Positions 1 through 58,223 of a stretch of DNA of 58,223 nt are shown one piece after another. The translations under genes were made by a program, and so were the position numbers. Source of the DNA: Aequorivita sp. (GTDB taxonomy: Bacteria; Bacteroidota; Bacteroidia; Flavobacteriales; Flavobacteriaceae); contig JAGXGE010000036.1 of NCBI GenBank assembly GCA_024637015.1, forward strand, positions 1 through 58,223. The letters run 5' to 3'. The notes under the pieces were generated by a model. The model was not told where the DNA came from and made no database searches. It saw only the letters and a program-made list of their open reading frames with translations. Numbering within the stretch: position 1 is the stretch's first letter; each line of letters begins with the position of its first letter.

Positions 1-1538
1 CAGCGATACCTGGAACTTCAGATACGGTTGCTTGTTATGCCGATATTATCTTGCCAACGCCACCGGCTGTGACGGATAATTGTGGTGTTTCACTTGATCC
101 AACAGGTCCTGTAGAGTCTACAGTACCATCATGTGAGGGAGATATTACTTACACATGGACATATACAGATTGCGAAGGTAATTCACAGGATTATGTTCAT
201 ACGGTAACCATTGAGTACGAAGGTTTCCAAATGCCAGCAGATGTTTCGGTAGATGTTCAATGCCCAGAAGATACAGATGTAATTCCAACTCCACCTGTTG
301 TAAATGATAATTGCGGCAATCCAATCACACCCACAGGACCAGTTGTTGTTACAACACCAGATCCTATTATATGCATCGGAACAGTTACATATACTTGGAA
401 CTATGAAGATTGTGAAGGCAACAATCACGATTGGGTATACACTTATAATGTTGAGGATACAATTGATCCAGAAATCATCAATCTTCCGGTGGTAGATCCA
501 TTGTGCAATGATAACTTCCCAACAGAATTGTTTGCAGACTGGACTGATAATTGTGCTGCAGGAGGAACAGGAATTTCTTCCGGACCTCCAGTAATTACAA
601 ATTTTGAGTGTCATCAAGAAGCGGTTTACACCTTCTATGTTGAGGATAACTGTATGAATTCTGACACTGAAACTGTAACAGTAATTAGAGAGTTTGATCA
701 ATTCACAAATTGTGAAACAGCATTTGCCAGATTAAGTCCAGACAACCCACCGTCTCAGTGCTTCATAGATGATCCTGACTATACTTTTAATCGTTGGGGA
801 TGGACCAATTATATTGCTGAGGCAGGAACTTATGAAATGGAACTTTGGGCAGGAGCTGCACATTGTGATACCTCAAGAGGAGATTTTGTAGGTACCGTTA
901 CAGTTACTTATAGTGGTGGACTTGTAGATGTAGAATATAACATATTACCAGGTTATTCAATGAGTGAAGCTCATGTGAATATTGGTTGTGATAAATATCC
1001 TACGAAACCAAATGGACAAGTTACTGTTGCTCCTGGGCAATATAACTTCAATTTAGGTGAGCTAGACCACGTTAACAATTATACATTGGAAGATGTAGAA
1101 GTTGACGGACCATTCTGGATAATTGCTCATGCTGTTACCTGTGAGGTTGTTTGCAGATGTTCAGTTTCTTCAGATGAAGGTGGATCACAAACTTCAACCT
1201 TAGATCCTATAGATTGTACGTCTGGTGCTAATGTAGCAGATAACGATCCGTTTAAATACATATTGGATTTTGATGTTTATCCAGTTCCTTTTAACAGTGA
1301 GTTTTATGTTAAATATAATTTTGAGTACGATACTGATGTAACCATAGAAATATATAACGTTAAAGGTATTTTAGTCGAAAAGGTTATTAATAACAGTTAT
1401 GTTCAAGGAACTAATGCTATAAATAAAATTGATTTAAATGGAAAAATAAGCAATGAAGTATTGTTTATTAAACTTAGTACCTCAAAAGGCTTAGGTATTA
1501 AGAAAATAGTAGCAGCTAATTATTTTGGAAATAAATAA
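1..1538 (+). CDS. C-terminal part of large T9SS-secreted repetitive surface protein (5' end outside window)
   Basis: The reading frame is open from the window edge; the TTG at 51 is inside it and is not the true start. Codons 3-50 already encode repeat sequence. Two and a half repeat units of about 75-80 residues are visible, each built as PTPP-x-V-x-DNCG, then PTGP, then a TYTW-x-Y-x-DCEG stretch. This resembles the HYR/Ig-like modules of flavobacterial adhesins and gliding-motility proteins. A non-repetitive region of about 200 residues follows (FARLSPDNPPSQCF onwards). The last ~85 residues (FDVYPVPFNSEFYVKYNF to the end) have the form of a type A T9SS sorting domain, so outer-membrane export and cell-surface attachment are inferred. 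Paired cysteines in each unit suggest disulfides. The ligand is unknown. Confidence 0.85.
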   Translation, partial: AIPGTSDTVACYADIILPTPPAVTDNCGVSLDPTGPVESTVPSCEGDITYTWTYTDCEGNSQDYVHTVTIEYEGFQMPADVSVDVQCPEDTDVIPTPPVVNDNCGNPITPTGPVVVTTPDPIICIGTVTYTWNYEDCEGNNHDWVYTYNVEDTIDPEIINLPVVDPLCNDNFPTELFADWTDNCAAGGTGISSGPPVITNFECHQEAVYTFYVEDNCMNSDTETVTVIREFDQFTNCETAFARLSPDNPPSQCFIDDPDYTFNRWGWTNYIAEAGTYEMELWAGAAHCDTSRGDFVGTVTVTYSGGLVDVEYNILPGYSMSEAHVNIGCDKYPTKPNGQVTVAPGQYNFNLGELDHVNNYTLEDVEVDGPFWIIAHAVTCEVVCRCSVSSDEGGSQTSTLDPIDCTSGANVADNDPFKYILDFDVYPVPFNSEFYVKYNFEYDTDVTIEIYNVKGILVEKVINNSYVQGTNAINKIDLNGKISNEVLFIKLSTSKGLGIKKIVAANYFGNK

Positions 1539-1560
1539 TTAAATTCAGATTAATTTTAAT

Positions 1561-1591
1561 AAAAGCGGCTAAATTTTTAGCCGCTTTTTTA
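1561..1591 (+). terminator. Rho-independent terminator after the surface protein
   Basis: AGCGGCTAAA is followed by its exact reverse complement TTTAGCCGCT and then a run of T. It lies 22 bases after the stop codon. Confidence 0.9.
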
Positions 1592-1680
1592 ATATAAAAT
1601 ACTAGGATATACTTAACCACTTTTAGGATGAAACATCAACTTCAAACTTTTTAAAGTATTTTAGCTGAAATTTCCTTGCT

Positions 1681-2541
1681 ATGATTTCAGAAAAACAATT
1701 CAACAAAGAAATAGATATCATCATCGCCAACGCCATTCGGGAAGATGTGGGCGATGGCGATTTCAGTTCGTTGGCCTGCATCCCTGAGGATGCAAGAGGT
1801 TCCGCAAAACTTTTGGTAAAGGACGAAGGCATCATAGCTGGAGTAGAATTCGCCCGCCAAGTTTTTGACTATGTTGATCCAGGCTTGGAGCTGGATATTA
1901 AAATTGAAGACGGTAACCCCGTAAAGTATGGTGATGTGTGTTTTTATGTTTCGGGCCTTTCGCAATCAATCTTAAAATCAGAAAGATTAGTTTTAAACGC
2001 GATGCAGCGCATGAGCGCCATTGCAACCAAAACCAATGAATATGTGAAATTACTGGAGGGGACCAACACACAAATCCTCGATACTCGTAAAACAACTCCA
2101 GGGATTCGTGCTTTAGAAAAATGGGCCGTAAAGATTGGAGGTGGGGAGAATCACCGTTTTGCACTTTATGATATGGTTATGTTGAAAGACAACCACATAG
2201 ATTTCTGCGGTGGAATAACAAAAGCGATTGAAAAAACAAAAAGTTATTTGAAAAACCATCACCTTGACCTAAAAATAATCGTGGAAGCCAGAAACCTTGT
2301 TGAAATTGAAGAAATCCTGAAAAATGAAGGCGTTTATCGAATATTGATAGACAACTTCAATTATGAAGACACACGCAAAGCTGTAAAGCTAATAAACGGA
2401 AAATGCCTTACAGAGTCCAGTGGCGGTATTACCTTGGAAACCGCTAGAAAATATGCTGAGTGTGGTGTAGATTTCATTTCAAGCGGCGCTTTGACGCATT
2501 CGGTTTACAATATGGACCTAAGTTTAAAAGCCATTAAATGA
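1681..2541 (+). CDS. nadC: Nicotinate-nucleotide pyrophosphorylase (carboxylating)
   Basis: Converts quinolinate and PRPP to nicotinate mononucleotide, CO2 and pyrophosphate in de novo NAD synthesis in the cytoplasm. The 286 residues match the usual family length. EDVGDGD (21-27) opens the N-terminal domain. The type II phosphoribosyltransferase barrel carries LDTRKTTPG (133-141), GGGENHR (153-159), KDNH (169-172), VEAR (201-204) and ESSGGIT (245-251), which are the quinolinate and PRPP-binding signatures. ATG start. The stop codon overlaps the next gene's ATG (ATGA), so the two are translationally coupled. Confidence 0.97.
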   Translation: MISEKQFNKEIDIIIANAIREDVGDGDFSSLACIPEDARGSAKLLVKDEGIIAGVEFARQVFDYVDPGLELDIKIEDGNPVKYGDVCFYVSGLSQSILKSERLVLNAMQRMSAIATKTNEYVKLLEGTNTQILDTRKTTPGIRALEKWAVKIGGGENHRFALYDMVMLKDNHIDFCGGITKAIEKTKSYLKNHHLDLKIIVEARNLVEIEEILKNEGVYRILIDNFNYEDTRKAVKLINGKCLTESSGGITLETARKYAECGVDFISSGALTHSVYNMDLSLKAIK

Positions 2542-3452
2542 GCGAAGAAGAGGAAAAGGAGATAAACATTCCCGTTGTTCGGGATTTGGTAAAGATCAGC
2601 AAAAGAATAAAACTTCCTGGGCTCGGCGAGTTTTCACTCTATAATTTGTTTGATGTTTACGGAACAGGAATATTAAAAGGTTCTTTTTCGCCACGCGCGA
2701 GTTCTATTGCTTACAGTTTTTTTCTCGCCCTGTTTCCTTTCTTACTGTTATTACTAAACCTAATTCCATATATTCCAATAGAAGGTTTCCAAACACGATT
2801 CCTTATATTTTTTGAAGCTCTGTTACCCGCACAAACTACACAATTTTTTTACCCAATTATTGCGGATATTGCCGTAAACCCTAGAGCTGGTTTAATATCG
2901 TTTGTGTTTTTTCTCTCAATCTTTTTATCGGCCAATGGTGTAAATGCCATTTTCAGTGCTTTTGAATATTCTTATCATGTAAACATCAATCGTAGTTTTT
3001 TCAGACAGTATCTGGTTGCTTTGGTTATTTCCATTTTCTTGGCATTGTTGTTGTTAACTACTGTGGGGGTCATCCTTTACGGCGAATATATTATTCACGA
3101 CCTTCAGTCCAGAGCCTATATAGAAAATGATGTTTTCTGGATTCAGTTCTTTCAATTTCTTGTTTTTGTAATCATGATTTATGTAGTGATAGCAACCCTT
3201 TATTATTTTGGTACTAAAGAAGGAAGGTCTTCCAGCTTTTTTTCAATTGGAGGAGTGACTACTACAGTCTTGTTTATGCTTACCACTTATTTTTTTGGTG
3301 TCTACATGAACAACTTTTCAAATTATAACGAGTTATATGGTTCCATTGGTGCACTTTTAATTCTGATGTTATATATTTGGATAAATGCAAACCTATTGCT
3401 GCTGGGTTTTGAATTGAACATATCATTAAAGCGGCTAAAAGAAAAAATATAA
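2538..3452 (+). CDS. YihY/virulence factor BrkB family inner-membrane protein
   Basis: A 304-residue polytopic protein. About 45 polar residues precede six hydrophobic segments, roughly at residues 50-75, 95-130, 150-185, 205-230, 240-260 and 268-292. The sequence SPRASSIAYSFFLALFPF is the typical YihY entry motif. The family was once labelled ribonuclease BN; that assignment was later withdrawn, so no enzymatic role is claimed. It overlaps nadC by 4 bp, and nadC-yihY-DUF2147-priA is a recurring flavobacterial order. Function remains undefined, probably envelope-related. Confidence 0.88.
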   Translation: MSEEEEKEINIPVVRDLVKISKRIKLPGLGEFSLYNLFDVYGTGILKGSFSPRASSIAYSFFLALFPFLLLLLNLIPYIPIEGFQTRFLIFFEALLPAQTTQFFYPIIADIAVNPRAGLISFVFFLSIFLSANGVNAIFSAFEYSYHVNINRSFFRQYLVALVISIFLALLLLTTVGVILYGEYIIHDLQSRAYIENDVFWIQFFQFLVFVIMIYVVIATLYYFGTKEGRSSSFFSIGGVTTTVLFMLTTYFFGVYMNNFSNYNELYGSIGALLILMLYIWINANLLLLGFELNISLKRLKEKI

Positions 3453-3476
3453 CACTAAACCTAAATTTTTTAAACT

Positions 3477-3905
3477 ATGAAAAAAATACTTTTAACTATC
3501 TCCCTTGTTGCTCTTACCGTTATGACGGCCGTGGCACAGGATGTAACCGGAAAATGGAAAACCATTGACGATGAAACAGGCGAGGCAAAATCTATTGTTG
3601 AAATTTACAAGCAAGACGGAAAAGTTTACGGTAAAATAGTAGAGATTCTTAATCCTGCCAAAAAGAATGCCACTTGTGTTGAATGTCCGGGCTCAGATAA
3701 AGGAAAACCTATTTTAGGATTGGTAATTATTAAAGGCCTTGAAAAAGATGGTGATGAATACAACGACGGTACCATTTTGGACCCAAACAACGGAAAGGTT
3801 TATAAATGCTACATCGAACTTGATGGCGCTGATAAACTGGACGTACGCGGTTATATAGGTTTCTCCCTTTTAGGTAGAACACAAACTTGGAGTCGCGTTA
3901 ATTAA
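3477..3905 (+). CDS. DUF2147 family exported protein
   Basis: 142 residues with a Sec signal peptide (KKILLTISLVALTVMTAVAQ, cleavage after about residue 20). The mature part begins DVTGKWKTIDDETGEAKS and carries a C-x2-C pair (ATCVECPG), then GYIGFSLLGRTQTW near the C-terminus. This is the DUF2147 beta-barrel-like fold (lipocalin-like). The family is periplasmic or surface-located with no proven activity. It lies 24 bp downstream of yihY and is closed by a terminator, so it is probably the last gene of the nadC operon. Confidence 0.88.
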   Translation: MKKILLTISLVALTVMTAVAQDVTGKWKTIDDETGEAKSIVEIYKQDGKVYGKIVEILNPAKKNATCVECPGSDKGKPILGLVIIKGLEKDGDEYNDGTILDPNNGKVYKCYIELDGADKLDVRGYIGFSLLGRTQTWSRVN

Positions 3906-3928
3906 AAAATATTAAAAGTACTATCTTT

Positions 3929-3956
3929 AAGCCACCACTTTTGGTGGCTTTTTTTA
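3929..3956 (+). terminator. Rho-independent terminator of the nadC operon
   Basis: AAGCCACC, a six-base loop, GGTGGCTT and a T-run, 24 bases after the DUF2147 stop. It isolates the upstream operon from priA. Confidence 0.92.
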
Positions 3957-3990
3957 TTCACAAAACAGGTAACCCAATAAATATTCCAGA

Positions 3991-6441
3991 GTGTATTTTA
4001 TAGACGTCATTCTTCCTATTCCATTAAAGCAAGCATTCACTTACAGTGTAAACAAAGACGAGGCAGCTTTTTTAAAACAAGGTATGCGGGTGGCAATTCC
4101 CTTCGGAAAATCTAAAGTTTATACAGGTATTGTTTATCAAGTGCACGACCAACCACCAGTAGGCTATGAAACAAAGTCTATCGATCATATTCTTGATGAT
4201 GAGCCAATCATCACAGCGGTCCAATTAAAGCATTGGGAATGGTTGGCTAAATATTACATGTGCTCTTTGGGGGAAGTAATAAAAGCTGCACTGCCCAGCG
4301 CATTTCTGCTTGAAAGTGAAACCATTATCAAGCTTTCTTCCCGAAACTTTCAGGATGAAGAGTCCTTGAGCGATGACGAATTTGTTTTGTATGAAGCCCT
4401 GCAGCATCAATCATCAATTCACATTAACGATGCCCGTTCTATTTTAGACAAAAAAAATATTGTTTCGGTAATTCAAAAGTTACTCGATAAAAACATTATT
4501 GAAGTTGAGGAAACGGTTTACGCACAATACACTCCAAAACTAAAACGCTACATAAAACTAGCTTCAGAATACACTTCAGAAGAAAGTCTACGTGAATTAT
4601 TAGATTCCTTAAACCGTGCGCACAAGCAGCGCGAAGTACTGATGCATCTTTTTATGCTGAATACGCAATCGAAAAAGCCCATCAGTTCCACAATGCTACA
4701 AAAGAAAAGCGAGGCTTCAGCGGCCACTTTGAAAGCGCTTATTGATAAAGGCATTTTGGAAGAATATTTTATTCAGCAAGACCGCGTTGCCTTTTCGGGA
4801 GAGGCTTCGTTAGAAATCAAAACTTTGAACGAAGCACAAACCGTTGCTTATCACGAAATAAAAAAATCTTTTGAAACAAATGATACGGTTCTTCTGCACG
4901 GCGTCACTTCCAGCGGGAAGACAGAAATCTACGTTCGACTTATTGAAGAAGTTATTGCAACTGGAAAACAAGTTTTGTATATGCTTCCTGAAATTGCTTT
5001 AACGACCCAATTGATCAGCCGGCTTCAAAAATATTTTGGCGAAAAAATTTCCGTATATCACTCCAAGTTTTCGGTAAATGAGCGTGTAGAGGTTTGGAAC
5101 AATGTACTTGCCGAAAAACCGAAAGCTCAAATAGTTATTGGCGCGCGTTCGTCTTTATTTCTTCCTTTTAAAAATTTGGGACTCATTATTGTTGATGAAG
5201 AGCACGAACCGAGTTTTAAACAATACAGCCCCTCACCGCGATACAACGCCCGCGACAGTGCCATTGTTTTGGCAAACCTTCAAAAAGCGAAGCTATTGAT
5301 GGGTTCCGCAACACCTTCGTTGGAAAGTTACCACAACGCAAAGTCGGGCAAGTTCGGATTGGTTACTTTGAAAAAACGATTCGGAAATGTGCTGATGCCA
5401 GAAATTGAATTGGTAGATGTAAAAGAAAAGAATCGCAAAAAACAAATGACGGGGCATTTCAGCGATCGGCTGCTTGAAGAAATGCAGGAGGTTTTAAAAA
5501 ATGGTGAACAAATTATCCTTTTTCAGAACAGAAGAGGTTTTTCGCCCGTTGTTGAATGCACTACATGCGGTGTTTCACCCCAGTGCCCAAACTGTGATGT
5601 GAGTTTGACGTTCCATCAACACAAAAACCAGTTGCGCTGTCATTATTGCGGTTATAATATGGCGATGATGCAAAGCTGCATTGCCTGCGGAAGTGAAACC
5701 TTGGACACAAAGGGTTTTGGTACCGAGCAAATTGAGACTGAGTTAAAAACGTTGTTTCCAAACCACAAAGTGGCGCGGATGGACCAAGACACAACTAAGG
5801 GAAAACATTCTTATTCAAAATTAATCGAAGCCTTGGAAAACGAAGAAATCGATATTTTGGTTGGCACCCAGATGCTTGCCAAAGGATTGGATTTTAGGAA
5901 TATAAGCTTGGTGGGTGTTATGAATGCCGATAACCTTCTGAACTTTCCTGATTTTAGGGCTCACGAGCGCAGTTTCCAGTTGCTTCAGCAAGTTTCAGGT
6001 AGGGCAGGGCGTACCCAAAAACGCGGGAAGGTATTGATACAGACTTACAATCCGTATCATCAAATTTTGAAGCAAGTTAGCGTGAATGATTATGAGGGAA
6101 TGTATAAAGAGCAGCTTGAAGAGCGCTACAATTATAAGTATCCACCTTTTTTCAGAACAATAAAAATTGTTTTTAAGGATAAAAACTTAGCACGTGTGCA
6201 GAAAGCTTCAGCGTGGTTTGGTCAAGCCTTGGAAATGCAGTTCAAAGAAAATGTTTTGGGTCCTGAGCCACCACCAGTTGGAAGGATTAAAAATAAATAC
6301 ATCATCAATCTACTCGTCAAAATTCCTAAAAATCAATCGTTGGATAAGACAAAAAAGTACATAGAAAATGTGCAACGCAGTTTCAATTCCTTAAAGGACT
6401 TTTCAAGCGTTCGGGTGAATATTGATGTAGATAATTATTAG
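3991..6441 (+). CDS. priA: Primosomal protein N' (replication restart helicase PriA)
   Basis: Reloads the replicative helicase at stalled forks. 816 residues, GTG start (MYFIDVILPIPLKQAFTYSV aligns with PriA N-termini). The N-terminal DNA-binding domain is followed by Walker A GVTSSGKT (about 304-311), the DEEH box (402-405), and GSATPS. A zinc-binding insertion has four C-x2-C pairs between about 523 and 566 (CTTC, CPNC, CHYC, CIAC). Helicase motif VI QVSGRAGR is near 667-674. All catalytic and zinc residues are present. It is separated from the upstream operon by a terminator and faces the LytTR regulator convergently, overlapping it by 4 bp. Confidence 0.97.
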   Translation: MYFIDVILPIPLKQAFTYSVNKDEAAFLKQGMRVAIPFGKSKVYTGIVYQVHDQPPVGYETKSIDHILDDEPIITAVQLKHWEWLAKYYMCSLGEVIKAALPSAFLLESETIIKLSSRNFQDEESLSDDEFVLYEALQHQSSIHINDARSILDKKNIVSVIQKLLDKNIIEVEETVYAQYTPKLKRYIKLASEYTSEESLRELLDSLNRAHKQREVLMHLFMLNTQSKKPISSTMLQKKSEASAATLKALIDKGILEEYFIQQDRVAFSGEASLEIKTLNEAQTVAYHEIKKSFETNDTVLLHGVTSSGKTEIYVRLIEEVIATGKQVLYMLPEIALTTQLISRLQKYFGEKISVYHSKFSVNERVEVWNNVLAEKPKAQIVIGARSSLFLPFKNLGLIIVDEEHEPSFKQYSPSPRYNARDSAIVLANLQKAKLLMGSATPSLESYHNAKSGKFGLVTLKKRFGNVLMPEIELVDVKEKNRKKQMTGHFSDRLLEEMQEVLKNGEQIILFQNRRGFSPVVECTTCGVSPQCPNCDVSLTFHQHKNQLRCHYCGYNMAMMQSCIACGSETLDTKGFGTEQIETELKTLFPNHKVARMDQDTTKGKHSYSKLIEALENEEIDILVGTQMLAKGLDFRNISLVGVMNADNLLNFPDFRAHERSFQLLQQVSGRAGRTQKRGKVLIQTYNPYHQILKQVSVNDYEGMYKEQLEERYNYKYPPFFRTIKIVFKDKNLARVQKASAWFGQALEMQFKENVLGPEPPPVGRIKNKYIINLLVKIPKNQSLDKTKKYIENVQRSFNSLKDFSSVRVNIDVDNY

Positions 6442-7175
6442 GCGTTCTGCGTAGCGGCCAAGGCTTCAATAAGATCAGCTTTTCTGTTTCGGCTTAAAGG
6501 CAGTTTGTCTTTGTCTAATTCAATGGTCTTGCTGTTGTAGCGTTGCACTTTGTCCAAATTCACAATATATGATTTGTGGATTCTAAGGAAACGATCATTT
6601 GGCAATAAAGACTGAAAAGCTTTCATAGTTGAAAGTACTACAAGAGAGTCGTGCTCGGTCACCAGTTTCACATAATCACCCAAAGCTTCAATATAACGAA
6701 GTTCATTTAAGAAAACTTTTCGCTTTTTAAGGTTGCTTTTTACGAAGATAAAATCTTCATCATCAAAGCCCTCTTCATTTTTCAGCTTATAATTGGTAAT
6801 TGCTTTGTGAACGGCATTCAAGAAACGATCTTTCGCGATTGGTTTGCGAAGATAATCCACGGCATCATAATCAAATGCTTTGAATGCGTACTTGGTTTTT
6901 CCGGTAACAAAAATAACTTGTGGTTTTCTTTGAATATCGTCTAAAAGATCAAATCCGGATAGGATAGGCATTTCGATATCTAGAAAAATCAGGTCGATTT
7001 CCGTAGAAGCGAGACCCATTTTGGCCTCAATAGCATTTTTATACTCCCCAACAAGTTCTAGAGATGGGTGCATTTGGATGAGCTTTACAATTGAAAGCCG
7101 CTGCAGTGTAGAATCATCTACAATTGCACATTTAAGTATCGTTTTTTCCACAATAGTAGGTTTTGCGCAAGACAA
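6438..7175 (-). CDS. LytTR-family response regulator
   Basis: Up to 245 residues. A receiver domain (about 13-130) has the acidic pair VDD (19-21), phosphoacceptor D66 in LIFLDIEMP, and K at RKPIAKD. A C-terminal LytTR DNA-binding domain covers about 145-240 (IEALGDYVKLVT, FLRIHKSYIVNL, LPLSRNRK). The longest frame starts with TTG at 7175; a GTG at 7151 (MEKTILKCAIVDDS) begins nearer the receiver domain and is the more likely start. No cognate LytS-type histidine kinase is next to it, so it is an orphan here. Target genes are unknown. Confidence 0.92.
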   Translation of the reverse strand: MSCAKPTIVEKTILKCAIVDDSTLQRLSIVKLIQMHPSLELVGEYKNAIEAKMGLASTEIDLIFLDIEMPILSGFDLLDDIQRKPQVIFVTGKTKYAFKAFDYDAVDYLRKPIAKDRFLNAVHKAITNYKLKNEEGFDDEDFIFVKSNLKKRKVFLNELRYIEALGDYVKLVTEHDSLVVLSTMKAFQSLLPNDRFLRIHKSYIVNLDKVQRYNSKTIELDKDKLPLSRNRKADLIEALAATQNA

Positions 7176-7279
7176 TATTATGCAAATAATCGATGAAATG
7201 CAACTTTTTTTGATTTTAATCGAAAAAAATATACACTTCGTCTAAAACAGCTAATTTTAAATACTATTTAAGATTAGGT

Positions 7280-7309
7280 TTGAAAATAATAAATAAAGTA
7301 GTATTTTTG
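7280..7309 (+). promoter_or_regulatory. Flavobacterial sigma-A promoter of rpsF-rpsR-rplI
   Basis: TTG at 7280-7282, a 19-nt spacer, then TATTTTTG at 7302-7309, matching TTG-N17-23-TAnnTTTG. It is followed by CACCC, as at rpmH. The leader holds a 5-bp hairpin TTGGC-AGAAA-GCCAA (7318-7332) that could contribute to autoregulation, but this is only inferred. Confidence 0.85.
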
Positions 7310-7362
7310 CACCCTCTTGGCAGAAAGCCAAAAGTTTAATCATTAATTTTAATAGATTTTAT

Positions 7363-7701
7363 ATGAATCATTACGAAACTGTTTTCATCTTAAATCCCGT
7401 TTTATCTGAAGATCAGATAAAGGAAACAGTAAAGAAATACGAAGATCTTCTTGTTTCTAAAGGTGCTAAGATGATATCCAAAGAAAATTGGGGCTTGAAA
7501 AAACTTGCTTACCCAATCCAAAACAAAAAAAGTGGGTTTTATCACCTGTTTGAGTATACCGTAGATGGTGATACCGTAAATGAACTTGAAACTGAATTTA
7601 AAAGGGACGAACGTTTTATGCGTTACCTTACAGTGAGCCTTGACAAGCATGCAATTGCTTGGGCAGAAAAAAGAAGAAACCGCGATAAAAAATCAGCATA
7701 A
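7363..7701 (+). CDS. rpsF: 30S ribosomal protein S6
   Basis: 112 residues beginning MNHYETVFILNPVLSEDQIK, the S6 signature (YETVFIL). Contains WGLKKLAYPIQNKKSGFYHL, the central beta strand and S18-contacting surface. It binds 16S rRNA as a heterodimer with S18, whose gene lies 3 bp downstream. The classic bacterial order S6-S18-L9 is kept, without the ssb found between S6 and S18 in some phyla. Transcription is from the promoter 54 bases upstream of the ATG. Confidence 0.98.
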   Translation: MNHYETVFILNPVLSEDQIKETVKKYEDLLVSKGAKMISKENWGLKKLAYPIQNKKSGFYHLFEYTVDGDTVNELETEFKRDERFMRYLTVSLDKHAIAWAEKRRNRDKKSA

Positions 7702-7704
7702 GTT

Positions 7705-8001
7705 ATGGCAACGTTACAACAACAAGCAAAAGGAAAAAAAGACGGAGAGATCAGATATCTTACTCCTCTTAATATAGAAACCAACAAAACTAAAAAATAC
7801 TGTCGCTTCAAAAGATCCGGTATTAAGTATGTTGACTACAAAGACCCAGATTTCTTATTGAAATTTGTGAACGAGCAAGGTAAAATTCTTCCAAGAAGAC
7901 TTACTGGAACCTCTTTGAAGTACCAAAGAAAAGTGGCCGTTGCCGTTAAAAGAGCGCGCCATTTGGCACTTATGCCTTACGTAGCCGATTTATTAAAATA
8001 A
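7705..8001 (+). CDS. rpsR: 30S ribosomal protein S18
   Basis: 98 residues, slightly longer than E. coli S18 because of an N-terminal extension ([20 protein letters not shown]). The core [20 protein letters not shown] and [20 protein letters not shown] is the S18 signature that contacts S6 and 16S rRNA. Co-transcribed with rpsF, 3 bp gap. Confidence 0.98.
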
Positions 8002-8016
8002 AAACCAGAGAACATT

Positions 8017-8565
8017 ATGGAACTTATATTAAAGAAAGACGTAGAAAATCTGGGATTTGCAGATGATCTTGTATCCGTGAAAAACGGTTACGGAAGAAAC
8101 TTTTTGATTCCACATGGGCACGCAGTACTTGCAACCCCTTCGGCTAAAAAAGTATTGGCTGAAACTTTGAAGCAACGTGCTTTTAAAGAAAAGAAAGTGG
8201 TTGATGAAGCCAAAACACAGGCTGAGAAACTGAACGGACTTGAAATTAAAATCACAGCTAAAACTGGTGAAGGTGATAAATTGTTTGGTTCAGTAACTAA
8301 TGGTGATCTTGCCGATGCCCTTGAAAAAGAAGGAGTTTCTATCGAGAAAAAGTACATCACAATTGCAGGTGGCGCTATTAAGCGAACTGGCCCTTACGAT
8401 GCTACGATCCGTTTCCACAGAGAAGTGGTAAGCAATTTCACTTTTGAAGTGGTTGCTGAAGCGAAACCTGAAGTAAAGGCTAAAGCTAAACCAGAAGTAA
8501 AAGCTAAAGTTGAGGCGGAAGATAACTCGGAAGCTAACTCGGAAACTAATTCGGAAACTAAATAA
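8017..8565 (+). CDS. rplI: 50S ribosomal protein L9 with low-complexity C-terminal tail
   Basis: 182 residues against about 148 in the family. The N-terminal domain has MELILKKDVENLGFADD and VKNGYGRNFLIPHGHAV; the C-terminal rRNA-binding domain follows a long connecting helix. After the canonical end (FTFEVVAEA, about 147) there is a 35-residue tail of repeats: KPEVKAK twice, then NSE(A/T) units. The tail is encoded by imperfect 21-bp and 12-bp tandem repeats and is K/E/A/N-rich. It probably arose by repeat slippage; a function is not evident. Confidence 0.97.
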   Translation: MELILKKDVENLGFADDLVSVKNGYGRNFLIPHGHAVLATPSAKKVLAETLKQRAFKEKKVVDEAKTQAEKLNGLEIKITAKTGEGDKLFGSVTNGDLADALEKEGVSIEKKYITIAGGAIKRTGPYDATIRFHREVVSNFTFEVVAEAKPEVKAKAKPEVKAKVEAEDNSEANSETNSETK

Positions 8566-8585
8566 AGAATACAATTAATTATAAT

Positions 8586-8620
8586 AAAACCTTTCCCGTT
8601 TCGGGGAAGGTTTTATTATT
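8586..8620 (+). terminator. Terminator of the S6-S18-L9 operon
   Basis: AAAACCTTTCCC pairs with GGGGAAGGTTTT (one wobble) around a short GTTTC loop, starting 20 bases after the rplI stop. Confidence 0.85.
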
Positions 8621-8716
8621 TTATATACTTATGAAATGCCCATTAAAAAATCATAAAAAAACCGAATATATGTGTTGGGCATTCCACCTTCCAATTTATT
8701 AAAATATTTTTTACAG

Positions 8717-9190
8717 ATGAAATACGCTAGATTAACCAAAGAACAATTTGAAGAACTGCACCAAGAATTTATAAATTTTTTAGCTACGCAGTCAATTACA
8801 GCGGATGAATGGAAAAAGCTAAAAACTGAAAAACCTGAGGTTGTTGAACAGGAACTCGACATTTTCAGTGATTTAATTTGGGAAGGCGTTTTAAATAAAG
8901 TGAATTATTTGGAGCACATTTCACCTAAACAATTGATGCTTTTCCATATTACGGAAGCGTTTATGGAGCTTATTGCCATAAAAATTGAAGATGATAACAT
9001 AGATATTACCACAGATTACGGTTACAAATGGCTTCAGCAAAACATGCACGACGACACTGTAAACCTTTTCACTTCTACAAAAGCGATAAAAGACGATCGC
9101 AACAAAGATATTTTTGTATTGATTAAGCAAGGTTCGGTTATCACAAAGGGAGAACTTTACAATTATTTCAGTGAACTGTTAAGCGAATAA
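8717..9190 (+). CDS. DUF6495 family protein
   Basis: 157 residues from the ATG at 8717 (MKYARLTKEQFEELHQEF). The frame is open upstream to a TTG at 8672, but that extension (MLGIPPSNLLKYFLQ) does not look conserved. Acidic, mostly helical, no signal peptide and no recognised motifs. I recognise it as the DUF6495 family, commonly found beside rplI in Flavobacteriaceae. Function unknown; the conserved position near the ribosomal operon is the only clue. Confidence 0.85.
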   Translation: MKYARLTKEQFEELHQEFINFLATQSITADEWKKLKTEKPEVVEQELDIFSDLIWEGVLNKVNYLEHISPKQLMLFHITEAFMELIAIKIEDDNIDITTDYGYKWLQQNMHDDTVNLFTSTKAIKDDRNKDIFVLIKQGSVITKGELYNYFSELLSE

Positions 9191-9212
9191 GTACAAGTTT
9201 TTAAAAATCTGT

Positions 9213-10454
9213 TTATTCATACCTCAAACTTTCAATAGGGTCCAGTCCCGCCGCTTTTGAAGCTGGATAAGAGCCAGCAATAACCGCAACAATAAATGTT
9301 ATAATAGTTGCCCAGATTATTGCCGCCCACGGAAGTGTAAAATCGAATTTGAAAAATTTCGCAAATCCAAACCCGGTCAACACACCCAAAATAATCCCTA
9401 AAACGCTTCCGAATTGGCCAATTACAATGGTTTCAATAAAAAATTGGGTAGAAATAGTGGAACGTTTTGCCCCCAGCGCTTTGCGCACACCAATTTCCCG
9501 AGTACGTTCAGAAACTGAAACCAGCATAATATTCATCAAGGCGATGGAAGAACCGAGAATGGTAATGATACTGATGATCCATGCTGCAATTTGCAAATAT
9601 TGAGTAATGGATGCAATCCGGTTTATCAAATCGTCGCTGCGCTCAATGCCAAAGTTATTTGCTTCCACGGGATTTAATCTGCGTATATTTCTAAAAGTGA
9701 TGATTGCTTCGTCCTGCGCGGCTTCCATCATCTGTTTATCGTCCACTTTTACGCTTATGTTGTAGTTTATATTTGGTTGCGTATAGATTCCACGTGCAAC
9801 TTGTACCGGAATCAAAACTTTTAAATCTTGGTTATTTCCAAAAGTGGAACCTTTGGATTCCAGCACGCCAATTATTTTGAATTTCACCCCGCGAATACTG
9901 ATCGTTTTATTTATAGGGTCTTCATTTTCGAATAAATTTTTAAGGAAATCTGCCCCAATCAAACAGACCTTGTTATTATTTTGGATATCGAAAATGGTAA
10001 AATTTCTACCCCGGTCAATTTCGGTTCCAGTGTTTTCTAAATAGTTTTCGTTCACACCATAAACCTGTACTTCGGGGTCGGTTTTTTCAGAACTGTATTT
10101 CACCTCTGCTCCGGAGGTTCCCTGGAAGGAAAGTGAAGTTTTGGTATAAGGATATTCATATTTGTCCAAAAATTCCCGAACGTTGTTATAGCTAATAATG
10201 GGGTTGATTTTCTCCCGTTCACCACTTCTATTAGACCGAACACTAAATTCGTATTGCTGAATGTTGAACGTGTTGGCGCCCATAGAGGCAAAATTCCCTG
10301 AAATGGTAGTTTCCAAAGCTTTTACGGCACTCAAAACACCTACAAGAGCCCAAATGCCAATGCCGATAATTACAATGGTTAAGATCGTCCTAAGCAATTG
10401 GCTTTTGATGGAATCCAGTGCAATACGGACATTTTCCCAGAAAAGTGAAAACAT
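9213..10454 (-). CDS. ABC transporter permease, MacB/FtsX type
   Basis: 413 residues: an N-terminal membrane helix (about 20-42, SQLLRTILTIVIIGIGIWAL), a large periplasmic MacB_PCD domain (about 43-285), then an FtsX domain with three helices (about 290-312, 338-368, 380-403). SERTREIGVRKALGAKRSTI and SYPASKAAGLDPIESLRYE are the FtsX signatures. The matching ATPase is not adjacent. It is probably part of a tripartite efflux or lipoprotein-release system; the substrate cannot be told. Confidence 0.9.
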   Translation of the reverse strand: MFSLFWENVRIALDSIKSQLLRTILTIVIIGIGIWALVGVLSAVKALETTISGNFASMGANTFNIQQYEFSVRSNRSGEREKINPIISYNNVREFLDKYEYPYTKTSLSFQGTSGAEVKYSSEKTDPEVQVYGVNENYLENTGTEIDRGRNFTIFDIQNNNKVCLIGADFLKNLFENEDPINKTISIRGVKFKIIGVLESKGSTFGNNQDLKVLIPVQVARGIYTQPNINYNISVKVDDKQMMEAAQDEAIITFRNIRRLNPVEANNFGIERSDDLINRIASITQYLQIAAWIISIITILGSSIALMNIMLVSVSERTREIGVRKALGAKRSTISTQFFIETIVIGQFGSVLGIILGVLTGFGFAKFFKFDFTLPWAAIIWATIITFIVAVIAGSYPASKAAGLDPIESLRYE

Positions 10455-10612
10455 ATTTTTAATTTGTGTTTCTCGTTAGACTGCAAACGCACGATAAAGT
10501 TACAGAAATACTGTGAAGCATATATTGATTCTAGCAATCTTATTGTGGTAAACTTCATTATTATTTAGGATATTTGCCAAGTTAAAGTACAAATTTCAAA
10601 AACATAAAAATC

Positions 10613-11986
10613 TTGTCTAAAAAACCGTCCATCCCAAAAGGCACTCGCGATTTCAACCCAGAAGAAGTTTCCAGGCGCAATTATATTTTCAGTACAATAA
10701 AGGAAGCTTTTTCATTGTATGGTTTTCAACCTATAGAAACACCTTCGTTTGAGAATAGTGAAACCTTGATGGGGAAATATGGCGAAGAAGGCGACCGGTT
10801 GATTTTTAAGATTTTAAATAGTGGGGATTTTTTGTCCAAGGTTAACGATAATTTATACACTGAAAAGGATAGCTTTAAAATAACTTCAAAAATATCCGAA
10901 AAAGCCCTCCGTTATGACCTCACAGTGCCTTTTGCGCGTTATGTGGTTCAGCACCAAAACGAGATAACATTTCCTTTTAAACGCTATCAAATACAACCTG
11001 TTTGGCGTGCAGATAGACCGCAAAAAGGCCGTTTTCGTGAGTTTTTTCAGTGCGATGCCGATGTTGTGGGTTCAACCTCACTTTGGCAGGAAGTGGAGTT
11101 TGTGCAATTGTATGATGCCGTTTTCAGCAAACTAGGTCTAAAAGGTCCAACCATAAAAATAAACAACCGAAAAATATTGAGCGGCATTGCTGAAACCATA
11201 GGCGCGGAAGACAAGTTGATAGATTTCACTGTGGCGCTGGACAAGCTTGATAAAATAGGGGAGGAAGGCGTAAAAAAAGAAATGCGTGAAAAAGGCATTT
11301 CGGAAGATGCGTTGCAAAAATTGCAGCCTTTGTTTTCTTTAACCGGATCTGCAACAGAACAATTAAAAAGCCTGAAAGAATTATTGAGCAACTCCAAAAC
11401 TGGAGTTCAAGGCGTGGAAGAGCTGAAATTTATAACTGACAATATTAAAACGCTCGGCTTGCAAACGGCATCGTTACAAATTGATGTTACGCTTGCTCGC
11501 GGGTTAAACTATTACACAGGTGCTATTTTTGAAGTTTCAGCTCCCGCAGAAGTGAATATGGGAAGCATTGGCGGTGGTGGCAGATATGATGACCTAACGG
11601 GAATTTTTGGACTGAAGGATATGAGTGGGGTAGGTATTTCTTTCGGATTGGATCGAATTTATTTGGTTTTGGAAGAGCTCAATCTTTTTCCAGAAACCGT
11701 TTCGGAGAATAGCAAAGCACTCTTTATTAATTTTGGAGAAAGAGAAGCACTTTATGCAATGAAAGCGATAACTAACTTGCGAAATGCAGGAATTAAAGCT
11801 GAGTTGTATCCCGATGCCACAAAAATGGGCAAACAAATGGGATATGCAGATAAGCGGAATATTCCGTTTACAATTTTGGCTGGTGAAAAAGAAATAGAAT
11901 CACAGTCATACACGCTTAAGAATATGAAAAGCGGAGAACAATCCGAAGTGAATTTTTCGGAATTGGAAAAACTTCTAGGCAAATAA
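10613..11986 (+). CDS. hisS: Histidyl-tRNA synthetase
   Basis: Class II synthetase, 457 residues, TTG start ([19 protein letters not shown] is the standard N-terminus). Motif 1 follows GTRDFNPEE. The histidine-binding stretch [14 protein letters not shown] is near 101-114. Motif 2 is [18 protein letters not shown]. The HisA-type loops ARGLNYYTG and GGGGRYDDL are present, as is motif 3 [10 protein letters not shown]. The C-terminal anticodon-binding domain ends [15 protein letters not shown]. All expected motifs are intact. It appears monocistronic. Confidence 0.97.
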
Positions 11987-11998
11987 GTATTATTTGCT

Positions 11999-12142
11999 CT
12001 AACTGAAACTTATTCCAGCAGTGGGTTCCGAAACTTCTGGTTTCGGTTTTTCCATTAATTTTCGTTCAACTTCCAGCCTTGCTTCTTCGGAAAGCATCCC
12101 GGCAATACGGAGCTTGGTTAAGTTTTTTAATGTGTCATTCAT
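11999..12142 (-). CDS. Small hypothetical protein, 47 aa
   Basis: ATG at 12142 overlaps the stop of the upstream membrane-protein gene by 4 bp (ATGA). The product starts MNDTLKNLTKLRIAGMLSEE and ends KPKPEVSEPTAGISFS. It is amphipathic and charged with a proline-rich tail, and has no signal peptide. The start-stop overlap argues that it is a real translationally coupled gene. No family recognised. It ends 12 bases from the convergent hisS stop. Confidence 0.55.
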   Translation of the reverse strand: MNDTLKNLTKLRIAGMLSEEARLEVERKLMEKPKPEVSEPTAGISFS

Positions 12143-12687
12143 TCGTCCCCAATTTCGTTAATAATCTTTTCGTAGGAAATAACATACTCAATCTGTTTTT
12201 CCTCTGAAACGTGTTTGCGGGGAGTTTCAAGAATTATAAAATCGAAAAGTTTTGAGATAATAATTTTCAAGCGTGTTTCTGTAGTCAATACTGCTTTGTG
12301 TAAGTAATGAGAGGCTATTGTTAATGTAACCGAAGCAATAAGCAGACCTATAAAATATACAGGTGTTGAAAAATCAAACATGGGTATAAAAGTGTATGTC
12401 ATAAAGAATATTCCTACAAAAAGGAATGAGTTACTAATATATTTAAAAGAAGTTTTAAATTCTGTTAAGTTTTCACTCGCATACTTTAGAAGAAGACCCG
12501 AGCATATTGCCATTAATGGAAGGCTAAGTGAAAACATAAAAGAGGACATATAGGAAAAGCCCAAAATGCCCTCTTTATCATTAAAGAGATAAAATATGTG
12601 CAAAAATGGCGATAATACCGCCACTGCCGCAAGAATAGTTATGTAAATACTAATCCTGGATTTATTCTTCAGAATCAAGAATCCCAT
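12139..12687 (-). CDS. Four-helix inner-membrane protein, unknown function
   Basis: The longest frame reaches an ATG at 12744, but the 5' part overlaps a convincing lipoprotein gene in another frame, so the ATG at 12687 (MGFLILKNKSRISIYI) is preferred, giving 182 residues. Four hydrophobic segments are visible: ISIYITILAAVAVLSPFL, the MSSFMFSLSLPLMAICSGLL region, SNSFLFVGIFFMTYTFI, and VYFIGLLIASVTLTIA. A charged cytoplasmic tail of about 55 residues follows. It is the middle gene of a three-gene overlapping cluster with a lipoprotein upstream and a 47-aa protein downstream. No family recognised. Confidence 0.7.
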   Translation of the reverse strand: MGFLILKNKSRISIYITILAAVAVLSPFLHIFYLFNDKEGILGFSYMSSFMFSLSLPLMAICSGLLLKYASENLTEFKTSFKYISNSFLFVGIFFMTYTFIPMFDFSTPVYFIGLLIASVTLTIASHYLHKAVLTTETRLKIIISKLFDFIILETPRKHVSEEKQIEYVISYEKIINEIGDE

Positions 12688-12817
12688 TACAGTTTCTGTC
12701 TCCTGGGGGGCATACTTTTGGTTTTTCAATTGCTTGTTCATCACTAATTTGGTTTTCTGGGGTACAGCTAATAGCTACAGTGGCTAGCATTAAAAATGCA
12801 AAAAAATAATTTTTCAT
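12662..12817 (-). CDS. Small lipoprotein with EF-hand-like loop, 51 aa
   Basis: Too short for usual ORF calling but well supported. ATG at 12817, then a signal peptide MKNYFFAFLMLATVAISC with the lipobox Cys at 18, and stop TAA at 12662-12664. The mature peptide is only about 34 residues and ends CPPGDRNCNGILDSEE. The stretch DRNCNGILDSEE fits a calcium-binding EF-hand/thrombospondin-3 loop (D-x-N-x-N-G-x-L-x3-E). Its 3' end overlaps the membrane-protein gene by 26 bp in another frame, implying coupled translation. Likely anchored in a membrane. Confidence 0.65.
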   Translation of the reverse strand: MKNYFFAFLMLATVAISCTPENQISDEQAIEKPKVCPPGDRNCNGILDSEE

Positions 12818-12963
12818 AAATATAGGTTTTAAAAGTTCAAGGGTAAAAATAAACCTTTAAAATACCTATATCACTATGTAGCTCAATAACTTATTAACTC
12901 ATTTTTAACAAAAGTAAGAATATTCGGCATATGTGCAAGATTTTTTTTTTTAATATGAAGAAT

Positions 12964-12991
12964 AAAAAAACCCTTCAGTTTTGAAGGGTTT
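12964..12991 (-). terminator. Terminator downstream of the tRNA-Met remnant
   Basis: On the minus strand AAACCCTTCA, loop AAAC, TGAAGGGTTT and a T-run. It directly follows the displaced tRNA 3' half (4 bases away), as a normal tRNA terminator would. Confidence 0.85.
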
Positions 12992-12994
12992 ATC

Positions 12995-13046
12995 GTAGCG
13001 AGAGGGGGGCACGATCCCGCGTCCGCCTCAGGCGGATATGAATCCG
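12995..13046 (-). pseudogene. Displaced 3' half of tRNA-Met
   Basis: 12995-13021 matches 13347-13373 of the intact tRNA-Met and its 3' flank at 26 of 27 positions: the acceptor 3' strand, the T arm, and the start of the variable region. 13037-13046 (TATGAATCCG on plus) is identical to the anticodon loop and 5' anticodon stem of the tRNA (13384-13393). Between them a 15-bp palindrome (13022-13036) replaces the 3' anticodon stem. The whole 5' half (acceptor 5' strand and D arm) is absent, so this cannot be a functional tRNA. The nuclease gene begins where the 5' half should be. Confidence 0.85.
13022..13036. repeat. 15-bp perfect palindrome at the nuclease/tRNA junction
   Basis: TCCGCCT-C-AGGCGGA, two 7-bp arms with one central base. 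It sits exactly where tRNA-derived sequence is interrupted and contains the nuclease stop codon (TGA, minus strand 13030-13028). Such G+C-rich palindromes recur in flavobacterial genomes; it may be a recombination scar or a cleavage target. Confidence 0.8.
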
Positions 13047-13309
13047 TCCGCGGTATATTTTGGAAAAACTGTTTTGTATATATATTCTCTTCCCTTTCCA
13101 GACTTCAGGAAATTTTCTCTTTGCATTGCCTGTTTTTTGGTTTTATGGAACTCAACTTCCAAAACCAGCCAAGGACGGTATTTCAGTGTATATCCTTTGT
13201 TTGAAAAATGGTTGTGGGAATAAAATCTTTGGATTAATGATGAAGAGTAACCAATATAGATTTTATGGTACTTTTTCGAATAAAGAATATATGTAACGAA
13301 TTCTTCCAT
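13028..13309 (-). CDS. GIY-YIG family endonuclease inserted at tRNA-Met
   Basis: 93 residues, a minimal single-domain GIY-YIG protein. YILYS (8-12) and KIYIG (16-20) form the GIY-YIG core; R27 in SLIQRFYSHN and E64 in MQRENFLKSGKGREYI supply the conserved Arg and Glu. Metal-dependent DNA cleavage is therefore expected. The ATG sits directly after the T-tract of the tRNA-Met terminator. The last residues (DGFISA) are encoded by sequence derived from a tRNA anticodon arm. No DNA-binding domain or partner is present. It resembles the stand-alone UvrC-like GIY-YIG proteins common in Bacteroidota, not UvrC itself. Function is inferred to be mobility-related. Confidence 0.88.
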   Translation of the reverse strand: MEEFVTYILYSKKYHKIYIGYSSSLIQRFYSHNHFSNKGYTLKYRPWLVLEVEFHKTKKQAMQRENFLKSGKGREYIYKTVFPKYTADGFISA

Positions 13310-13344
13310 AAAAAAATCCCCATAGAATTTATTCTTGGGGATTT
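13310..13344 (-). terminator. tRNA-Met terminator
   Basis: On the minus strand AAATCCCC, an inner AGAAT-AA-ATTCT stem, GGGGATTT, then T7. It lies 3 bases past the tRNA 3' end. The T-run abuts the ATG of the GIY-YIG gene. Confidence 0.9.
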
Positions 13345-13347
13345 AAG

Positions 13348-13421
13348 TAGCGAGAGCGGGGCACGATCCCGCGACCTCCGGGTTATGAATCCGACGCTCT
13401 AACCAGCTGAGCTACCTCGCC
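13348..13421 (-). tRNA. tRNA-Met (anticodon CAT)
   Basis: 74 nt, full cloverleaf on the minus strand. Acceptor GGCGAGG pairs with TCTCGCT (two G-U pairs). D arm GCTC/GAGC. Anticodon loop TTCATAA with CAT at 13387-13385. T arm GCGGG/CCCGC around ATCGTGC. Discriminator A; CCA is not encoded. The anticodon stem has an A-C mismatch next to the loop, which is common in this tRNA in the group. An elongator Met tRNA is most likely; a lysidine-modified tRNA-Ile2 with the same anticodon cannot be excluded by eye. Confidence 0.92.
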
Positions 13422-13467
13422 GTATTTTTGAGCCTTTGCCTGCCGAAGCATTTTGCGTAGGCGGGTG

Positions 13468-13497
13468 CAAAGATAGAAACAAAATTATCTGCCGCAA
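13468..13497 (-). promoter_or_regulatory. Promoter of tRNA-Met
   Basis: On the minus strand TTG (13497-13495), a 19-nt spacer, TATCTTTG (13475-13468), followed by CACCC. The leader between promoter and tRNA contains an imperfect GCCTACG/CGGCAGGC hairpin. Confidence 0.85.
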
Positions 13498-13625
13498 ATA
13501 TTAGGTTCTCTTTTTATTGAATTTATTTCGCCCTTCCAAGAGTTCTTATTAAATAAAAAATTTTCAATCTTTCATTTGAGGTTAAAATTAATATATATAT
13601 ATTGGGCATCAACTAACAGAAAGAT

Positions 13626-14012
13626 ATGGAAGACAAAATAAAATATGAATTGGAATTTCCCATCCAGGTTTCCCCTTCATTGTTATACCAATATATTTCC
13701 ACGCCTTCTGGCCTTTCGGAATGGTATGCAGACAACGTAAATTCACGAGGTGAATTCTATACTTTTATTTGGTCTCAAAGTGAAGAACGAGCTAAATTAT
13801 TGAGTAAAAAAAGTCCCGAACGCATCAAATTTAGATGGATTGAGGACGAAGGAGAAGAGTTCTATTTTGAGTTGCGGATACAGGTAGACGAAATCACAAA
13901 AGACGTTTCGTTGATGGTTACAGATTTTGCCGAAGAAGATGAAGTGGATGAAGGAAAAATGCTTTGGGAGAACATGGTTTCAAACTTAAAGCAAATTTTA
14001 GGTTCGGTCTAA
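13626..14012 (+). CDS. START-like domain protein
   Basis: 128 residues. MEDKIKYELEFPIQVSPSLL and YISTPSGLSEWYADNV are typical of the small AHSA1/START-like fold found throughout Bacteroidota, a helix-grip hydrophobic-ligand pocket. No signal peptide, acidic, no catalytic motif. It lies just upstream of the class IV aminotransferase and YqgE genes, a recurring flavobacterial arrangement, but a terminator-like hairpin separates it from the next gene. Ligand unknown. Confidence 0.88.
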   Translation: MEDKIKYELEFPIQVSPSLLYQYISTPSGLSEWYADNVNSRGEFYTFIWSQSEERAKLLSKKSPERIKFRWIEDEGEEFYFELRIQVDEITKDVSLMVTDFAEEDEVDEGKMLWENMVSNLKQILGSV

Positions 14013-14040
14013 AAACCCTATAAAATATACTACCTTTGAC

Positions 14041-14067
14041 CCGTCCTAAAAAAAGGACGGTTTTTTT
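14041..14067 (+). terminator. Terminator hairpin abutting the next start codon
   Basis: CCGTCC, loop TAAAAAAA, GGACGG, then T7 immediately followed by ATG. A TACCTTTG box at 14031-14038 lies just upstream. It can terminate the START-like gene, and it may also act as an attenuator or roadblock for the following gene. Confidence 0.8.
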
Positions 14068-14913
14068 ATGGTAAATATGAACGGGACATTGGTGGAAAAC
14101 CAAAAAAAAATCATCGCTATTGACAATAGGGGTTTAAATTATGGAGATGCCGTTTTTGAAACGTTGCGGTTTTCCGGTGGAAAAATATACTTTTGGGAAG
14201 ATCACTATTTTCGCTTAATGGCCTCAATGCGAATTCTGAGGATGGAAATTCCTATGAACTTTACGATGGAATTTCTTGAGGAAGAAATTTTAAGAACAAT
14301 AGACTCATCTGAATTAAAAAACACCACTTTTCGCGTAAAGCTGCTCGTTTGGCGCAAAACAGGTGGAAAATATACACCGAGTACCAATGAGATTGAATAT
14401 GCAATTTCATTTGAAAAGCTTGACGCGCCATTTTATATTATAAGCGAATCAGAATACGAAGTTGAACTTTTTAAAGACCATTTCATCACTTCTGGATTGC
14501 TTTCAACTTTAAAAAGCACCAATAGACTTATCAATATTTTAGGAAGCATTTTCGCAAAAGAGAATGGTTATCAAAATTGTTTGCTTCTGAACGAAAACAA
14601 GCAAGTTGTGGAGGCGCTTAATGGCAATATTTTTTTGATATCGGGTAATAATATTAAAACTCCACCACTCTCTGACGGCTGCTTAAATGGGATTTTGCGT
14701 AAACAGCTTATTTCAATTATAAAGGAGATGCCAGAATTCATATTGGAAGAAGCGTCAATTTCACCTTTTGAGCTTCAAAAAGCCGATGAGATTTTCATTA
14801 CAAATGTGATTCAAGGTATTGTTTCGATAACAAAATATCGCAAAAAGGAATTTGGAGATAAAGTTGTTAAGCTATTATTGCCAAAATTGAACCTAACAGC
14901 TCGAATGGGCTAA
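14068..14913 (+). CDS. Class IV aminotransferase (aminodeoxychorismate lyase-like)
   Basis: 281 residues with the fold-type IV PLP enzyme pattern: NYGDAVFETLRF near the N-terminus, WEDHYFRLMASM, the PLP lysine in TLKSTNRLINIL (about K149), NCLLLNENKQVVEALNGNIF, and LSDGCLNGILRK. Cytoplasmic. Both 4-amino-4-deoxychorismate lyase (folate synthesis) and branched-chain or D-amino-acid transaminase fit this fold; folate synthesis is the common annotation. ATG at 14068 follows a terminator T-tract; ATG at 14077 is an alternative start. It overlaps the convergent yqgE gene by 4 bp. Confidence 0.88.
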   Translation: MVNMNGTLVENQKKIIAIDNRGLNYGDAVFETLRFSGGKIYFWEDHYFRLMASMRILRMEIPMNFTMEFLEEEILRTIDSSELKNTTFRVKLLVWRKTGGKYTPSTNEIEYAISFEKLDAPFYIISESEYEVELFKDHFITSGLLSTLKSTNRLINILGSIFAKENGYQNCLLLNENKQVVEALNGNIFLISGNNIKTPPLSDGCLNGILRKQLISIIKEMPEFILEEASISPFELQKADEIFITNVIQGIVSITKYRKKEFGDKVVKLLLPKLNLTARMG

Positions 14914-15470
14914 TTGAAACTTGGGTTTTCAGGAGCATTGGACCATAAAAGATAATCACCACCAAATTCAATCATTTTTTCTTTCCAAAAATTGATATTG
15001 GTTTTGCCAATAATACTGTTGTTGTAGTTGTTTGGAACCACCACCCAGCTGTTTACTTCTAGTTCCTGTTCCAGTTGGTCGCTTTCCCATCCGGAATATC
15101 CAAGAAAGAAACGTATCTGGTCTTTTTTCAGTTTATCTTCTTTCAGCAGGTCTATTATAGCGTTGAAATCACCACCCCAATAGATTCCGTTTGAGATTTC
15201 AATACTACCAGGAATAATTTCAGGGATGCAATGTATAAAGTAGAGATTGTCCTGCTCGACAGGTCCTCCATTATACACTGGAAGTTTTGAATTTACTTCG
15301 GGTACAAAGTCGCGAAGCTTGTGTTCCAGAGGTTTGTTGAGGATAAACCCTACCGAGCCACCCTCGTTATACTCTGCCAAAAGTACGACTGAACGGTTAA
15401 AGGAAACGTCTCCAATAATAGATGGTTCTGCAACCAATAGCAATCCTTTGGCAGGCTTTAAGGTGGTCAT
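14910..15470 (-). CDS. YqgE/AlgH family protein (DUF179)
   Basis: 186 residues from the ATG at 15470 (MTTLKPAKGLLLVAEPSIIG); a TTG extension to 15488 adds only MTKKTK. KGLLLVAEP, FNRSVVLLAEYNEGGSVGFI and LNKPLEHKL are the DUF179 hallmarks; RFFLGYSGWESDQLEQEL is the second conserved block. The family is conserved and cytoplasmic, with no settled molecular function. The start is divergent from nothing close by; HU lies upstream on the same strand about 200 bp away. Confidence 0.93.
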   Translation of the reverse strand: MTTLKPAKGLLLVAEPSIIGDVSFNRSVVLLAEYNEGGSVGFILNKPLEHKLRDFVPEVNSKLPVYNGGPVEQDNLYFIHCIPEIIPGSIEISNGIYWGGDFNAIIDLLKEDKLKKDQIRFFLGYSGWESDQLEQELEVNSWVVVPNNYNNSIIGKTNINFWKEKMIEFGGDYLLWSNAPENPSFN

Positions 15471-15605
15471 TTTAGTTTTTTTGGTCAAATAAATCTAAGT
15501 ATTAAATTTAAAATTACCAAAAATTAACTCATTTGATATTTAAATTAGTCCTTTTCGTTGCTGGAAAAACGCGATTGAAATTTAGAAAATCGCCAATTTG
15601 TTGAA

Positions 15606-15644
15606 TAAAAAAACCTTCTTCCCATATAAATGAAAAGAAGGATT
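15606..15644 (-). terminator. Terminator downstream of HU
   Basis: On the minus strand AATCCTTCTT, a 14-nt loop, AAGAAGG and a T-run, about 29 bases after the HU stop codon. Confidence 0.75.
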
Positions 15645-15672
15645 CTTACATTTTGTAAAATATTATTTACAA

Positions 15673-15945
15673 TTAGTTTACGCTGTTTTGTAAATCTGAA
15701 CCAGCTTTGAACTTTACTACTTTTTTAGCAGCAATTTTAATGGTTTTACCAGTTTGAGGATTTCTACCTTCTCTAGCAGCTCTTTTTGATACTGACCAAG
15801 ATCCGAAACCTACAAGTGATACTCTATCACCTTTTTTAAGGGATTTTTCAACGTTGCCTAAGAAAGACTCTAAAGATTTCTTAGCAGCAGCTTTAGTAAT
15901 TCCGGCATCAGCTGCCATTGCATCGATTAAATCTGATTTGTTCAT
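15673..15945 (-). CDS. HU family nucleoid DNA-binding protein
   Basis: 90 residues, the standard HU length. MNKSDLIDAMAADAGITK at the N-terminus, the DNA-arm signature GFGSWSVSKRAAREGRNPQT, and KTIKIAAKKVVKFKAGSDL. It dimerises and bends DNA non-specifically. Monocistronic, with its own promoter and terminator. Sequence alone does not say whether this is HU-alpha or HU-beta type. Confidence 0.97.
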   Translation of the reverse strand: MNKSDLIDAMAADAGITKAAAKKSLESFLGNVEKSLKKGDRVSLVGFGSWSVSKRAAREGRNPQTGKTIKIAAKKVVKFKAGSDLQNSVN

Positions 15946-15992
15946 AATTTTTTTAAATTAAATTGTTGGTTAAACTTCGATTAATTGCTCTA

Positions 15993-16022
15993 CAAATTTA
16001 ACAGGAATATCCGTTCAGGCAA
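15993..16022 (-). promoter_or_regulatory. Promoter of the HU gene
   Basis: On the minus strand TTG (16022-16020), a 19-nt spacer, TAAATTTG (16000-15993). About 48 bases upstream of the ATG. Confidence 0.85.
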
Positions 16023-16126
16023 GTAACCACGCAGTAAATCCCTATTTTTGTTGATAACTTGGGGTGTTTGTTAATAAACATGGGGGTTTTTTCGGCGATT
16101 TTAATGAAATCAGTGCTGACAAGGGT

Positions 16127-17077
16127 TTACGATAGTTTGGAATCATCGTCAAAAGAATACCCGTTCAGAAGTGAAGAAACGTCCATTTTACGTTTTCCAG
16201 GAAGTTGTATTTCCTTAATTATAATGTATCCGTCAAAACACGATACTTTCAGTTCTTTTTTTGAAGTTTGAATAGTTCCTGGTTCCTGGTCTTGATTTAT
16301 TTTTTCAAAACTCGCTGCATAAATTTTAGCTTTCAATTCTTCCTTATTATTATGAAGCACTGACCAAGCAACGGGATAGGGGGAAAGCCCGCGGATAAAA
16401 GCGTCTATCTCTTCTCCTGGTTTTGTCCAATCTATACGTGTGTTTTCAGGTGTGAGTTTTGGTGCGTCTTTTAAGCTGCCACTCTCTGGTTGCGGCTTTG
16501 GATCAGCATTACCTTCTTCTATTAAACTGAGCGTCTCTAAAACCAGCTCACTTCCTTTTTCCATAAGCTTATCGTGGAGTGTTTCTGCAGTTTCATCTTT
16601 TCTAATAATTACTTCTTTGTTTGCAATGATGGACCCGGTATCAATCTTTTCATCAATAAAAAAAGTGGTCACACCCGTTTTTTTTTCTTTATTAATAATT
16701 GCCCAATTTATAGGAGCTGCACCTCTATATTGTGGTAAAAGCGAAGCGTGAAGATTGAAGGTGCCAAATTCGGGCATTTGCCAAACTGCTTTTGGCAACA
16801 TTCGGAAAGCAACTACAACTTGAAGGTTGGCATTTAAGCCTTTTAATTCTTTCAGAAATGATTCGTCTTTTAAATTTGTAGGCTGGAGCACAGTTAAGTT
16901 CTTCGAAAAGGCGTATTCTTTAACTGCTGAAGCCATTAGCTTTCTGCCTCGGCCAGCAGGTTTGTCGGGAGCAGTAATTACGCCTACAATATTTTTGCCG
17001 GCCTCAACCATTTCTTTTAAAACCCCAACAGCAAACTCAGGGGTTCCCATAAACACAATTCTCAAATCGTTCGGCAT
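16127..17077 (-). CDS. fmt: Methionyl-tRNA formyltransferase
   Basis: Formylates initiator Met-tRNA using 10-formyltetrahydrofolate. 316 residues. N-terminus LRIVFMGTPEFAVGVL, then APDKPAGRGRKL, the catalytic region FNLHASLLPQYRGAAPINWA (Asn and His of the SLLP motif), and DTGSII. The C-terminal OB-like domain contains RGLSPYPVAW. Full length and intact. It lies 6 bp downstream of recQ in the same operon. Confidence 0.97.
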   Translation of the reverse strand: MPNDLRIVFMGTPEFAVGVLKEMVEAGKNIVGVITAPDKPAGRGRKLMASAVKEYAFSKNLTVLQPTNLKDESFLKELKGLNANLQVVVAFRMLPKAVWQMPEFGTFNLHASLLPQYRGAAPINWAIINKEKKTGVTTFFIDEKIDTGSIIANKEVIIRKDETAETLHDKLMEKGSELVLETLSLIEEGNADPKPQPESGSLKDAPKLTPENTRIDWTKPGEEIDAFIRGLSPYPVAWSVLHNNKEELKAKIYAASFEKINQDQEPGTIQTSKKELKVSCFDGYIIIKEIQLPGKRKMDVSSLLNGYSFDDDSKLS

Positions 17078-17083
17078 TTTTTT

Positions 17084-18982
17084 TCAGTTTAAATAGTATT
17101 GATTTTTCGGATTGATTTTTATTTTTTCGGCATCCATTAAAAGATGGATTGCTTTTAAAACATTGGTCTCGGCAAAAGTAAGTTTTTCCGAAATCTCCCG
17201 CGAACTTAAATCATCTCCTTCTAGTAGCGCAAGTATTTGCTTTGCGAGATGCTTCATTTCTTTGCTTGATAAATTGGAACTTGGTGTTTTGCAAACAGAG
17301 CAGATTCCACATTTGCTTGCTGTTGTTTCACCAAAATAAGAAACCAGTTGAAGGCTTCTACACGTTTTGTTGTTTTCTATATAATGAAGCACGGAATTTA
17401 CCTGGGCTGTTTTTTTTCTGTTCAAGGCTTCCACATCTCGCGAAATTACATTTATGGTTTTTTCGTCTTCCCTCGGCACGAGAAAGGTTAGCGTGGCATC
17501 GGTTATTTGCAACATCATTTCCACCACGTGGTCATGTTCCAATTTTTTCAGCACTGAAATTATGGTTTCTATGGATTGACCAGTTTTTGAAGCAATTAAA
17601 TCTAGGTTTATCGCTGTGGGCATTTCAAAAATTCCACCGTAAATTCTGAGGATTGTTTTTCCTATGACTGAAACAGTTATGTCTTTTTCAAAATAACTCA
17701 GGACTTGTTCCGAAGAAATCAAAAACTGTACAGTGGATTTTCTTCCAAACTCCTGTGAAAGTTGAATAATTCCCAAGCGGTCCAAACTGTTTAGCGCGTT
17801 GTATGCAAGAAGCGTGTTTAAACTGTAGGTTTTGCAGAATTCAGAAAAGCTGAAATTGTGTTTTGTGAATTCCCCTTCGCCATAGGGAATCTGAAAATAA
17901 TTGTTTAACGTACGGTAAATCTTTTTTAAATCGGAAGTAGTTGGCAGTGATTCCACAAATTGTTGCTTCACATTCATTTTGTCGTACTCATTATAGAGTA
18001 GCACTGCTGACGCATATTCACCATCACGCCCTGCACGGCCTGCTTCCTGAAAATAACTTTCCAGGCTCTCGGGAATTTGAAGATGAATAACGAAACGGAC
18101 ATTCGGATGGTCAATGCCCATTCCGAAAGCGTTGGTAGCAACCATTGTTGAAACCCTTTCGTTCCGCCAAGATTCTAGTTTTTGTGCTTTTTCTTTTGTT
18201 GAAATTCCGCCGTGATAAAAAGTTGCTGAAATTCCCAAACTGTTTAACTGGTCACTGATTTCAATTGTACTTTTTCTATTTCTAACGTAAACGATAGCAG
18301 AACCTGAATTGTTTTTGAGTAATTGCTCTGTTCTGTAAAGTTTATCATCCTCTTTAAAAACTTGATAAGAAAGATTTTCACGTACAAACGAATTTTTGAA
18401 AACGGTGGGAAGCTCCATTCGCAATTCTGAAATAGTGTCTTCCAAAACTTCAGGGGTTGCCGTTGCCGTAAGCGCAATGATTGGAACCAACGGATGAATA
18501 TCCCGAAGCAGTGTTATGTTTTTATATGCAGGTCTAAAGTCATTTCCCCATTGTGATATGCAATGTGCTTCGTCAACAGCAATTAAGTTGACATTCATCT
18601 GCTTGATGTAATTCTGAACTATTTCCTGTTGCAATCTTTCGGGCGAGAGGTAAAGAAATTTGTAGTTTCCATAAAGTGCGTTGTCCAGTAACGTGTTCAA
18701 CTCATCAAACGAAATTCCGCCAGTCAGTTTTAAAGCTTTTATGCCGCGTTCCTTCAGTGTGTTTATTTGATCGCCCATCAGTGCCACCAAAGGTGAAATG
18801 ACAATGCAAATTCCTTCCATCGCCAAAGCCGGAACCTGAAAGCACAGTGATTTTCCACCGCCAGTGGGCAAAAGTGCCACGGTATCTTTTCCGTCTAAAA
18901 CTGAAGCAATTATTTCCTCCTGCATGGGTTTGAAGGAAGTATAGCCCCAATATTTGGTCAGGATGTTTTGGACGTTTGTCAA
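17084..18982 (-). CDS. recQ: ATP-dependent DNA helicase RecQ
   Basis: 3'-5' superfamily 2 helicase for recombination and fork repair. 632 residues, TTG start at 18982 (MTNVQNILTKYWGYTSFKPM). Motif I LLPTGGGKSLCFQ, motif II VDEAHCISQWG, motif III ALTATAT, motif VI QEAGRAGRDG. The RQC region has the zinc cluster CRSLQL...CGICSVC (about 572-595) and a winged helix. The C-terminus stops without a clear HRDC domain, usual for Bacteroidota RecQ. Co-transcribed with fmt. Confidence 0.96.
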   Translation of the reverse strand: MTNVQNILTKYWGYTSFKPMQEEIIASVLDGKDTVALLPTGGGKSLCFQVPALAMEGICIVISPLVALMGDQINTLKERGIKALKLTGGISFDELNTLLDNALYGNYKFLYLSPERLQQEIVQNYIKQMNVNLIAVDEAHCISQWGNDFRPAYKNITLLRDIHPLVPIIALTATATPEVLEDTISELRMELPTVFKNSFVRENLSYQVFKEDDKLYRTEQLLKNNSGSAIVYVRNRKSTIEISDQLNSLGISATFYHGGISTKEKAQKLESWRNERVSTMVATNAFGMGIDHPNVRFVIHLQIPESLESYFQEAGRAGRDGEYASAVLLYNEYDKMNVKQQFVESLPTTSDLKKIYRTLNNYFQIPYGEGEFTKHNFSFSEFCKTYSLNTLLAYNALNSLDRLGIIQLSQEFGRKSTVQFLISSEQVLSYFEKDITVSVIGKTILRIYGGIFEMPTAINLDLIASKTGQSIETIISVLKKLEHDHVVEMMLQITDATLTFLVPREDEKTINVISRDVEALNRKKTAQVNSVLHYIENNKTCRSLQLVSYFGETTASKCGICSVCKTPSSNLSSKEMKHLAKQILALLEGDDLSSREISEKLTFAETNVLKAIHLLMDAEKIKINPKNQYYLN

Positions 18983-19062
18983 ATTGATAAAGTTACTTGT
19001 TATTAGGTTATTCAGTTATTGGATTATTTTGAGATAGGGTTTTGGCTTTCATTTTAAGCAAC

Positions 19063-19614
19063 TCAATAACCCATTAACTTAATAGTTGATATTATAAATT
19101 GAGCTCGTTCTTTGATAGAGCCTACGGGAACTTCGTGAACTTTATAGTCGTAATTTTCATAGCCCATTTTTAGGAAATGAAATATTTTTTCAGCTTGCTC
19201 AAAAGATTCATAACGCTCGTTGTCTTGTTCATAAATTTCTTCCCACGGCGGAAGCACAAAAATCTTATTATACCTGTTTTCAAGGCAGGTTTCCGAAAAT
19301 TTTTCAGGGTAATGCGTATCAACAAAATCCATATATGCTGTTACGTCTGGCATTCCACGGTCATAAAAAAGAATTGGTGATGAGCAATTTTTTCCTTCGT
19401 GAAATTGCTTCAACCTTCCTTCAAGCAATTTTTCACTAAAAAGAATTGGGTTCTCCAAAAATAATTGTTCAATTCCCTCTTTTTGCGCTTTAAGTATCAC
19501 ATCTCTCGAAATTTCGTGCATTACGGGATAGCCTTCTTTTTCCAAATAAGTGATCAGTGCTGTTTTTCCTGAACCCGGTCCGCCAGTGATTACAATTCTT
19601 TTTGTTTCCAACAA
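19063..19614 (-). CDS. P-loop AAA/NadR-like NTPase
   Basis: 183 residues, TTG start at 19614. RIVITGGPGSGKTALI is a strict Walker A near the N-terminus. YDRGMPD (about 103-109) is the Walker B-like/DRG block seen in the AAA_28 (NadR/Ttd14-like) group, and the C-terminus is short and basic-aromatic. A kinase or GTPase-like activity on a small molecule is plausible, but the substrate is unknown. Divergent from DUF493, with about 80 bp between them. Confidence 0.85.
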   Translation of the reverse strand: MLETKRIVITGGPGSGKTALITYLEKEGYPVMHEISRDVILKAQKEGIEQLFLENPILFSEKLLEGRLKQFHEGKNCSSPILFYDRGMPDVTAYMDFVDTHYPEKFSETCLENRYNKIFVLPPWEEIYEQDNERYESFEQAEKIFHFLKMGYENYDYKVHEVPVGSIKERAQFIISTIKLMGY

Positions 19615-19692
19615 CTTTGAATTTTATACAAAGTAAGTAAATAAATATTTGTGGTGAAAGTGTATCTTTGTTGCTCACACCGCTAAAATTGT

Positions 19693-19986
19693 TTGATGGA
19701 TCAAGACAAAAACACCACAGAATTTTACGAACGTTTAAAAAAGCAACTCGAAGAAGATACAACGTGGCCATCGCCGTACCTTTTCAAGTTTATAGTTCCC
19801 GCAAACCTTGAAAAAATTGCCGAGATAAGAGCAATCTTTGACGCTACAGATTCCGAGATCAATACCCGCGATTCTGCAAAAGGGACTTATACAAGCGTTT
19901 CCATAAAAGTAACGATGCAGTCTCCAGAAGATGTGGTTAAAAAATATCTTGAAGTTTCCAAGGTTGAAGGTGTTATTTCACTATAA
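19693..19986 (+). CDS. DUF493 (YbeD-like) family protein
   Basis: 97 residues, ferredoxin-like ACT-related fold. Conserved WPSPYLFKFIVP and the C-terminal SVSIKVTMQSPEDVV and YLEVSKVEGVISL match the YbeD family. A TATCTTTG box (19663-19670) lies 22 bases before the ATG, but no TTG is found at the right distance. It is followed by DUF4290 and murA, a standard flavobacterial order. A small cytoplasmic regulator of unknown target. Confidence 0.9.
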   Translation: MMDQDKNTTEFYERLKKQLEEDTTWPSPYLFKFIVPANLEKIAEIRAIFDATDSEINTRDSAKGTYTSVSIKVTMQSPEDVVKKYLEVSKVEGVISL

Positions 19987-20059
19987 TTTTTAGTATTTTG
20001 CACGTGAAACGATTTTCAATCTTTCCCAATAAATAATTTCTTCCCTTAACAAAAACATT

Positions 20060-20716
20060 TTGATACAAGAAGTAGCACAAATAGAATATAATACAGAACG
20101 TCCAAAACTGATTATCCCTGAGTACGGACGGCATATCCAAAAAATGGTGGACCAAGCCATAGCGACAGAAGACAGGGAGGAGCGCAATAAAATAGCGAAA
20201 AGCATCATTGCGGTTATGGGCAACCTAAACCCGCACCTTCGTGATGTCCCGGACTTTCAACCAATGCTTTGGGACCAACTTTTTATTATTTCAGATTTTA
20301 AATTAGATGTGGATTCGCCATTCCCAATTCCCTCTCGGGAAGAACTTATGGAGCGTCCAGAACCATTGAAATATCCACAGAACTATCCTAAATATCGTTT
20401 TTATGGTAACAATATTAAAAGGATGATAGATGTGGCAAACAGCTGGGAAGAGGGAGATAAAAAGGAAGGACTTATTCTTACCATTGCAAATCACATGAAA
20501 AAATGTTTCCTTAACTGGAACAAAGACACTGTGGAAGATGATGTGATTTTTTCACATCTTTTTGAACTTTCCGACGGAAAAATCAATCTAAAAAACAGTG
20601 ATGAAGACTTGAGTGATGCTTCCAATTTATTGAAAAACAAAAAGCGTTTCAATACGAATAGTTCCAACAAGAAAAACTACAAGTCTAATAACAACCGCAA
20701 CCGCAAACGTAATTAA
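20060..20716 (+). CDS. DUF4290 family protein
   Basis: 218 residues, TTG start at 20060 (MIQEVAQIEYNTERPKL). LIIPEYGRHIQKMVDQAI and AVMGNLNPHLRDVPDF are the DUF4290 signatures; the family is restricted to Bacteroidota. The last 40 residues are a basic, Asn-rich disordered tail (NTNSSNKKNYKSNNNRNR), suggesting nucleic-acid or cell-wall polymer contact, though that is inference. Stop is 17 bp before murA, so the two are likely co-transcribed. Confidence 0.9.
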   Translation: MIQEVAQIEYNTERPKLIIPEYGRHIQKMVDQAIATEDREERNKIAKSIIAVMGNLNPHLRDVPDFQPMLWDQLFIISDFKLDVDSPFPIPSREELMERPEPLKYPQNYPKYRFYGNNIKRMIDVANSWEEGDKKEGLILTIANHMKKCFLNWNKDTVEDDVIFSHLFELSDGKINLKNSDEDLSDASNLLKNKKRFNTNSSNKKNYKSNNNRNRKRN

Positions 20717-20733
20717 AATCTCAGCCATTATTT

Positions 20734-22047
20734 ATGGGAACTTTTCAAATTGAAGGAGGGCGCAAACTGAAAGGCGAAATTACGCCTCAGGGAGCCAAAA
20801 ATGAAGCATTACAAATTCTTTGTGCAGTTTTATTGACACCGGAAAAAGTGATTGTTGAAAACATTCCGGATATTCTTGATGTCAATAAACTGATTACAAT
20901 CCTTGGAAATCTTGGCGTGAAAATCCAAAAGCTAGGAAAAGGAAAATTTGCTTTTATAGCAGACGACATCAACCTTGAATATCTTGAATCTGAACTTTTT
21001 AAGCAAGAAGGTAGCTCCCTTCGTGGGTCTATTATGATTGTGGGGCCGCTTTTGGCTAGGTTTGGGAAAGGTTATATTCCAAGACCTGGAGGCGACAAAA
21101 TTGGTAGAAGAAGACTGGACACCCATTTTGAAGGCTTTATAAAACTAGGTGCGATATTCAGATACAATAAAGAGGAACGTTTTTATGGTGTAGAAGCACC
21201 AAAAGGTCTAAAGGGAGCTTATATGCTTTTGGACCAAGCCTCGGTAACCGGAACGGCGAACATTGTTATGGCAGCTGTTTTGGCCAAAGGGACAACCACA
21301 ATTTATAACGCCGCTTGTGAACCCTATATTCAGCAACTTTGCAAAATGCTGAATGCCATGGGAGCTAAAATTAGCGGTGTTGGTTCCAACCTTTTAGTTA
21401 TTGAAGGGGTTAAAAGTCTTGGTGGATGCAAACATCGGATTTTGCCGGATATGATTGAAATAGGAAGTTGGATTGGCCTTGCTGCAATGACGCAAAGTGA
21501 AATCACTATTAAAGATGTGAGCTGGGAAAATCTAGGACTTATTCCAGAAACATTCAGAAAACTTGGTATAAAACTTAATAAGAAAGGCGATGACATTCAT
21601 ATTCCTTCCCAAAAGGAATACGAAATTCAAGGTTATATTGATGGTTCAATACTTACTGTAGCAGATGCTCCGTGGCCTGGTTTTACACCAGATTTGTTGA
21701 GTATAGTTTTAGTGATTTGTACCCAAGCTAAGGGCAGTGTACTTATTCATCAAAAAATGTTTGAAAGCCGCCTTTTCTTTGTAGATAAACTGATTGATAT
21801 GGGAGCTAAGATTATTCTTTGTGATCCACATCGCGCGACCGTAATTGGTCATAATTTTCAATCCAATCTTAAAGCTACAACGATGGTTTCGCCAGATATT
21901 AGAGCGGGAATTTCATTGTTGATTGCGGCACTCTCAGCGGAAGGCACAAGTACAATCCACAACATTGAGCAAATAGATAGAGGTTACGAAAACATTGATG
22001 AAAGACTTCGAGCCATCGGTGCAAAAATCACTAGAACGGAACCGTAA
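20734..22047 (+). CDS. murA: UDP-N-acetylglucosamine 1-carboxyvinyltransferase
   Basis: First committed step of peptidoglycan synthesis: transfers enolpyruvate from PEP to UDP-GlcNAc. 437 residues. The N-terminus has the K-N pair in GAKNEALQILCAVLLT (catalytic Lys22-Asn23 equivalents). RRRLDTHFEGFIKLGA, GPLLARFG, PDMIEIGSW and DPHRATVIG are the EPSP-synthase-like fold signatures. The active-site loop position carries GRRRLD-adjacent residues; no obvious Cys115-type CxIG motif was located, but RPGGDKIGRR occupies that loop, giving an Asp in place of the Cys, as in fosfomycin-insensitive MurA variants. Co-transcribed with DUF4290. Confidence 0.95.
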   Translation: MGTFQIEGGRKLKGEITPQGAKNEALQILCAVLLTPEKVIVENIPDILDVNKLITILGNLGVKIQKLGKGKFAFIADDINLEYLESELFKQEGSSLRGSIMIVGPLLARFGKGYIPRPGGDKIGRRRLDTHFEGFIKLGAIFRYNKEERFYGVEAPKGLKGAYMLLDQASVTGTANIVMAAVLAKGTTTIYNAACEPYIQQLCKMLNAMGAKISGVGSNLLVIEGVKSLGGCKHRILPDMIEIGSWIGLAAMTQSEITIKDVSWENLGLIPETFRKLGIKLNKKGDDIHIPSQKEYEIQGYIDGSILTVADAPWPGFTPDLLSIVLVICTQAKGSVLIHQKMFESRLFFVDKLIDMGAKIILCDPHRATVIGHNFQSNLKATTMVSPDIRAGISLLIAALSAEGTSTIHNIEQIDRGYENIDERLRAIGAKITRTEP

Positions 22048-22052
22048 ACAAT

Positions 22053-22640
22053 CTATGCTTTGCGGTTCTTGTTAATTTCATCCTGTAGTTTTCTGCGCAA
22101 TTTTTGTTCACGCTCCAAGCTATTTCGACGATAGTCCTCAAGTTCCATTTCCATTTCAACCATTTTTAGTTCTGCGACATTGGTGATTTTTGAACTGTTC
22201 AAAAATCTATAAAATAGAAAGCCACCAGTCAATAATAATAAAACGATAATGCTCCACATGATGGTGTTATAGACCGCTTTTGAAGTTAAGATTCCGAAAA
22301 CTGCAATACCATCTTCTTTTTCTTTTGAATTGGATAGGTTTTGTTGGGTATTTTTTAAATTCTGACGGAGTGAATCAATTTCTTTTTTTTGTTGTGCCAA
22401 TTCACTTTCCTGACTATTTATTTTTTTTTCCAATGAGGAAACGGAATCTAAAATATTTCGTTTTAAAGTGGCGAGCTGTGTCTTTTTTACAACTTTGTAT
22501 TCTTGATAGCTGTTGCTTTTGTCAAAAGCATCAGTCATTTGTTCGTTAAGTGTATTTTTTCTAATTTGAATAGAATCTTGCGCCGCCACGTGAAGCGCAA
22601 ATAGAAATAGGGGGAGGGTTAGTAATATATTCTTCTTCAT
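22053..22640 (-). CDS. Coiled-coil membrane protein, unknown function
   Basis: 195 residues. Signal peptide (MKKNILLTLPLFLFALHVAA, cleavage before QDS), a long periplasmic coiled coil (about 45-110, rich in K/E/Q/L), one membrane helix (about 128-148, MWSIIVLLLLTGGFLFY), then a charged cytoplasmic helix (KMVEMEMELEDYRRNSLERE). Homologues carry the label tRNA (guanine-N1)-methyltransferase in some databases, which the sequence does not support: there is no SPOUT fold or SAM motif. Convergent with murA. A structural or signalling role is possible. Confidence 0.75.
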   Translation of the reverse strand: MKKNILLTLPLFLFALHVAAQDSIQIRKNTLNEQMTDAFDKSNSYQEYKVVKKTQLATLKRNILDSVSSLEKKINSQESELAQQKKEIDSLRQNLKNTQQNLSNSKEKEDGIAVFGILTSKAVYNTIMWSIIVLLLLTGGFLFYRFLNSSKITNVAELKMVEMEMELEDYRRNSLEREQKLRRKLQDEINKNRKA

Positions 22641-22717
22641 GGTTTCAGGTTTGTGTACAATGCTTTATTTAACAGTGCAAGAGTAGAAAAATTGTGCACA
22701 ACTACCCAAAATTTACT

Positions 22718-22966
22718 TCAAATTACAAAATCTTTAACAAACTCCTTAGTTCTTACTGTAGAACATGCGAGTGCTCCAGAAGGACATTTCTTTACTTGTG
22801 AAATAATTTTTTTCGTGCTTGCTCCATCTAAATCAATCCAGGGGATCACTGAAGTTTTGAATACTGAAGAAAGACCTTTTGCACAAGCTTCTGCATGGAT
22901 GCAACGACTTGGTTCATAGGTAACGATAACATCACCATTGCTGTATACGTTTTTGTAGGTTTCCAT
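22718..22966 (-). CDS. Small (4Fe-4S)-binding protein (Fer4_19/YjdI-like)
   Basis: 82 residues from the ATG at 22966 (METYKNVYSNGDVIVTYEP). The upstream extension to the TTG at 22990 is not needed. Cysteines are in SRCIHAEACAKGL and KKCPSGALAC, the divergent single-cluster pattern of the Fer4_19 family. Contains PWIDLDGA, also conserved. Cytoplasmic electron carrier or sensor; partner unknown. It has its own promoter, which is covered by a large dyad. Confidence 0.88.
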   Translation of the reverse strand: METYKNVYSNGDVIVTYEPSRCIHAEACAKGLSSVFKTSVIPWIDLDGASTKKIISQVKKCPSGALACSTVRTKEFVKDFVI

Positions 22967-23000
22967 AGGTTTACAATTTGGGTTTTGCAAGAACTATTTA

Positions 23001-23043
23001 TGTATTACATCGACAAAACTACACTTTTTATCGATATAATACA
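23001..23043. promoter_or_regulatory. 18-bp dyad operator overlapping the Fe-S protein promoter
   Basis: Left arm 23001-23018 and right arm 23026-23043 are inverted repeats with 16 of 18 matches (TGTATTAYATCGAYAAAA) around a 7-bp spacer. On the minus strand a TAGTTTTG box (23021-23014) lies inside the dyad, with TTG at 23046-23044, a 22-nt spacer. No T-run follows, so it is more likely an operator than a terminator. The regulator is unknown. Confidence 0.6.
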
Positions 23044-23079
23044 CAAAAATAGGAATAATCGTACAGAAATTAACAAATT

Positions 23080-24384
23080 TTAAGAAAGTGCTTTTTTATA
23101 AACTCGTAAACATCTTTCCCGCGCTTCTTTGTGATCAACCATTTTTTCGGAATACCCATTGGTTCCATATTCGGCGACCCATTTCTTTATATATATGTAA
23201 TCTTTGTCAAACTTCTCAATTTGTGTTGTAGGATTAAAAATTCTGAAATATGGCGCTGCATCAACACCAGTGCCTGCGGCCCATTGCCAGTTTCCGATGT
23301 TGCTGGACAATTCGTAATCGAGTAACTTTTCAGCAAAATAGGCTTCACCCCACCGCCAATCTATCATAAGATGCTTGCATAGAAAACTGGCGACGACCAT
23401 CCGAACACGGTTGTGCATATATCCTGTTTCATTCAACTGCCGCATTCCAGCGTCCACCAAAGGATAGCCAGTTTTTCCTTCTTGCCATTTTTTGAATTCA
23501 TCTTCGTTGCTTCGCCATTCAATTCTATCGTATTTCTTTTTAAAAGCATTATCCACCGTTTCCGGGAAATGCCAAAGAATTTGCATAAAAAACTCCCGCC
23601 AAATTAGTTCCTGCCAAAAGACTTCGTTCTTTTCCGCAGTTGCTTTTTTAATCATTTTTCGGATACTAACGGTGCCAAAACGAAGGTGAGGTCCCAAATG
23701 TGAAGTTGCATCTTCTGCAGGAAAATTACGCCTATTTTCATATTCCTGGATTGTTGTTGGGGTAACATCATATTTAGGAATTTCTATTTTCGCTTTTTTG
23801 AAGCCAATATCACTTAACGAGAGATTTGGAAGTCGGGAATTTTGATGCAAGTTTTTTAAAAACTCAGCAGTGTAATAAATCTTTTCGTCAAATTCTTTTT
23901 TGAATTTTTCCTTCCATCGCTTCATATAAGGTGTGTAAACAATGTAAGGCTCGCCATCGTCTTTTACTATTTCATCTTTTTCAAAAATCACCTGATCTTT
24001 GAAAGTGTAAAAACCTATTTCCCTTTCGACGAGTAACTTTTCAATCTCTTCATCACGTTTTTTTGCATACGGTTCATAATCGTGATTGGTTATAACATTT
24101 TGTATTTCAAATTCTGAAATTACTTTTTTAAAAACTTCTTCTGGTTTGCCATGGTACATTGCGAGGCTACTTCCGTGTTTCTGCAATTCATTACGCATCT
24201 TTTGAAGCGTTTCAAAAATAAAAGTGATACGGGCATCATCTTTTGGAAGCTCGTTCAATATTTCTGAATCAAATATAAATAGGGGGAGTACTGGAAATTT
24301 GCCATGCAAGGCTTTGTAAAAACCTAGGTTGTCATCCAACCGCAAATCTCTTCGAAACCAAAATATGTTTACTTTTTCTACCAA
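23080..24384 (-). CDS. Cryptochrome/deoxyribodipyrimidine photolyase
   Basis: 434 residues, TTG start directly after the SDR stop (1 bp apart). The N-terminal alpha/beta antenna domain begins VNIFWFRRDLRLDDN. The C-terminal FAD domain contains LGPHLRFGTVSIRK, FWQELIWREFF, GYPLVDAGMRQLNETG, MHNRVRMVVASFL and SNIGNWQWAAGTG. Tryptophans for the electron-transfer triad are present (EFKKWQEG, WRWGEAYF, NWQWAAG). Fits a class I CPD photolyase; blue-light repair of UV damage is expected. Last gene of the SRPBCC-SDR-photolyase operon. Confidence 0.94.
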   Translation of the reverse strand: MVEKVNIFWFRRDLRLDDNLGFYKALHGKFPVLPLFIFDSEILNELPKDDARITFIFETLQKMRNELQKHGSSLAMYHGKPEEVFKKVISEFEIQNVITNHDYEPYAKKRDEEIEKLLVEREIGFYTFKDQVIFEKDEIVKDDGEPYIVYTPYMKRWKEKFKKEFDEKIYYTAEFLKNLHQNSRLPNLSLSDIGFKKAKIEIPKYDVTPTTIQEYENRRNFPAEDATSHLGPHLRFGTVSIRKMIKKATAEKNEVFWQELIWREFFMQILWHFPETVDNAFKKKYDRIEWRSNEDEFKKWQEGKTGYPLVDAGMRQLNETGYMHNRVRMVVASFLCKHLMIDWRWGEAYFAEKLLDYELSSNIGNWQWAAGTGVDAAPYFRIFNPTTQIEKFDKDYIYIKKWVAEYGTNGYSEKMVDHKEARERCLRVYKKALS

Positions 24385-24385
24385 C

Positions 24386-25081
24386 TTAATTGACGTTTAA
24401 AGTGGAAAGTCCGCCGTCCACACCAAAAACTTGTCCAGTGATCCATTGCGATTCATCATTCAGCAGAAATGCCGCCATTGCAGCAATATCATCAGTTGTT
24501 CCCACTTTTTTCAAAGGGTGACGTTCTGCCATTTTTTCTTTTTTTGCATTGTTATTCAAAAGTTTTGAGGCCAAAGGTGAATCTGTCAAGGAAGGTGCAA
24601 TTACGTTTACCCTAAAATTAGGTGCATATTCCGCAGCCAGCGCTTTCGCAAAACCTTCAATACCTCCTTTTGCTGCAGCAACGCTAGTGTGAAAAGGCAT
24701 ACCTACTTTTACGGCAACCGTGCTGAAAAAAACGAGGCTAGCTTCCTCGGCATTTTTCAGTTTGGGCAACAAACCGTGAACCACCCGAACAAGCGAGTGG
24801 AAATTGAGTTCCATATCTTCGTTGAAAGTTTCATGGCTCATCATTTTAAAAGGTTTCAAATTGATACTTCCGGGACAATAGACTAGGCCGTCAATCTTTT
24901 CAGGCAAATCTAAGGTTGTAATGTCATCTTTCAGCGCATCAAAGGTAAGGTGTATAATTCCATTCGGGATATTCTCATTGCTTCGGGATGCAATGATTAC
25001 GTTGTGGTTTTCTTTCAGTTTAGCAGCAATGGCAGCTCCAATTCCGTAGGAACCACCAATTAGAAGTATATTTTTTTGCAT
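24386..25081 (-). CDS. SDR-family protein lacking the catalytic tyrosine
   Basis: 231 residues with a Rossmann fold: LLIGGSYGIGAAIAA (NAD(P) site) and VDGG near the end. At the place of the YxxxK motif the sequence is HTSVAAAKGGIEGF, so the Lys is kept but Val stands where Tyr belongs, and FST occupies the Ser position. This is therefore a non-classical or non-catalytic SDR. VNVIAPSLTDSPLA matches the PG-motif region. It sits between SRPBCC and photolyase genes, a pairing seen in light-induced clusters. Reaction unknown. Confidence 0.9.
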   Translation of the reverse strand: MQKNILLIGGSYGIGAAIAAKLKENHNVIIASRSNENIPNGIIHLTFDALKDDITTLDLPEKIDGLVYCPGSINLKPFKMMSHETFNEDMELNFHSLVRVVHGLLPKLKNAEEASLVFFSTVAVKVGMPFHTSVAAAKGGIEGFAKALAAEYAPNFRVNVIAPSLTDSPLASKLLNNNAKKEKMAERHPLKKVGTTDDIAAMAAFLLNDESQWITGQVFGVDGGLSTLNVN

Positions 25082-25097
25082 TTTTTAGTTTTTGAAA

Positions 25098-25559
25098 TTA
25101 TAGGGTTCCAAAGAGTTCAACCAATTTGTTTTTTCGGTATTCAAAGATTTCGTTCAGTTTCGGTTTCACCAAAAAAGGATGTACTAGCTGTCCAAGAACT
25201 CCAAAGGGAAGTTTGTAATGGAGCAAGTCTTCCATTTCCACTCCACCTTCAATTTTTTTTATAAAATGTTTGTGATGCCAAAGCGCATAGGGACCGAAAC
25301 GCTGTTCGTCCACAAAGTATTCTTTGTCAACAACATGGGTTATTTCTGTAACCCATTTGGTTTTGATGCCTAAAATAGGGGTTACAATATATTCAATAAT
25401 CTGTCCAGCAAACATCGGTATGTCAGCTCCAGATTGAATATTGAAACCCATATAATCGGGTGTAATTACTTTTAGGTTTTTTGGGTTTGATAAAAAATCC
25501 CAAGCCTCTTCCATAGTTATGGGTAGGTTTTGTTTTGCGTGCAGCGTATATATTTTCAT
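25098..25559 (-). CDS. SRPBCC-family ligand-binding protein
   Basis: 153 residues. KQNLPITMEEAWDFLSNPKN and LKVITPDYMGFNI open the helix-grip fold; WHHKHFIKKIEGGVEMEDL and YKLPFGVLGQLVHPFL are typical of the photolyase-associated SRPBCC subgroup. No signal peptide. 16 bp upstream of the SDR gene, same strand, so operonic. A hydrophobic ligand is expected; none is known. Confidence 0.9.
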   Translation of the reverse strand: MKIYTLHAKQNLPITMEEAWDFLSNPKNLKVITPDYMGFNIQSGADIPMFAGQIIEYIVTPILGIKTKWVTEITHVVDKEYFVDEQRFGPYALWHHKHFIKKIEGGVEMEDLLHYKLPFGVLGQLVHPFLVKPKLNEIFEYRKNKLVELFGTL

Positions 25560-25566
25560 TCAGCCT

Positions 25567-25683
25567 TTATTTGTTTTGCTTGAAAATAAGTTGCTTGTTC
25601 ATGCTCAACAGCCTGTAGGTATTTGCTTTAAAATACCTGTCCTTGTCTCTAAGGCGAAATATTTTTTGTAATACTTTCAACAT
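25567..25683 (-). CDS. Small basic protein, 38 aa, leading the photolyase operon
   Basis: ATG at 25683; begins MLKVLQKIFRLRDKDRYFKA and ends LIFKQNK, stop 7 bp before the SRPBCC ATG. Highly basic with one amphipathic helix. The tight spacing to SRPBCC and position just below the operator dyad suggest a translated leader or small protein. No family recognised. It could also be chance. Confidence 0.4.
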   Translation of the reverse strand: MLKVLQKIFRLRDKDRYFKANTYRLLSMNKQLIFKQNK

Positions 25684-25706
25684 AATTCTTTTTTTGTTAA
25701 AATTAC

Positions 25707-25740
25707 TTTGTTTAATTAGATCAAAAAAAGTTTAAACAAA
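25707..25740. promoter_or_regulatory. TTTGTTTAA/TTAAACAAA dyad upstream of the photolyase operon
   Basis: Perfect 9-bp inverted repeat (25707-25715 and 25732-25740) with a 16-bp spacer. On the minus strand a TTG lies in the spacer, and a near-consensus TAATTTTA box (25706-25699) follows. The layout fits a MerR/LitR-type operator for a light-inducible operon, but the regulator gene is not in this window. Confidence 0.55.
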
Positions 25741-25760
25741 AGATTAACGTTTTTAGTAGA

Positions 25761-25868
25761 ATGAAGCATTTTGAAGCCACCCAGGCTCAACGCATTGACT
25801 ATCTGGAAGTGGAAAACAAAATGCTTGCTGGGCAGCTGGAGCTACTAAAGGGGGGGATGGGGAAATAA
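25761..25868 (+). pseudogene. Orphan 3' gene tail, copy 1 (LAGQLELLKG)
   Basis: A 35-codon frame (MKHFEATQAQRIDYLEVENK, then MLAGQLELLKGGMGK) with coiled-coil character. The last 16 codons match copy 2 at 27486-27536, differing mainly at synonymous positions. It looks like the preserved end of a longer protein, such as a coiled-coil C-terminal stalk, whose body is gone. Confidence 0.55.
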
Positions 25869-25959
25869 TGTGTTTTTGTGTTATATTTGGAGTTAAACAA
25901 TACTGCACATATAAAATAAATGCAACTGTTGCATTTATCCGCATGTTGTAACCAATTTG

Positions 25960-26196
25960 ATGAAAACGATAAAGACCCTTTTATACCTTGTCATAATTTC
26001 TGGTGTTATTTCCTGCGCGATTGAGAGGAATGTGGATTTTAAAAAATATAGTATTCTTACCACTCCAAAAGAAATAAATCAATTCTACAAAATCAATTTA
26101 GATTCCAGTGGAAATTCCGAATCAGCATCTGTAAAAAAAATGGAAGATGGTGCCTATGACCTTTCATATGCCTATGAATCACCCGATTCTGATTAA
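25960..26196 (+). CDS. Small lipoprotein, unknown function
   Basis: 78 residues from the ATG at 25960. Signal peptide MKTIKTLLYLVIISGVISC with lipobox Cys19. The mature part AIERNVDFKKYSILTTPKE is hydrophilic, and the protein ends abruptly in ESPDSD. It may be a truncated version of a longer lipoprotein, given the decayed surroundings (broken toxin just downstream, orphan gene tails on either side). Confidence 0.6.
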   Translation: MKTIKTLLYLVIISGVISCAIERNVDFKKYSILTTPKEINQFYKINLDSSGNSESASVKKMEDGAYDLSYAYESPDSD

Positions 26197-26245
26197 TACT
26201 TAAAGTTAACTGATTTAATAAAAATCAAGCTTAAGATGGTTATAA

Positions 26246-26446
26246 AACATTGGACGTCGGATATTGAGAATGTTGAATAACTCGCAGGACATTTCGGATT
26301 TGCGAATTCCAGTATCAAACCGACTTGAAAAACGGACTGGAAAATTAAATGAATTTTATAGCATTCGGATTAGCAAACAATGGAAAATTATCTTTATTTT
26401 GGATAAAGGAAATGCAAGTGAAGTGTAAATAATTGATTATCAATAA
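26246..26446 (+). pseudogene. Degraded RelE/HigB-type toxin
   Basis: From 26246 the frame reads NIGRRILRMLNNSQDISD, then LRIPVSNRLEKRTGKLNEF and YSIRISKQWKIIFILDKGN. This is the body of a RelE/HigB toxin, including the RLE-x10-YSIRI-x5-W-x-I-x-F core. It lacks a proper N-terminus (stop at 26243-26245). An in-frame TAA at 26426 interrupts the end, after which IIDYQ and the original stop are still readable. No antitoxin gene follows. Clearly inactivated. Confidence 0.75.
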
Positions 26447-26456
26447 AAAAACCAAA

Positions 26457-27410
26457 ATGAAGAAATTATTATTTTTTTTACAAATGATCATTCCATGTCT
26501 AATTTTTGCACAAATTAATGGATATGAATCTCGGAGCATTCAAGGATTTGAGGTGTATGTTGAACAAGATGCCTTAAACAATTATCCGCAAGAGACAAAC
26601 GAGGCTATTAATCTATTAACTTCAAAGCTAATAGAGATTATTGACTTTGGATTAAAAGAAGAGATAATAGAAGAATTACAATTAGTAAAGATATTCGTGG
26701 ATTGGAATACCACAAATGGTTCAGCTGTCTATCATCCATACTTACAATGGCTAATTGATAATGGCTACATTGTGGAAAAATGGAAATCCATTGAAATTTC
26801 CAATATCTCTAATTTCATTAATTGGACTGAATTAAATCAACCTTTTATGGTTATGCACGAATTCGCACATGCATATCATCATAGGGTTTTAGGCTTTTCT
26901 TATGCGCCAATTATTCAAGCATTCAACAATGCAATGCAAAACAACTTGTATGATTCGGTTCTTTATCATGCTGGGAATGGGGTTTACTATTATCGAGAAG
27001 CATATGCTGCTACAAATGAAAAAGAATACTTTGCTGAACTGACAGAGGCCTATCTAGGTGAGAATGATTTTTTTCCATTCATCCGTGAAGAATTAGAATT
27101 ACATGACCCTATAGGATATGATTTATTGTTAAGTATTTGGGAATTTGAAAATATACTGGGGGTTGAAAATAATAACTACACGGATATTATTCTTTATCCT
27201 AATCCAACCAATGGTCTAATTACAATTAATTGGAATAAAACTTGGAGACCAAAATTAATTAGAGTTATTTCCGTAGATGGTCGAATGCTAATGGAATATG
27301 ATATAAATACAGTTGGAAATACAACGCTTAACATTTCAAATTTAGCTTCCGGAATTTACACCCTTGTTTTAGATGACAAAAAGGCGTATAAAATAATTAA
27401 ACGGGGATAA
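26457..27410 (+). CDS. Secreted zinc-metallopeptidase-like protein with T9SS sorting domain
   Basis: 317 residues from the ATG at 26457. Signal peptide MKKLLFFLQMIIPCLIFAQ. The central domain has HEFAHAYHH, an HExxH zinc motif, and about 45 residues later NEKEYFAELTEAYLGENDFF, which supplies a third glutamate ligand as in gluzincin-like (ATLF/M34-related) peptidases. The last ~75 residues start LYPNPTNGLITINW and end GIYTLVLDDKKAYKIIKRG, a type A T9SS sorting signal. Export to the cell surface or medium is inferred. It sits in a decayed accessory patch. Confidence 0.82.
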   Translation: MKKLLFFLQMIIPCLIFAQINGYESRSIQGFEVYVEQDALNNYPQETNEAINLLTSKLIEIIDFGLKEEIIEELQLVKIFVDWNTTNGSAVYHPYLQWLIDNGYIVEKWKSIEISNISNFINWTELNQPFMVMHEFAHAYHHRVLGFSYAPIIQAFNNAMQNNLYDSVLYHAGNGVYYYREAYAATNEKEYFAELTEAYLGENDFFPFIREELELHDPIGYDLLLSIWEFENILGVENNNYTDIILYPNPTNGLITINWNKTWRPKLIRVISVDGRMLMEYDINTVGNTTLNISNLASGIYTLVLDDKKAYKIIKRG

Positions 27411-28018
27411 CGAAAGCATCACAATAGCTATGGTTCATTGCAGTGGAATTTCCTTCGGACAAGAACAAAGCAAAACTAGCAAAAAAAAATACTGGCGGGG
27501 CAGTTGGAGTTGCTTAAAGGGATGATGGGGAAATAAATTATATTTAAGAGGAATTACTTATACGAAAATTTAATGATGGTCTAATAATCTATAGATCTAC
27601 TTTTAACCATTCTGGTTATTCTAGAGAGGAAAAAGTTATGATTTTAATCGCTAAACGATAGATAATGAAAATGAATCTAGCTATAGGATTTCCCAAAATG
27701 GAATTTTTGTAGAATATATCAAATTAAAATAGAGATTAAAAAAGATTCAAAATCTATAGCTATTCACCCTTTAGAAAATGACCTTACATTTAGCAGGAAT
27801 TAATGGATTTTTAAGTTCTATTCAAACTAAAGAAAACTTAAAAGTGAATATATCAAATGTTTCTTTTAGAAATGTTTAAATAAATATTCTTAAAGTACAC
27901 CTTCAGCCCAACACTTGAAAACACCTAAAATCTTCCTTTATTTAAGCTTTTCTTAACTTTTTAAACCCCCGCTTATTGTATTTTCGTAAGGATATATAAA
28001 CAACTAAAAATCATTACT
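27411..28018. other. 608-bp gene-poor, decayed stretch
   Basis: No intact gene. It holds copy 2 of the LAGQLELLKG tail (27480-27536), short interrupted frames, and a 33-codon frame at 27778-27879 (MTLHLAGINGFLSSIQTKEN) that reads like the tail of a lost protein. The last 100 bases form the leader of the DUF2911 gene, with TATTTTCG at 27979-27986 as a one-mismatch -7 box. Confidence 0.6.
27480..27536 (+). pseudogene. Orphan 3' gene tail, copy 2 (LAGQLELLKG)
   Basis: Reads QKKILAGQLELLKGMMGK and a stop; a TAG at 27477-27479 cuts it off upstream. Same protein end as copy 1 at 25821-25868 with roughly four-fifths nucleotide identity by eye. Confidence 0.55.
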
Positions 28019-28864
28019 ATGAAAAAGATTATTTTACTTTTTTCTGCCTTGATGCTAACTGTTGGCATTCAGGCGCAAATTACAACCCCACAGCCAAGTC
28101 CGTTTCAAAAAATTGAACAAAAAGTGGGGCTTACAGACGTAACTTTAGAATATTCAAGACCTTCAATGAAAGGTAGAACCATTTTTGGAGGTTTGGTGCC
28201 TTATAACACTATATGGCGTACTGGGGCAAACGCAAATACAAAAATCACTTTTAGTGATGGCGTGGAAATTGGCGGCCAAAAGTTACTTGCAGGAACGTAT
28301 GCAATTTTCACCAAGCCCGGAACTTCAAGCTGGGAGGTATATTTTTACAACGACGCAACCAACTGGGGAACACCTGAAAAGTGGGATGAAGACAAAGTTG
28401 TAGCAAAAGTAACCGTACAGGCCTACCCATTACCAATGAATATCGAAACATTTACTATGTCTTTTGATGATCTAAAGAATGATTCTGCAATGTTAGGGAT
28501 GATGTGGGAAAAAACCTATGTAGGTGTGCCTATTAAAGTTGGTACAGATAAAACCGTTTCTGAGAATATCCAAAACGTGATGAATGGTCCGGGAGCAAAT
28601 GATTATTATGCAGCAGCAGTATATTATCTTGAAACCGGTAAAGACATCAACCAAGCAAAAACTTGGATAGACAAAGCCATTGATATGAACAAAGAACCTG
28701 CATTCTGGCAGTTGCGTCAAAAATCGTTGATCTATGCAAAGGCTGGGGATAAAAAAGGAGCAATTGCAGCGGCAAAGAAATCATTGGAACTTGCAAAAGC
28801 TGCTGGAAATAATGATTATGTAGCTTTAAATGAAAAGTCTTTGAAAGAGTGGGGTGCAATGTAA
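28019..28864 (+). CDS. DUF2911 protein with TPR-like C-terminus
   Basis: 281 residues. Signal peptide MKKIILLFSALMLTVGIQAQ. The DUF2911 domain covers about 22-175: VTLEYSRPSMKGRTIFGGLV, YNTIWRTGANANTKITFS, AGTYAIFTKPGTSSWEVYF. The C-terminal third has paired helices (YYAAAVYYLETGKDINQAK, KAGDKKGAIAAAKKSLELAK) typical of a TPR repeat. Periplasmic. Function unknown. Ends at a bidirectional terminator shared with the opposing gene. Confidence 0.9.
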   Translation: MKKIILLFSALMLTVGIQAQITTPQPSPFQKIEQKVGLTDVTLEYSRPSMKGRTIFGGLVPYNTIWRTGANANTKITFSDGVEIGGQKLLAGTYAIFTKPGTSSWEVYFYNDATNWGTPEKWDEDKVVAKVTVQAYPLPMNIETFTMSFDDLKNDSAMLGMMWEKTYVGVPIKVGTDKTVSENIQNVMNGPGANDYYAAAVYYLETGKDINQAKTWIDKAIDMNKEPAFWQLRQKSLIYAKAGDKKGAIAAAKKSLELAKAAGNNDYVALNEKSLKEWGAM

Positions 28865-28881
28865 CAAGCACTTATAATTAT

Positions 28882-28913
28882 AAAAAAAGCCCCAAAATTT
28901 TGGGGCTTTTTTT
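28882..28913. terminator. Bidirectional terminator
   Basis: A perfect 32-bp palindrome: A7-GCCCC-AAAATTTT-GGGGC-T7. It serves the DUF2911 gene on plus and the Spy-like gene on minus, whose stop codon overlaps its right edge. Confidence 0.93.
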
Positions 28914-29373
28914 ATTTTGGACCTTTAGGACCTTTAGGACCTTTTTCGCCTTTGCTGTTCCTGTACCTATCGAGAAGCTCTCTTTTAAAATCATCTTCGG
29001 TCTTTTTGAGGATGATTATTTTTTTTGGGGAAATCACACCTCGAAGTTCAGAAATCATCTGTTTGCGAAGCGCTAGTTCTTCACTTTCAATAGATAAGCT
29101 TGTGTCAATTAAAGCGTTAGCCTCGGCGTCGCTCAATTTATCCACTCCTCCGCGCAGTTTTTGGAAAATTTCGTTTCGTTCTTTCATCCGAAGGTCATGG
29201 AACTTGTAATCATATTTATTATAGATGGGCCAGAATTTTTCAGCTTCAGAAGGAGTAAGTGCTAGTTTTTCAGTTATATAAGCTATTTTTAAAGCTTTAA
29301 TCTTTTGGTGTTTTCCATCCTGTGCCTGCGCGGTTGCGGCAAAAAGGAGGAATATAATGGCTAATTTTTTCAT
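28912..29373 (-). CDS. Spy/CpxP-like periplasmic protein with collagen-like tail
   Basis: 153 residues. Signal peptide MKKLAIIFLLFAATAQAQ. All-helical body: KIKALKIAYITEKLALTPSE, AEKFWPIYNKYD and ALRKQMISELRGVISPKKI resemble the Spy/CpxP helical hairpin (the LTPSEAEKFWPIY pattern). The C-terminus is KGEKGPKGPKGPK, encoded by 9-bp tandem repeats (28919-28945). It is the last gene of an ECF sigma/anti-sigma-like operon. A periplasmic stress sensor or chaperone is inferred. Confidence 0.8.
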   Translation of the reverse strand: MKKLAIIFLLFAATAQAQDGKHQKIKALKIAYITEKLALTPSEAEKFWPIYNKYDYKFHDLRMKERNEIFQKLRGGVDKLSDAEANALIDTSLSIESEELALRKQMISELRGVISPKKIIILKKTEDDFKRELLDRYRNSKGEKGPKGPKGPK

Positions 29374-29455
29374 CTTTATAAAATATTTGAGAAATAGGAA
29401 GATGGAATGCCCAAATTTACATCTTCGTTAGGTTTACAAATTGTTAGTGGGCATT

Positions 29456-29956
29456 TCATTGTTCGTTTATTAAAGTTTCTTCATCCAAATTTTCCAAAAG
29501 GAAGTTTTCCAAAGCTTTATCTGAAAATTGGTTGTTTTTAATACTGATCTCGTTAATGTCTTCATCGTCAATAAATAAAGCAAGATCATAAAGATCTAAA
29601 TTCAAATTACCATCTTCAATATAGGTGTCAATAGCTGCCAATTGCAGTGAATCTAAATTCGAATTATCAGTTTTAGTATTAAAAATCGTGAAACCAATAA
29701 TCAAGCAAGCCGCGATTGTCGCCGCGTAACCGAAATATTTCTTCGGGAAAAGCGGAATAACTTTCGAGGGTTTTTCTGAAGCATTTACTTTTCCAATAAC
29801 GCTTTCTTCCAATTTGTCGAAATAGTTTTCTGGAACCTTAAAGCCTCTAGACTTCGGAAACTTTTCTTCGGCAATTTTGCTAAAAAGACGTTCCTCAAAA
29901 GTTTCGAAATAACCTTCGGGTATTTTAAAATCAGGTATGTTTTTTTCTTTTTTCAC
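29456..29956 (-). CDS. Putative anti-sigma factor (single-pass membrane protein)
   Basis: 166 residues. The N-terminal cytoplasmic part has two copies of a motif, IPEGYFETFEERLFSKI and VPENYFDKLEESVIGKV, then a membrane helix at about 73-90 (YFGYAATIAACLIIGFTIF), and an acidic periplasmic tail (LYDLALFIDDEDINEI). Lies 22 bp after the ECF sigma gene. The layout fits an anti-sigma factor, though no zinc ZAS motif is present. Confidence 0.75.
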   Translation of the reverse strand: MKKEKNIPDFKIPEGYFETFEERLFSKIAEEKFPKSRGFKVPENYFDKLEESVIGKVNASEKPSKVIPLFPKKYFGYAATIAACLIIGFTIFNTKTDNSNLDSLQLAAIDTYIEDGNLNLDLYDLALFIDDEDINEISIKNNQFSDKALENFLLENLDEETLINEQ

Positions 29957-29978
29957 TTAAAATTTGACTGTTAATAGG

Positions 29979-30530
29979 TTATAAAGTTTCATTGGTCTTT
30001 ATAAATTCCGTAATTTTTTTTACCGCTATGTGATAACTACTTTTCAAACCACCCACAGAGGTTTCTAAAATTGCCGAAAGCTCCTCAAAAGTGTGGTCTT
30101 CAAAATATTTCATCGTGAAAATCAACCGTTGTCTTTCTGGCAGCGTTGCAATCGCTTTTTGAAATTGTAGTTGAATGGTGTCGCCTTCAAAATAAACATC
30201 ACTTTCCAGTTTGCGCACTGCATTGTCTTTCATGTTTTCAATAGAAACATTGTTTCGTTTCGATTTTTTGTTTAGAAAAGTAATGGACTCATTAGCTGCA
30301 ATTCTATACATCCACGTGTGCAACTTGCTTTCACCTTTAAAAGAGTTGATGTTTCTAAAAATCTTTATAAAGGTGTTTTGAAGCACATCATCGGCATCAT
30401 CGTGGTCTAGAACCATATTACGGATTTGCCAGTAAAGCCGTTCCTTATATTGCGAAACAAGCTCCTTAAAGGCGGATTCTCTGTCCGCTTCGGTCTGCAA
30501 TGCCGTTACCAGTTCTTTTTCTTCAACCAT
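29979..30530 (-). CDS. ECF-family RNA polymerase sigma factor
   Basis: 183 residues. Region 2 includes YKERLYWQIRNMVLDHDDAD and DVLQNTFIKIFRNINSFKGE, with KLHTWMYRIAANESITFL following. Region 4 has LPERQRLIFTMKYFEDHTFE and EELSAILETSVGGLKSSYH (helix-turn-helix). No region 1 or 3, so ECF type. First gene of the operon with the membrane anti-sigma-like protein and the Spy-like protein. A sequence AAAC-N16-AGTC upstream could be an autoregulated promoter. Confidence 0.94.
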   Translation of the reverse strand: MVEEKELVTALQTEADRESAFKELVSQYKERLYWQIRNMVLDHDDADDVLQNTFIKIFRNINSFKGESKLHTWMYRIAANESITFLNKKSKRNNVSIENMKDNAVRKLESDVYFEGDTIQLQFQKAIATLPERQRLIFTMKYFEDHTFEELSAILETSVGGLKSSYHIAVKKITEFIKTNETL

Positions 30531-30555
30531 TTTTAAGTACGCGACTTATTTATAG

Positions 30556-30579
30556 GACTAAGTTACTGAAGAATGGTTT
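30556..30579 (-). promoter_or_regulatory. Candidate ECF-type promoter of the sigma operon
   Basis: On the minus strand AAAC, 16 nt, AGTC, then CTATAAATA. The same AAC-N16-NGTC layout occurs before the second ECF gene at 58041-58065. The AAC and GTC cores are typical of ECF promoters. Weak evidence alone. Confidence 0.4.
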
Positions 30580-30594
30580 AATTGAAGTATATAA

Positions 30595-32421
30595 TTATGA
30601 AAGGGATTGCATTTCAACAAGGCTGTAGTAAATGCCTTTTTTCTCCAAAAGCTCTTGGTGCTTGCCCTGCTCCACAATTTTTCCTTTGGAAAGAACCACA
30701 ATATTATCTGCATTTTGAATAGTAGAAAGGCGATGTGCAATAACAATGGAAGTTCTGTTTTTCATCATTTTCTCCAAAGCATCCTGCACCAAACGTTCGC
30801 TTTCAGAGTCCAAAGCGGAAGTTGCTTCGTCCAAAATCATAATTGGAGGATTTTTTAAAACGGCTCTGGCAATGCTCAAGCGTTGCTTTTGGCCGCCACT
30901 CAGTTTGTTTCCACTGTCGCCAATATTGGTATCAAAACCTTCTGGAAGGTCTTTTATGAATTCGTATGAATTACTAATTTCCGCAGCTTCCATCAATTCT
31001 GAATCTGAAGCAAGTGGTTTTCCAAGTTTTAAATTGTTCGCCACAGAATCATTAAAAAGAATGGAATCCTGGGAAACAATACCCATCAGTCCGCGCAAAG
31101 ATCTTTTTGAAATATTTTTTATATCTACGCCATCAATTTCGATGCTACCTTTATTAACGTCATAAAAACGTGTCAACAAGTTGGCGATAGTACTTTTTCC
31201 ACTACCGGATTGACCAACGAGCGCCACGGTTTTTCCTTTTGGAATTTCCAATGAAAAATCTTTCAGAACGTATTGATCTTCGTATTTAAACGAAATGTTT
31301 TTGATTGAAATAATGCCATCAAAACCTTCCTTTTGAACCGGATTTTCAATATCTGTAATCGTGTTTTTGGCTTCCAACAATTCCAAAATACGGTGTGCAG
31401 AACCATCGGCACGCTTCACAGAATAGCTTGCTTTTGCAATGGCCTTGGCGGGTGTAAGGATGTTATATGCCAACATAATGTAACCAATAAAGAAACTGGC
31501 TTCTAGCGTTCTATCAACAAAAACCAACCAACCTCCATAAACCAAAAGTATTCCAATAGTTATGATCCCCAAAAGCTCGCTAACGGGAGAGGCAAGGTTC
31601 TGTCTGTTAAGTACTTTATTGGAATATTTGTAAAAGCGCTCATTACTATCCTCAAACTTTTTTTGAAAAAGATTTTCAGCATGAAAGGCCTTAATAATGC
31701 GTAATCCGCCCATGGTTTCCTCCAAAATTGAAAGAAAAACGCCCTGTTCCTGTTGTACTTTTAAGGAGCCTTTTTTCAAAGATTTACCAATTTTTGAAAT
31801 CAAAAAACCAGAAATCGGCAAAAATAGAAACACAAAAAGTGTCAATTTCGGACTTATGAAGAGCATTGTTGCCAACGAAAAAATGATTGTTAAAGGTTCG
31901 CGGACAATCATTTCCAAAACGGAAAGCACTGAGTTTTTAACTTCGTCCACATCGCCGCTCAACCGAGAAATTGTATCTCCTTTTCTTTTTTCGGAATAAA
32001 AAGCCAACGGAAATTGAATTACTTTGCTGTAAAGGTCATTACGAAGATCTTTTAAAACGCCATTCCGAAGAAAAGTAGAATAGAACATCGCTAAATAATT
32101 GCTCAGATTTTTCAATAAAAAGAGGGAAATGATGATACCGACCATATACATGAGTATCGTAAACTCCCCTTGTTTATTGATGTTTTCAATGATAAAGTAA
32201 TTTAGATATTCCTGTGAAAAATCTTTTATATTGGAAATTCCTTCATAAACTGGTTTCACACCAAGGGTACGTTTGTCACTAAAAATAATTTCCAAAACTG
32301 GAATGAGCGCTACAAAGGAAAGCGTGCCAAACAATGCGTAAAGCACGTTAAAAAAGATATTGAGAAAAGCGTATCTTTTATAAGGGTAGGCGTAGCGCAG
32401 TATTTTTCTGAAATAATTCAT
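30595..32421 (-). CDS. MsbA-like ABC exporter (fused permease-ATPase)
   Basis: 608 residues. Six membrane helices in the first 330 residues (YAFLNIFFNVLYALFGTLS, VGIIISLFLLKNLSNYLAM, etc.), then an ATPase domain: Walker A GQSGSGKST (about 403-411), signature LSGGQKQRLSIARA, Walker B MILDEATSALD and H-loop IAHRLST. Homodimeric exporter of lipids or drugs; lipid flipping is the usual assumption for this subfamily. The ATG overlaps the stop of the phosphosugar mutase (TAATG). Confidence 0.92.
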   Translation of the reverse strand: MNYFRKILRYAYPYKRYAFLNIFFNVLYALFGTLSFVALIPVLEIIFSDKRTLGVKPVYEGISNIKDFSQEYLNYFIIENINKQGEFTILMYMVGIIISLFLLKNLSNYLAMFYSTFLRNGVLKDLRNDLYSKVIQFPLAFYSEKRKGDTISRLSGDVDEVKNSVLSVLEMIVREPLTIIFSLATMLFISPKLTLFVFLFLPISGFLISKIGKSLKKGSLKVQQEQGVFLSILEETMGGLRIIKAFHAENLFQKKFEDSNERFYKYSNKVLNRQNLASPVSELLGIITIGILLVYGGWLVFVDRTLEASFFIGYIMLAYNILTPAKAIAKASYSVKRADGSAHRILELLEAKNTITDIENPVQKEGFDGIISIKNISFKYEDQYVLKDFSLEIPKGKTVALVGQSGSGKSTIANLLTRFYDVNKGSIEIDGVDIKNISKRSLRGLMGIVSQDSILFNDSVANNLKLGKPLASDSELMEAAEISNSYEFIKDLPEGFDTNIGDSGNKLSGGQKQRLSIARAVLKNPPIMILDEATSALDSESERLVQDALEKMMKNRTSIVIAHRLSTIQNADNIVVLSKGKIVEQGKHQELLEKKGIYYSLVEMQSLS

Positions 32422-34136
32422 TAATTCACTTTTAGTTGTGCGGCAATAGCGTCAATTTTATTTTGAAGTATTTCTTCAAAGTTTTCTTTTTCCAAAGTGC
32501 TCACGCTAATGTAGAACTTTATTTTCGGTTCGGTGCCGCTGGGTCGCGCTGCAATTTTGCTACCATCTTTGGTATAATATATTAATACGTTTGATTTTGG
32601 CAGGTTTAATGACAAAGTTTCCTTTTTCACGAAGTCTGTGGTTTCATTTTTTGAAACATCGTCCATACGAATCACTTTGCTTCCTGCAATTTCCTTAAAC
32701 GGATTTTCGCGAAGCGTTTTCATTATTGCTGAAATTTCTTCTGCGCCCTGTTTTCCTTTTTTGGTTACTGAAATCAAATGTTCACGGTAGTTCCCGAACT
32801 GGTTGTAAACATCGTTCAAATATTGAAACATACTACTGCCGGAATTTTTTTTCTGTGCCGCAATTTCGCAAGCCAGTAGGGTAGCGGTAACAGCGTCTTT
32901 ATCACGGACAAAATCACCCACCAAATAGCCGAAACTTTCTTCTCCACCACCAATAAATTCAAGCTCGGGAAAATCCTTGATCATTTTCGCAATCCACTTA
33001 AAACCCGTAAGTCCTTCAATATATTTTACTTTGAAATGTTCCGCAATCTTTTCAACCATGGGCGTGGAAACGATTGTAGAGGCAACAAACTGCTTTCCGT
33101 TTAGTTTTCCAGCTTTTTTCCATTGTTCTAAAAGGAAATGCGTCATTAAAACCATCGTTTGGTTTCCGTTTAGCAAAACCATTTTGTTTTCGTTATTTCG
33201 AACGGCAACGCCCAAACGGTCGCAATCTGGATCGGTTCCGATTACAATATCTGCATTTTCTTTTTCAGCAAGTTCCAAAGCCATTTTAAGTGCAGCGGGC
33301 TCTTCGGGATTGGGTGATTTTACGGTTGGGAAATCGCCATTTGGTTCTGCTTGCGCTTCAACAATGGAAACATTTTTATAACCGGCTTGCTCCAAAACCT
33401 TTGGAACCATTGTAATTGAAGTTCCATGAAGTGAAGTGAAAACAATTTTCAAGTTGTCTTTTGCTTCTTGAGAAGTATTGAAAGTTCCATTTTCAATGGA
33501 AGCCTTTGCAAATGCTTCGTCTACTTCTGAATCTATAAATTGAATCAAACTTTCATTTGCTTCAAACTTTATATCTTCATAATTCAGTGAATTTATTTCA
33601 GTAATTATTTCGCCATCCTGCGGTGGAACTAGCTGTCCGCCATCTTCCCAATACACTTTATAACCGTTGTATTCAGGAGGATTGTGTGAAGCAGTCAAAA
33701 CGATTCCAGCTTGACAGTCCAAATATTTTACCGCGAAAGAAAGCTCTGGTGTGGGTCGCAATTCTGAAAAAATAAACACTTTTATTCCGTTAGCTGAAAA
33801 TACATTGGCAACAACTTTTGCAAATTCTTTGCTGTTATGGCGGCAATCGTATGCAATCGCAACTTTAATCTCTTTGTTTTGGAACTGTTCTTTTAAATAA
33901 TTTGAAAGCCCTTGGGTGTTTTTCCCCAGTGTATATTTATTGATTCGATTGTCGCCAAGACCCATTATGCCTCGCATTCCGCCGGTTCCGAACTCTAGGT
34001 TTTTATAAAAACTGTCTTCCAATCCTTCCGGATCGTAAGCAATCATTTCTTTGATATTGTGTTGGGTTTTTTCGTCGAAAAAGGGGGTAAGCCATTGGTT
34101 AACGCGGGCTAAAATTTTCGGATCTACGTAAATCAT
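32421..34136 (-). CDS. Phosphoglucomutase/phosphomannomutase family enzyme
   Basis: 571 residues, the long PGM2-like form. Active serine S150 in GIVLTASHNPPEYNGYKVYW, metal-binding GTDPDCDRLGVAV, sugar-binding GGEESFGYLVG, and phosphate-binding RPSGTEPKIKFYI. It interconverts hexose-1-phosphate and hexose-6-phosphate, feeding cell-surface polysaccharide or glycogen metabolism. It sits in a cluster with a GT2 enzyme and an exporter, which supports an envelope role. Full length. Confidence 0.95.
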   Translation of the reverse strand: MIYVDPKILARVNQWLTPFFDEKTQHNIKEMIAYDPEGLEDSFYKNLEFGTGGMRGIMGLGDNRINKYTLGKNTQGLSNYLKEQFQNKEIKVAIAYDCRHNSKEFAKVVANVFSANGIKVFIFSELRPTPELSFAVKYLDCQAGIVLTASHNPPEYNGYKVYWEDGGQLVPPQDGEIITEINSLNYEDIKFEANESLIQFIDSEVDEAFAKASIENGTFNTSQEAKDNLKIVFTSLHGTSITMVPKVLEQAGYKNVSIVEAQAEPNGDFPTVKSPNPEEPAALKMALELAEKENADIVIGTDPDCDRLGVAVRNNENKMVLLNGNQTMVLMTHFLLEQWKKAGKLNGKQFVASTIVSTPMVEKIAEHFKVKYIEGLTGFKWIAKMIKDFPELEFIGGGEESFGYLVGDFVRDKDAVTATLLACEIAAQKKNSGSSMFQYLNDVYNQFGNYREHLISVTKKGKQGAEEISAIMKTLRENPFKEIAGSKVIRMDDVSKNETTDFVKKETLSLNLPKSNVLIYYTKDGSKIAARPSGTEPKIKFYISVSTLEKENFEEILQNKIDAIAAQLKVN

Positions 34137-34175
34137 TCGTCTAAATTAAAGTGCAAAAATAAAGAATCTCTAAGT

Positions 34176-35129
34176 TTAATCTTTGAAGTTTCGTTGTTCT
34201 TTGATAATGTAGTTCCTGGAATCTTTTTTACTTCTTAGAATCAATTCGCCCAAAAATCCTGCGAGGAAGAGCTGGGATCCCAAAATCATTGCAGTAAGGG
34301 CAATATAAAACTGTGGTCGCTCTGTAATGAGCCTACCATAAGGATTCAAAAATAGTTTATCAATCCCTAGATAAAGCGCCAAAAAGAAACCTATTATAAG
34401 CATTATTGCGCCCCATGCACCAAAAAGATGCATCGGACGTTTTCCAAAACGCGATAAAAACCAAATGGTTATCAAATCCAAGAAACCACGGATAAAGCGT
34501 TCTGCGCCAAATTTTGTGGTTCCGTATTTTCGCGCTTGGTGCAAAACAGGTTTTTCTGAAATTTTACTGAAGCCTGCATTTTTAGCTAGCACAGGAATAT
34601 ATCTATGCATTTCGCCAGTTACTTCAATGGATTTTACGACATCACGTTTATACGCTTTCAAGCCACAATTAAAGTCGTGCAATTGTACGCCGGAAGTTTT
34701 CCGCGCTGCGTAATTGAATAATTTTGAAGGTAGGTTTTTGCTGATAAGAGAATCGTACCGTTTCTTTTTCCAGCCGGAAACAAGGTCGAAATTTTCCTCG
34801 GTTATCATTTTGTACAGTTCTGGAATTTCTTCGGGATTGTCCTGCAAATCGGCATCCATAGTGATAATCACATCGCCTTTCGCCATCGCAAACCCGGCGT
34901 GCAGCGCTTGTGATTTTCCGTAATTTTTTTGAAAACGAATTCCTTTTACTTCTTGGTTTTCTTCTGAAAGTTTTTCGATTATTTTCCAGGAATTATCTGT
35001 ACTACCATCATCAATAAATATGAGCTCGTATAAAAAACCATTGGATTGCATAACGGATGCAATCCAACGGTACAATTCATTAAGTGATTCTTCTTCGTTA
35101 AGAAGCGGGATGACGATGGATATGTTCAT
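34176..35129 (-). CDS. Family 2 glycosyltransferase (DPM1/GtrB-like)
   Basis: 317 residues. The GT-A domain has SIVIPLLNEEESLNELYRW, FIDDGSTDNSW, GIRFQKNYGKSQALHAGFA and the DxD-type MDADLQDNP. Two C-terminal membrane helices (about 232-255 and 270-292). This matches polyprenyl-phosphate glycosyltransferases that load sugars onto lipid carriers. Start codon 3 bp after the DUF4199 stop, so operonic. Confidence 0.93.
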   Translation of the reverse strand: MNISIVIPLLNEEESLNELYRWIASVMQSNGFLYELIFIDDGSTDNSWKIIEKLSEENQEVKGIRFQKNYGKSQALHAGFAMAKGDVIITMDADLQDNPEEIPELYKMITEENFDLVSGWKKKRYDSLISKNLPSKLFNYAARKTSGVQLHDFNCGLKAYKRDVVKSIEVTGEMHRYIPVLAKNAGFSKISEKPVLHQARKYGTTKFGAERFIRGFLDLITIWFLSRFGKRPMHLFGAWGAIMLIIGFFLALYLGIDKLFLNPYGRLITERPQFYIALTAMILGSQLFLAGFLGELILRSKKDSRNYIIKEQRNFKD

Positions 35130-35132
35130 TAA

Positions 35133-35675
35133 TTAGTTTAACGGGTTTGGATTTTTCGTTTTAAAGATAAGCGCCACAAGCAGGCCGATAACGCTCATAA
35201 ATGCAAGTCCAAAGACATAATTTTTTAGTTGTGATAAAATCGCGAAATTGTCTTGATCTGCCATTTTAGCCATTTGTTTGTCAATTTCTACTTGTGGTGT
35301 GCCCATTTTTTGTAAAAATTCTGCGGTCATTTCCAATGTTCTTTCTTGCAGAAAGGCTGCTAAATCAGGATCTATAATATTGAATATTAAAATTCCAACT
35401 AATGTACTTATAAGAGAGCCAATAGCAACAGTTATAAAATAAACTGTAAATGCCTCCTTAAAACTCATTACTCCGCCAAGTATTCCTTTTGCTTTTGCTA
35501 CAGAAACAATTGCAACTACAATAACAATAAGAAAACTTAAAATCCCTATCCACCATTTTGTAAAAAGTTCAGTATTTAAAACATACATTAAGGTGGTCAT
35601 TAGAGCAAGCACGGCACCTAGAATGAGGCCATAGTTAACTGCAGATTTTTTGGTTGAAATTGGTTGGGTTTCCAT
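35133..35675 (-). CDS. DUF4199 membrane protein
   Basis: 180 residues with four hydrophobic segments: near 15-35 (NYGLILGAVLALMTTLMYVL), 40-60, 75-105 (FKEAFTVYFITVAIGSLIST), and 150-172. KGILGGVMSFKEAFTVYF is the DUF4199 signature. The family is restricted to Bacteroidota and commonly precedes this GT2 gene. Function unknown. It has a good promoter at 35711-35742. Confidence 0.9.
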   Translation of the reverse strand: METQPISTKKSAVNYGLILGAVLALMTTLMYVLNTELFTKWWIGILSFLIVIVVAIVSVAKAKGILGGVMSFKEAFTVYFITVAIGSLISTLVGILIFNIIDPDLAAFLQERTLEMTAEFLQKMGTPQVEIDKQMAKMADQDNFAILSQLKNYVFGLAFMSVIGLLVALIFKTKNPNPLN

Positions 35676-35710
35676 TTTTTTAATAGGTTTTGGTTTGGAT
35701 TGTTAGTAAA

Positions 35711-35742
35711 CAAAGATAGCAAAACGTTACATTTGCCAGCAA
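35711..35742 (-). promoter_or_regulatory. Promoter of the DUF4199-GT2 operon
   Basis: On the minus strand TTG (35742-35740), 21-nt spacer, TATCTTTG (35718-35711), 36 bases before the ATG. Confidence 0.75.
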
Positions 35743-35775
35743 TTATGAAATGAATTAAAAAAGTGAATAATTTTG

Positions 35776-35805
35776 TTGCTAGTTTCCAATTAATACTTAA
35801 ATTTG
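35776..35805 (+). promoter_or_regulatory. Promoter of rpmE2
   Basis: TTG (35776-35778), 19-nt spacer, TAAATTTG (35798-35805), then CAAAC. 61 bases before the ATG. Confidence 0.82.
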
Positions 35806-35866
35806 CAAACTGAATTCCGAAAGGTCGGAAGAGCGCATTTTAAATAATAATATTACAATTACAGAG

Positions 35867-36148
35867 ATGAAAAAAGGTATCCACCCAGAAAATTATAGAT
35901 TAGTTGCTTTTAAGGACATGAGCAATGAAGATGTGTTCCTTACAAAGTCAACTGCAGATACTAGAGAAACTATCGAGGTAGATGGTGTTGAGTATCCTTT
36001 GGTAAAGATGGAGATTTCACGTTCTTCACACCCTTTTTATACCGGAAAAGCAAAACTTATCGATACTGCAGGACGTATTGACAAATTCAAAAACAAATAC
36101 GACAAGTTTAAAAAGCCTGCTGCTAAAGAAGCTAAAACTGAAGAATAA
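35867..36148 (+). CDS. rpmE2: 50S ribosomal protein L31, type B
   Basis: 93 residues. [20 protein letters not shown] at the start and [20 protein letters not shown] are the L31 hallmarks. The zinc-binding cysteines of type A L31 are absent, so this is the zinc-independent form. It has a K/E-rich C-terminal tail ([12 protein letters not shown]). Monocistronic with its own promoter and terminator. Confidence 0.96.
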
Positions 36149-36173
36149 TCTTCAATTTGGTTAAATATACAGA

Positions 36174-36202
36174 AGCCTTCGAGAAATCGAAGGCTTTTTG
36201 TT
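36174..36202 (+). terminator. Terminator of rpmE2
   Basis: AGCCTTCGA-GAAA-TCGAAGGCT and a T-run; a GNRA-like tetraloop. Confidence 0.93.
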
Positions 36203-36247
36203 TGGGGTTGGGGCCACCTTTATTATCTTTATATTTAATCTAAGAGA

Positions 36248-36562
36248 ATGATACCCTGGGCACAGTTGATACCAACCGCAATTTCACTAGTCGAAATGGC
36301 TGGAAGTGTACTTACTTCCAATAAAAAAGCAAAAGCAAAAATTGCAAATAACCCTAGTTTAGATACTGAAAGCCTATTAGAACGAATAGAGGTTCTTGAA
36401 AATAACGAGCTTAAACAAGCGGAACTCATTCAACAAATGGCGCAACAAAATTTAACTCTTATAAAAAAAGCAGAAAACAATTATAGGCTCGCAATTATAG
36501 GTATTTGTATCTCCCTATTATCGTTAGTTTTGTTTTGTGTGCTGTTCTTTATGAAACTTTAA
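36248..36562 (+). CDS. Small membrane protein with coiled coil
   Basis: 104 residues. A weak hydrophobic N-terminus (MIPWAQLIPTAISLVEMAGS), a basic patch (KKAKAKIAN), a predicted coiled coil of about 40 residues (LLERIEVLENNELKQAEL), and one strong membrane helix at the C-terminus (YRLAIIGICISLLSLVLFCV). Tail-anchored topology is likely. No family recognised. It lies 31 bp before the GlmU-family gene and may be co-transcribed. Confidence 0.7.
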   Translation: MIPWAQLIPTAISLVEMAGSVLTSNKKAKAKIANNPSLDTESLLERIEVLENNELKQAELIQQMAQQNLTLIKKAENNYRLAIIGICISLLSLVLFCVLFFMKL

Positions 36563-36593
36563 AAAAATCACAACCATAACAGGAATAAATAAG

Positions 36594-37769
36594 ATGAACT
36601 ACATTCTCTTTGACGGTAACATAAGAAATCAGTTGTTACCATTCACTTTTACTCGTCCGGTAGCAGATATTCGTTTAGGAATTTTAACAATTCGCGAAAA
36701 ATGGGAGCATCTCTTGGTCTTCACTACAACTACAGTAACTGAAGATTACCTTTCAGAAAAACACCCTTTTTTGGAGCTCGAAAAGAATATTCTTATAAAC
36801 GCTTCTTTTCTTCCTTCGGAAAATTTGGTGAACATCATCAAAGGATTAGAAGAAAATCAAGCCGTTTTTTTCGATGATGAACCCATAGCCTTTTTCGCAA
36901 CAGAAGGGCAGGAAGTAGATTTTGAAACCTTTGATATAATTCAATACGAACACAACGATGTTTTGCGAATAGAAAACACTTGGGATATCTTTTCAAAGAA
37001 TGGTGAAGCAATAAAACGGGATTTTGAAATGCTTACCAAAGGCCGTAAATCGCAACCTATTCCTAAAGGTGTGTGGACAAGCCACCCTGAAAATATTTTT
37101 ATTGAAAAAGGCGCAAAGTTGCCGCTTTGTTCCTTGAATGCTTCCGAAGGTCCCATATATATAGGAAAGGATGCTGAAATTATGGAAGCCTGTGCTGTTC
37201 GCGGTCCCTTTGCGCTTTGTGAATATTCTACTTTGAAAATGGGAGCGAAGATTTACTCAAATACAACTATTGGTCCTCACTGCAAGGTTGGGGGAGAAGT
37301 GAATAATTCCGTAATCTTTGGGTATTCAAACAAAGGACATGATGGGTTTTTGGGAAATTCTGTTATAGGCGAATGGTGCAATTTGGGAGCTGACACAAAC
37401 AATAGTAATTTAAAAAATAATTACGCCGAAGTTCGTCTTTGGGATTACGAAACAGAGGGTTTTGCCCGAACAGGTTTACAGTTCTGCGGTTTAATGATGG
37501 GCGATCACAGTAAATGCGGTATCAATACTATGTTCAATACAGGAACGGTTGTAGGTGTGAGCGCAAATATATTTGGAAGTGGTTTTCCACGGAATTTTAT
37601 TCCTAGCTTTAGTTGGGGCGGAAGCGGCGGTTTTACAACCTATAAAACCGATAAAGCCTTTGAAGTTGCAAAAGTGGTTATGAGTCGAAGACACATTGAG
37701 TTTTCAGAAAACGATGCCAAGATTTTGGAACACGTTTTTGAGGAAACTGCGAAATGGAGAAAGGGATAA
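36594..37769 (+). CDS. GlmU-family sugar nucleotidyltransferase-like protein
   Basis: 391 residues. N-terminus MNYILFDGNIRNQLLPFTFT and RPVADIRLGILTIREKW stand in for the nucleotidyltransferase half, but the usual LAAGxGTRM loop is absent. The C-terminal half is a left-handed beta helix of hexapeptide repeats (GPIYIGKDAEIMEACAVRGP onwards) ending in a trimer region. The group is annotated GlmU-family in Bacteroidota. Reaction unproven; probably acyl- or nucleotidyl-transfer in surface sugar metabolism. Confidence 0.87.
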   Translation: MNYILFDGNIRNQLLPFTFTRPVADIRLGILTIREKWEHLLVFTTTTVTEDYLSEKHPFLELEKNILINASFLPSENLVNIIKGLEENQAVFFDDEPIAFFATEGQEVDFETFDIIQYEHNDVLRIENTWDIFSKNGEAIKRDFEMLTKGRKSQPIPKGVWTSHPENIFIEKGAKLPLCSLNASEGPIYIGKDAEIMEACAVRGPFALCEYSTLKMGAKIYSNTTIGPHCKVGGEVNNSVIFGYSNKGHDGFLGNSVIGEWCNLGADTNNSNLKNNYAEVRLWDYETEGFARTGLQFCGLMMGDHSKCGINTMFNTGTVVGVSANIFGSGFPRNFIPSFSWGGSGGFTTYKTDKAFEVAKVVMSRRHIEFSENDAKILEHVFEETAKWRKG

Positions 37770-37834
37770 AAAAAATATTCAATATTGATAACCAGTAATC
37801 CAATCATACTATTCTGGTTTAATAACCCAATAGC

Positions 37835-39475
37835 CTAATAACTCTTTTTAACCCTTTTCAAAACCAAAAAATTCTGCGGATTTATACCAAGTCCCGAAAC
37901 TTTTTTATTGACAAAACGGACTGCCATATCATAAAACAAAGGAACCACGGGAGCTTCTTCAATAACCACAGAATCCATTTTTCTGTAAAGGAGTTTGCGT
38001 TTATCTATATTCGAAATGGTAAGTGATTTTTCGTAAATACTATCAAACGTAGCACTTTTAAAGTGCATATAGTTTGGGCCATCAGGCGCAAAATTAGGGC
38101 TATAAAAAAGGGAAAGATAGTTTTCGGCATCGGGATAATCAGCAATCCAGCTTGCTCTAAAAATGTCTAGTTCACCCGTACTTTTCATCTGCCTAAGTGT
38201 GGAAGGCGGCATCACATCTATTGTTACTGTAATTCCTAACTTTTCAAGCTCACGCTGCACATATTCACATAAATCCAAATACTGACTATTGGTTCCGATG
38301 GTTATTTCTGGATTTTCATCGCCTGTTTCAGCTTTATATTGCTCAATTAATTGTTTTGCCTTTTCTGGCTCATACGTATAGCCATCAATCTCGGCATATC
38401 CCGGCAAACCTTTAGGTATAAAGCCGTGAATGGCTGGAATTCCCATTCCGTTTCGCAAATAAGTAACCATTTTTTGACGATCAAAACCGTAATTTATTGC
38501 TTGTCGTAATTCTTTGTTTTTAATTTCAGGAGTGTTTGCTTCAAGAAAAAAACCGAGATATTCGGTATTCAAATAAGGTCCCGTTACCATATAAGCCAAA
38601 TCTTCATATTTTGGCTGCAATTTACCGTGTGTGGTCAACAGCTCATCTTTATAACTACTGTCCAAACCTGAAATGAAATCCAGTTCCCCCTGTGCAAACT
38701 GTAAAAATTCACTTTGTTTATCCGGTAAAAAAGTAATTGCAACAGCTTCCAAATAGGGGAGTTGTATTCCGTTTTGGTCTTTTTCAAAGTAAAGTGGGTT
38801 TTTTCTGAAAACGAGTTTCACGTTTTCTTCCCACATTTTAAATTGAAAAGGTCCCGTGCCCACAGGATTTCTTCGGAATTCATTGCCATAAAATTCTACA
38901 GCTTCTTTTGGAACAACTGAACAGTATCGCATAGAAAGCAATCCTAAAAATGCAGGAAATGGTTGTTTTAACTGGATAACCAAAGTAGTGTCATTTTCTG
39001 CTTTATAGCTTTTCACATAATTCATCACCCAACTTCCTGACGAAGCTATTTTCTCATCCGTCAATCTATCAAAACTGTAAACAAAATCTTGGGCGACAAC
39101 CTTTCGCGTATAGCGCGTTGGAGAGTGCAGCCCTTTTTGTGCGAAGGCTTTATTTTGATGAAAGAAAACATCGTTCCTTAGAAAAAAAGTGTAGGTATAC
39201 GTTGAATCGTTTATAATCCAGTTTTTTGCAATATCTGGTTTTATGTTTAAGGAATCATCCAATTGCACCAAACCGTTATAAAGTTGGTTGTCCGGCCAAA
39301 TGGCTTGTGGATTTCTTGCAAATGCGGGATCTAAAGTTGGGATATTGCCGTGCTCGTTATAGCGGAAAACGAGTTGGTCATTTCCAGTTTCCTCATTATT
39401 TCCGCAAGAAAACAAAATAACGGCAACACAACATATTGAAATTCTTTGAATTAGTTTTATTAAAGGCTCTTGCAT
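37835..39475 (-). CDS. Peptide/nickel ABC transporter substrate-binding lipoprotein (SBP_bac_5)
   Basis: 546 residues from the ATG at 39475 (MQEPLIKLIQRISICC); the frame extends further but unneeded. Lipobox VAVILFSC, Cys24. The mature domain shows the DppA/OppA pattern: GNIPTLDPAFARNPQAIWPD, RNPVGTGPFQFKMWEE, KELRQAINYGFDRQKMVTYL, SIYEKSLTISNIDKRKLLYR. No permease or ATPase genes are adjacent, so the transporter partner is elsewhere. Divergent from mtaB. Confidence 0.9.
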   Translation of the reverse strand: MQEPLIKLIQRISICCVAVILFSCGNNEETGNDQLVFRYNEHGNIPTLDPAFARNPQAIWPDNQLYNGLVQLDDSLNIKPDIAKNWIINDSTYTYTFFLRNDVFFHQNKAFAQKGLHSPTRYTRKVVAQDFVYSFDRLTDEKIASSGSWVMNYVKSYKAENDTTLVIQLKQPFPAFLGLLSMRYCSVVPKEAVEFYGNEFRRNPVGTGPFQFKMWEENVKLVFRKNPLYFEKDQNGIQLPYLEAVAITFLPDKQSEFLQFAQGELDFISGLDSSYKDELLTTHGKLQPKYEDLAYMVTGPYLNTEYLGFFLEANTPEIKNKELRQAINYGFDRQKMVTYLRNGMGIPAIHGFIPKGLPGYAEIDGYTYEPEKAKQLIEQYKAETGDENPEITIGTNSQYLDLCEYVQRELEKLGITVTIDVMPPSTLRQMKSTGELDIFRASWIADYPDAENYLSLFYSPNFAPDGPNYMHFKSATFDSIYEKSLTISNIDKRKLLYRKMDSVVIEEAPVVPLFYDMAVRFVNKKVSGLGINPQNFLVLKRVKKSY

Positions 39476-39481
39476 GCGTTT

Positions 39482-39510
39482 TTGGGAACCGAATTTAGTT
39501 TGTATTTTTG
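39482..39510 (+). promoter_or_regulatory. Promoter of mtaB
   Basis: TTG (39482-39484), 18-nt spacer, TATTTTTG (39503-39510), then TGCCC. On the other strand a TATTTTTG box (39531-39524) may drive the divergent lipoprotein gene. Confidence 0.75.
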
Positions 39511-39536
39511 TGCCCTCGTTTGCCAAAAATACAATA

Positions 39537-40868
39537 ATGAACGCACCAAAAAAAGTCGCTTTCTACACTTTGGGTTGTAAACTCAACTTCAGCGAAACTT
39601 CTACTATTGCTAGAAGTTTTGAAGGAGAGGGTTTTCAGCGTGTTGATTTTTCTGAAAAAGCTGATATTTATGTGATAAACACCTGCAGTGTTACAGAAAA
39701 TGCGGATAAGCGTTTTAAAACAATTGTAAAACAAGCTCAAAAGGCAAATCCCGAAGCTTTTGTAGCTGCAGTTGGTTGTTATGCGCAACTTAAACCTCAT
39801 GAATTGGCAGATGTTGATGGCGTGGATTTGGTTTTAGGGGCTACCGAAAAATTCAAAATAACGGATTACTTAAATGATCTTTCCAAAAATGATTTTGGAG
39901 AAGTGCATTCCTGTGAAATTGAGGAAGCCGATTTTTACGTAGGTTCCTATTCCATTGGTGATAGAACGCGGGCTTTCCTAAAAGTGCAGGATGGTTGCGA
40001 TTATAAATGTACGTATTGCACGATTCCCTTGGCGCGGGGCATTTCGCGAAGTGATACGTTGGAAAATGTTTTGAAGAACGCTTTTGAAATTTCACAACAG
40101 GGAATAAAGGAAATCGTTTTAACAGGTGTAAACATTGGCGATTATGGAAAAGGAGAGTTCGGCAATAAAAAGCACGAGCACACTTTTCTTGAATTGGTTA
40201 AAGCTTTGGATGAAGTGGAAGGTATTGAAAGACTTCGCATTTCTTCGATAGAGCCAAATCTTCTTAAAAACGAAACCATTGATTTCGTTTCAAAATCGAA
40301 AACATTTGTACCGCATTTTCACATTCCATTGCAAAGTGGGAGCAATGCTATTTTAAAATTGATGCGCCGTCGTTATATGCGTGAACTTTACACAGAAAGG
40401 GTTGGGAAAATACGAGAAGTAATGCCGCACGCCTGTATTGGTGTGGATGTTATTGTTGGTTTTCCCGGGGAAACCGAAGAACATTTTCTGGAAACTTATC
40501 ATTTTTTGAATGAAATGGATATTTCGTATTTGCACGTCTTCACTTATTCTGAAAGAGATAATACACCTGCCGCTGAAATGGAAGGGGTAGTGTCCAAGAA
40601 AGTTAGAAACAAAAGAAGCAAAATGTTACGCGGCCTTTCAGCAAAAAAGAGAAGGGCTTTTTATGAAAGCCAACTTGGTACAACGAGAACTGTTCTTTTT
40701 GAGGGCGAGAATAAAGAAGGTTATATTCACGGTTTCACAGAAAACTATGTAAAAGTGAAAGCTCCATGGAATCCTGAATTAGTTAATACTTTACAGGAAA
40801 TCACACTTACGGAAATTGATGAAGATGGATTGGTGCGCTTTAAAACTTATGAAGCAGCTTTGGTCTAA
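39537..40868 (+). CDS. mtaB: tRNA t6A37 methylthiotransferase
   Basis: Radical-SAM enzyme converting t6A to ms2t6A at position 37 of ANN-reading tRNAs. 443 residues from the ATG at 39537. MTTase domain cysteines C14 (TLGCKLNFSE), C50 (INTCSVTENADKR) and C81 (AVGCYAQ). Radical-SAM cluster C154, C158, C161 (DGCDYKCTYC). HIPLQSGSNAILKLMRRRY and VDVIVGFPGETEEHF follow, and a C-terminal TRAM domain. It overlaps the convergent GNAT-like gene by 4 bp. Confidence 0.95.
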   Translation: MNAPKKVAFYTLGCKLNFSETSTIARSFEGEGFQRVDFSEKADIYVINTCSVTENADKRFKTIVKQAQKANPEAFVAAVGCYAQLKPHELADVDGVDLVLGATEKFKITDYLNDLSKNDFGEVHSCEIEEADFYVGSYSIGDRTRAFLKVQDGCDYKCTYCTIPLARGISRSDTLENVLKNAFEISQQGIKEIVLTGVNIGDYGKGEFGNKKHEHTFLELVKALDEVEGIERLRISSIEPNLLKNETIDFVSKSKTFVPHFHIPLQSGSNAILKLMRRRYMRELYTERVGKIREVMPHACIGVDVIVGFPGETEEHFLETYHFLNEMDISYLHVFTYSERDNTPAAEMEGVVSKKVRNKRSKMLRGLSAKKRRAFYESQLGTTRTVLFEGENKEGYIHGFTENYVKVKAPWNPELVNTLQEITLTEIDEDGLVRFKTYEAALV

Positions 40869-41164
40869 ATATTAATCCCTACAGGCAACAAATCCTTATA
40901 TTTCCTTCGATTTTTTCGCATAAAACCTGCAACTTCGGGACTAGTTGGAACTAAACTGATACCACGCTTCTTAACTTCTTCAAAAACCGCTTTTATAAAG
41001 ATATCACGGAAACCCTGTTCTTCCAGATCTTCAGGCATTTGATATTTAGTGAGAAAAATCTTACGGTCTTGAAGGGCATATTCTATGCGGGCCATATTGT
41101 CGCCAATTTCAAGTTCAAACTGTCTTAAAAATTCGTTATCGGTAATTTCTACATCTTCTATCAT
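40865..41164 (-). CDS. GNAT-like N-acetyltransferase, YjdJ type
   Basis: 99 residues. EYALQDRKIFLTKYQMPEDL, then EEQGFRDIFIKAVFEEVKKR and SLVPTSPEVAGFMRKNRRKY match the minimal YjdJ/NAT_SF group, in which QGxGxx-type acetyl-CoA binding is reduced. The overlap with mtaB at the 3' ends is only convergent. Substrate unknown. The Fe-S protein family paired with YjdJ in other bacteria (YjdI) occurs separately at 22.7 kb. Confidence 0.85.
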   Translation of the reverse strand: MIEDVEITDNEFLRQFELEIGDNMARIEYALQDRKIFLTKYQMPEDLEEQGFRDIFIKAVFEEVKKRGISLVPTSPEVAGFMRKNRRKYKDLLPVGINI

Positions 41165-41414
41165 TGTGAAGTTGTTTTAAATATTTATTGAGCACATTTT
41201 ACTTCTAGTAACTGTGGACGTTTCTTTAAAATATACAGCTTTTTGTATAAAACTATTATTTTATATACGGTACTACAAGATGTCTGGTTTGGTTTCAAAG
41301 TAAATTATCAGTGGAATTTTCAGTTTTTAAGGAAACTATAGTATAATTTTATCTTTGTACTTGTAAATTTACGAATAATCTTTGGGCTTATCCCCTTTTC
41401 TTCACAAAAGACTT

Positions 41415-42074
41415 ATGAATTCTGAAAAAAAGCATGTTTATTTTGTACCTGGAATGGCTGCTGGAAGTGAGATTTTCAGGAATATTAAACTTTCCGAAAA
41501 CTACGAAATGCATATTTTGGAATGGTTAATCCCCGAAAAGGATGAAAGCTTGGTGGCTTATGCCAAAAGAATGGCGCTTGGGGTAACGGAAAAAGATGCA
41601 ATACTGATTGGGGTTTCCTTTGGGGGCGTTGTTGTGCAGGAAATGAACGATTTTTTAAAATTGAAAAAACTGATAATCATTTCCAGCGTAAAAACACGAA
41701 ATGAACTCCCACGACGGATGAAACTTGCAAGTCTAACCAAGGCTTACAAACTTATTCCCACCAGTTTGGTTTTAAGTGCCGAAGATTTGACCAAATTTTC
41801 TGTGGGGCCAAAATCAAAAAAGAGATTGGCGATGTATCAGGAATATCTTCATGTTCGCAATAAACAATACCTAGATTGGGCACTTGAAAAAATGGTGACT
41901 TGGAACCAAAAAGAAAAAATTAAAGATATCATTCATATTCACGGCGAAAAAGATTTGGTCTTTCCTATAAAATATATAGATGATTGCGAAGTTATCAAAG
42001 GCGGAACACATATAATGATTTTGAACAAAGGCAGCGAAATCTCAAAAAAACTGTTGGAAATTTTTGAGGAATAA
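41415..42074 (+). CDS. Alpha/beta hydrolase
   Basis: 219 residues from the ATG at 41415 (MNSEKKHVYFVPGMAAGSEI). Nucleophile elbow GVSFGG, acid in HIHGEKDLVFP, and catalytic His in KGGTHIMILNKG complete a plausible triad. No signal peptide. The substrate is unknown. A TATCTTTG box at 41350-41357 lies 58 bases upstream without a clear TTG. About 250 bases upstream of the start hold no other gene. Confidence 0.85.
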   Translation: MNSEKKHVYFVPGMAAGSEIFRNIKLSENYEMHILEWLIPEKDESLVAYAKRMALGVTEKDAILIGVSFGGVVVQEMNDFLKLKKLIIISSVKTRNELPRRMKLASLTKAYKLIPTSLVLSAEDLTKFSVGPKSKKRLAMYQEYLHVRNKQYLDWALEKMVTWNQKEKIKDIIHIHGEKDLVFPIKYIDDCEVIKGGTHIMILNKGSEISKKLLEIFEE

Positions 42075-42133
42075 TTTTTGCAATTCTAGTGAAAAATAGC
42101 ATTAATAAGTATCTTTATTAAAAATACGATTTT

Positions 42134-43054
42134 ATGAAAATGACAGGAAAAATAGGTTTGGGAATTGCGGTTTTAACGGTTTGCGCCTTAAGTATCCACG
42201 CAGTACAAGATGCCCCAACAGATGAAAATTTTGAAAAGAAGTTGGTAAACGATTATAATGTGTATGCATTGCCTTTACCAGAAAAAATGGATTTTGCAGG
42301 TGAAGCCGTTCCGCTTCAAAATCCAGATATACGCGAACGAATGGACAGGGAATTATTGGTGAATACGTACTGGCAATCCAACGGACTTTTACTTTTTAAA
42401 CGCGCCAATAAATATTTCCCTCAAATTGAACCTTTATTGAAAAAATATGGTTTGCCAGACGATTTTAAATATCTGGCAGTAGCTGAAAGCGGTTTAGAAT
42501 ACACCAGTTCGCCAGCTGGCGCCTCAGGTATATGGCATTTCATGAAGGGCACAGGCTTGGAATACGGGCTTGAAATCAATGACTATGTTGACGAACGCTA
42601 TAACCTTGAAAAAGCCACAATGGTTGCAGCAGAATACTTAAAAAGCGCCAAAAATAAATTTGGAAGTTGGACCATGGCAGCCGCATCTTATAATGCAGGA
42701 GTGGGGGGTATGAACAAGCAAATAAACAGACAAAAGGAAACCAGTTATTACGATTTACTTTTAAATGATGAAACAAGTCGCTACGTTTTTAGAATAATGG
42801 CTTTGAAGGAAATTATGACTCATCCGGAGCAATATGGATTTAATTTTAGAGAAAAGGATCTTTACACAAACATCCCTACTTTTAAAGTAAAAGTAGATAC
42901 TCCTGTTGAAGATTGGGCTGAGTGGGTAAAACCTTATGGTATTAATTATAAAATTCTAAAACTTCACAATCCTTGGCTTCGCGATACTTTTTTGAAAAAT
43001 TCTTCTGGAAAAGAGTATTTTATAGAAATTCCGGAAAAAGGATACTACAACTAA
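42134..43054 (+). CDS. Lytic transglycosylase (SLT domain)
   Basis: 306 residues. Signal peptide (MKMTGKIGLGIAVLTVCALS). The SLT domain spans about 90-215: KYLAVAESGLEYTSSPAGAS with the catalytic Glu in AESGL, GIWHFMKGTG, and AAASYNAGVGGM. The C-terminal part (KVDTPVEDWAEWVKPYGINY) resembles a degenerate LysM or linker. Cleaves peptidoglycan in the periplasm, MltD-like. ATG at 42134 or 42140. Confidence 0.93.
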   Translation: MKMTGKIGLGIAVLTVCALSIHAVQDAPTDENFEKKLVNDYNVYALPLPEKMDFAGEAVPLQNPDIRERMDRELLVNTYWQSNGLLLFKRANKYFPQIEPLLKKYGLPDDFKYLAVAESGLEYTSSPAGASGIWHFMKGTGLEYGLEINDYVDERYNLEKATMVAAEYLKSAKNKFGSWTMAAASYNAGVGGMNKQINRQKETSYYDLLLNDETSRYVFRIMALKEIMTHPEQYGFNFREKDLYTNIPTFKVKVDTPVEDWAEWVKPYGINYKILKLHNPWLRDTFLKNSSGKEYFIEIPEKGYYN

Positions 43055-43073
43055 AAGCTAAAAATATTTATAG

Positions 43074-43113
43074 AAAAAACTCGTAAAAGTTTAAATTTTA
43101 CGGGTTTTCTTTT
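43074..43113. terminator. Bidirectional terminator
   Basis: AAACTCGTAAAA-GTTTAAA-TTTTACGGGTTT with one wobble and flanking T/A runs. The stop codon of the minus-strand redoxin gene lies inside the stem. Confidence 0.8.
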
Positions 43114-43799
43114 GATGCAAAATGTTCTTTTTCTTCATCACTGGAGTTTTTTAGCAAGGATATTCCATTTAGGAATGAATTATAGTTCAACTCAAAAGAA
43201 ATTTCATACTTTTCGTTGTAGGGATGAAGCACACCGCGCCTTACGTCAACAATGCGTTTGTTTTCGTCAATAAAAAAAGAAGTTGGAAAACCCAGGCTGT
43301 GTTTCATTATCTCCACAATATGGTCATTGGTGTTTTCCCTTTCATCCACATAAATAATATTTATTTTGCTGGAATACTCACGCGCCGATTTCCGAACATT
43401 CTCCCTTGAATCCCAAAAAAGGACAACAAAATCAATGTCTTTATGATGCTTTTCAGCAATTTCGTTCAAGGCAGGAATTTCACCTACACCTGGAGTACAC
43501 CATGAAGCGTAAGTCATTAAAAAAACAGGCTTTTCAAATTTGTAAAGCTCAATTTTTTTTCCTGAAAGTTTTCTCACATTAAAATTGTCGAGATAACTTC
43601 CGTTCACCACATTATTTATAAGGGAATCAAATAGAAATTCCGCACGCTCAAAATCCTGATCTGCATAAGCATTTTGAGAATTTTTGACATACTTCTTAAT
43701 ATTTTTACCAATAGCTTCAGAAAATAAAGAGCTTTGCTCAATCTGTGATTGCGCTGTAATGGTTATTAATAAGAAGAGATAAAGTAGTTTTCTACCCAT
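43098..43799 (-). CDS. TlpA-like redoxin with degenerate CxxC motif
   Basis: 233 residues from the ATG at 43799. Signal peptide (MGRKLLYLFLLITITAQS). A helical N-terminal region is followed by a thioredoxin fold: FLMTYASWCTPGVGEIPALN, then VVLFWDSRENVRKSA, and the cis-Pro strand SLGFPTSFFIDENKRI. The second Cys of CxxC is replaced by Gly (WCTPG; codons TGT ACT CCA GGT), so ordinary disulfide exchange is not possible. Periplasmic. One-Cys redox or binding role is inferred. Confidence 0.87.
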   Translation of the reverse strand: MGRKLLYLFLLITITAQSQIEQSSLFSEAIGKNIKKYVKNSQNAYADQDFERAEFLFDSLINNVVNGSYLDNFNVRKLSGKKIELYKFEKPVFLMTYASWCTPGVGEIPALNEIAEKHHKDIDFVVLFWDSRENVRKSAREYSSKINIIYVDERENTNDHIVEIMKHSLGFPTSFFIDENKRIVDVRRGVLHPYNEKYEISFELNYNSFLNGISLLKNSSDEEKEHFASKENP

Positions 43800-43815
43800 A
43801 AGCAAAAGCTTTGGG

Positions 43816-43844
43816 CAAAGGTACGTTACTTGACTGATTTACAA
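43816..43844 (-). promoter_or_regulatory. Promoter of the redoxin gene
   Basis: On the minus strand TTG (43844-43842), 18-nt spacer, TACCTTTG (43823-43816), then CCC. The leader is very short, under 20 nt. Confidence 0.78.
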
Positions 43845-43916
43845 TACTTTATTCGACAAAGAGTTGTTAAAAACCGTTGAAATGCACAATGGTTAAAGGC
43901 CTTTAAGAGATATAGT

Positions 43917-44483
43917 TTAGAATCTTCTTCCGCCTCGGCCACCTCGCCCAAATTGCTGTTTCGGCTGTCCCATTTTTTTCATCTGCTGTTTCATCATTTT
44001 AATTTGATCATCCAGCATATTGTGTTTGTCAAGATTTTTTGCCTCTGTAAGTAGTTGTTCAGCCTCGCGCTTGCGGTTTTTGGTCATTGCAATGCCGGCC
44101 AGGTTTAACTTGGTCATTGCCATATCTGCAGACATATTCAATCCAAGTTTTTCAGCCTTTTTGAAGTATTTTTCGGCCTCAATCATATTGGTTTGTGAAA
44201 CCATCAAACCATTTAGGTAATTGTAGTAACCTTCCTGTTTTGGCACTAATGCGCTACTGGGATTACTAATTTTGTCGAGCCATTTTTTAGCCCCTGGAAA
44301 ATCTTGCTTACGTAGGCGAAGAAAAGCCAACAAAATAATTTCGTTTTTGAAATAGAGAAAAACAAATATCAAAGAAAGCAAAATAAGCATAATGCCATTG
44401 CCAATATTTGTTTCGGTGAATTGCCAAACCGCCGCTCCTATTACCAACGCGGACAAAACTAATTTTATATTTTTATTAAACAT
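43917..44483 (-). CDS. Membrane-anchored TPR protein
   Basis: 188 residues. Two N-terminal membrane helices (LVLSALVIGAAVWQFTE and GIMLILLSLIFVFLYF; DUF2892-like), then TPR-like helix pairs (GYYNYLNGLMVSQTNMIEAE, AMTKLNLAGIAMTKNRKREA). The C-terminus is QQFGRGGRGGRRF, an RGG-type basic tail. A TACCTTTG box (44513-44506) lies 23 bases upstream without a clear TTG. Function unknown. Confidence 0.8.
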   Translation of the reverse strand: MFNKNIKLVLSALVIGAAVWQFTETNIGNGIMLILLSLIFVFLYFKNEIILLAFLRLRKQDFPGAKKWLDKISNPSSALVPKQEGYYNYLNGLMVSQTNMIEAEKYFKKAEKLGLNMSADMAMTKLNLAGIAMTKNRKREAEQLLTEAKNLDKHNMLDDQIKMMKQQMKKMGQPKQQFGRGGRGGRRF

Positions 44484-44657
44484 GAATTATCTTTAAAATA
44501 GCCTGCAAAGGTATAAAAACTAAATTCTTTTTAGGGGATTTTGTATTGTTCTAAAAGAATTATTTTCTGAAATTGATACAAACCGATTGTTAGATTCATT
44601 AAATAATTGAGTATTTCTTAATAACCAAAAACTTTGAGATTTTTTTTCAAAAAAGGT

Positions 44658-44687
44658 TTGCCTAAGTGAAAACTTGTTGTATTTTTG
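44658..44687 (+). promoter_or_regulatory. Promoter of rpmH
   Basis: TTG (44658-44660), 19-nt spacer, TATTTTTG (44680-44687), then CACCC, the same -7 and initiation sequence as rpsF. Confidence 0.87.
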
Positions 44688-44747
44688 CACCCGACTTTGA
44701 AGAAAGGTCACCAAACAAAGATATTACAGAAGTTAAAGAATAAGAAA

Positions 44748-44909
44748 ATGAGCAAAAGAACATTTCAGCCATCAAAAAGAAAAAGAAGAAACAAACACGG
44801 TTTTAGAGAGCGTATGGCTTCTGTAAACGGAAGAAAAGTTTTGGCTGCCCGCAGAGCGAAGGGTAGAAAGAAACTATCTGTATCTACTGAATCCCGTCAC
44901 AAAAAATAA
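44748..44909 (+). CDS. rpmH: 50S ribosomal protein L34
   Basis: 53 residues from the ATG at 44748 ([20 protein letters not shown]). The frame is open further upstream through the 5' leader, which is not coding. [20 protein letters not shown] is the L34 signature. Followed by a strong terminator. Not next to rnpA here. Confidence 0.98.
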
Positions 44910-44927
44910 TGTTGATAAATTTTATAT

Positions 44928-44963
44928 AAAAGGTGTTGTTTAACTAAGCAACACCTTTTTTTT
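44928..44963 (+). terminator. Terminator of rpmH
   Basis: AAAAGGTGTTG, a loop of about ten bases, CAACACCTTTT and T-run. Confidence 0.92.
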
Positions 44964-45009
44964 ATACCCGAACGCGTCGTAATTTTGCAACACCGAAAAA
45001 GAAAAAGAA

Positions 45010-47861
45010 ATGCCTAAAAATCCCTCAATTAAATCAGTTCTAATTATTGGCTCTGGGCCTATTGTTATTGGTCAAGCGTGTGAGTTGATTATGCCGGTTC
45101 CCAATCTTTGCGCTCTTTGCGAGAAGATGGAATTGAAACGGTTTTGATTAATAGCAATCCCGCAACAATTATGACGGACCCATCTATGGCCGATCATATA
45201 TATCTCTTGCCGCTTACCACAAAATCACTCCTACAAATATTAAAGGAACATCCACAAATTGACGCAGTTTTACCAACTATGGGAGGACAGACTGCGCTTA
45301 ACCTTTGTATTGAAGCCGACGAAAAGGGCATTTGGAAAGATTTTGGCGTAAAATTAATAGGTGTAGATATTGATGCAATAAATATTACCGAAGACCGCGA
45401 AAAGTTTAGGGAATTGATGGAGAAGATAGGAGTAGGTATGGCACCTCAAGCCACAGCGAACTCCTATTTACAAGGAAAAGAAATCGCGCAACAATTTGGT
45501 TTCCCTCTGGTTATTAGGGCTTCCTATACTTTGGGAGGTGCTGGTGCTTCTATTGTTTATAAAGAAGAAGATTTTGACGAACTTCTATCTTACGGACTGG
45601 AAATTTCACCAATCCACGAAGTGATGATAGACAAGGCGATGATGGGTTGGAAGGAATTTGAACTTGAATTGCTTCGCGATAAAAATGACAATGTCGTTAT
45701 TATATGTGCCATAGAAAATATGGATCCGATGGGAATCCATACAGGAGACTCCATAACCGTTGCTCCTGCAATGACACTTAACGACCGTACGTATCAAAAA
45801 ATGCGTGATATGGCAATCCATATGATGCGCAGTATCGGTGATTTTGCGGGAGGATGTAATGTTCAGTTTGCTGTAAGCCCGGATGAAAATGAAGAAATTA
45901 TTGCCATTGAAATAAACCCGCGCGTGTCGCGATCTTCAGCTTTGGCTTCAAAGGCAACAGGATATCCCATTGCAAAAATTGCTACAAAATTGGCTATTGG
46001 ATATAATTTGGACGAGTTGAAAAACCAAATCACAAAGTCAACTTCGGCCTTGTTTGAGCCTACTTTAGATTATGTAATTGTGAAAATTCCACGATGGAAT
46101 TTTGATAAGTTTGAAGGATCAGACCGAACCTTAGGACTTCAAATGAAATCAGTTGGAGAGGTTATGGGAATTGGCCGTTCGTTCCAGGAAGCGCTTCATA
46201 AAGCCACGCAATCGCTAGAAATAAAAAGAAATGGAATTGGCGCTGACGGGAAAAGCTATACAAACTACGAACAGATTCTTGACAAACTTAAAAATGCAAG
46301 CTGGGACCGTGTTTTCGTAATTTATGATGCAATTCAGATTGGAATTCCGTTGAGCAGAATTCACGAAATCACTAAAATTGATATGTGGTTCCTTCGTCAA
46401 TATGAAGAACTGTATTTATTAGAGAAAGAAATTTCAAAATACACTTTGGAAACACTTCCGAGGGAATTGCTTTTGGAAGCTAAACAGAAAGGTTACGGCG
46501 ACAGACAGATTGCACATATGCTGAAATGTTTGGAAAGCCAAGTTTACAAAAAACGTGAGGAAATGAACATTCAGCGCGTTTATAAATTGGTTGATACCTG
46601 CGCTGCGGAATTCAAAGCGGAAACACCTTATTATTATTCTACGTTTGAAAATGAAATGCAGCTTGAAGGTGAAAAGCCTTATTCGGAAAACGATAGCATT
46701 GTAACCGAAAAGAAAAAAATAATCGTTCTTGGTTCGGGTCCAAACAGAATAGGCCAAGGCATCGAGTTTGATTACTGCTGTGTTCACGGCGTTTTAGCGG
46801 CTTCAGAATGTGGTTACGAAACCATAATGATAAACTGTAACCCAGAAACAGTTTCAACAGATTTTGACGTTGCGGACAAACTTTACTTCGAACCTGTTTT
46901 TTGGGAACATATTTACGACATCATTCGCCACGAAAAACCCGAAGGCGTTATCGTTCAGTTAGGTGGACAAACGGCTTTGAAATTGGCTGAAAAGCTTGAC
47001 AGGTACGGAATAAACATTATCGGAACAACATACCAATCACTAGATTTGGCTGAAGACCGCGGAAGTTTTTCAACACTTTTGAAAGAAAACAATATTCCTT
47101 ATCCAGAATTTGGTGTGGCTGAAACCACCGAGGAAGCCCTTGCGCTTGCTGATCAACTTGACTTTCCATTGTTGATTCGTCCTTCTTATGTTTTGGGAGG
47201 CCAAGGAATGAAAATCGTTATCAACAAAAAGGAATTGGAAGAGCACGTTGTTGACTTGCTTCGAAAAATTCCAAACAACAAGTTATTGCTGGATCACTAT
47301 CTTGACGGCGCCATTGAAGCCGAAGCAGATGCCATTTGTGATGGGGAAAATGTATACATCATTGGAATAATGGAACACATTGAACCTTGCGGAATTCATT
47401 CTGGAGATTCAAATGCAACGTTGCCGCCTTTCAATATTGGCGAATTTGTGATGCAACAGATAAAAGACCACACGGTTAAAATAGCAAAATCACTAAATAC
47501 AGTAGGGCTAATAAATGTCCAGTTCGCCATAAAGGATGATATAGTTTATATTATTGAAGCCAATCCACGAGCTTCGCGTACCGTTCCATTTATAGCAAAA
47601 GCATATGGTGAACCCTATGTGAATTACGCCACAAAAGTAATGCTGGGCCACAATAAAGTAACTGATTTCAATTTTAACCCAAAACTGGAAGGGTTTGCAA
47701 TTAAGCAACCTGTATTTAGTTTCAATAAATTCCCTAATGTTAACAAGCAGTTGGGGCCAGAGATGAAAAGTACTGGAGAAAGTATACTGTTTATTGACAG
47801 TTTAAAGGATGATGCTTTTTACGACCTATACGCGAGAAGAAAAATGTATTTGAGCAAATAA
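45010..47861 (+). CDS. carB: Carbamoyl-phosphate synthase large subunit, frameshifted near the 5' end
   Basis: Makes carbamoyl phosphate for pyrimidines and arginine. ATG at 45010 ([20 protein letters not shown], then GQACE) is in one frame; from 45087 the match continues in the next frame ([20 protein letters not shown]). One T is missing at GAGTT|GATTAT (45085-45087), so the ATG frame stops at 45136. The rest is intact over about 920 residues: two ATP-grasp halves (AFELELL...[12 protein letters not shown], and [16 protein letters not shown]...[13 protein letters not shown]). It ends without the C-terminal MGS-like allosteric domain, as usual for flavobacterial CarB of about 950 aa. A TAATTTTG box is at 44980-44987. 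Confidence 0.93.
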
Positions 47862-47942
47862 TTGGATGTTTTAATTATGGCACGATTTTGTGTTAGTATT
47901 TTTTCGTAAATTTAGATTATATACCTACTTAACAATTCTTTT

Positions 47943-48518
47943 ATGAAAAAAATTACTTTGTTCCTTTGTTTTATTGCAATGAACGTTCTCTCTGCGCAGA
48001 ATGTTTTTGAGATTGCTTGGGGGCAAGGTATAAATGAATCTGTAGCCAGTCCCACGATTGAAGTGGGTGATACAGTGCTTTGGACTTGGATAGATGGTAC
48101 ACAGAAAAGTGTTTCTGCTCTTCCAAATGGAAGTGAAAATTTTGATAGTGGTTCACTTAAGGGAATCAATAATGATTTCTCATATACTTTCTCAAAAACA
48201 GGAGTTACCGAATATCAAAATGATTCCGATTCATCGATGCACGGCAAAGTAACTGTGGTTGGCAAACTTTCAACTGAAGACAAGTTTGTGAAAAATCTGA
48301 ATTTTTATCCAAATCCTGTAAAAAACGATTTGATCATATCCTCACTTTTTAAAATTGACAATTATCAAATCTATAATGTTTTGGGAACGCTTGTTTCTGA
48401 AGGAAAAGGTACAGGAAACTATACACAAGTGGATATGAGCAGGCTGAACAGCGGTTTGTATTTTGTAAAAGTTACTTCAAACGGCATGCAAACCACTTTA
48501 AAAATCGCAAAAAAGTAA
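47943..48518 (+). CDS. Cupredoxin-like secreted protein with T9SS sorting domain
   Basis: 191 residues. Signal peptide MKKITLFLCFIAMNVLSAQ. A plastocyanin-like domain (about 22-108: SPTIEVGDTVLWTWIDGTQK and TEYQNDSDSSMHGKVTVVG). In copper proteins the equivalents read WxxxxxxH and YxCxxHxxMxG; here Lys, Asn and Asp replace His, Cys and His, and only the Met remains. The C-terminus (NLNFYPNPVKNDLIISSLF to LKIAKK) is a type A T9SS signal. Copper binding is doubtful. Confidence 0.85.
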   Translation: MKKITLFLCFIAMNVLSAQNVFEIAWGQGINESVASPTIEVGDTVLWTWIDGTQKSVSALPNGSENFDSGSLKGINNDFSYTFSKTGVTEYQNDSDSSMHGKVTVVGKLSTEDKFVKNLNFYPNPVKNDLIISSLFKIDNYQIYNVLGTLVSEGKGTGNYTQVDMSRLNSGLYFVKVTSNGMQTTLKIAKK

Positions 48519-48549
48519 CATTTTATATTTTGTATTTGAAATGCTTCTT

Positions 48550-48918
48550 TTAATCACGATTAAAATGAGGTGATTTTTCTTGTTCCACTTCAGTGATGAA
48601 ATATTTCGTTTCGCCCCAAATAGCAAAAGTTGCGAAACGCTCAACATAAGTAGCTTTTACATAGCTACCCTGATATTCTTTTAGTTTCTCAATTACATCC
48701 TCATCTTGGTCTAAAACAGAGAATGAAAAGATCTGTGCACCACTGATACCTTGACTTATTTCTCCTTCCCAAGTTTTAATAAGCACGCCGCGATGGCTGA
48801 ATTTTATTAGTTCACCGGCACGCGTTCCTTCGCTGTAGGGAACGTAATATACAAATGCAAAATAAAGCAGGTAAAGTGCCAAAAGGCTTCCGAGGATGAT
48901 GAATAGAACTTTTTTCAT
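48550..48918 (-). CDS. Small membrane-anchored protein
   Basis: 122 residues. An N-terminal membrane anchor (VLFIILGSLLALYLLYFAFV), then a soluble domain, YSEGTRAGELIKFSHRGVLI and KTWEGEISQGISGAQIFSFS. Homologues are often mislabelled 6-phosphogluconate dehydrogenase; nothing here supports that (no Rossmann motif, far too short). 2 bp downstream of rmuC, same strand. Confidence 0.78.
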   Translation of the reverse strand: MKKVLFIILGSLLALYLLYFAFVYYVPYSEGTRAGELIKFSHRGVLIKTWEGEISQGISGAQIFSFSVLDQDEDVIEKLKEYQGSYVKATYVERFATFAIWGETKYFITEVEQEKSPHFNRD

Positions 48919-48920
48919 AG

Positions 48921-50255
48921 TTAATTTTTTAGAAGCTTCTCATTGTCATTATCGTCTCTTTTAAGTAATTTTTCGTCAATGTTTTTGCTGGTAATAGCAC
49001 CTAATTTTCGAAGCTTTTCTACTCTTCTTACAAGGTTACCTTTTCCTTCTAATTTTATTAAAGCACTGTCAAAAGAGCCTTGAACAGTTCCCAATTGTTT
49101 TCTAATTTTATTTAATTCATCTAAAAGACCTACAAAAGAATCATACAATCTTCCAGCTTCAGTTGCTATCTCAAGTGTGTTTTTCTTCTGATTGTCATTT
49201 TCCCAAAGATTTTCAACCAAACGCAATGCTGCTAAAAGCGTTGATGGGGTTACAATCATTACTTTTCTTTTAAACGCTTCTTGATACAAATTTTTCTGAT
49301 TTGCTACTGCTATTGCAAACGCCGGTTCAATAGGAACAAACATAAAAATGGTATCTGGGCTCTCGTTTATGGCGTGATAATATTTTTTTTCACTTAAGGT
49401 AACAATGTGGCGTTTAATGGAATCAATATGATCTTTTAGATATTTTCTTTTAATATCTTCATTTTCTTCAGAGACATATCTTTCAAAATCCGTCAATGAA
49501 ACTTTACTGTCAATTATCATTTTCTTTCCATCTGGTAAATGAATAATAACATCTGTTTGCAGCCTACCGCCATCAGGGTTATCGTGACTGTCCTGAATGG
49601 TGTATTCTCTTCCTTTTTCCAAGCCAGATTCTTCCAAGACTCTGGACAAAATCATTTCTCCCCAATTTCCTTGAATTTTAGAATCTCCTTTTAGTGCTTT
49701 GGTAAGATTGTCAGCTTCTTGACTTATTTTAATATTTTGCTCATTCAAAAATTGGAGCTGTTTGCCTAGCTCAGCGTGTGTTCTAATAAAATCTACATTG
49801 TTTTTTCCAACCTTTTCTTCAAACTCCTTTATTTTTTCATTCAAAGGTTTTAATATGCTTTCAATATTCTTTTTGTTGGAATCTGTAAATACCTCTGTTT
49901 TATCAATCAAAATTTTATTGGCTAGGTTTTCAAATTTATCTTTAAAGTCCTTTTCAAAATTTTGAAATCGTTCTTTTTCCTTTTCAAGCTCGGCATATAG
50001 TGCAGCATACTCAGCACTTTGCTTTGAAAGTTGCATATTTACTTGTTCTTTTTCTTTTTGTAAACCGTCTTTTTCTGAATTTAAAATGCCTAACCGATCA
50101 TTAAGTTTTTCTTCTTGTATCAAAGTATTTTGGAGGCGTTCTTCCAGTTTGCTAGTTTCTGTTTTGTTTTTCAAACGGGCAAAAAGATTGCCAATAAATG
50201 CACCAATTAATAAGCAGATAGCGGCAAGTAAAAGGAATAGAAAAGTTTCGTTCAT
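48921..50255 (-). CDS. rmuC: DNA recombination protein RmuC
   Basis: 444 residues. N-terminal membrane anchor (FLFLLLAAICLLIGAFIGN), a coiled coil to about 190, then the RmuC nuclease-like domain: IQGNWGEMILSRVLEESGLE, GGRLQTDVIIHLPDGKKMII, DSKVSLTDFERYVSE and PDTIFMFVPIEPAFAIAV. The family limits DNA inversions in E. coli. DSKVSL carries the putative PD-(D/E)xK acid and lysine. Full length. Confidence 0.95.
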   Translation of the reverse strand: MNETFLFLLLAAICLLIGAFIGNLFARLKNKTETSKLEERLQNTLIQEEKLNDRLGILNSEKDGLQKEKEQVNMQLSKQSAEYAALYAELEKEKERFQNFEKDFKDKFENLANKILIDKTEVFTDSNKKNIESILKPLNEKIKEFEEKVGKNNVDFIRTHAELGKQLQFLNEQNIKISQEADNLTKALKGDSKIQGNWGEMILSRVLEESGLEKGREYTIQDSHDNPDGGRLQTDVIIHLPDGKKMIIDSKVSLTDFERYVSEENEDIKRKYLKDHIDSIKRHIVTLSEKKYYHAINESPDTIFMFVPIEPAFAIAVANQKNLYQEAFKRKVMIVTPSTLLAALRLVENLWENDNQKKNTLEIATEAGRLYDSFVGLLDELNKIRKQLGTVQGSFDSALIKLEGKGNLVRRVEKLRKLGAITSKNIDEKLLKRDDNDNEKLLKN

Positions 50256-50281
50256 TGCAATAATTTTTAAAGTAAATATAA

Positions 50282-51076
50282 TTATTTCCGAATGGTAAAC
50301 CTTCCGGTTTTTGAATCAAAATCGATGGTTTCTTTTGGAAAAAGTGTTTCAAACCTTCCGGTTTCTATCAATTTACAGGGATCGTCAAAATAGGTTTCAT
50401 TTTTTGCCATTACCAAGATTTTATCGGTAAGCTGAATTGCCAAATCTATTTCATGGGTTGAAAAAAAGATGGTTTTCCCAGCTTCCTTGGCAAGTTTTTT
50501 CAAAAGTTTCAAAATATAGGCACGATGATATAAATCTAAATGTGTTGTGGGCTCATCGAGAATAATTAACTGTGTGTCCTGTGCCAAAGCACGTGCAATA
50601 GCAACTCGCTGCATTTGTCCATCGCTCAACTCAAAGCACTTTCGGTGGGCGAGGGCAACTGTTTCCGTAGCTTCTAAAGCAAAATTTATTGCTTTTCTGT
50701 CTGCTTCGGAAAGGGAACCGATCCAATTGGTGTAAGGCTGTCTTCCCAATGAAATCATTTCCAAGACAGTGAGATTTTTAGAAGCGGGTGCTTCGGTCAA
50801 AACAACACTCAACTGCGTTGCAAGTTGAAAGGATGAATATTCGTTTAAATCTTTCCCGTTTAAAGAAATTGATCCTTTCAAAACGTTTTGCATTCCTGTC
50901 AATGTTCGCAAAAGTGTGGATTTTCCAATTCCATTTGCGCCCACGAGTCCAACCAATTCGCCTTTTTCAATAGAAAAATTTACTGCTTCGGCAATTACAG
51001 AAGCGCTTCCTTTTTTCGAATAACCAACAGAAAGATTACGCGCTTGTAAAATGATATGTTTTTCTTCCGAAGCCAT
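50282..51076 (-). CDS. ABC transporter ATPase, probable cobalamin importer (BtuD-like)
   Basis: 264 residues from the ATG at 51076 (MASEEKHIILQARNLSVGYS), which overlaps the permease stop (TAATG). Walker A VGANGIGKSTLL, Q-loop region, signature LSDGQMQRVAIARAL, Walker B LIILDEPTTHLDL, H-loop FFSTHE. FecE/BtuD subfamily. The permease and binding-protein genes precede it; adjacency to the cobalamin riboswitch and TonB receptor suggests vitamin B12, although iron-siderophore or heme import has the same fold. Confidence 0.9.
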   Translation of the reverse strand: MASEEKHIILQARNLSVGYSKKGSASVIAEAVNFSIEKGELVGLVGANGIGKSTLLRTLTGMQNVLKGSISLNGKDLNEYSSFQLATQLSVVLTEAPASKNLTVLEMISLGRQPYTNWIGSLSEADRKAINFALEATETVALAHRKCFELSDGQMQRVAIARALAQDTQLIILDEPTTHLDLYHRAYILKLLKKLAKEAGKTIFFSTHEIDLAIQLTDKILVMAKNETYFDDPCKLIETGRFETLFPKETIDFDSKTGRFTIRK

Positions 51077-52107
51077 TAAAAGAGGAGTTTTCGTTTTCGC
51101 ACCAATAACCAAATTACAACCGGAGCGCCGATTAAAGAAGTAATCGCATTAATTGGTAACGTAAATTCACTGAAAGGCAATTGTGCCACAGTGTCGCAAA
51201 TTAGCATCAACAAACTACCGCAAAGCAATACTGCGGGAAGTAAAATAAAATGGTTCGACGTTTTAAAAACTTGGCGAACTAAATGCGGTACCGCCAAACC
51301 TATAAACGCTATCGGCCCCACAAAAGCGGTAATGCTTCCTGCAAGAATGCTGGTGGCAAGAATTATTATAAAAGTGGTGCGTTTTATGTGAAGCCCCATA
51401 CTTTTCGCGTAGTTTTCACCTAAAAGCAAAGCATTTAATGATTTACTACTGAAAACACTCAGCGCCAAACCGACCATAAAACAAATAATTAAAATTAAAA
51501 CTCCTTGCCAAGACTGGTTTCCCAAACTTCCGAAGGACCAAAATATGTATTGTTGAAGTTGTTCCGCATTACTGAAATAGGAAAGGACCGAAACCACGGC
51601 GGTAGTTACACTACCAAACATTAGCCCGATTATTAAAATTGCCATTGTATCTTTAATTCTGAAAGTTACCGCCAAAACTGCCAATAATACCAAAAAGCTA
51701 CCCAATGCAGAAGCAATCACCAAACTCCACTGACTCAACAAAATTGTTCCGAAAAATCCTCCGAAAGCGCTTGCTCCCAAAATTAGAATGGCTACGCCTA
51801 AACTGGCACCGCTACTTAAACCCAATACGAATGGACCGGCTAATGGATTTCTAAAAAGTGTTTGCATCAACAATCCTGAAATAGCCAATCCGCCACCGGC
51901 AAGCATCGCCGTTATGGCTTTTGGCAACCTGTAATCAATCAAAATATATTGCCAGGTTTCTTTTGAAGGGCCATTTCCTATAAAGACGGAAATAATTTCT
52001 TTCAATGGGATTGAAACCGAACCAATACTCAAATTCACTAAAAAAGCAATGATGAGCACCAAAAAAAGTGCTAGAAAATGAAGCCTATATGTTTGGGTAT
52101 GCTGCAT
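51076..52107 (-). CDS. FecCD-family permease, probable cobalamin importer (BtuC-like)
   Basis: 343 residues, about nine to ten membrane helices. DYRLPKAITAMLAGGGLAIS, GLLMQTLFRNPLAGPFVLGL and GSSIGAS-like GLSSGASLGVAI are the BtuC/FecCD signatures; FVGPIAFIGLAVPHLVR is the ATPase-contacting loop. Overlaps both neighbours by 1 bp (TAATG), so tightly coupled. Confidence 0.93.
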   Translation of the reverse strand: MQHTQTYRLHFLALFLVLIIAFLVNLSIGSVSIPLKEIISVFIGNGPSKETWQYILIDYRLPKAITAMLAGGGLAISGLLMQTLFRNPLAGPFVLGLSSGASLGVAILILGASAFGGFFGTILLSQWSLVIASALGSFLVLLAVLAVTFRIKDTMAILIIGLMFGSVTTAVVSVLSYFSNAEQLQQYIFWSFGSLGNQSWQGVLILIICFMVGLALSVFSSKSLNALLLGENYAKSMGLHIKRTTFIIILATSILAGSITAFVGPIAFIGLAVPHLVRQVFKTSNHFILLPAVLLCGSLLMLICDTVAQLPFSEFTLPINAITSLIGAPVVIWLLVRKRKLLF

Positions 52108-53252
52108 TATTGAAGTTTATTAAAAAAGTAAAGTTCGTGACTTTGAAATAAATCTGGGTGTAAAATTGCGATGAGATCCTTCAAAACCAAATCGGGACGG
52201 TTTGGCGCCAATTCAAAATAGAGCACGCCTCCCGTTGCTCCTTTTTTCATACTGTAAGAGTAAACCCTGCCAGTTTTAAAGGCTTTAAACTGCGTGTAGG
52301 CTTTGCTAGCATTCTTTATCTCATCCAAAGTAGTAAATTGTCCCGGCCCGATCCAAACTTCCGCATCGTGTCCTTTTTCTAAAACAGACTCCAAATTTAA
52401 TGACAAACTGCCCGTCCCTTTTGAATCTTTCCAAAGATAATTGCCATTGGCATCTGCTATAAATTGTGCGCCCCAACTGCCTCCTTGCGGCATATACCAG
52501 ACATCTTTATACATCGCTCCGCTAATAACGCTAGGGATTTCTTTGGCTTCGGAAGCCATTTTTTTTGCTGAAATATATTCGGTTTCAATAGTTTTGAAAA
52601 TGCTGTCAGCTTCCTTTTCTTTGTTGAAAAGCAGGCCGAAAAATTTAATCCATTCTGCCTTTCCCAAAGGAGAGGTTTCCGTCCAATCTGAATTATAAAG
52701 TACGGGAATTCCAGTTTTTTCAATAGTTGCAAAGGTTGAATTGTTTCCATCAATTGCAAAGCCAATTACAGCATCTGGGGCTAAATCGATTAAAATTTCT
52801 GTATTTATATCTTCATTTTTACCGAGTTCGGTTATTTTCCCATCCGAAATTCGCTGCCTTGTTTTTTCCGATGAAATATAATCGAGGCTGGGAAAGCCAA
52901 CCAAGGCTTCGCTTTCGCCCAACATTTCCAATGAAGGAATGTGAGTGGTGGAGGTAACTACTATTCTTTTCAACGGAACTTCAACAACCGCATCAAAACT
53001 TTTGTCGGTGGGAAGAGCGGCTCCTTTTTCAACCAAAGCATATTTAAATGTTTTTTCGGTTCCAGGCCAGGGACTTTTGAGCGTAATGCTTTTGTAGCCT
53101 TCAAAAGCTTTAATCTCGAAGCCTTGTGCATATTGAATGTTTATGGACTCTTTTTCAACATTCCTTATTTCTGAAGTTTTATTATCGTGATTATTGTTTT
53201 TGCATGCGGCAAAAACGAATAGTAAACAGAAGAGGTAAACAATTTTTTGCAT
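52107..53252 (-). CDS. Substrate-binding lipoprotein, probable cobalamin binder (BtuF-like)
   Basis: 381 residues from the ATG at 53252. Lipobox FVFAAC, Cys17. Periplasmic-binding fold of the helical-backbone metal-receptor type: PLKRIVVTSTTHIPSLEMLG, ELGKNEDINTEILIDLAPDA, and GTGSLSLNLESVLEKGHDAE. First gene of the FCD operon. A TATTTTTG box (53263-53256) ends three bases before the ATG, implying a very short or absent leader. It lies back to back with the riboswitch and is not under it. Confidence 0.9.
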   Translation of the reverse strand: MQKIVYLFCLLFVFAACKNNNHDNKTSEIRNVEKESINIQYAQGFEIKAFEGYKSITLKSPWPGTEKTFKYALVEKGAALPTDKSFDAVVEVPLKRIVVTSTTHIPSLEMLGESEALVGFPSLDYISSEKTRQRISDGKITELGKNEDINTEILIDLAPDAVIGFAIDGNNSTFATIEKTGIPVLYNSDWTETSPLGKAEWIKFFGLLFNKEKEADSIFKTIETEYISAKKMASEAKEIPSVISGAMYKDVWYMPQGGSWGAQFIADANGNYLWKDSKGTGSLSLNLESVLEKGHDAEVWIGPGQFTTLDEIKNASKAYTQFKAFKTGRVYSYSMKKGATGGVLYFELAPNRPDLVLKDLIAILHPDLFQSHELYFFNKLQ

Positions 53253-53273
53253 CTTCAAAAATAATGGTTTTGT

Positions 53274-53305
53274 TTGGGTGAACTAGTATTTAAAGTCTAT
53301 TTTTG
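53274..53305 (+). promoter_or_regulatory. Promoter of the btuB riboswitch transcript
   Basis: TTG (53274-53276), 21-nt spacer, TATTTTTG (53298-53305), just upstream of the riboswitch. Confidence 0.78.
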
Positions 53306-53309
53306 CCAT

Positions 53310-53495
53310 GAATTTTGGTGAGCAGTTTTCATAACAAGAAAATGCTCTTAAAAGGGAATTTGGTTAAAAACCGAAGCTGTTCCCGCAACTGTAAGTCGGC
53401 CCAAAATATTTTGGGTGTGTATGCTTCAAAACCACTGTTCGTCTCGGCGGATGGGAAGGTGACACAAAAGACAAGCCAGGAGACCTGCCAATTTC
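53310..53495 (+). ncRNA. Cobalamin riboswitch
   Basis: Contains the conserved core: AAAGGGAA, GGT...ACC, GCTGTTCCCGCAACTGTAAG (53376-53395), CCACTG (53432-53437), GGGAAGG (53453-53459), and the B12 box AGCCAGGAGACCTGCC (53474-53489). The ends GAATTTTGGTG and TGCCAATTTC can pair as P1. It sits 41 bases before the TonB-receptor ATG. Adenosyl- or methylcobalamin binding is expected to reduce expression. Confidence 0.96.
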
Positions 53496-53535
53496 ATAAC
53501 TAAAATCATCAAACTTTCGGGATAAAGGTTGAATT

Positions 53536-55368
53536 ATGAAACAAAACGGTTTCCATATTATTTTGGCAATTTTCCTGTGCACGTTTTCAGCGTACGCACA
53601 GTTGGACAGTATTCAGCAATTACCGGAAGTGATGCTGACGGATTCAAAGCTCGTGCATTTTTCAAAAGGGTTTAAGCTTGAAAAACTGAACGATTCCATT
53701 GTTGAAAGAAATGCTAGTTCGCTAACCGAAACCCTTCGTTATAACTCTACAATATATTTTAAGGAAAATGGCTTCGGAATGGCTTCATCACCTTCCTTTC
53801 GAGGAACCAATGCAGCGCAGACGGCAGTTATTTGGAACGGCGTTAACATCAATTCGGTTTTTACGGGGCAAACGGATTTCAATACAATTTCACCTTTAAA
53901 TTACAACGAAATTTCAATAAGAAGCGGCGGCGGCGGCGTGCAATACGGCAGTGGGGCTGTGGGTGGAAGCATTCATTTAAACAATACGTATTCTTTTAAA
54001 AAAATTGACACCACCCAAGTGGGATTAAACTACGGAAGTTTTTCAACCGTCGGTGGAAATGCCAGCACAACCCAAATTTGGGGCGACCATTATTTAAATG
54101 TGGGGATGGATTTTATCAGTTCAGAAAATGATTATGATTACGTAGGTAAAAACCAAAAAAACAATCACGGTGAGTTTTTACGTTTTGCAGCAAAAGTGAA
54201 TGAGGCTCGAAGATTGAAACGAGGTGTAGCTACTTGGAATTCGGAATACACCTATAACGATCGTAATTTTTCCGGCAGTTTGAATACAATCGGTAAAGAC
54301 AGTTATAAGGATATTTCAACAAGAAACCTTTGGCAATTACAACAAAGAGTAGGTGCTTTTGATACAAAGGCAAGCGTTGCCCATCTTTTTGAGCAGTACA
54401 GATATTTTCCGGATAGTGAAAAATCCCTTTACGATGAAGGTAGGGCGAATACTTTTATAGGCTCTTTTCAATCTGAAGTTTTACTTCAGAAAAAGTTTCG
54501 TATAAATGGTAAAGCTGAATACAGTTATATAAATGCCGAAGGAGATAATGTGGGAAAAAATTCGAGGAAGACTTTGGCTGCAGTTCTGTTGATGAATCAT
54601 AAAATCTCTGATGATTTCAGTTACGGTATAAATATTAGGAAAGAATTTCTGAACGATTTTGACAATCCTTTTCTTTTTTCAGTAGATGGGAAATGGAATG
54701 TTTCAAAAAATTACGCGCTTCGTTTAAATGGTTCAAAAAACTATCGTGTTCCCACTTTCAATGATTTGTTTTGGTATGCTGGGGGAAATCACAATTTACA
54801 ACCGGAAACATCCTATCAAATGGAGCTTGGGCAGGAATTTTCACTTGGAAAATTGAAAGCAGATCTTGCGGCATATTATATTTCTTCAGAAGATTTAATA
54901 AAATGGATTCCGGGAAATAGTGGAATTTGGGAACCTGTAAACTTAAATAATACTAGAAATTACGGAGCTGAAGTGGTTGTGAATTATTCTGTAAAATTAA
55001 TAAATCAGCACACGCTTAGTTTTAGTGCAAATTACTCATACACTAAAGCGGAAGATTTGGAAAAGGAAAAGCAACTAATTTATGTTCCGTTTCACAAAGC
55101 TACGGGAACGCTTCAGTATAATTTTAAAACTTTATTGGTATATTTTCAGGGGTTATATAATGGAGAGACATATACTACCACTGACAATTCCTATGCAGTG
55201 AAGGGGTATAAAATTTTTAACTTGGGCTCGGAATACACCTTTTCTTCACTACCACAAATAACTTTTGGCGGACGCCTTAAAAACGTGTTTAACGTTTACT
55301 ATGAAAACGTTGCATATAGGCCAATGCCTTCCCGAAACATTCAACTATTCTTAAAATTTAATATTTAA
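53536..55368 (+). CDS. btuB: TonB-dependent cobalamin receptor
   Basis: 610 residues. Signal peptide (MKQNGFHIILAIFLCTFSAY). Plug domain about 45-150 (SLTETLRYNSTIYFKENGFG, SFRGTNAAQTAVIWNGVNIN, GGGGVQYGSGAVGG), then a 22-strand barrel ending FLKFNI with the aromatic C-terminus. Compact, without the CarboxypepD-like extension of SusC types. The cobalamin riboswitch directly upstream identifies the ligand. Confidence 0.94.
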   Translation: MKQNGFHIILAIFLCTFSAYAQLDSIQQLPEVMLTDSKLVHFSKGFKLEKLNDSIVERNASSLTETLRYNSTIYFKENGFGMASSPSFRGTNAAQTAVIWNGVNINSVFTGQTDFNTISPLNYNEISIRSGGGGVQYGSGAVGGSIHLNNTYSFKKIDTTQVGLNYGSFSTVGGNASTTQIWGDHYLNVGMDFISSENDYDYVGKNQKNNHGEFLRFAAKVNEARRLKRGVATWNSEYTYNDRNFSGSLNTIGKDSYKDISTRNLWQLQQRVGAFDTKASVAHLFEQYRYFPDSEKSLYDEGRANTFIGSFQSEVLLQKKFRINGKAEYSYINAEGDNVGKNSRKTLAAVLLMNHKISDDFSYGINIRKEFLNDFDNPFLFSVDGKWNVSKNYALRLNGSKNYRVPTFNDLFWYAGGNHNLQPETSYQMELGQEFSLGKLKADLAAYYISSEDLIKWIPGNSGIWEPVNLNNTRNYGAEVVVNYSVKLINQHTLSFSANYSYTKAEDLEKEKQLIYVPFHKATGTLQYNFKTLLVYFQGLYNGETYTTTDNSYAVKGYKIFNLGSEYTFSSLPQITFGGRLKNVFNVYYENVAYRPMPSRNIQLFLKFNI

Positions 55369-55375
55369 AATAAAA

Positions 55376-56428
55376 ATGATGAAAAAACTATTGTACTTCA
55401 CTTTTGCAACCTCACTATTAATATCCTGTAGCAATGACGACGATCCGCAAACTGACCCAATACCACCTGCGGCTTATGAAAAGGGCATTTTGGTTACCAA
55501 TGAAGGCCCTTTTAACAACGGAAGCGGTAACATTACCTTTGTTTCTGAAGATTATGCCACAGTAGCCCAAAACATTTACAGAACGGTAAACGGAAAGGAA
55601 TTGGGCAATATAGTGCAGTCCATGGGCTTTCAGGAGGAAAACGCTTACATTGTTGTAAGCAATTCAGCGAAAATAATGATTGCCAATCGGTATACCTTTG
55701 AAAGAGTGGACTCTATAAAAACAGGATTGGTAAATCCTCGTTATTTTATGGGCGATTCTGGAAACAAAGGGTATGTAACCGATTGGGGCGATCCCAATGA
55801 CAATTCTGACGATTATGTGGCCGTACTGGATTTGAGGACCAATACGGTTACAACGACCATTCCCGTTGCTTTTGGACCGGAAAGAATGGTTTCCTACAAC
55901 AATAAAATATACGTTGCCCACCAAGGTGCTTATGGACAGAATAATTTGGTATCCGTAATTTCTGGAAACAGTTTGGAAAGTACTATTACAGTTGGTGATG
56001 TTCCCAACTCAATGATAATTTCGGGGAATTCACTTTATGTACTTTGCGGTGGTAATCCAACCTATACTGGAAATGAAACTGCTGGTTTGTTGGTAAAAAT
56101 AGATCTTTTAACTGCGCAGGTTTCGCAAATATTTACTTTTCAAACTACGCAGCATCCAACTAACCTGACAATGGATGGAGCCAATCTTTTCTACAGCCTT
56201 AATGGGAAAGTTTATAAACTTGACACAGCATCCATCTCTTTACCCGGAATTGATATTATCAGTGGAATTTTTTATGCGCTGCAGGCAAAAGATGGGAAGC
56301 TCTATGCTACAGACGCGGACGATTTCGCAAGTAAAGGTTCATTGCTGATATATGATCTATCCACTAACCAGCAAATTCAGGATTTCCAAACTGGGATTGT
56401 TCCGGGAGGAATTTATTTCAACGATTAA
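55376..56428 (+). CDS. BtuG-like surface lipoprotein (DUF5074, beta-propeller)
   Basis: 350 residues. Lipobox TSLLISC, Cys18. The mature protein has repeats such as GILVTNEGPFNNGSGNITFV, KIMIANRYTFERVDSIKTGL, GYVTDWGDPNDNSDDYVAVL and SVISGNSLESTITVGDVPNS, consistent with a seven-bladed propeller of the DUF5074/YncE type. In Bacteroides, BtuG is such a propeller and captures cobalamin for BtuB. It lies 7 bp after btuB and so is under the same riboswitch. Confidence 0.9.
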   Translation: MMKKLLYFTFATSLLISCSNDDDPQTDPIPPAAYEKGILVTNEGPFNNGSGNITFVSEDYATVAQNIYRTVNGKELGNIVQSMGFQEENAYIVVSNSAKIMIANRYTFERVDSIKTGLVNPRYFMGDSGNKGYVTDWGDPNDNSDDYVAVLDLRTNTVTTTIPVAFGPERMVSYNNKIYVAHQGAYGQNNLVSVISGNSLESTITVGDVPNSMIISGNSLYVLCGGNPTYTGNETAGLLVKIDLLTAQVSQIFTFQTTQHPTNLTMDGANLFYSLNGKVYKLDTASISLPGIDIISGIFYALQAKDGKLYATDADDFASKGSLLIYDLSTNQQIQDFQTGIVPGGIYFND

Positions 56429-56442
56429 TTTTAAAGTATAAA

Positions 56443-56481
56443 AAAATCCGGATATACCCATTGGGTTGTATCCGGATTTTG
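56443..56481. terminator. Bidirectional terminator of the btu operon and S41 peptidase
   Basis: AAAATCCGGATA, an inner TACCCA-TTGGGT stem, TATCCGGATTTT and flanking A and T runs. Confidence 0.9.
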
Positions 56482-56499
56482 TTTTTTTAAATGTAGAAT

Positions 56500-57900
56500 T
56501 TATTTCTTTTCCCCTATCATTTTCTGATATAAAGGAGAATTTGCTTTACTGTTAAAGATTTCCTTTAAAGGTTTAAAATCACGGCGAACAGGCAAAGGTC
56601 TTGGCAAAATCTCGTTTAACGCAGCTGCCAAAAAAGGTTCGTTAGGATCACCTAATTGGCCAAGGTTGAAATAATCTTCCTGCATAGGAATCTGCGGAAA
56701 CAGCCCGTCAGTATAATCCGTATTTCCAGCAGCATTTGCGGTTTTGAAAACCAAGGGAAGCATTACATATGTATGGTTTGGATTTGCCTCATTTCTACTG
56801 AATTGGGGGGCAGGCGCATCATAAAGCAAGAAAGAAGCCTGAAATTTCCCAGTAGTAGTATCTCCAACTTGTACTGCGTCTATGTAAGGTTTTAGACCGT
56901 TTAAAACCAGTTCGCTTGCTGAAGCGGTTCTTCTAGTGGTAAGTATGTATACTTTAGAAAGGTTAAGACTGTTGGTTGAATTTCCATTGCTGATCGAATT
57001 GTCAAAAACACCATTTTCTGCATATTCGGACTGTCTATCTTCGTTCCAGAATTCTTTGTAAAAAACCTGACCATTAAATTGACCCGTAATCATACTTGCA
57101 AGGTCGGTAGCGGTTTCCACGGAACCACCGCCATTGTATCTAAGATCCAAAACAAGACTGTTTACTCCATCAGCTTTAAATTGTGCAAACGCATTGTTCA
57201 ATTCCGAATCATAATCTCTAATAAAGCCATTGTACATTAAATAGCCGATTTTTTCCCCATTAATATCAAGTGTTTGCGCACTATAAACCGGATTTTCGTT
57301 GTATTGTGTTTTGTTTAGGGTAGCGGTTACGCCCGTGGAAGTAAAATCTGTTCCATCATAAGTAGCAAGACCGATGGTGTAACTATTTGGCGTAAGCAAA
57401 TCGTTGTAGTTACTTTCGTTTATCTGTTGCCCATCAATTGTTGTAAAAAGATCGCCGCGTTTTAAACCCTGCGTTTGTGCGTCGGTATTTGGTAAAACAT
57501 AGCGAACGTACCCAAAAACATTTCTGCTATCATCTGGATAATAAACCAAACCGAATTCCATTCCATTGCTCAACGTTATACCGCTCAAAGCGTTTTCAAT
57601 CAGAGTATAATCACTGTAAAGATTGCTGAAACGATCCTGTGGTGATTTTAGGTAGTCAAATAAAGTTTCTGGAGTTTCGTAATTATCTAAAAAATTATTC
57701 AGTTCGTCTTGACCTGCAAAAGCATCGTTTGCAAGCTCGGGTGTATCTGCTTTATAGAGGTAAAAATAACTCAATCCGCGATAAATAAAATTTTGAATAT
57801 CAATGGTTTCGGCGGGTTGAAAGTTATCGTCAGCATCTTCAAAACAAGAAACAAAAAGGGCAGCAACTATCAAACAGGGGATAAAAATTTTTCTTTTCAT
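56500..57900 (-). CDS. S41-family (C-terminal processing) peptidase lipoprotein
   Basis: 466 residues. Lipobox AALFVSC, Cys19. A helical N-terminal domain (30-105), PDZ (about 110-195: GFVRYVLPNTDAQ-like FGYVRYVLPNTDAQTQGLKR), then the S41 core: SLVLDLRYNGGGSVETATDL, TRRTASASELVLNGL with catalytic S327, and Lys352 in GDTTTGKFQAS. Intact Ser-Lys dyad. Degrades periplasmic or surface proteins; target unknown. Reads toward the btu operon terminator. Confidence 0.93.
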   Translation of the reverse strand: MKRKIFIPCLIVAALFVSCFEDADDNFQPAETIDIQNFIYRGLSYFYLYKADTPELANDAFAGQDELNNFLDNYETPETLFDYLKSPQDRFSNLYSDYTLIENALSGITLSNGMEFGLVYYPDDSRNVFGYVRYVLPNTDAQTQGLKRGDLFTTIDGQQINESNYNDLLTPNSYTIGLATYDGTDFTSTGVTATLNKTQYNENPVYSAQTLDINGEKIGYLMYNGFIRDYDSELNNAFAQFKADGVNSLVLDLRYNGGGSVETATDLASMITGQFNGQVFYKEFWNEDRQSEYAENGVFDNSISNGNSTNSLNLSKVYILTTRRTASASELVLNGLKPYIDAVQVGDTTTGKFQASFLLYDAPAPQFSRNEANPNHTYVMLPLVFKTANAAGNTDYTDGLFPQIPMQEDYFNLGQLGDPNEPFLAAALNEILPRPLPVRRDFKPLKEIFNSKANSPLYQKMIGEKK

Positions 57901-58040
57901 AAGAAGGTTTTATTTAGGTAGTCTTTTAGAACAGATAAATTAGGGATTATATTGCAGTTGTAAAAATATGTTTTTTTAGTCGAAATTAAACCGATACTTT
58001 GCATGATGGACTTATTTTATTTAATAGGGAATAATTCTTT

Positions 58041-58065
58041 GTAACAAAATTTGACGCCATTCGTC
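58041..58065 (+). promoter_or_regulatory. Candidate ECF-type promoter of the second sigma gene
   Basis: GTAAC (58041-58045), 16 nt, CGTC (58062-58065), then ATTTAAATAG, 37 bases before the ATG. The AAC and CGTC cores and spacing fit ECF promoters, suggesting autoregulation. Confidence 0.5.
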
Positions 58066-58102
58066 ATTTAAATAGAAGACGGAAAACACAACCAAACCAA
58101 AA

Positions 58103-58223
58103 ATGGACAAAAACGAATTTACCGCGCTAGTTATGCCTTTAAAAGATAGGCTATACCGTTTGGCCAAAAGGATTTTGGTTTCTACCGATGAGGCCGAGGA
58201 TGCCGTACAGGAAGTGTTTTTGA
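58103..58223 (+). CDS. ECF-family RNA polymerase sigma factor (5' part, runs off window)
   Basis: The first 40 codons: MDKNEFTALVMPLKDRLYRL, then KRILVSTDEAEDAVQEVFL. This is region 2.1-2.2 of an ECF sigma factor (DRLYRLAKRI and DEAEDAVQEVF, core polymerase contact). The 3' end is beyond the window. It follows the divergent S41 peptidase gene; about 200 bp between them hold no other gene. Not the same sigma factor as that at 30 kb. Confidence 0.88.
   Translation, partial: MDKNEFTALVMPLKDRLYRLAKRILVSTDEAEDAVQEVFL

Follow-up and report, generated by a model that had tools for sequence, protein, structure and literature searches.

A GIY-YIG nuclease gene between two copies of a tRNA-Met in Aequorivita: a probable minimal mobile element with relatives at tRNA genes across Bacteroidota

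A 352-bp unit beside a tRNA-Met gene of Aequorivita is probably a minimal selfish mobile element, with a single-domain GIY-YIG nuclease as its sole gene and a tRNA gene as its home; we put the probability of this reading at about two in three. The unit lies in the window, by which we mean the whole 58,223-nucleotide stretch analysed (contig C10 of a 3.22-Mb Aequorivita genome), and seems to belong to a widespread and apparently undescribed family of very small tRNA-gene elements in Bacteroidota.

The tRNA-Met unit and its empty sites in Aequorivita

An earlier note, made from the letters of the window alone, had described an intact tRNA-Met followed on the minus strand by a terminator, a GIY-YIG ORF, a displaced 3' half of the tRNA and another terminator. 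ARAGORN, Rfam, Pfam and alignment confirmed this order, with a promoter-like site at its head:

13468..13498, minus strand: putative promoter TTTG-N19-TATCTTTG, 5' of the tRNA-Met, found by reading the sequence
13347..13421, minus strand: intact, non-initiator tRNA-Met(CAT), the left edge of the insertion (ARAGORN; Rfam RF00005, 55.9 bits)
13310..13341, minus strand: terminator 1 (ATCCCC...GGGGAT plus a T run, from the sequence), abutting the start codon and within the inserted core
13028..13309, minus strand: GIY-YIG nuclease ORF of 93 aa (PF01541)
12995..13046, minus strand: displaced, altered copy of tRNA-Met positions 29-75 (alignment to the tRNA)
13022..13036, minus strand: palindrome TCCGCC-TGA-GGCGGA, replacing ten tRNA bases after the anticodon (CATA) and containing the ORF stop
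12964..12990, minus strand: terminator 2, which adjoins the tRNA itself in empty-site relatives (sequence and congener comparison)
12995..13346, minus strand: 352-bp insertion relative to the empty site, its breakpoints placed only to within the duplicated tRNA

The motif TTTG-N19-TATCTTTG (13498-13468) presumably corresponds to the Bacteroidota promoter consensus. A scan of the same genome for further full-length copies of the window tRNA-Met found none. Between the tRNA copies the ORF list also has a pair of overlapping ORFs (61 and 78 aa) on the antisense strand, and there is no room for an integrase; the earlier note had likewise described a unit with one 93-aa nuclease and no integrase. 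Elsewhere in the window, a cobalamin riboswitch was found at 53298-53506 on the plus strand (87.9 bits).

Aligned with a gap, the displaced piece was 81% identical to tRNA positions 29-75, and its last 27 bases matched the tRNA end at 26 of 27, as first noted. Its alignment score against the tRNA was 58, compared with 22 for the best other match in the window and a maximum of 28 among 40 dinucleotide-preserving shuffles of the window; the copy is therefore not a chance resemblance. A 15-bp palindrome, TCCGCCTGAGGCGGA (13036-13022), separates the two matching parts in place of ten tRNA bases and is one of two hairpins in the window that were perfect, with a stem of at least 6, a loop of at most 8 and a stem G+C of at least 60%. 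The ORF extends into the displaced tRNA, which encodes its last residues (ADGFISA), and its TGA stop forms the centre of the palindrome. Folding of the displaced copy did not favour the palindrome hairpin (z of -0.55 as DNA and -1.71 as RNA relative to shuffles). Among the matches listed for 28 congeners, the exact palindrome stands at a Met unit in four genomes (G000, G001, G004 and G021); a single copy elsewhere in G008 led us to reject the idea that it is confined to the element.

The window protein is barely more than a catalytic domain. It matched PF01541 with E = 2.3e-14 and 53.9 bits, against a curated cut-off of 22.6, and has Y7, Y18, G20, R28 and E65, which include the catalytic Tyr, Arg and Glu of the GIY-YIG superfamily; in the Pfam search of this protein only GIY-YIG passed its cut-off. 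Among aligned relatives with a residue at the position, Y7 was conserved in 79/79, Y18 in 78/78, R28 in 77/78 and E65 in 75/75, and 74 of 80 proteins were 79-93 aa long (five were shorter and one had 117 aa). The median dN/dS was 0.13 over 259 pairs, with 75 of the 80 proteins kept, and the ratio was below 0.5 in all 20 disjoint pairs. The near-invariant active site and the low dN/dS together indicate selection for a working protein. By family profile, the nearest solved structures were the UPF0213 members 1zg2 (E = 2.8e-11) and 1ywl, followed by SLX1. With the window protein as the one query, 50,697 phage records gave no match; an Aequorivita initiator-Met protein, compared with plasmids, matched one Azospirillum record at 42.6% identity.

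The insertion itself is seen by comparison with congeners. We used 28 Aequorivita genomes, the window's included, and a divergent START-domain gene to mark the place; this landmark was present in 27 genomes, 25 of these loci had one tRNA-Met, and 24 loci besides the window were compared at the tRNA-Met. Six of them (G020, G023, G017, G022, G003 and G016) are empty sites, in which a single intact tRNA is followed by the flank found 3' of the window's displaced half (109/138 to 139/154 identical). In five of the six the flank match starts no later than base 8, and in G003 it starts at base 20-22. By this comparison the unit is therefore a 352-bp insertion that duplicates a segment of the tRNA, and a relative with one tRNA and no insertion, for which the earlier note had proposed to look, exists in 6 of the 24 congeners. 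G021 alone among the 24 has a window-type unit at this site. Ten have an element-like terminator after the tRNA and no GIY gene, an arrangement that is ambiguous between relics and an older native terminator. In G006 the window flank was matched from base 69 onward, and the remaining six loci have different flanks. Relatives of the window protein are present in 16 of the 28 congeners.

Between the window and G021, the terminator 1 region (13346-13310) is identical at 37/37 positions, and identity is 96.1% in the nuclease gene and 90.6% in the intergenic stretch 5' of the tRNA. Synonymous change amounted to 4 of 55.8 sites in the nuclease gene against 23 of 74.3 in the START gene (P = 0.0009), a contrast from a single species pair in which the upstream intergenic stretch is also fairly alike. 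This low synonymous change points to transfer. As a separate observation, the T arm of the tRNA-Met has at least four versions among the 24 congeners, some with the T loop GATCGTG and not TTCAAGT, and these versions do not sort with the downstream flank; the 3' half of this tRNA may have been exchanged repeatedly among the congeners.

Small GIY-YIG genes at tRNA genes of many isotypes

From Pfam matches in 31 Bacteroidota genomes we picked by eye 59 small-ORF loci, all but one with an open frame below 200 aa, and 20 long genes; the 59 exclude additional units of tandem sets, matches of very short length and a few other loci. A tRNA or tRNA piece lay within 200 bp of the domain in 30 of the 59 small loci, including 26 with an intact tRNA, and all 31 intact tRNAs within that distance were on the same strand as the GIY-YIG gene. 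Within 2500 bp of the 20 long GIY-YIG genes there was neither tRNA nor piece (0/20), and none of 30 HU control genes had a tRNA within 1500 bp. The enrichment on which the earlier note had made its reading depend is found, with a tRNA or piece at 30/59 small loci versus 0/20 long genes. The other 29 small loci had no tRNA or piece near, and three small GIY-YIG loci of the window genome (L001-L003) had no tRNA within 1500 bp. Among 59 domains that have an intact tRNA, the nearest one lies downstream in 14. A family profile, built from tRNA-borne members, gave 46 tRNA-associated loci among the 58 best-scoring, which came from 58 different genomes, the window included (Fisher P = 4e-14 versus 0/30 HU genes). 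Relatives were present in 44 of 60 genomes of the family and in 74 of 118 of the phylum, and the adjoining tRNAs were those for Met (elongator and initiator), Arg, Val, Asn, Phe, Pro, Ser, Asp, Ala, Thr, Leu, Gly and Cys.

We then placed tRNA labels on a tree of 102 distinct domains, 85 of which are tRNA-associated. With 'no tRNA' as a state, the label changed 34 times, compared with a mean of 74.3 after shuffling (0 of 200 shuffles as low), on a tree of 76 columns whose forks are often weak and in which near-copies favour the figure; the 85 associated rows alone gave 27 changes. As judged from this tree, nuclease lineages cluster by tRNA isotype and sometimes switch. Seven small GIY proteins without a tRNA form a separate clade.

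Palindrome class also follows the nuclease lineage. GC-rich hairpins occurred at 3.38/kb just after tRNA-associated GIY genes, against 0.33/kb more than 600 bp away, and at 0.78/kb after 17 GIY genes without a tRNA. One of four palindrome classes was present in 56 of the 85 tRNA-associated rows and none in 29, and over the 56 rows the class changed 7 times on the tree, against a mean of 25.5 and a minimum of 22 after shuffling. These classes were defined after inspecting the hairpin results, and the set of 79 loci described below is therefore the cleaner test. The position of the palindrome is likewise specific to the lineage: after the anticodon in Met units, in place of the anticodon arm in Val, Arg-tct and Arg-acg units, at the 5' edge of the anticodon loop in Arg-tcg units, in the T loop in Phe units (four Aequorivita loci) and in the variable loop in one Asn lineage. 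A unit at tRNA-Arg(CCT), L034, falls inside the Phe clade (SH-aLRT 96), whose palindrome CCCCGA..TCGGGG it carries; L152, at Arg(TCT), shares its CCTGCC palindrome with the Arg(TCG) units close to it on the tree; and L124, at Met and outside the Met clade, has no TCCGCC palindrome. These cases suggest that the palindrome travels with the enzyme and not with the tRNA. One exception is the Asn unit L114, which has a TCCCGA palindrome inside the CCCCGA clade.

For the 79-locus set, genomes of 84,980 species were scanned with an alignment of three Met-type proteins, and the best 80 of 119 relatives gave 79 loci, which were searched for a palindrome that the window had already shown. Of the 79, 74 have a Met tRNA or a piece of one (46 with an intact tRNA-Met within 200 bp and 28 with a piece only); four loci had neither and one lay at a contig edge. 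Fifty-five of the 79 relatives have TCCGCC..GGCGGA no more than 120 nt from the stop, and 24 lack it; excluding four Aequorivita loci, the figures were 70/75 for a Met tRNA or piece and 51/75 for the palindrome. In all 55 the palindrome was preceded by CATA or a one- or two-base variant, and in 35 of the 55 it started 17-18 nt after the stop. In 73 of the 79 a T run precedes the match by no more than 45 nt. One locus filed as Rhizobium (L246) is taken as contamination. Sequence patterns distinguished elongator from initiator sites in 69 of 75 rows, and the two kinds are intermixed on the tree, with 9 changes over weak forks. The clearest sign that a core moves between tRNA genes came from two comparisons with L237, which lies at an initiator tRNA-Met: L273, after an intact elongator tRNA-Met, is 86% identical to it, and L255, which lies inside an array and has arms of elongator type, is 92% identical. 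All three have similar terminators and leaders, and their tRNA arms are local.

Units also occur in tandem, with five at the tRNA-Val in G005 and eight of initiator-Met type in G148. In the Val array of G005 (L067, 1900-3550) the palindrome TCCCGAACTTGCTTCGGGA is reverse-complemented in later units, and one pseudo-tRNA has eight consecutive copies of TCCCGAACTTGCTTCGGGA; by its sequence the array would represent inversion and growth of the hairpin. At L069 (G005:C1:1604293-1605171) at least 11 tandem 86-bp copies of a tRNA-Pro pseudogene stand just before an intact tRNA-Pro, and at L088 (G008:C2) there are at least three. In both, a TCCCGA-N7-TCGGGA palindrome replaces the anticodon arm and the units have no GIY gene; they are possibly a non-autonomous derivative. 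Over the 28 Aequorivita genomes, TCCGCC-N0..5-GGCGGA occurred 88 times versus once for the reversed pattern, and TCCCGA-N7-TCGGGA 146 times versus four; many of the loci inspected seem intergenic and some are terminators.

Proposed cycle and alternative explanations

Taken together, the empty sites and the enrichment support the earlier note's picture of a minimal mobile element that entered at a tRNA-Met, rebuilt the tRNA and displaced its 3' half. That picture stands, and to it we add what the note did not contain: the palindrome, its link to the nuclease lineage, the arrays and the phylum-wide spread over many isotypes. We infer the following cycle. Read-through from the tRNA promoter would yield the nuclease, which would nick or cut the cognate tRNA gene at one set position, in Met close to the 3' side of its anticodon loop. 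A repair step that uses a donor copy would then insert the core and duplicate a tRNA segment, leaving the host with a working tRNA, and the palindrome left at the junction would be the recognition or end sequence of the nuclease. Recombination between tRNA copies would produce arrays and losses. Since the rebuilt tRNA is intact, it should stay cuttable, unlike a normal homing site, and arrays may be the outcome of its repeated cutting. That the nuclease is a homing enzyme for tRNA-Met genes, as the note had proposed, is plausible. The downstream position of the intact tRNA in some lineages fits the simple scheme less well. Counting against the element reading are the palindromes missing from part of the loci, the folding that does not favour the hairpin, the 29 of 59 small GIY loci without a tRNA near and the weak forks of the trees.

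Strong purifying selection and the existence of tRNA-free small GIY-YIG genes, both in the window genome (L001-L003) and at 29 of the 59 sampled loci, would also be expected of a small nuclease useful to the host, in DNA uptake, repair or upkeep of tRNA genes, that rides on tandem tRNA duplications while the second copy decays and gathers palindromes. We consider this unlikely: close relatives have empty sites, near-alike cores, each with the arms of the tRNA where it stands, occur at two different tRNA genes, and a palindrome at a fixed position that tracks the nuclease lineage is not a product of decay. The order of RNA, terminator and nuclease would also suit a toxin-antitoxin-like pair, in which a nuclease acting on tRNA is held by the altered tRNA copy as a decoy RNA. 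Type III toxin-antitoxin systems have such a layout, with a structured RNA, a terminator, a nuclease and tandem RNA repeats; the altered copy here is kept, its anticodon arm is replaced in a fixed manner, and tandem pseudo-tRNA copies occur. Yet some loci have no detected copy, in others the copy precedes the intact tRNA, and the window copy has no significant folding advantage over shuffles. We know of no GIY-YIG toxin of this kind and judge the pairing to be quite improbable.

A third reading concerns islands. In G004 about 18.5 kb separates the tRNA-Met from a displaced tRNA 3' half, which is followed by a GIY gene (L010), and this stretch contains a tyrosine-recombinase-like ORF, recognised by eye. 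The small units could accordingly be the collapsed remains of integrase-bearing islands that once sat in tRNA genes. It would then be necessary for the GIY-YIG gene to survive each time, across many isotypes and families, together with the palindrome and the arrays, and in the window the GIY ORF is the only one between the tRNA copies on the minus strand; we hold this origin to be very improbable. The same stretch bears on another point. Five loci (L010, L012, L013, L029 and L080) have no 5' tRNA half, and their tRNA piece begins at position 32-33. We rejected the reading that such units show the element's own left end at the anticodon, because at L010 in G004 an island with a recombinase-like ORF explains the arrangement. 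In G004, L196 (G004:C1:339900-359500) is a tRNA-Met island with tyrosine-recombinase-like, DNA-methyltransferase-like and large helicase-like ORFs, recognised by eye, and is perhaps a defence island.

The selfish-element reading can be taken one step further. It is possible, and we offer it tentatively, that these units form a new autonomous transposition class, in which a single-domain GIY-YIG enzyme of about 85 residues, acting with a palindrome specific to its lineage, inserts a 300-350 bp core into tRNA genes and duplicates part of the tRNA, which is thereby never lost to the host, and in which the same enzymes spread or maintain palindromes elsewhere in Bacteroidota genomes, as RAYT does for REP. 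If the element reading is right, many small Bacteroidota GIY-YIG genes (half of our sample), so far known by their domain only, would rank with the smallest mobile elements that are autonomous, and they would live on tRNA genes that stay intact. The nuclease would be linked to a palindrome and a tRNA gene in a way that can be checked in the test tube. The pseudogenes and arrays of tRNAs in Bacteroidota genomes, and tRNA 3' halves that have changed, could then have their origin in such elements, and other palindromes in these genomes may be affected as well.

Relation to known systems

In size and domain the window protein resembles the small GIY-YIG proteins of UPF0213/COG2827. The Ssn ssDNA nucleases of Neisseria are likewise small GIY-YIG proteins of similar size and domain, and to our knowledge neither these nor the UPF0213/COG2827 proteins have a tRNA context. 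REP/RAYT and IS200/IS605 pair a small HUH/Y1 nuclease gene with a lineage-specific palindrome. The Aequorivita unit is like them in having one small nuclease gene and a lineage-specific palindrome, with palindromes of the same class elsewhere in these genomes, but it has no HUH/Y1 transposase; its enzyme is GIY-YIG and is tied to tRNA genes. Integrative islands anchored at tRNA genes similarly have an intact tRNA at one edge and a displaced 3' half at the opposite one, and the restored tRNA and displaced 3' end are both present here. Such islands carry a tyrosine recombinase, whereas the Aequorivita unit has 352 bp, no integrase gene, a copy altered by a palindrome, and arrays in its family.

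Our search of open-licence literature found no description of tRNA-borne GIY-YIG elements of bacterial chromosomes, and papers elsewhere may differ; the parts of a GIY-YIG survey available to us had no passage on them (PMC1564403). The nearest system in behaviour, from the portions of the source that we consulted, is SegB, a free-standing GIY-YIG homing endonuclease of T-even phages whose gene lies beside tRNA genes of many isotypes and which is reported to cleave inside tRNA genes, to drive tandem amplification of tRNA and segB via microhomology, and to show no isotype preference (PMC13096335). The likeness extends to the GIY-YIG domain, the tRNA-gene neighbourhood and the amplification. SegB is phage-borne, whereas the Aequorivita unit resides in a bacterial genome and its protein was unmatched in phage records; and the unit has both a duplicated tRNA half and a palindrome, a combination absent from those portions of the SegB account (PMC13096335). 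The unit proteins are little more than the catalytic domain, with no separate DNA-binding region of the SegB/I-TevI type, and their lineages cluster by isotype, in contrast to SegB (PMC13096335). Nor does insertion destroy the target, if the tRNA gene is taken to be that target, since an intact tRNA is kept. Because the unit departs in these ways from the defining features of homing genes, of integrative islands and of REP/RAYT, we regard it as a new kind of element made from a known domain.
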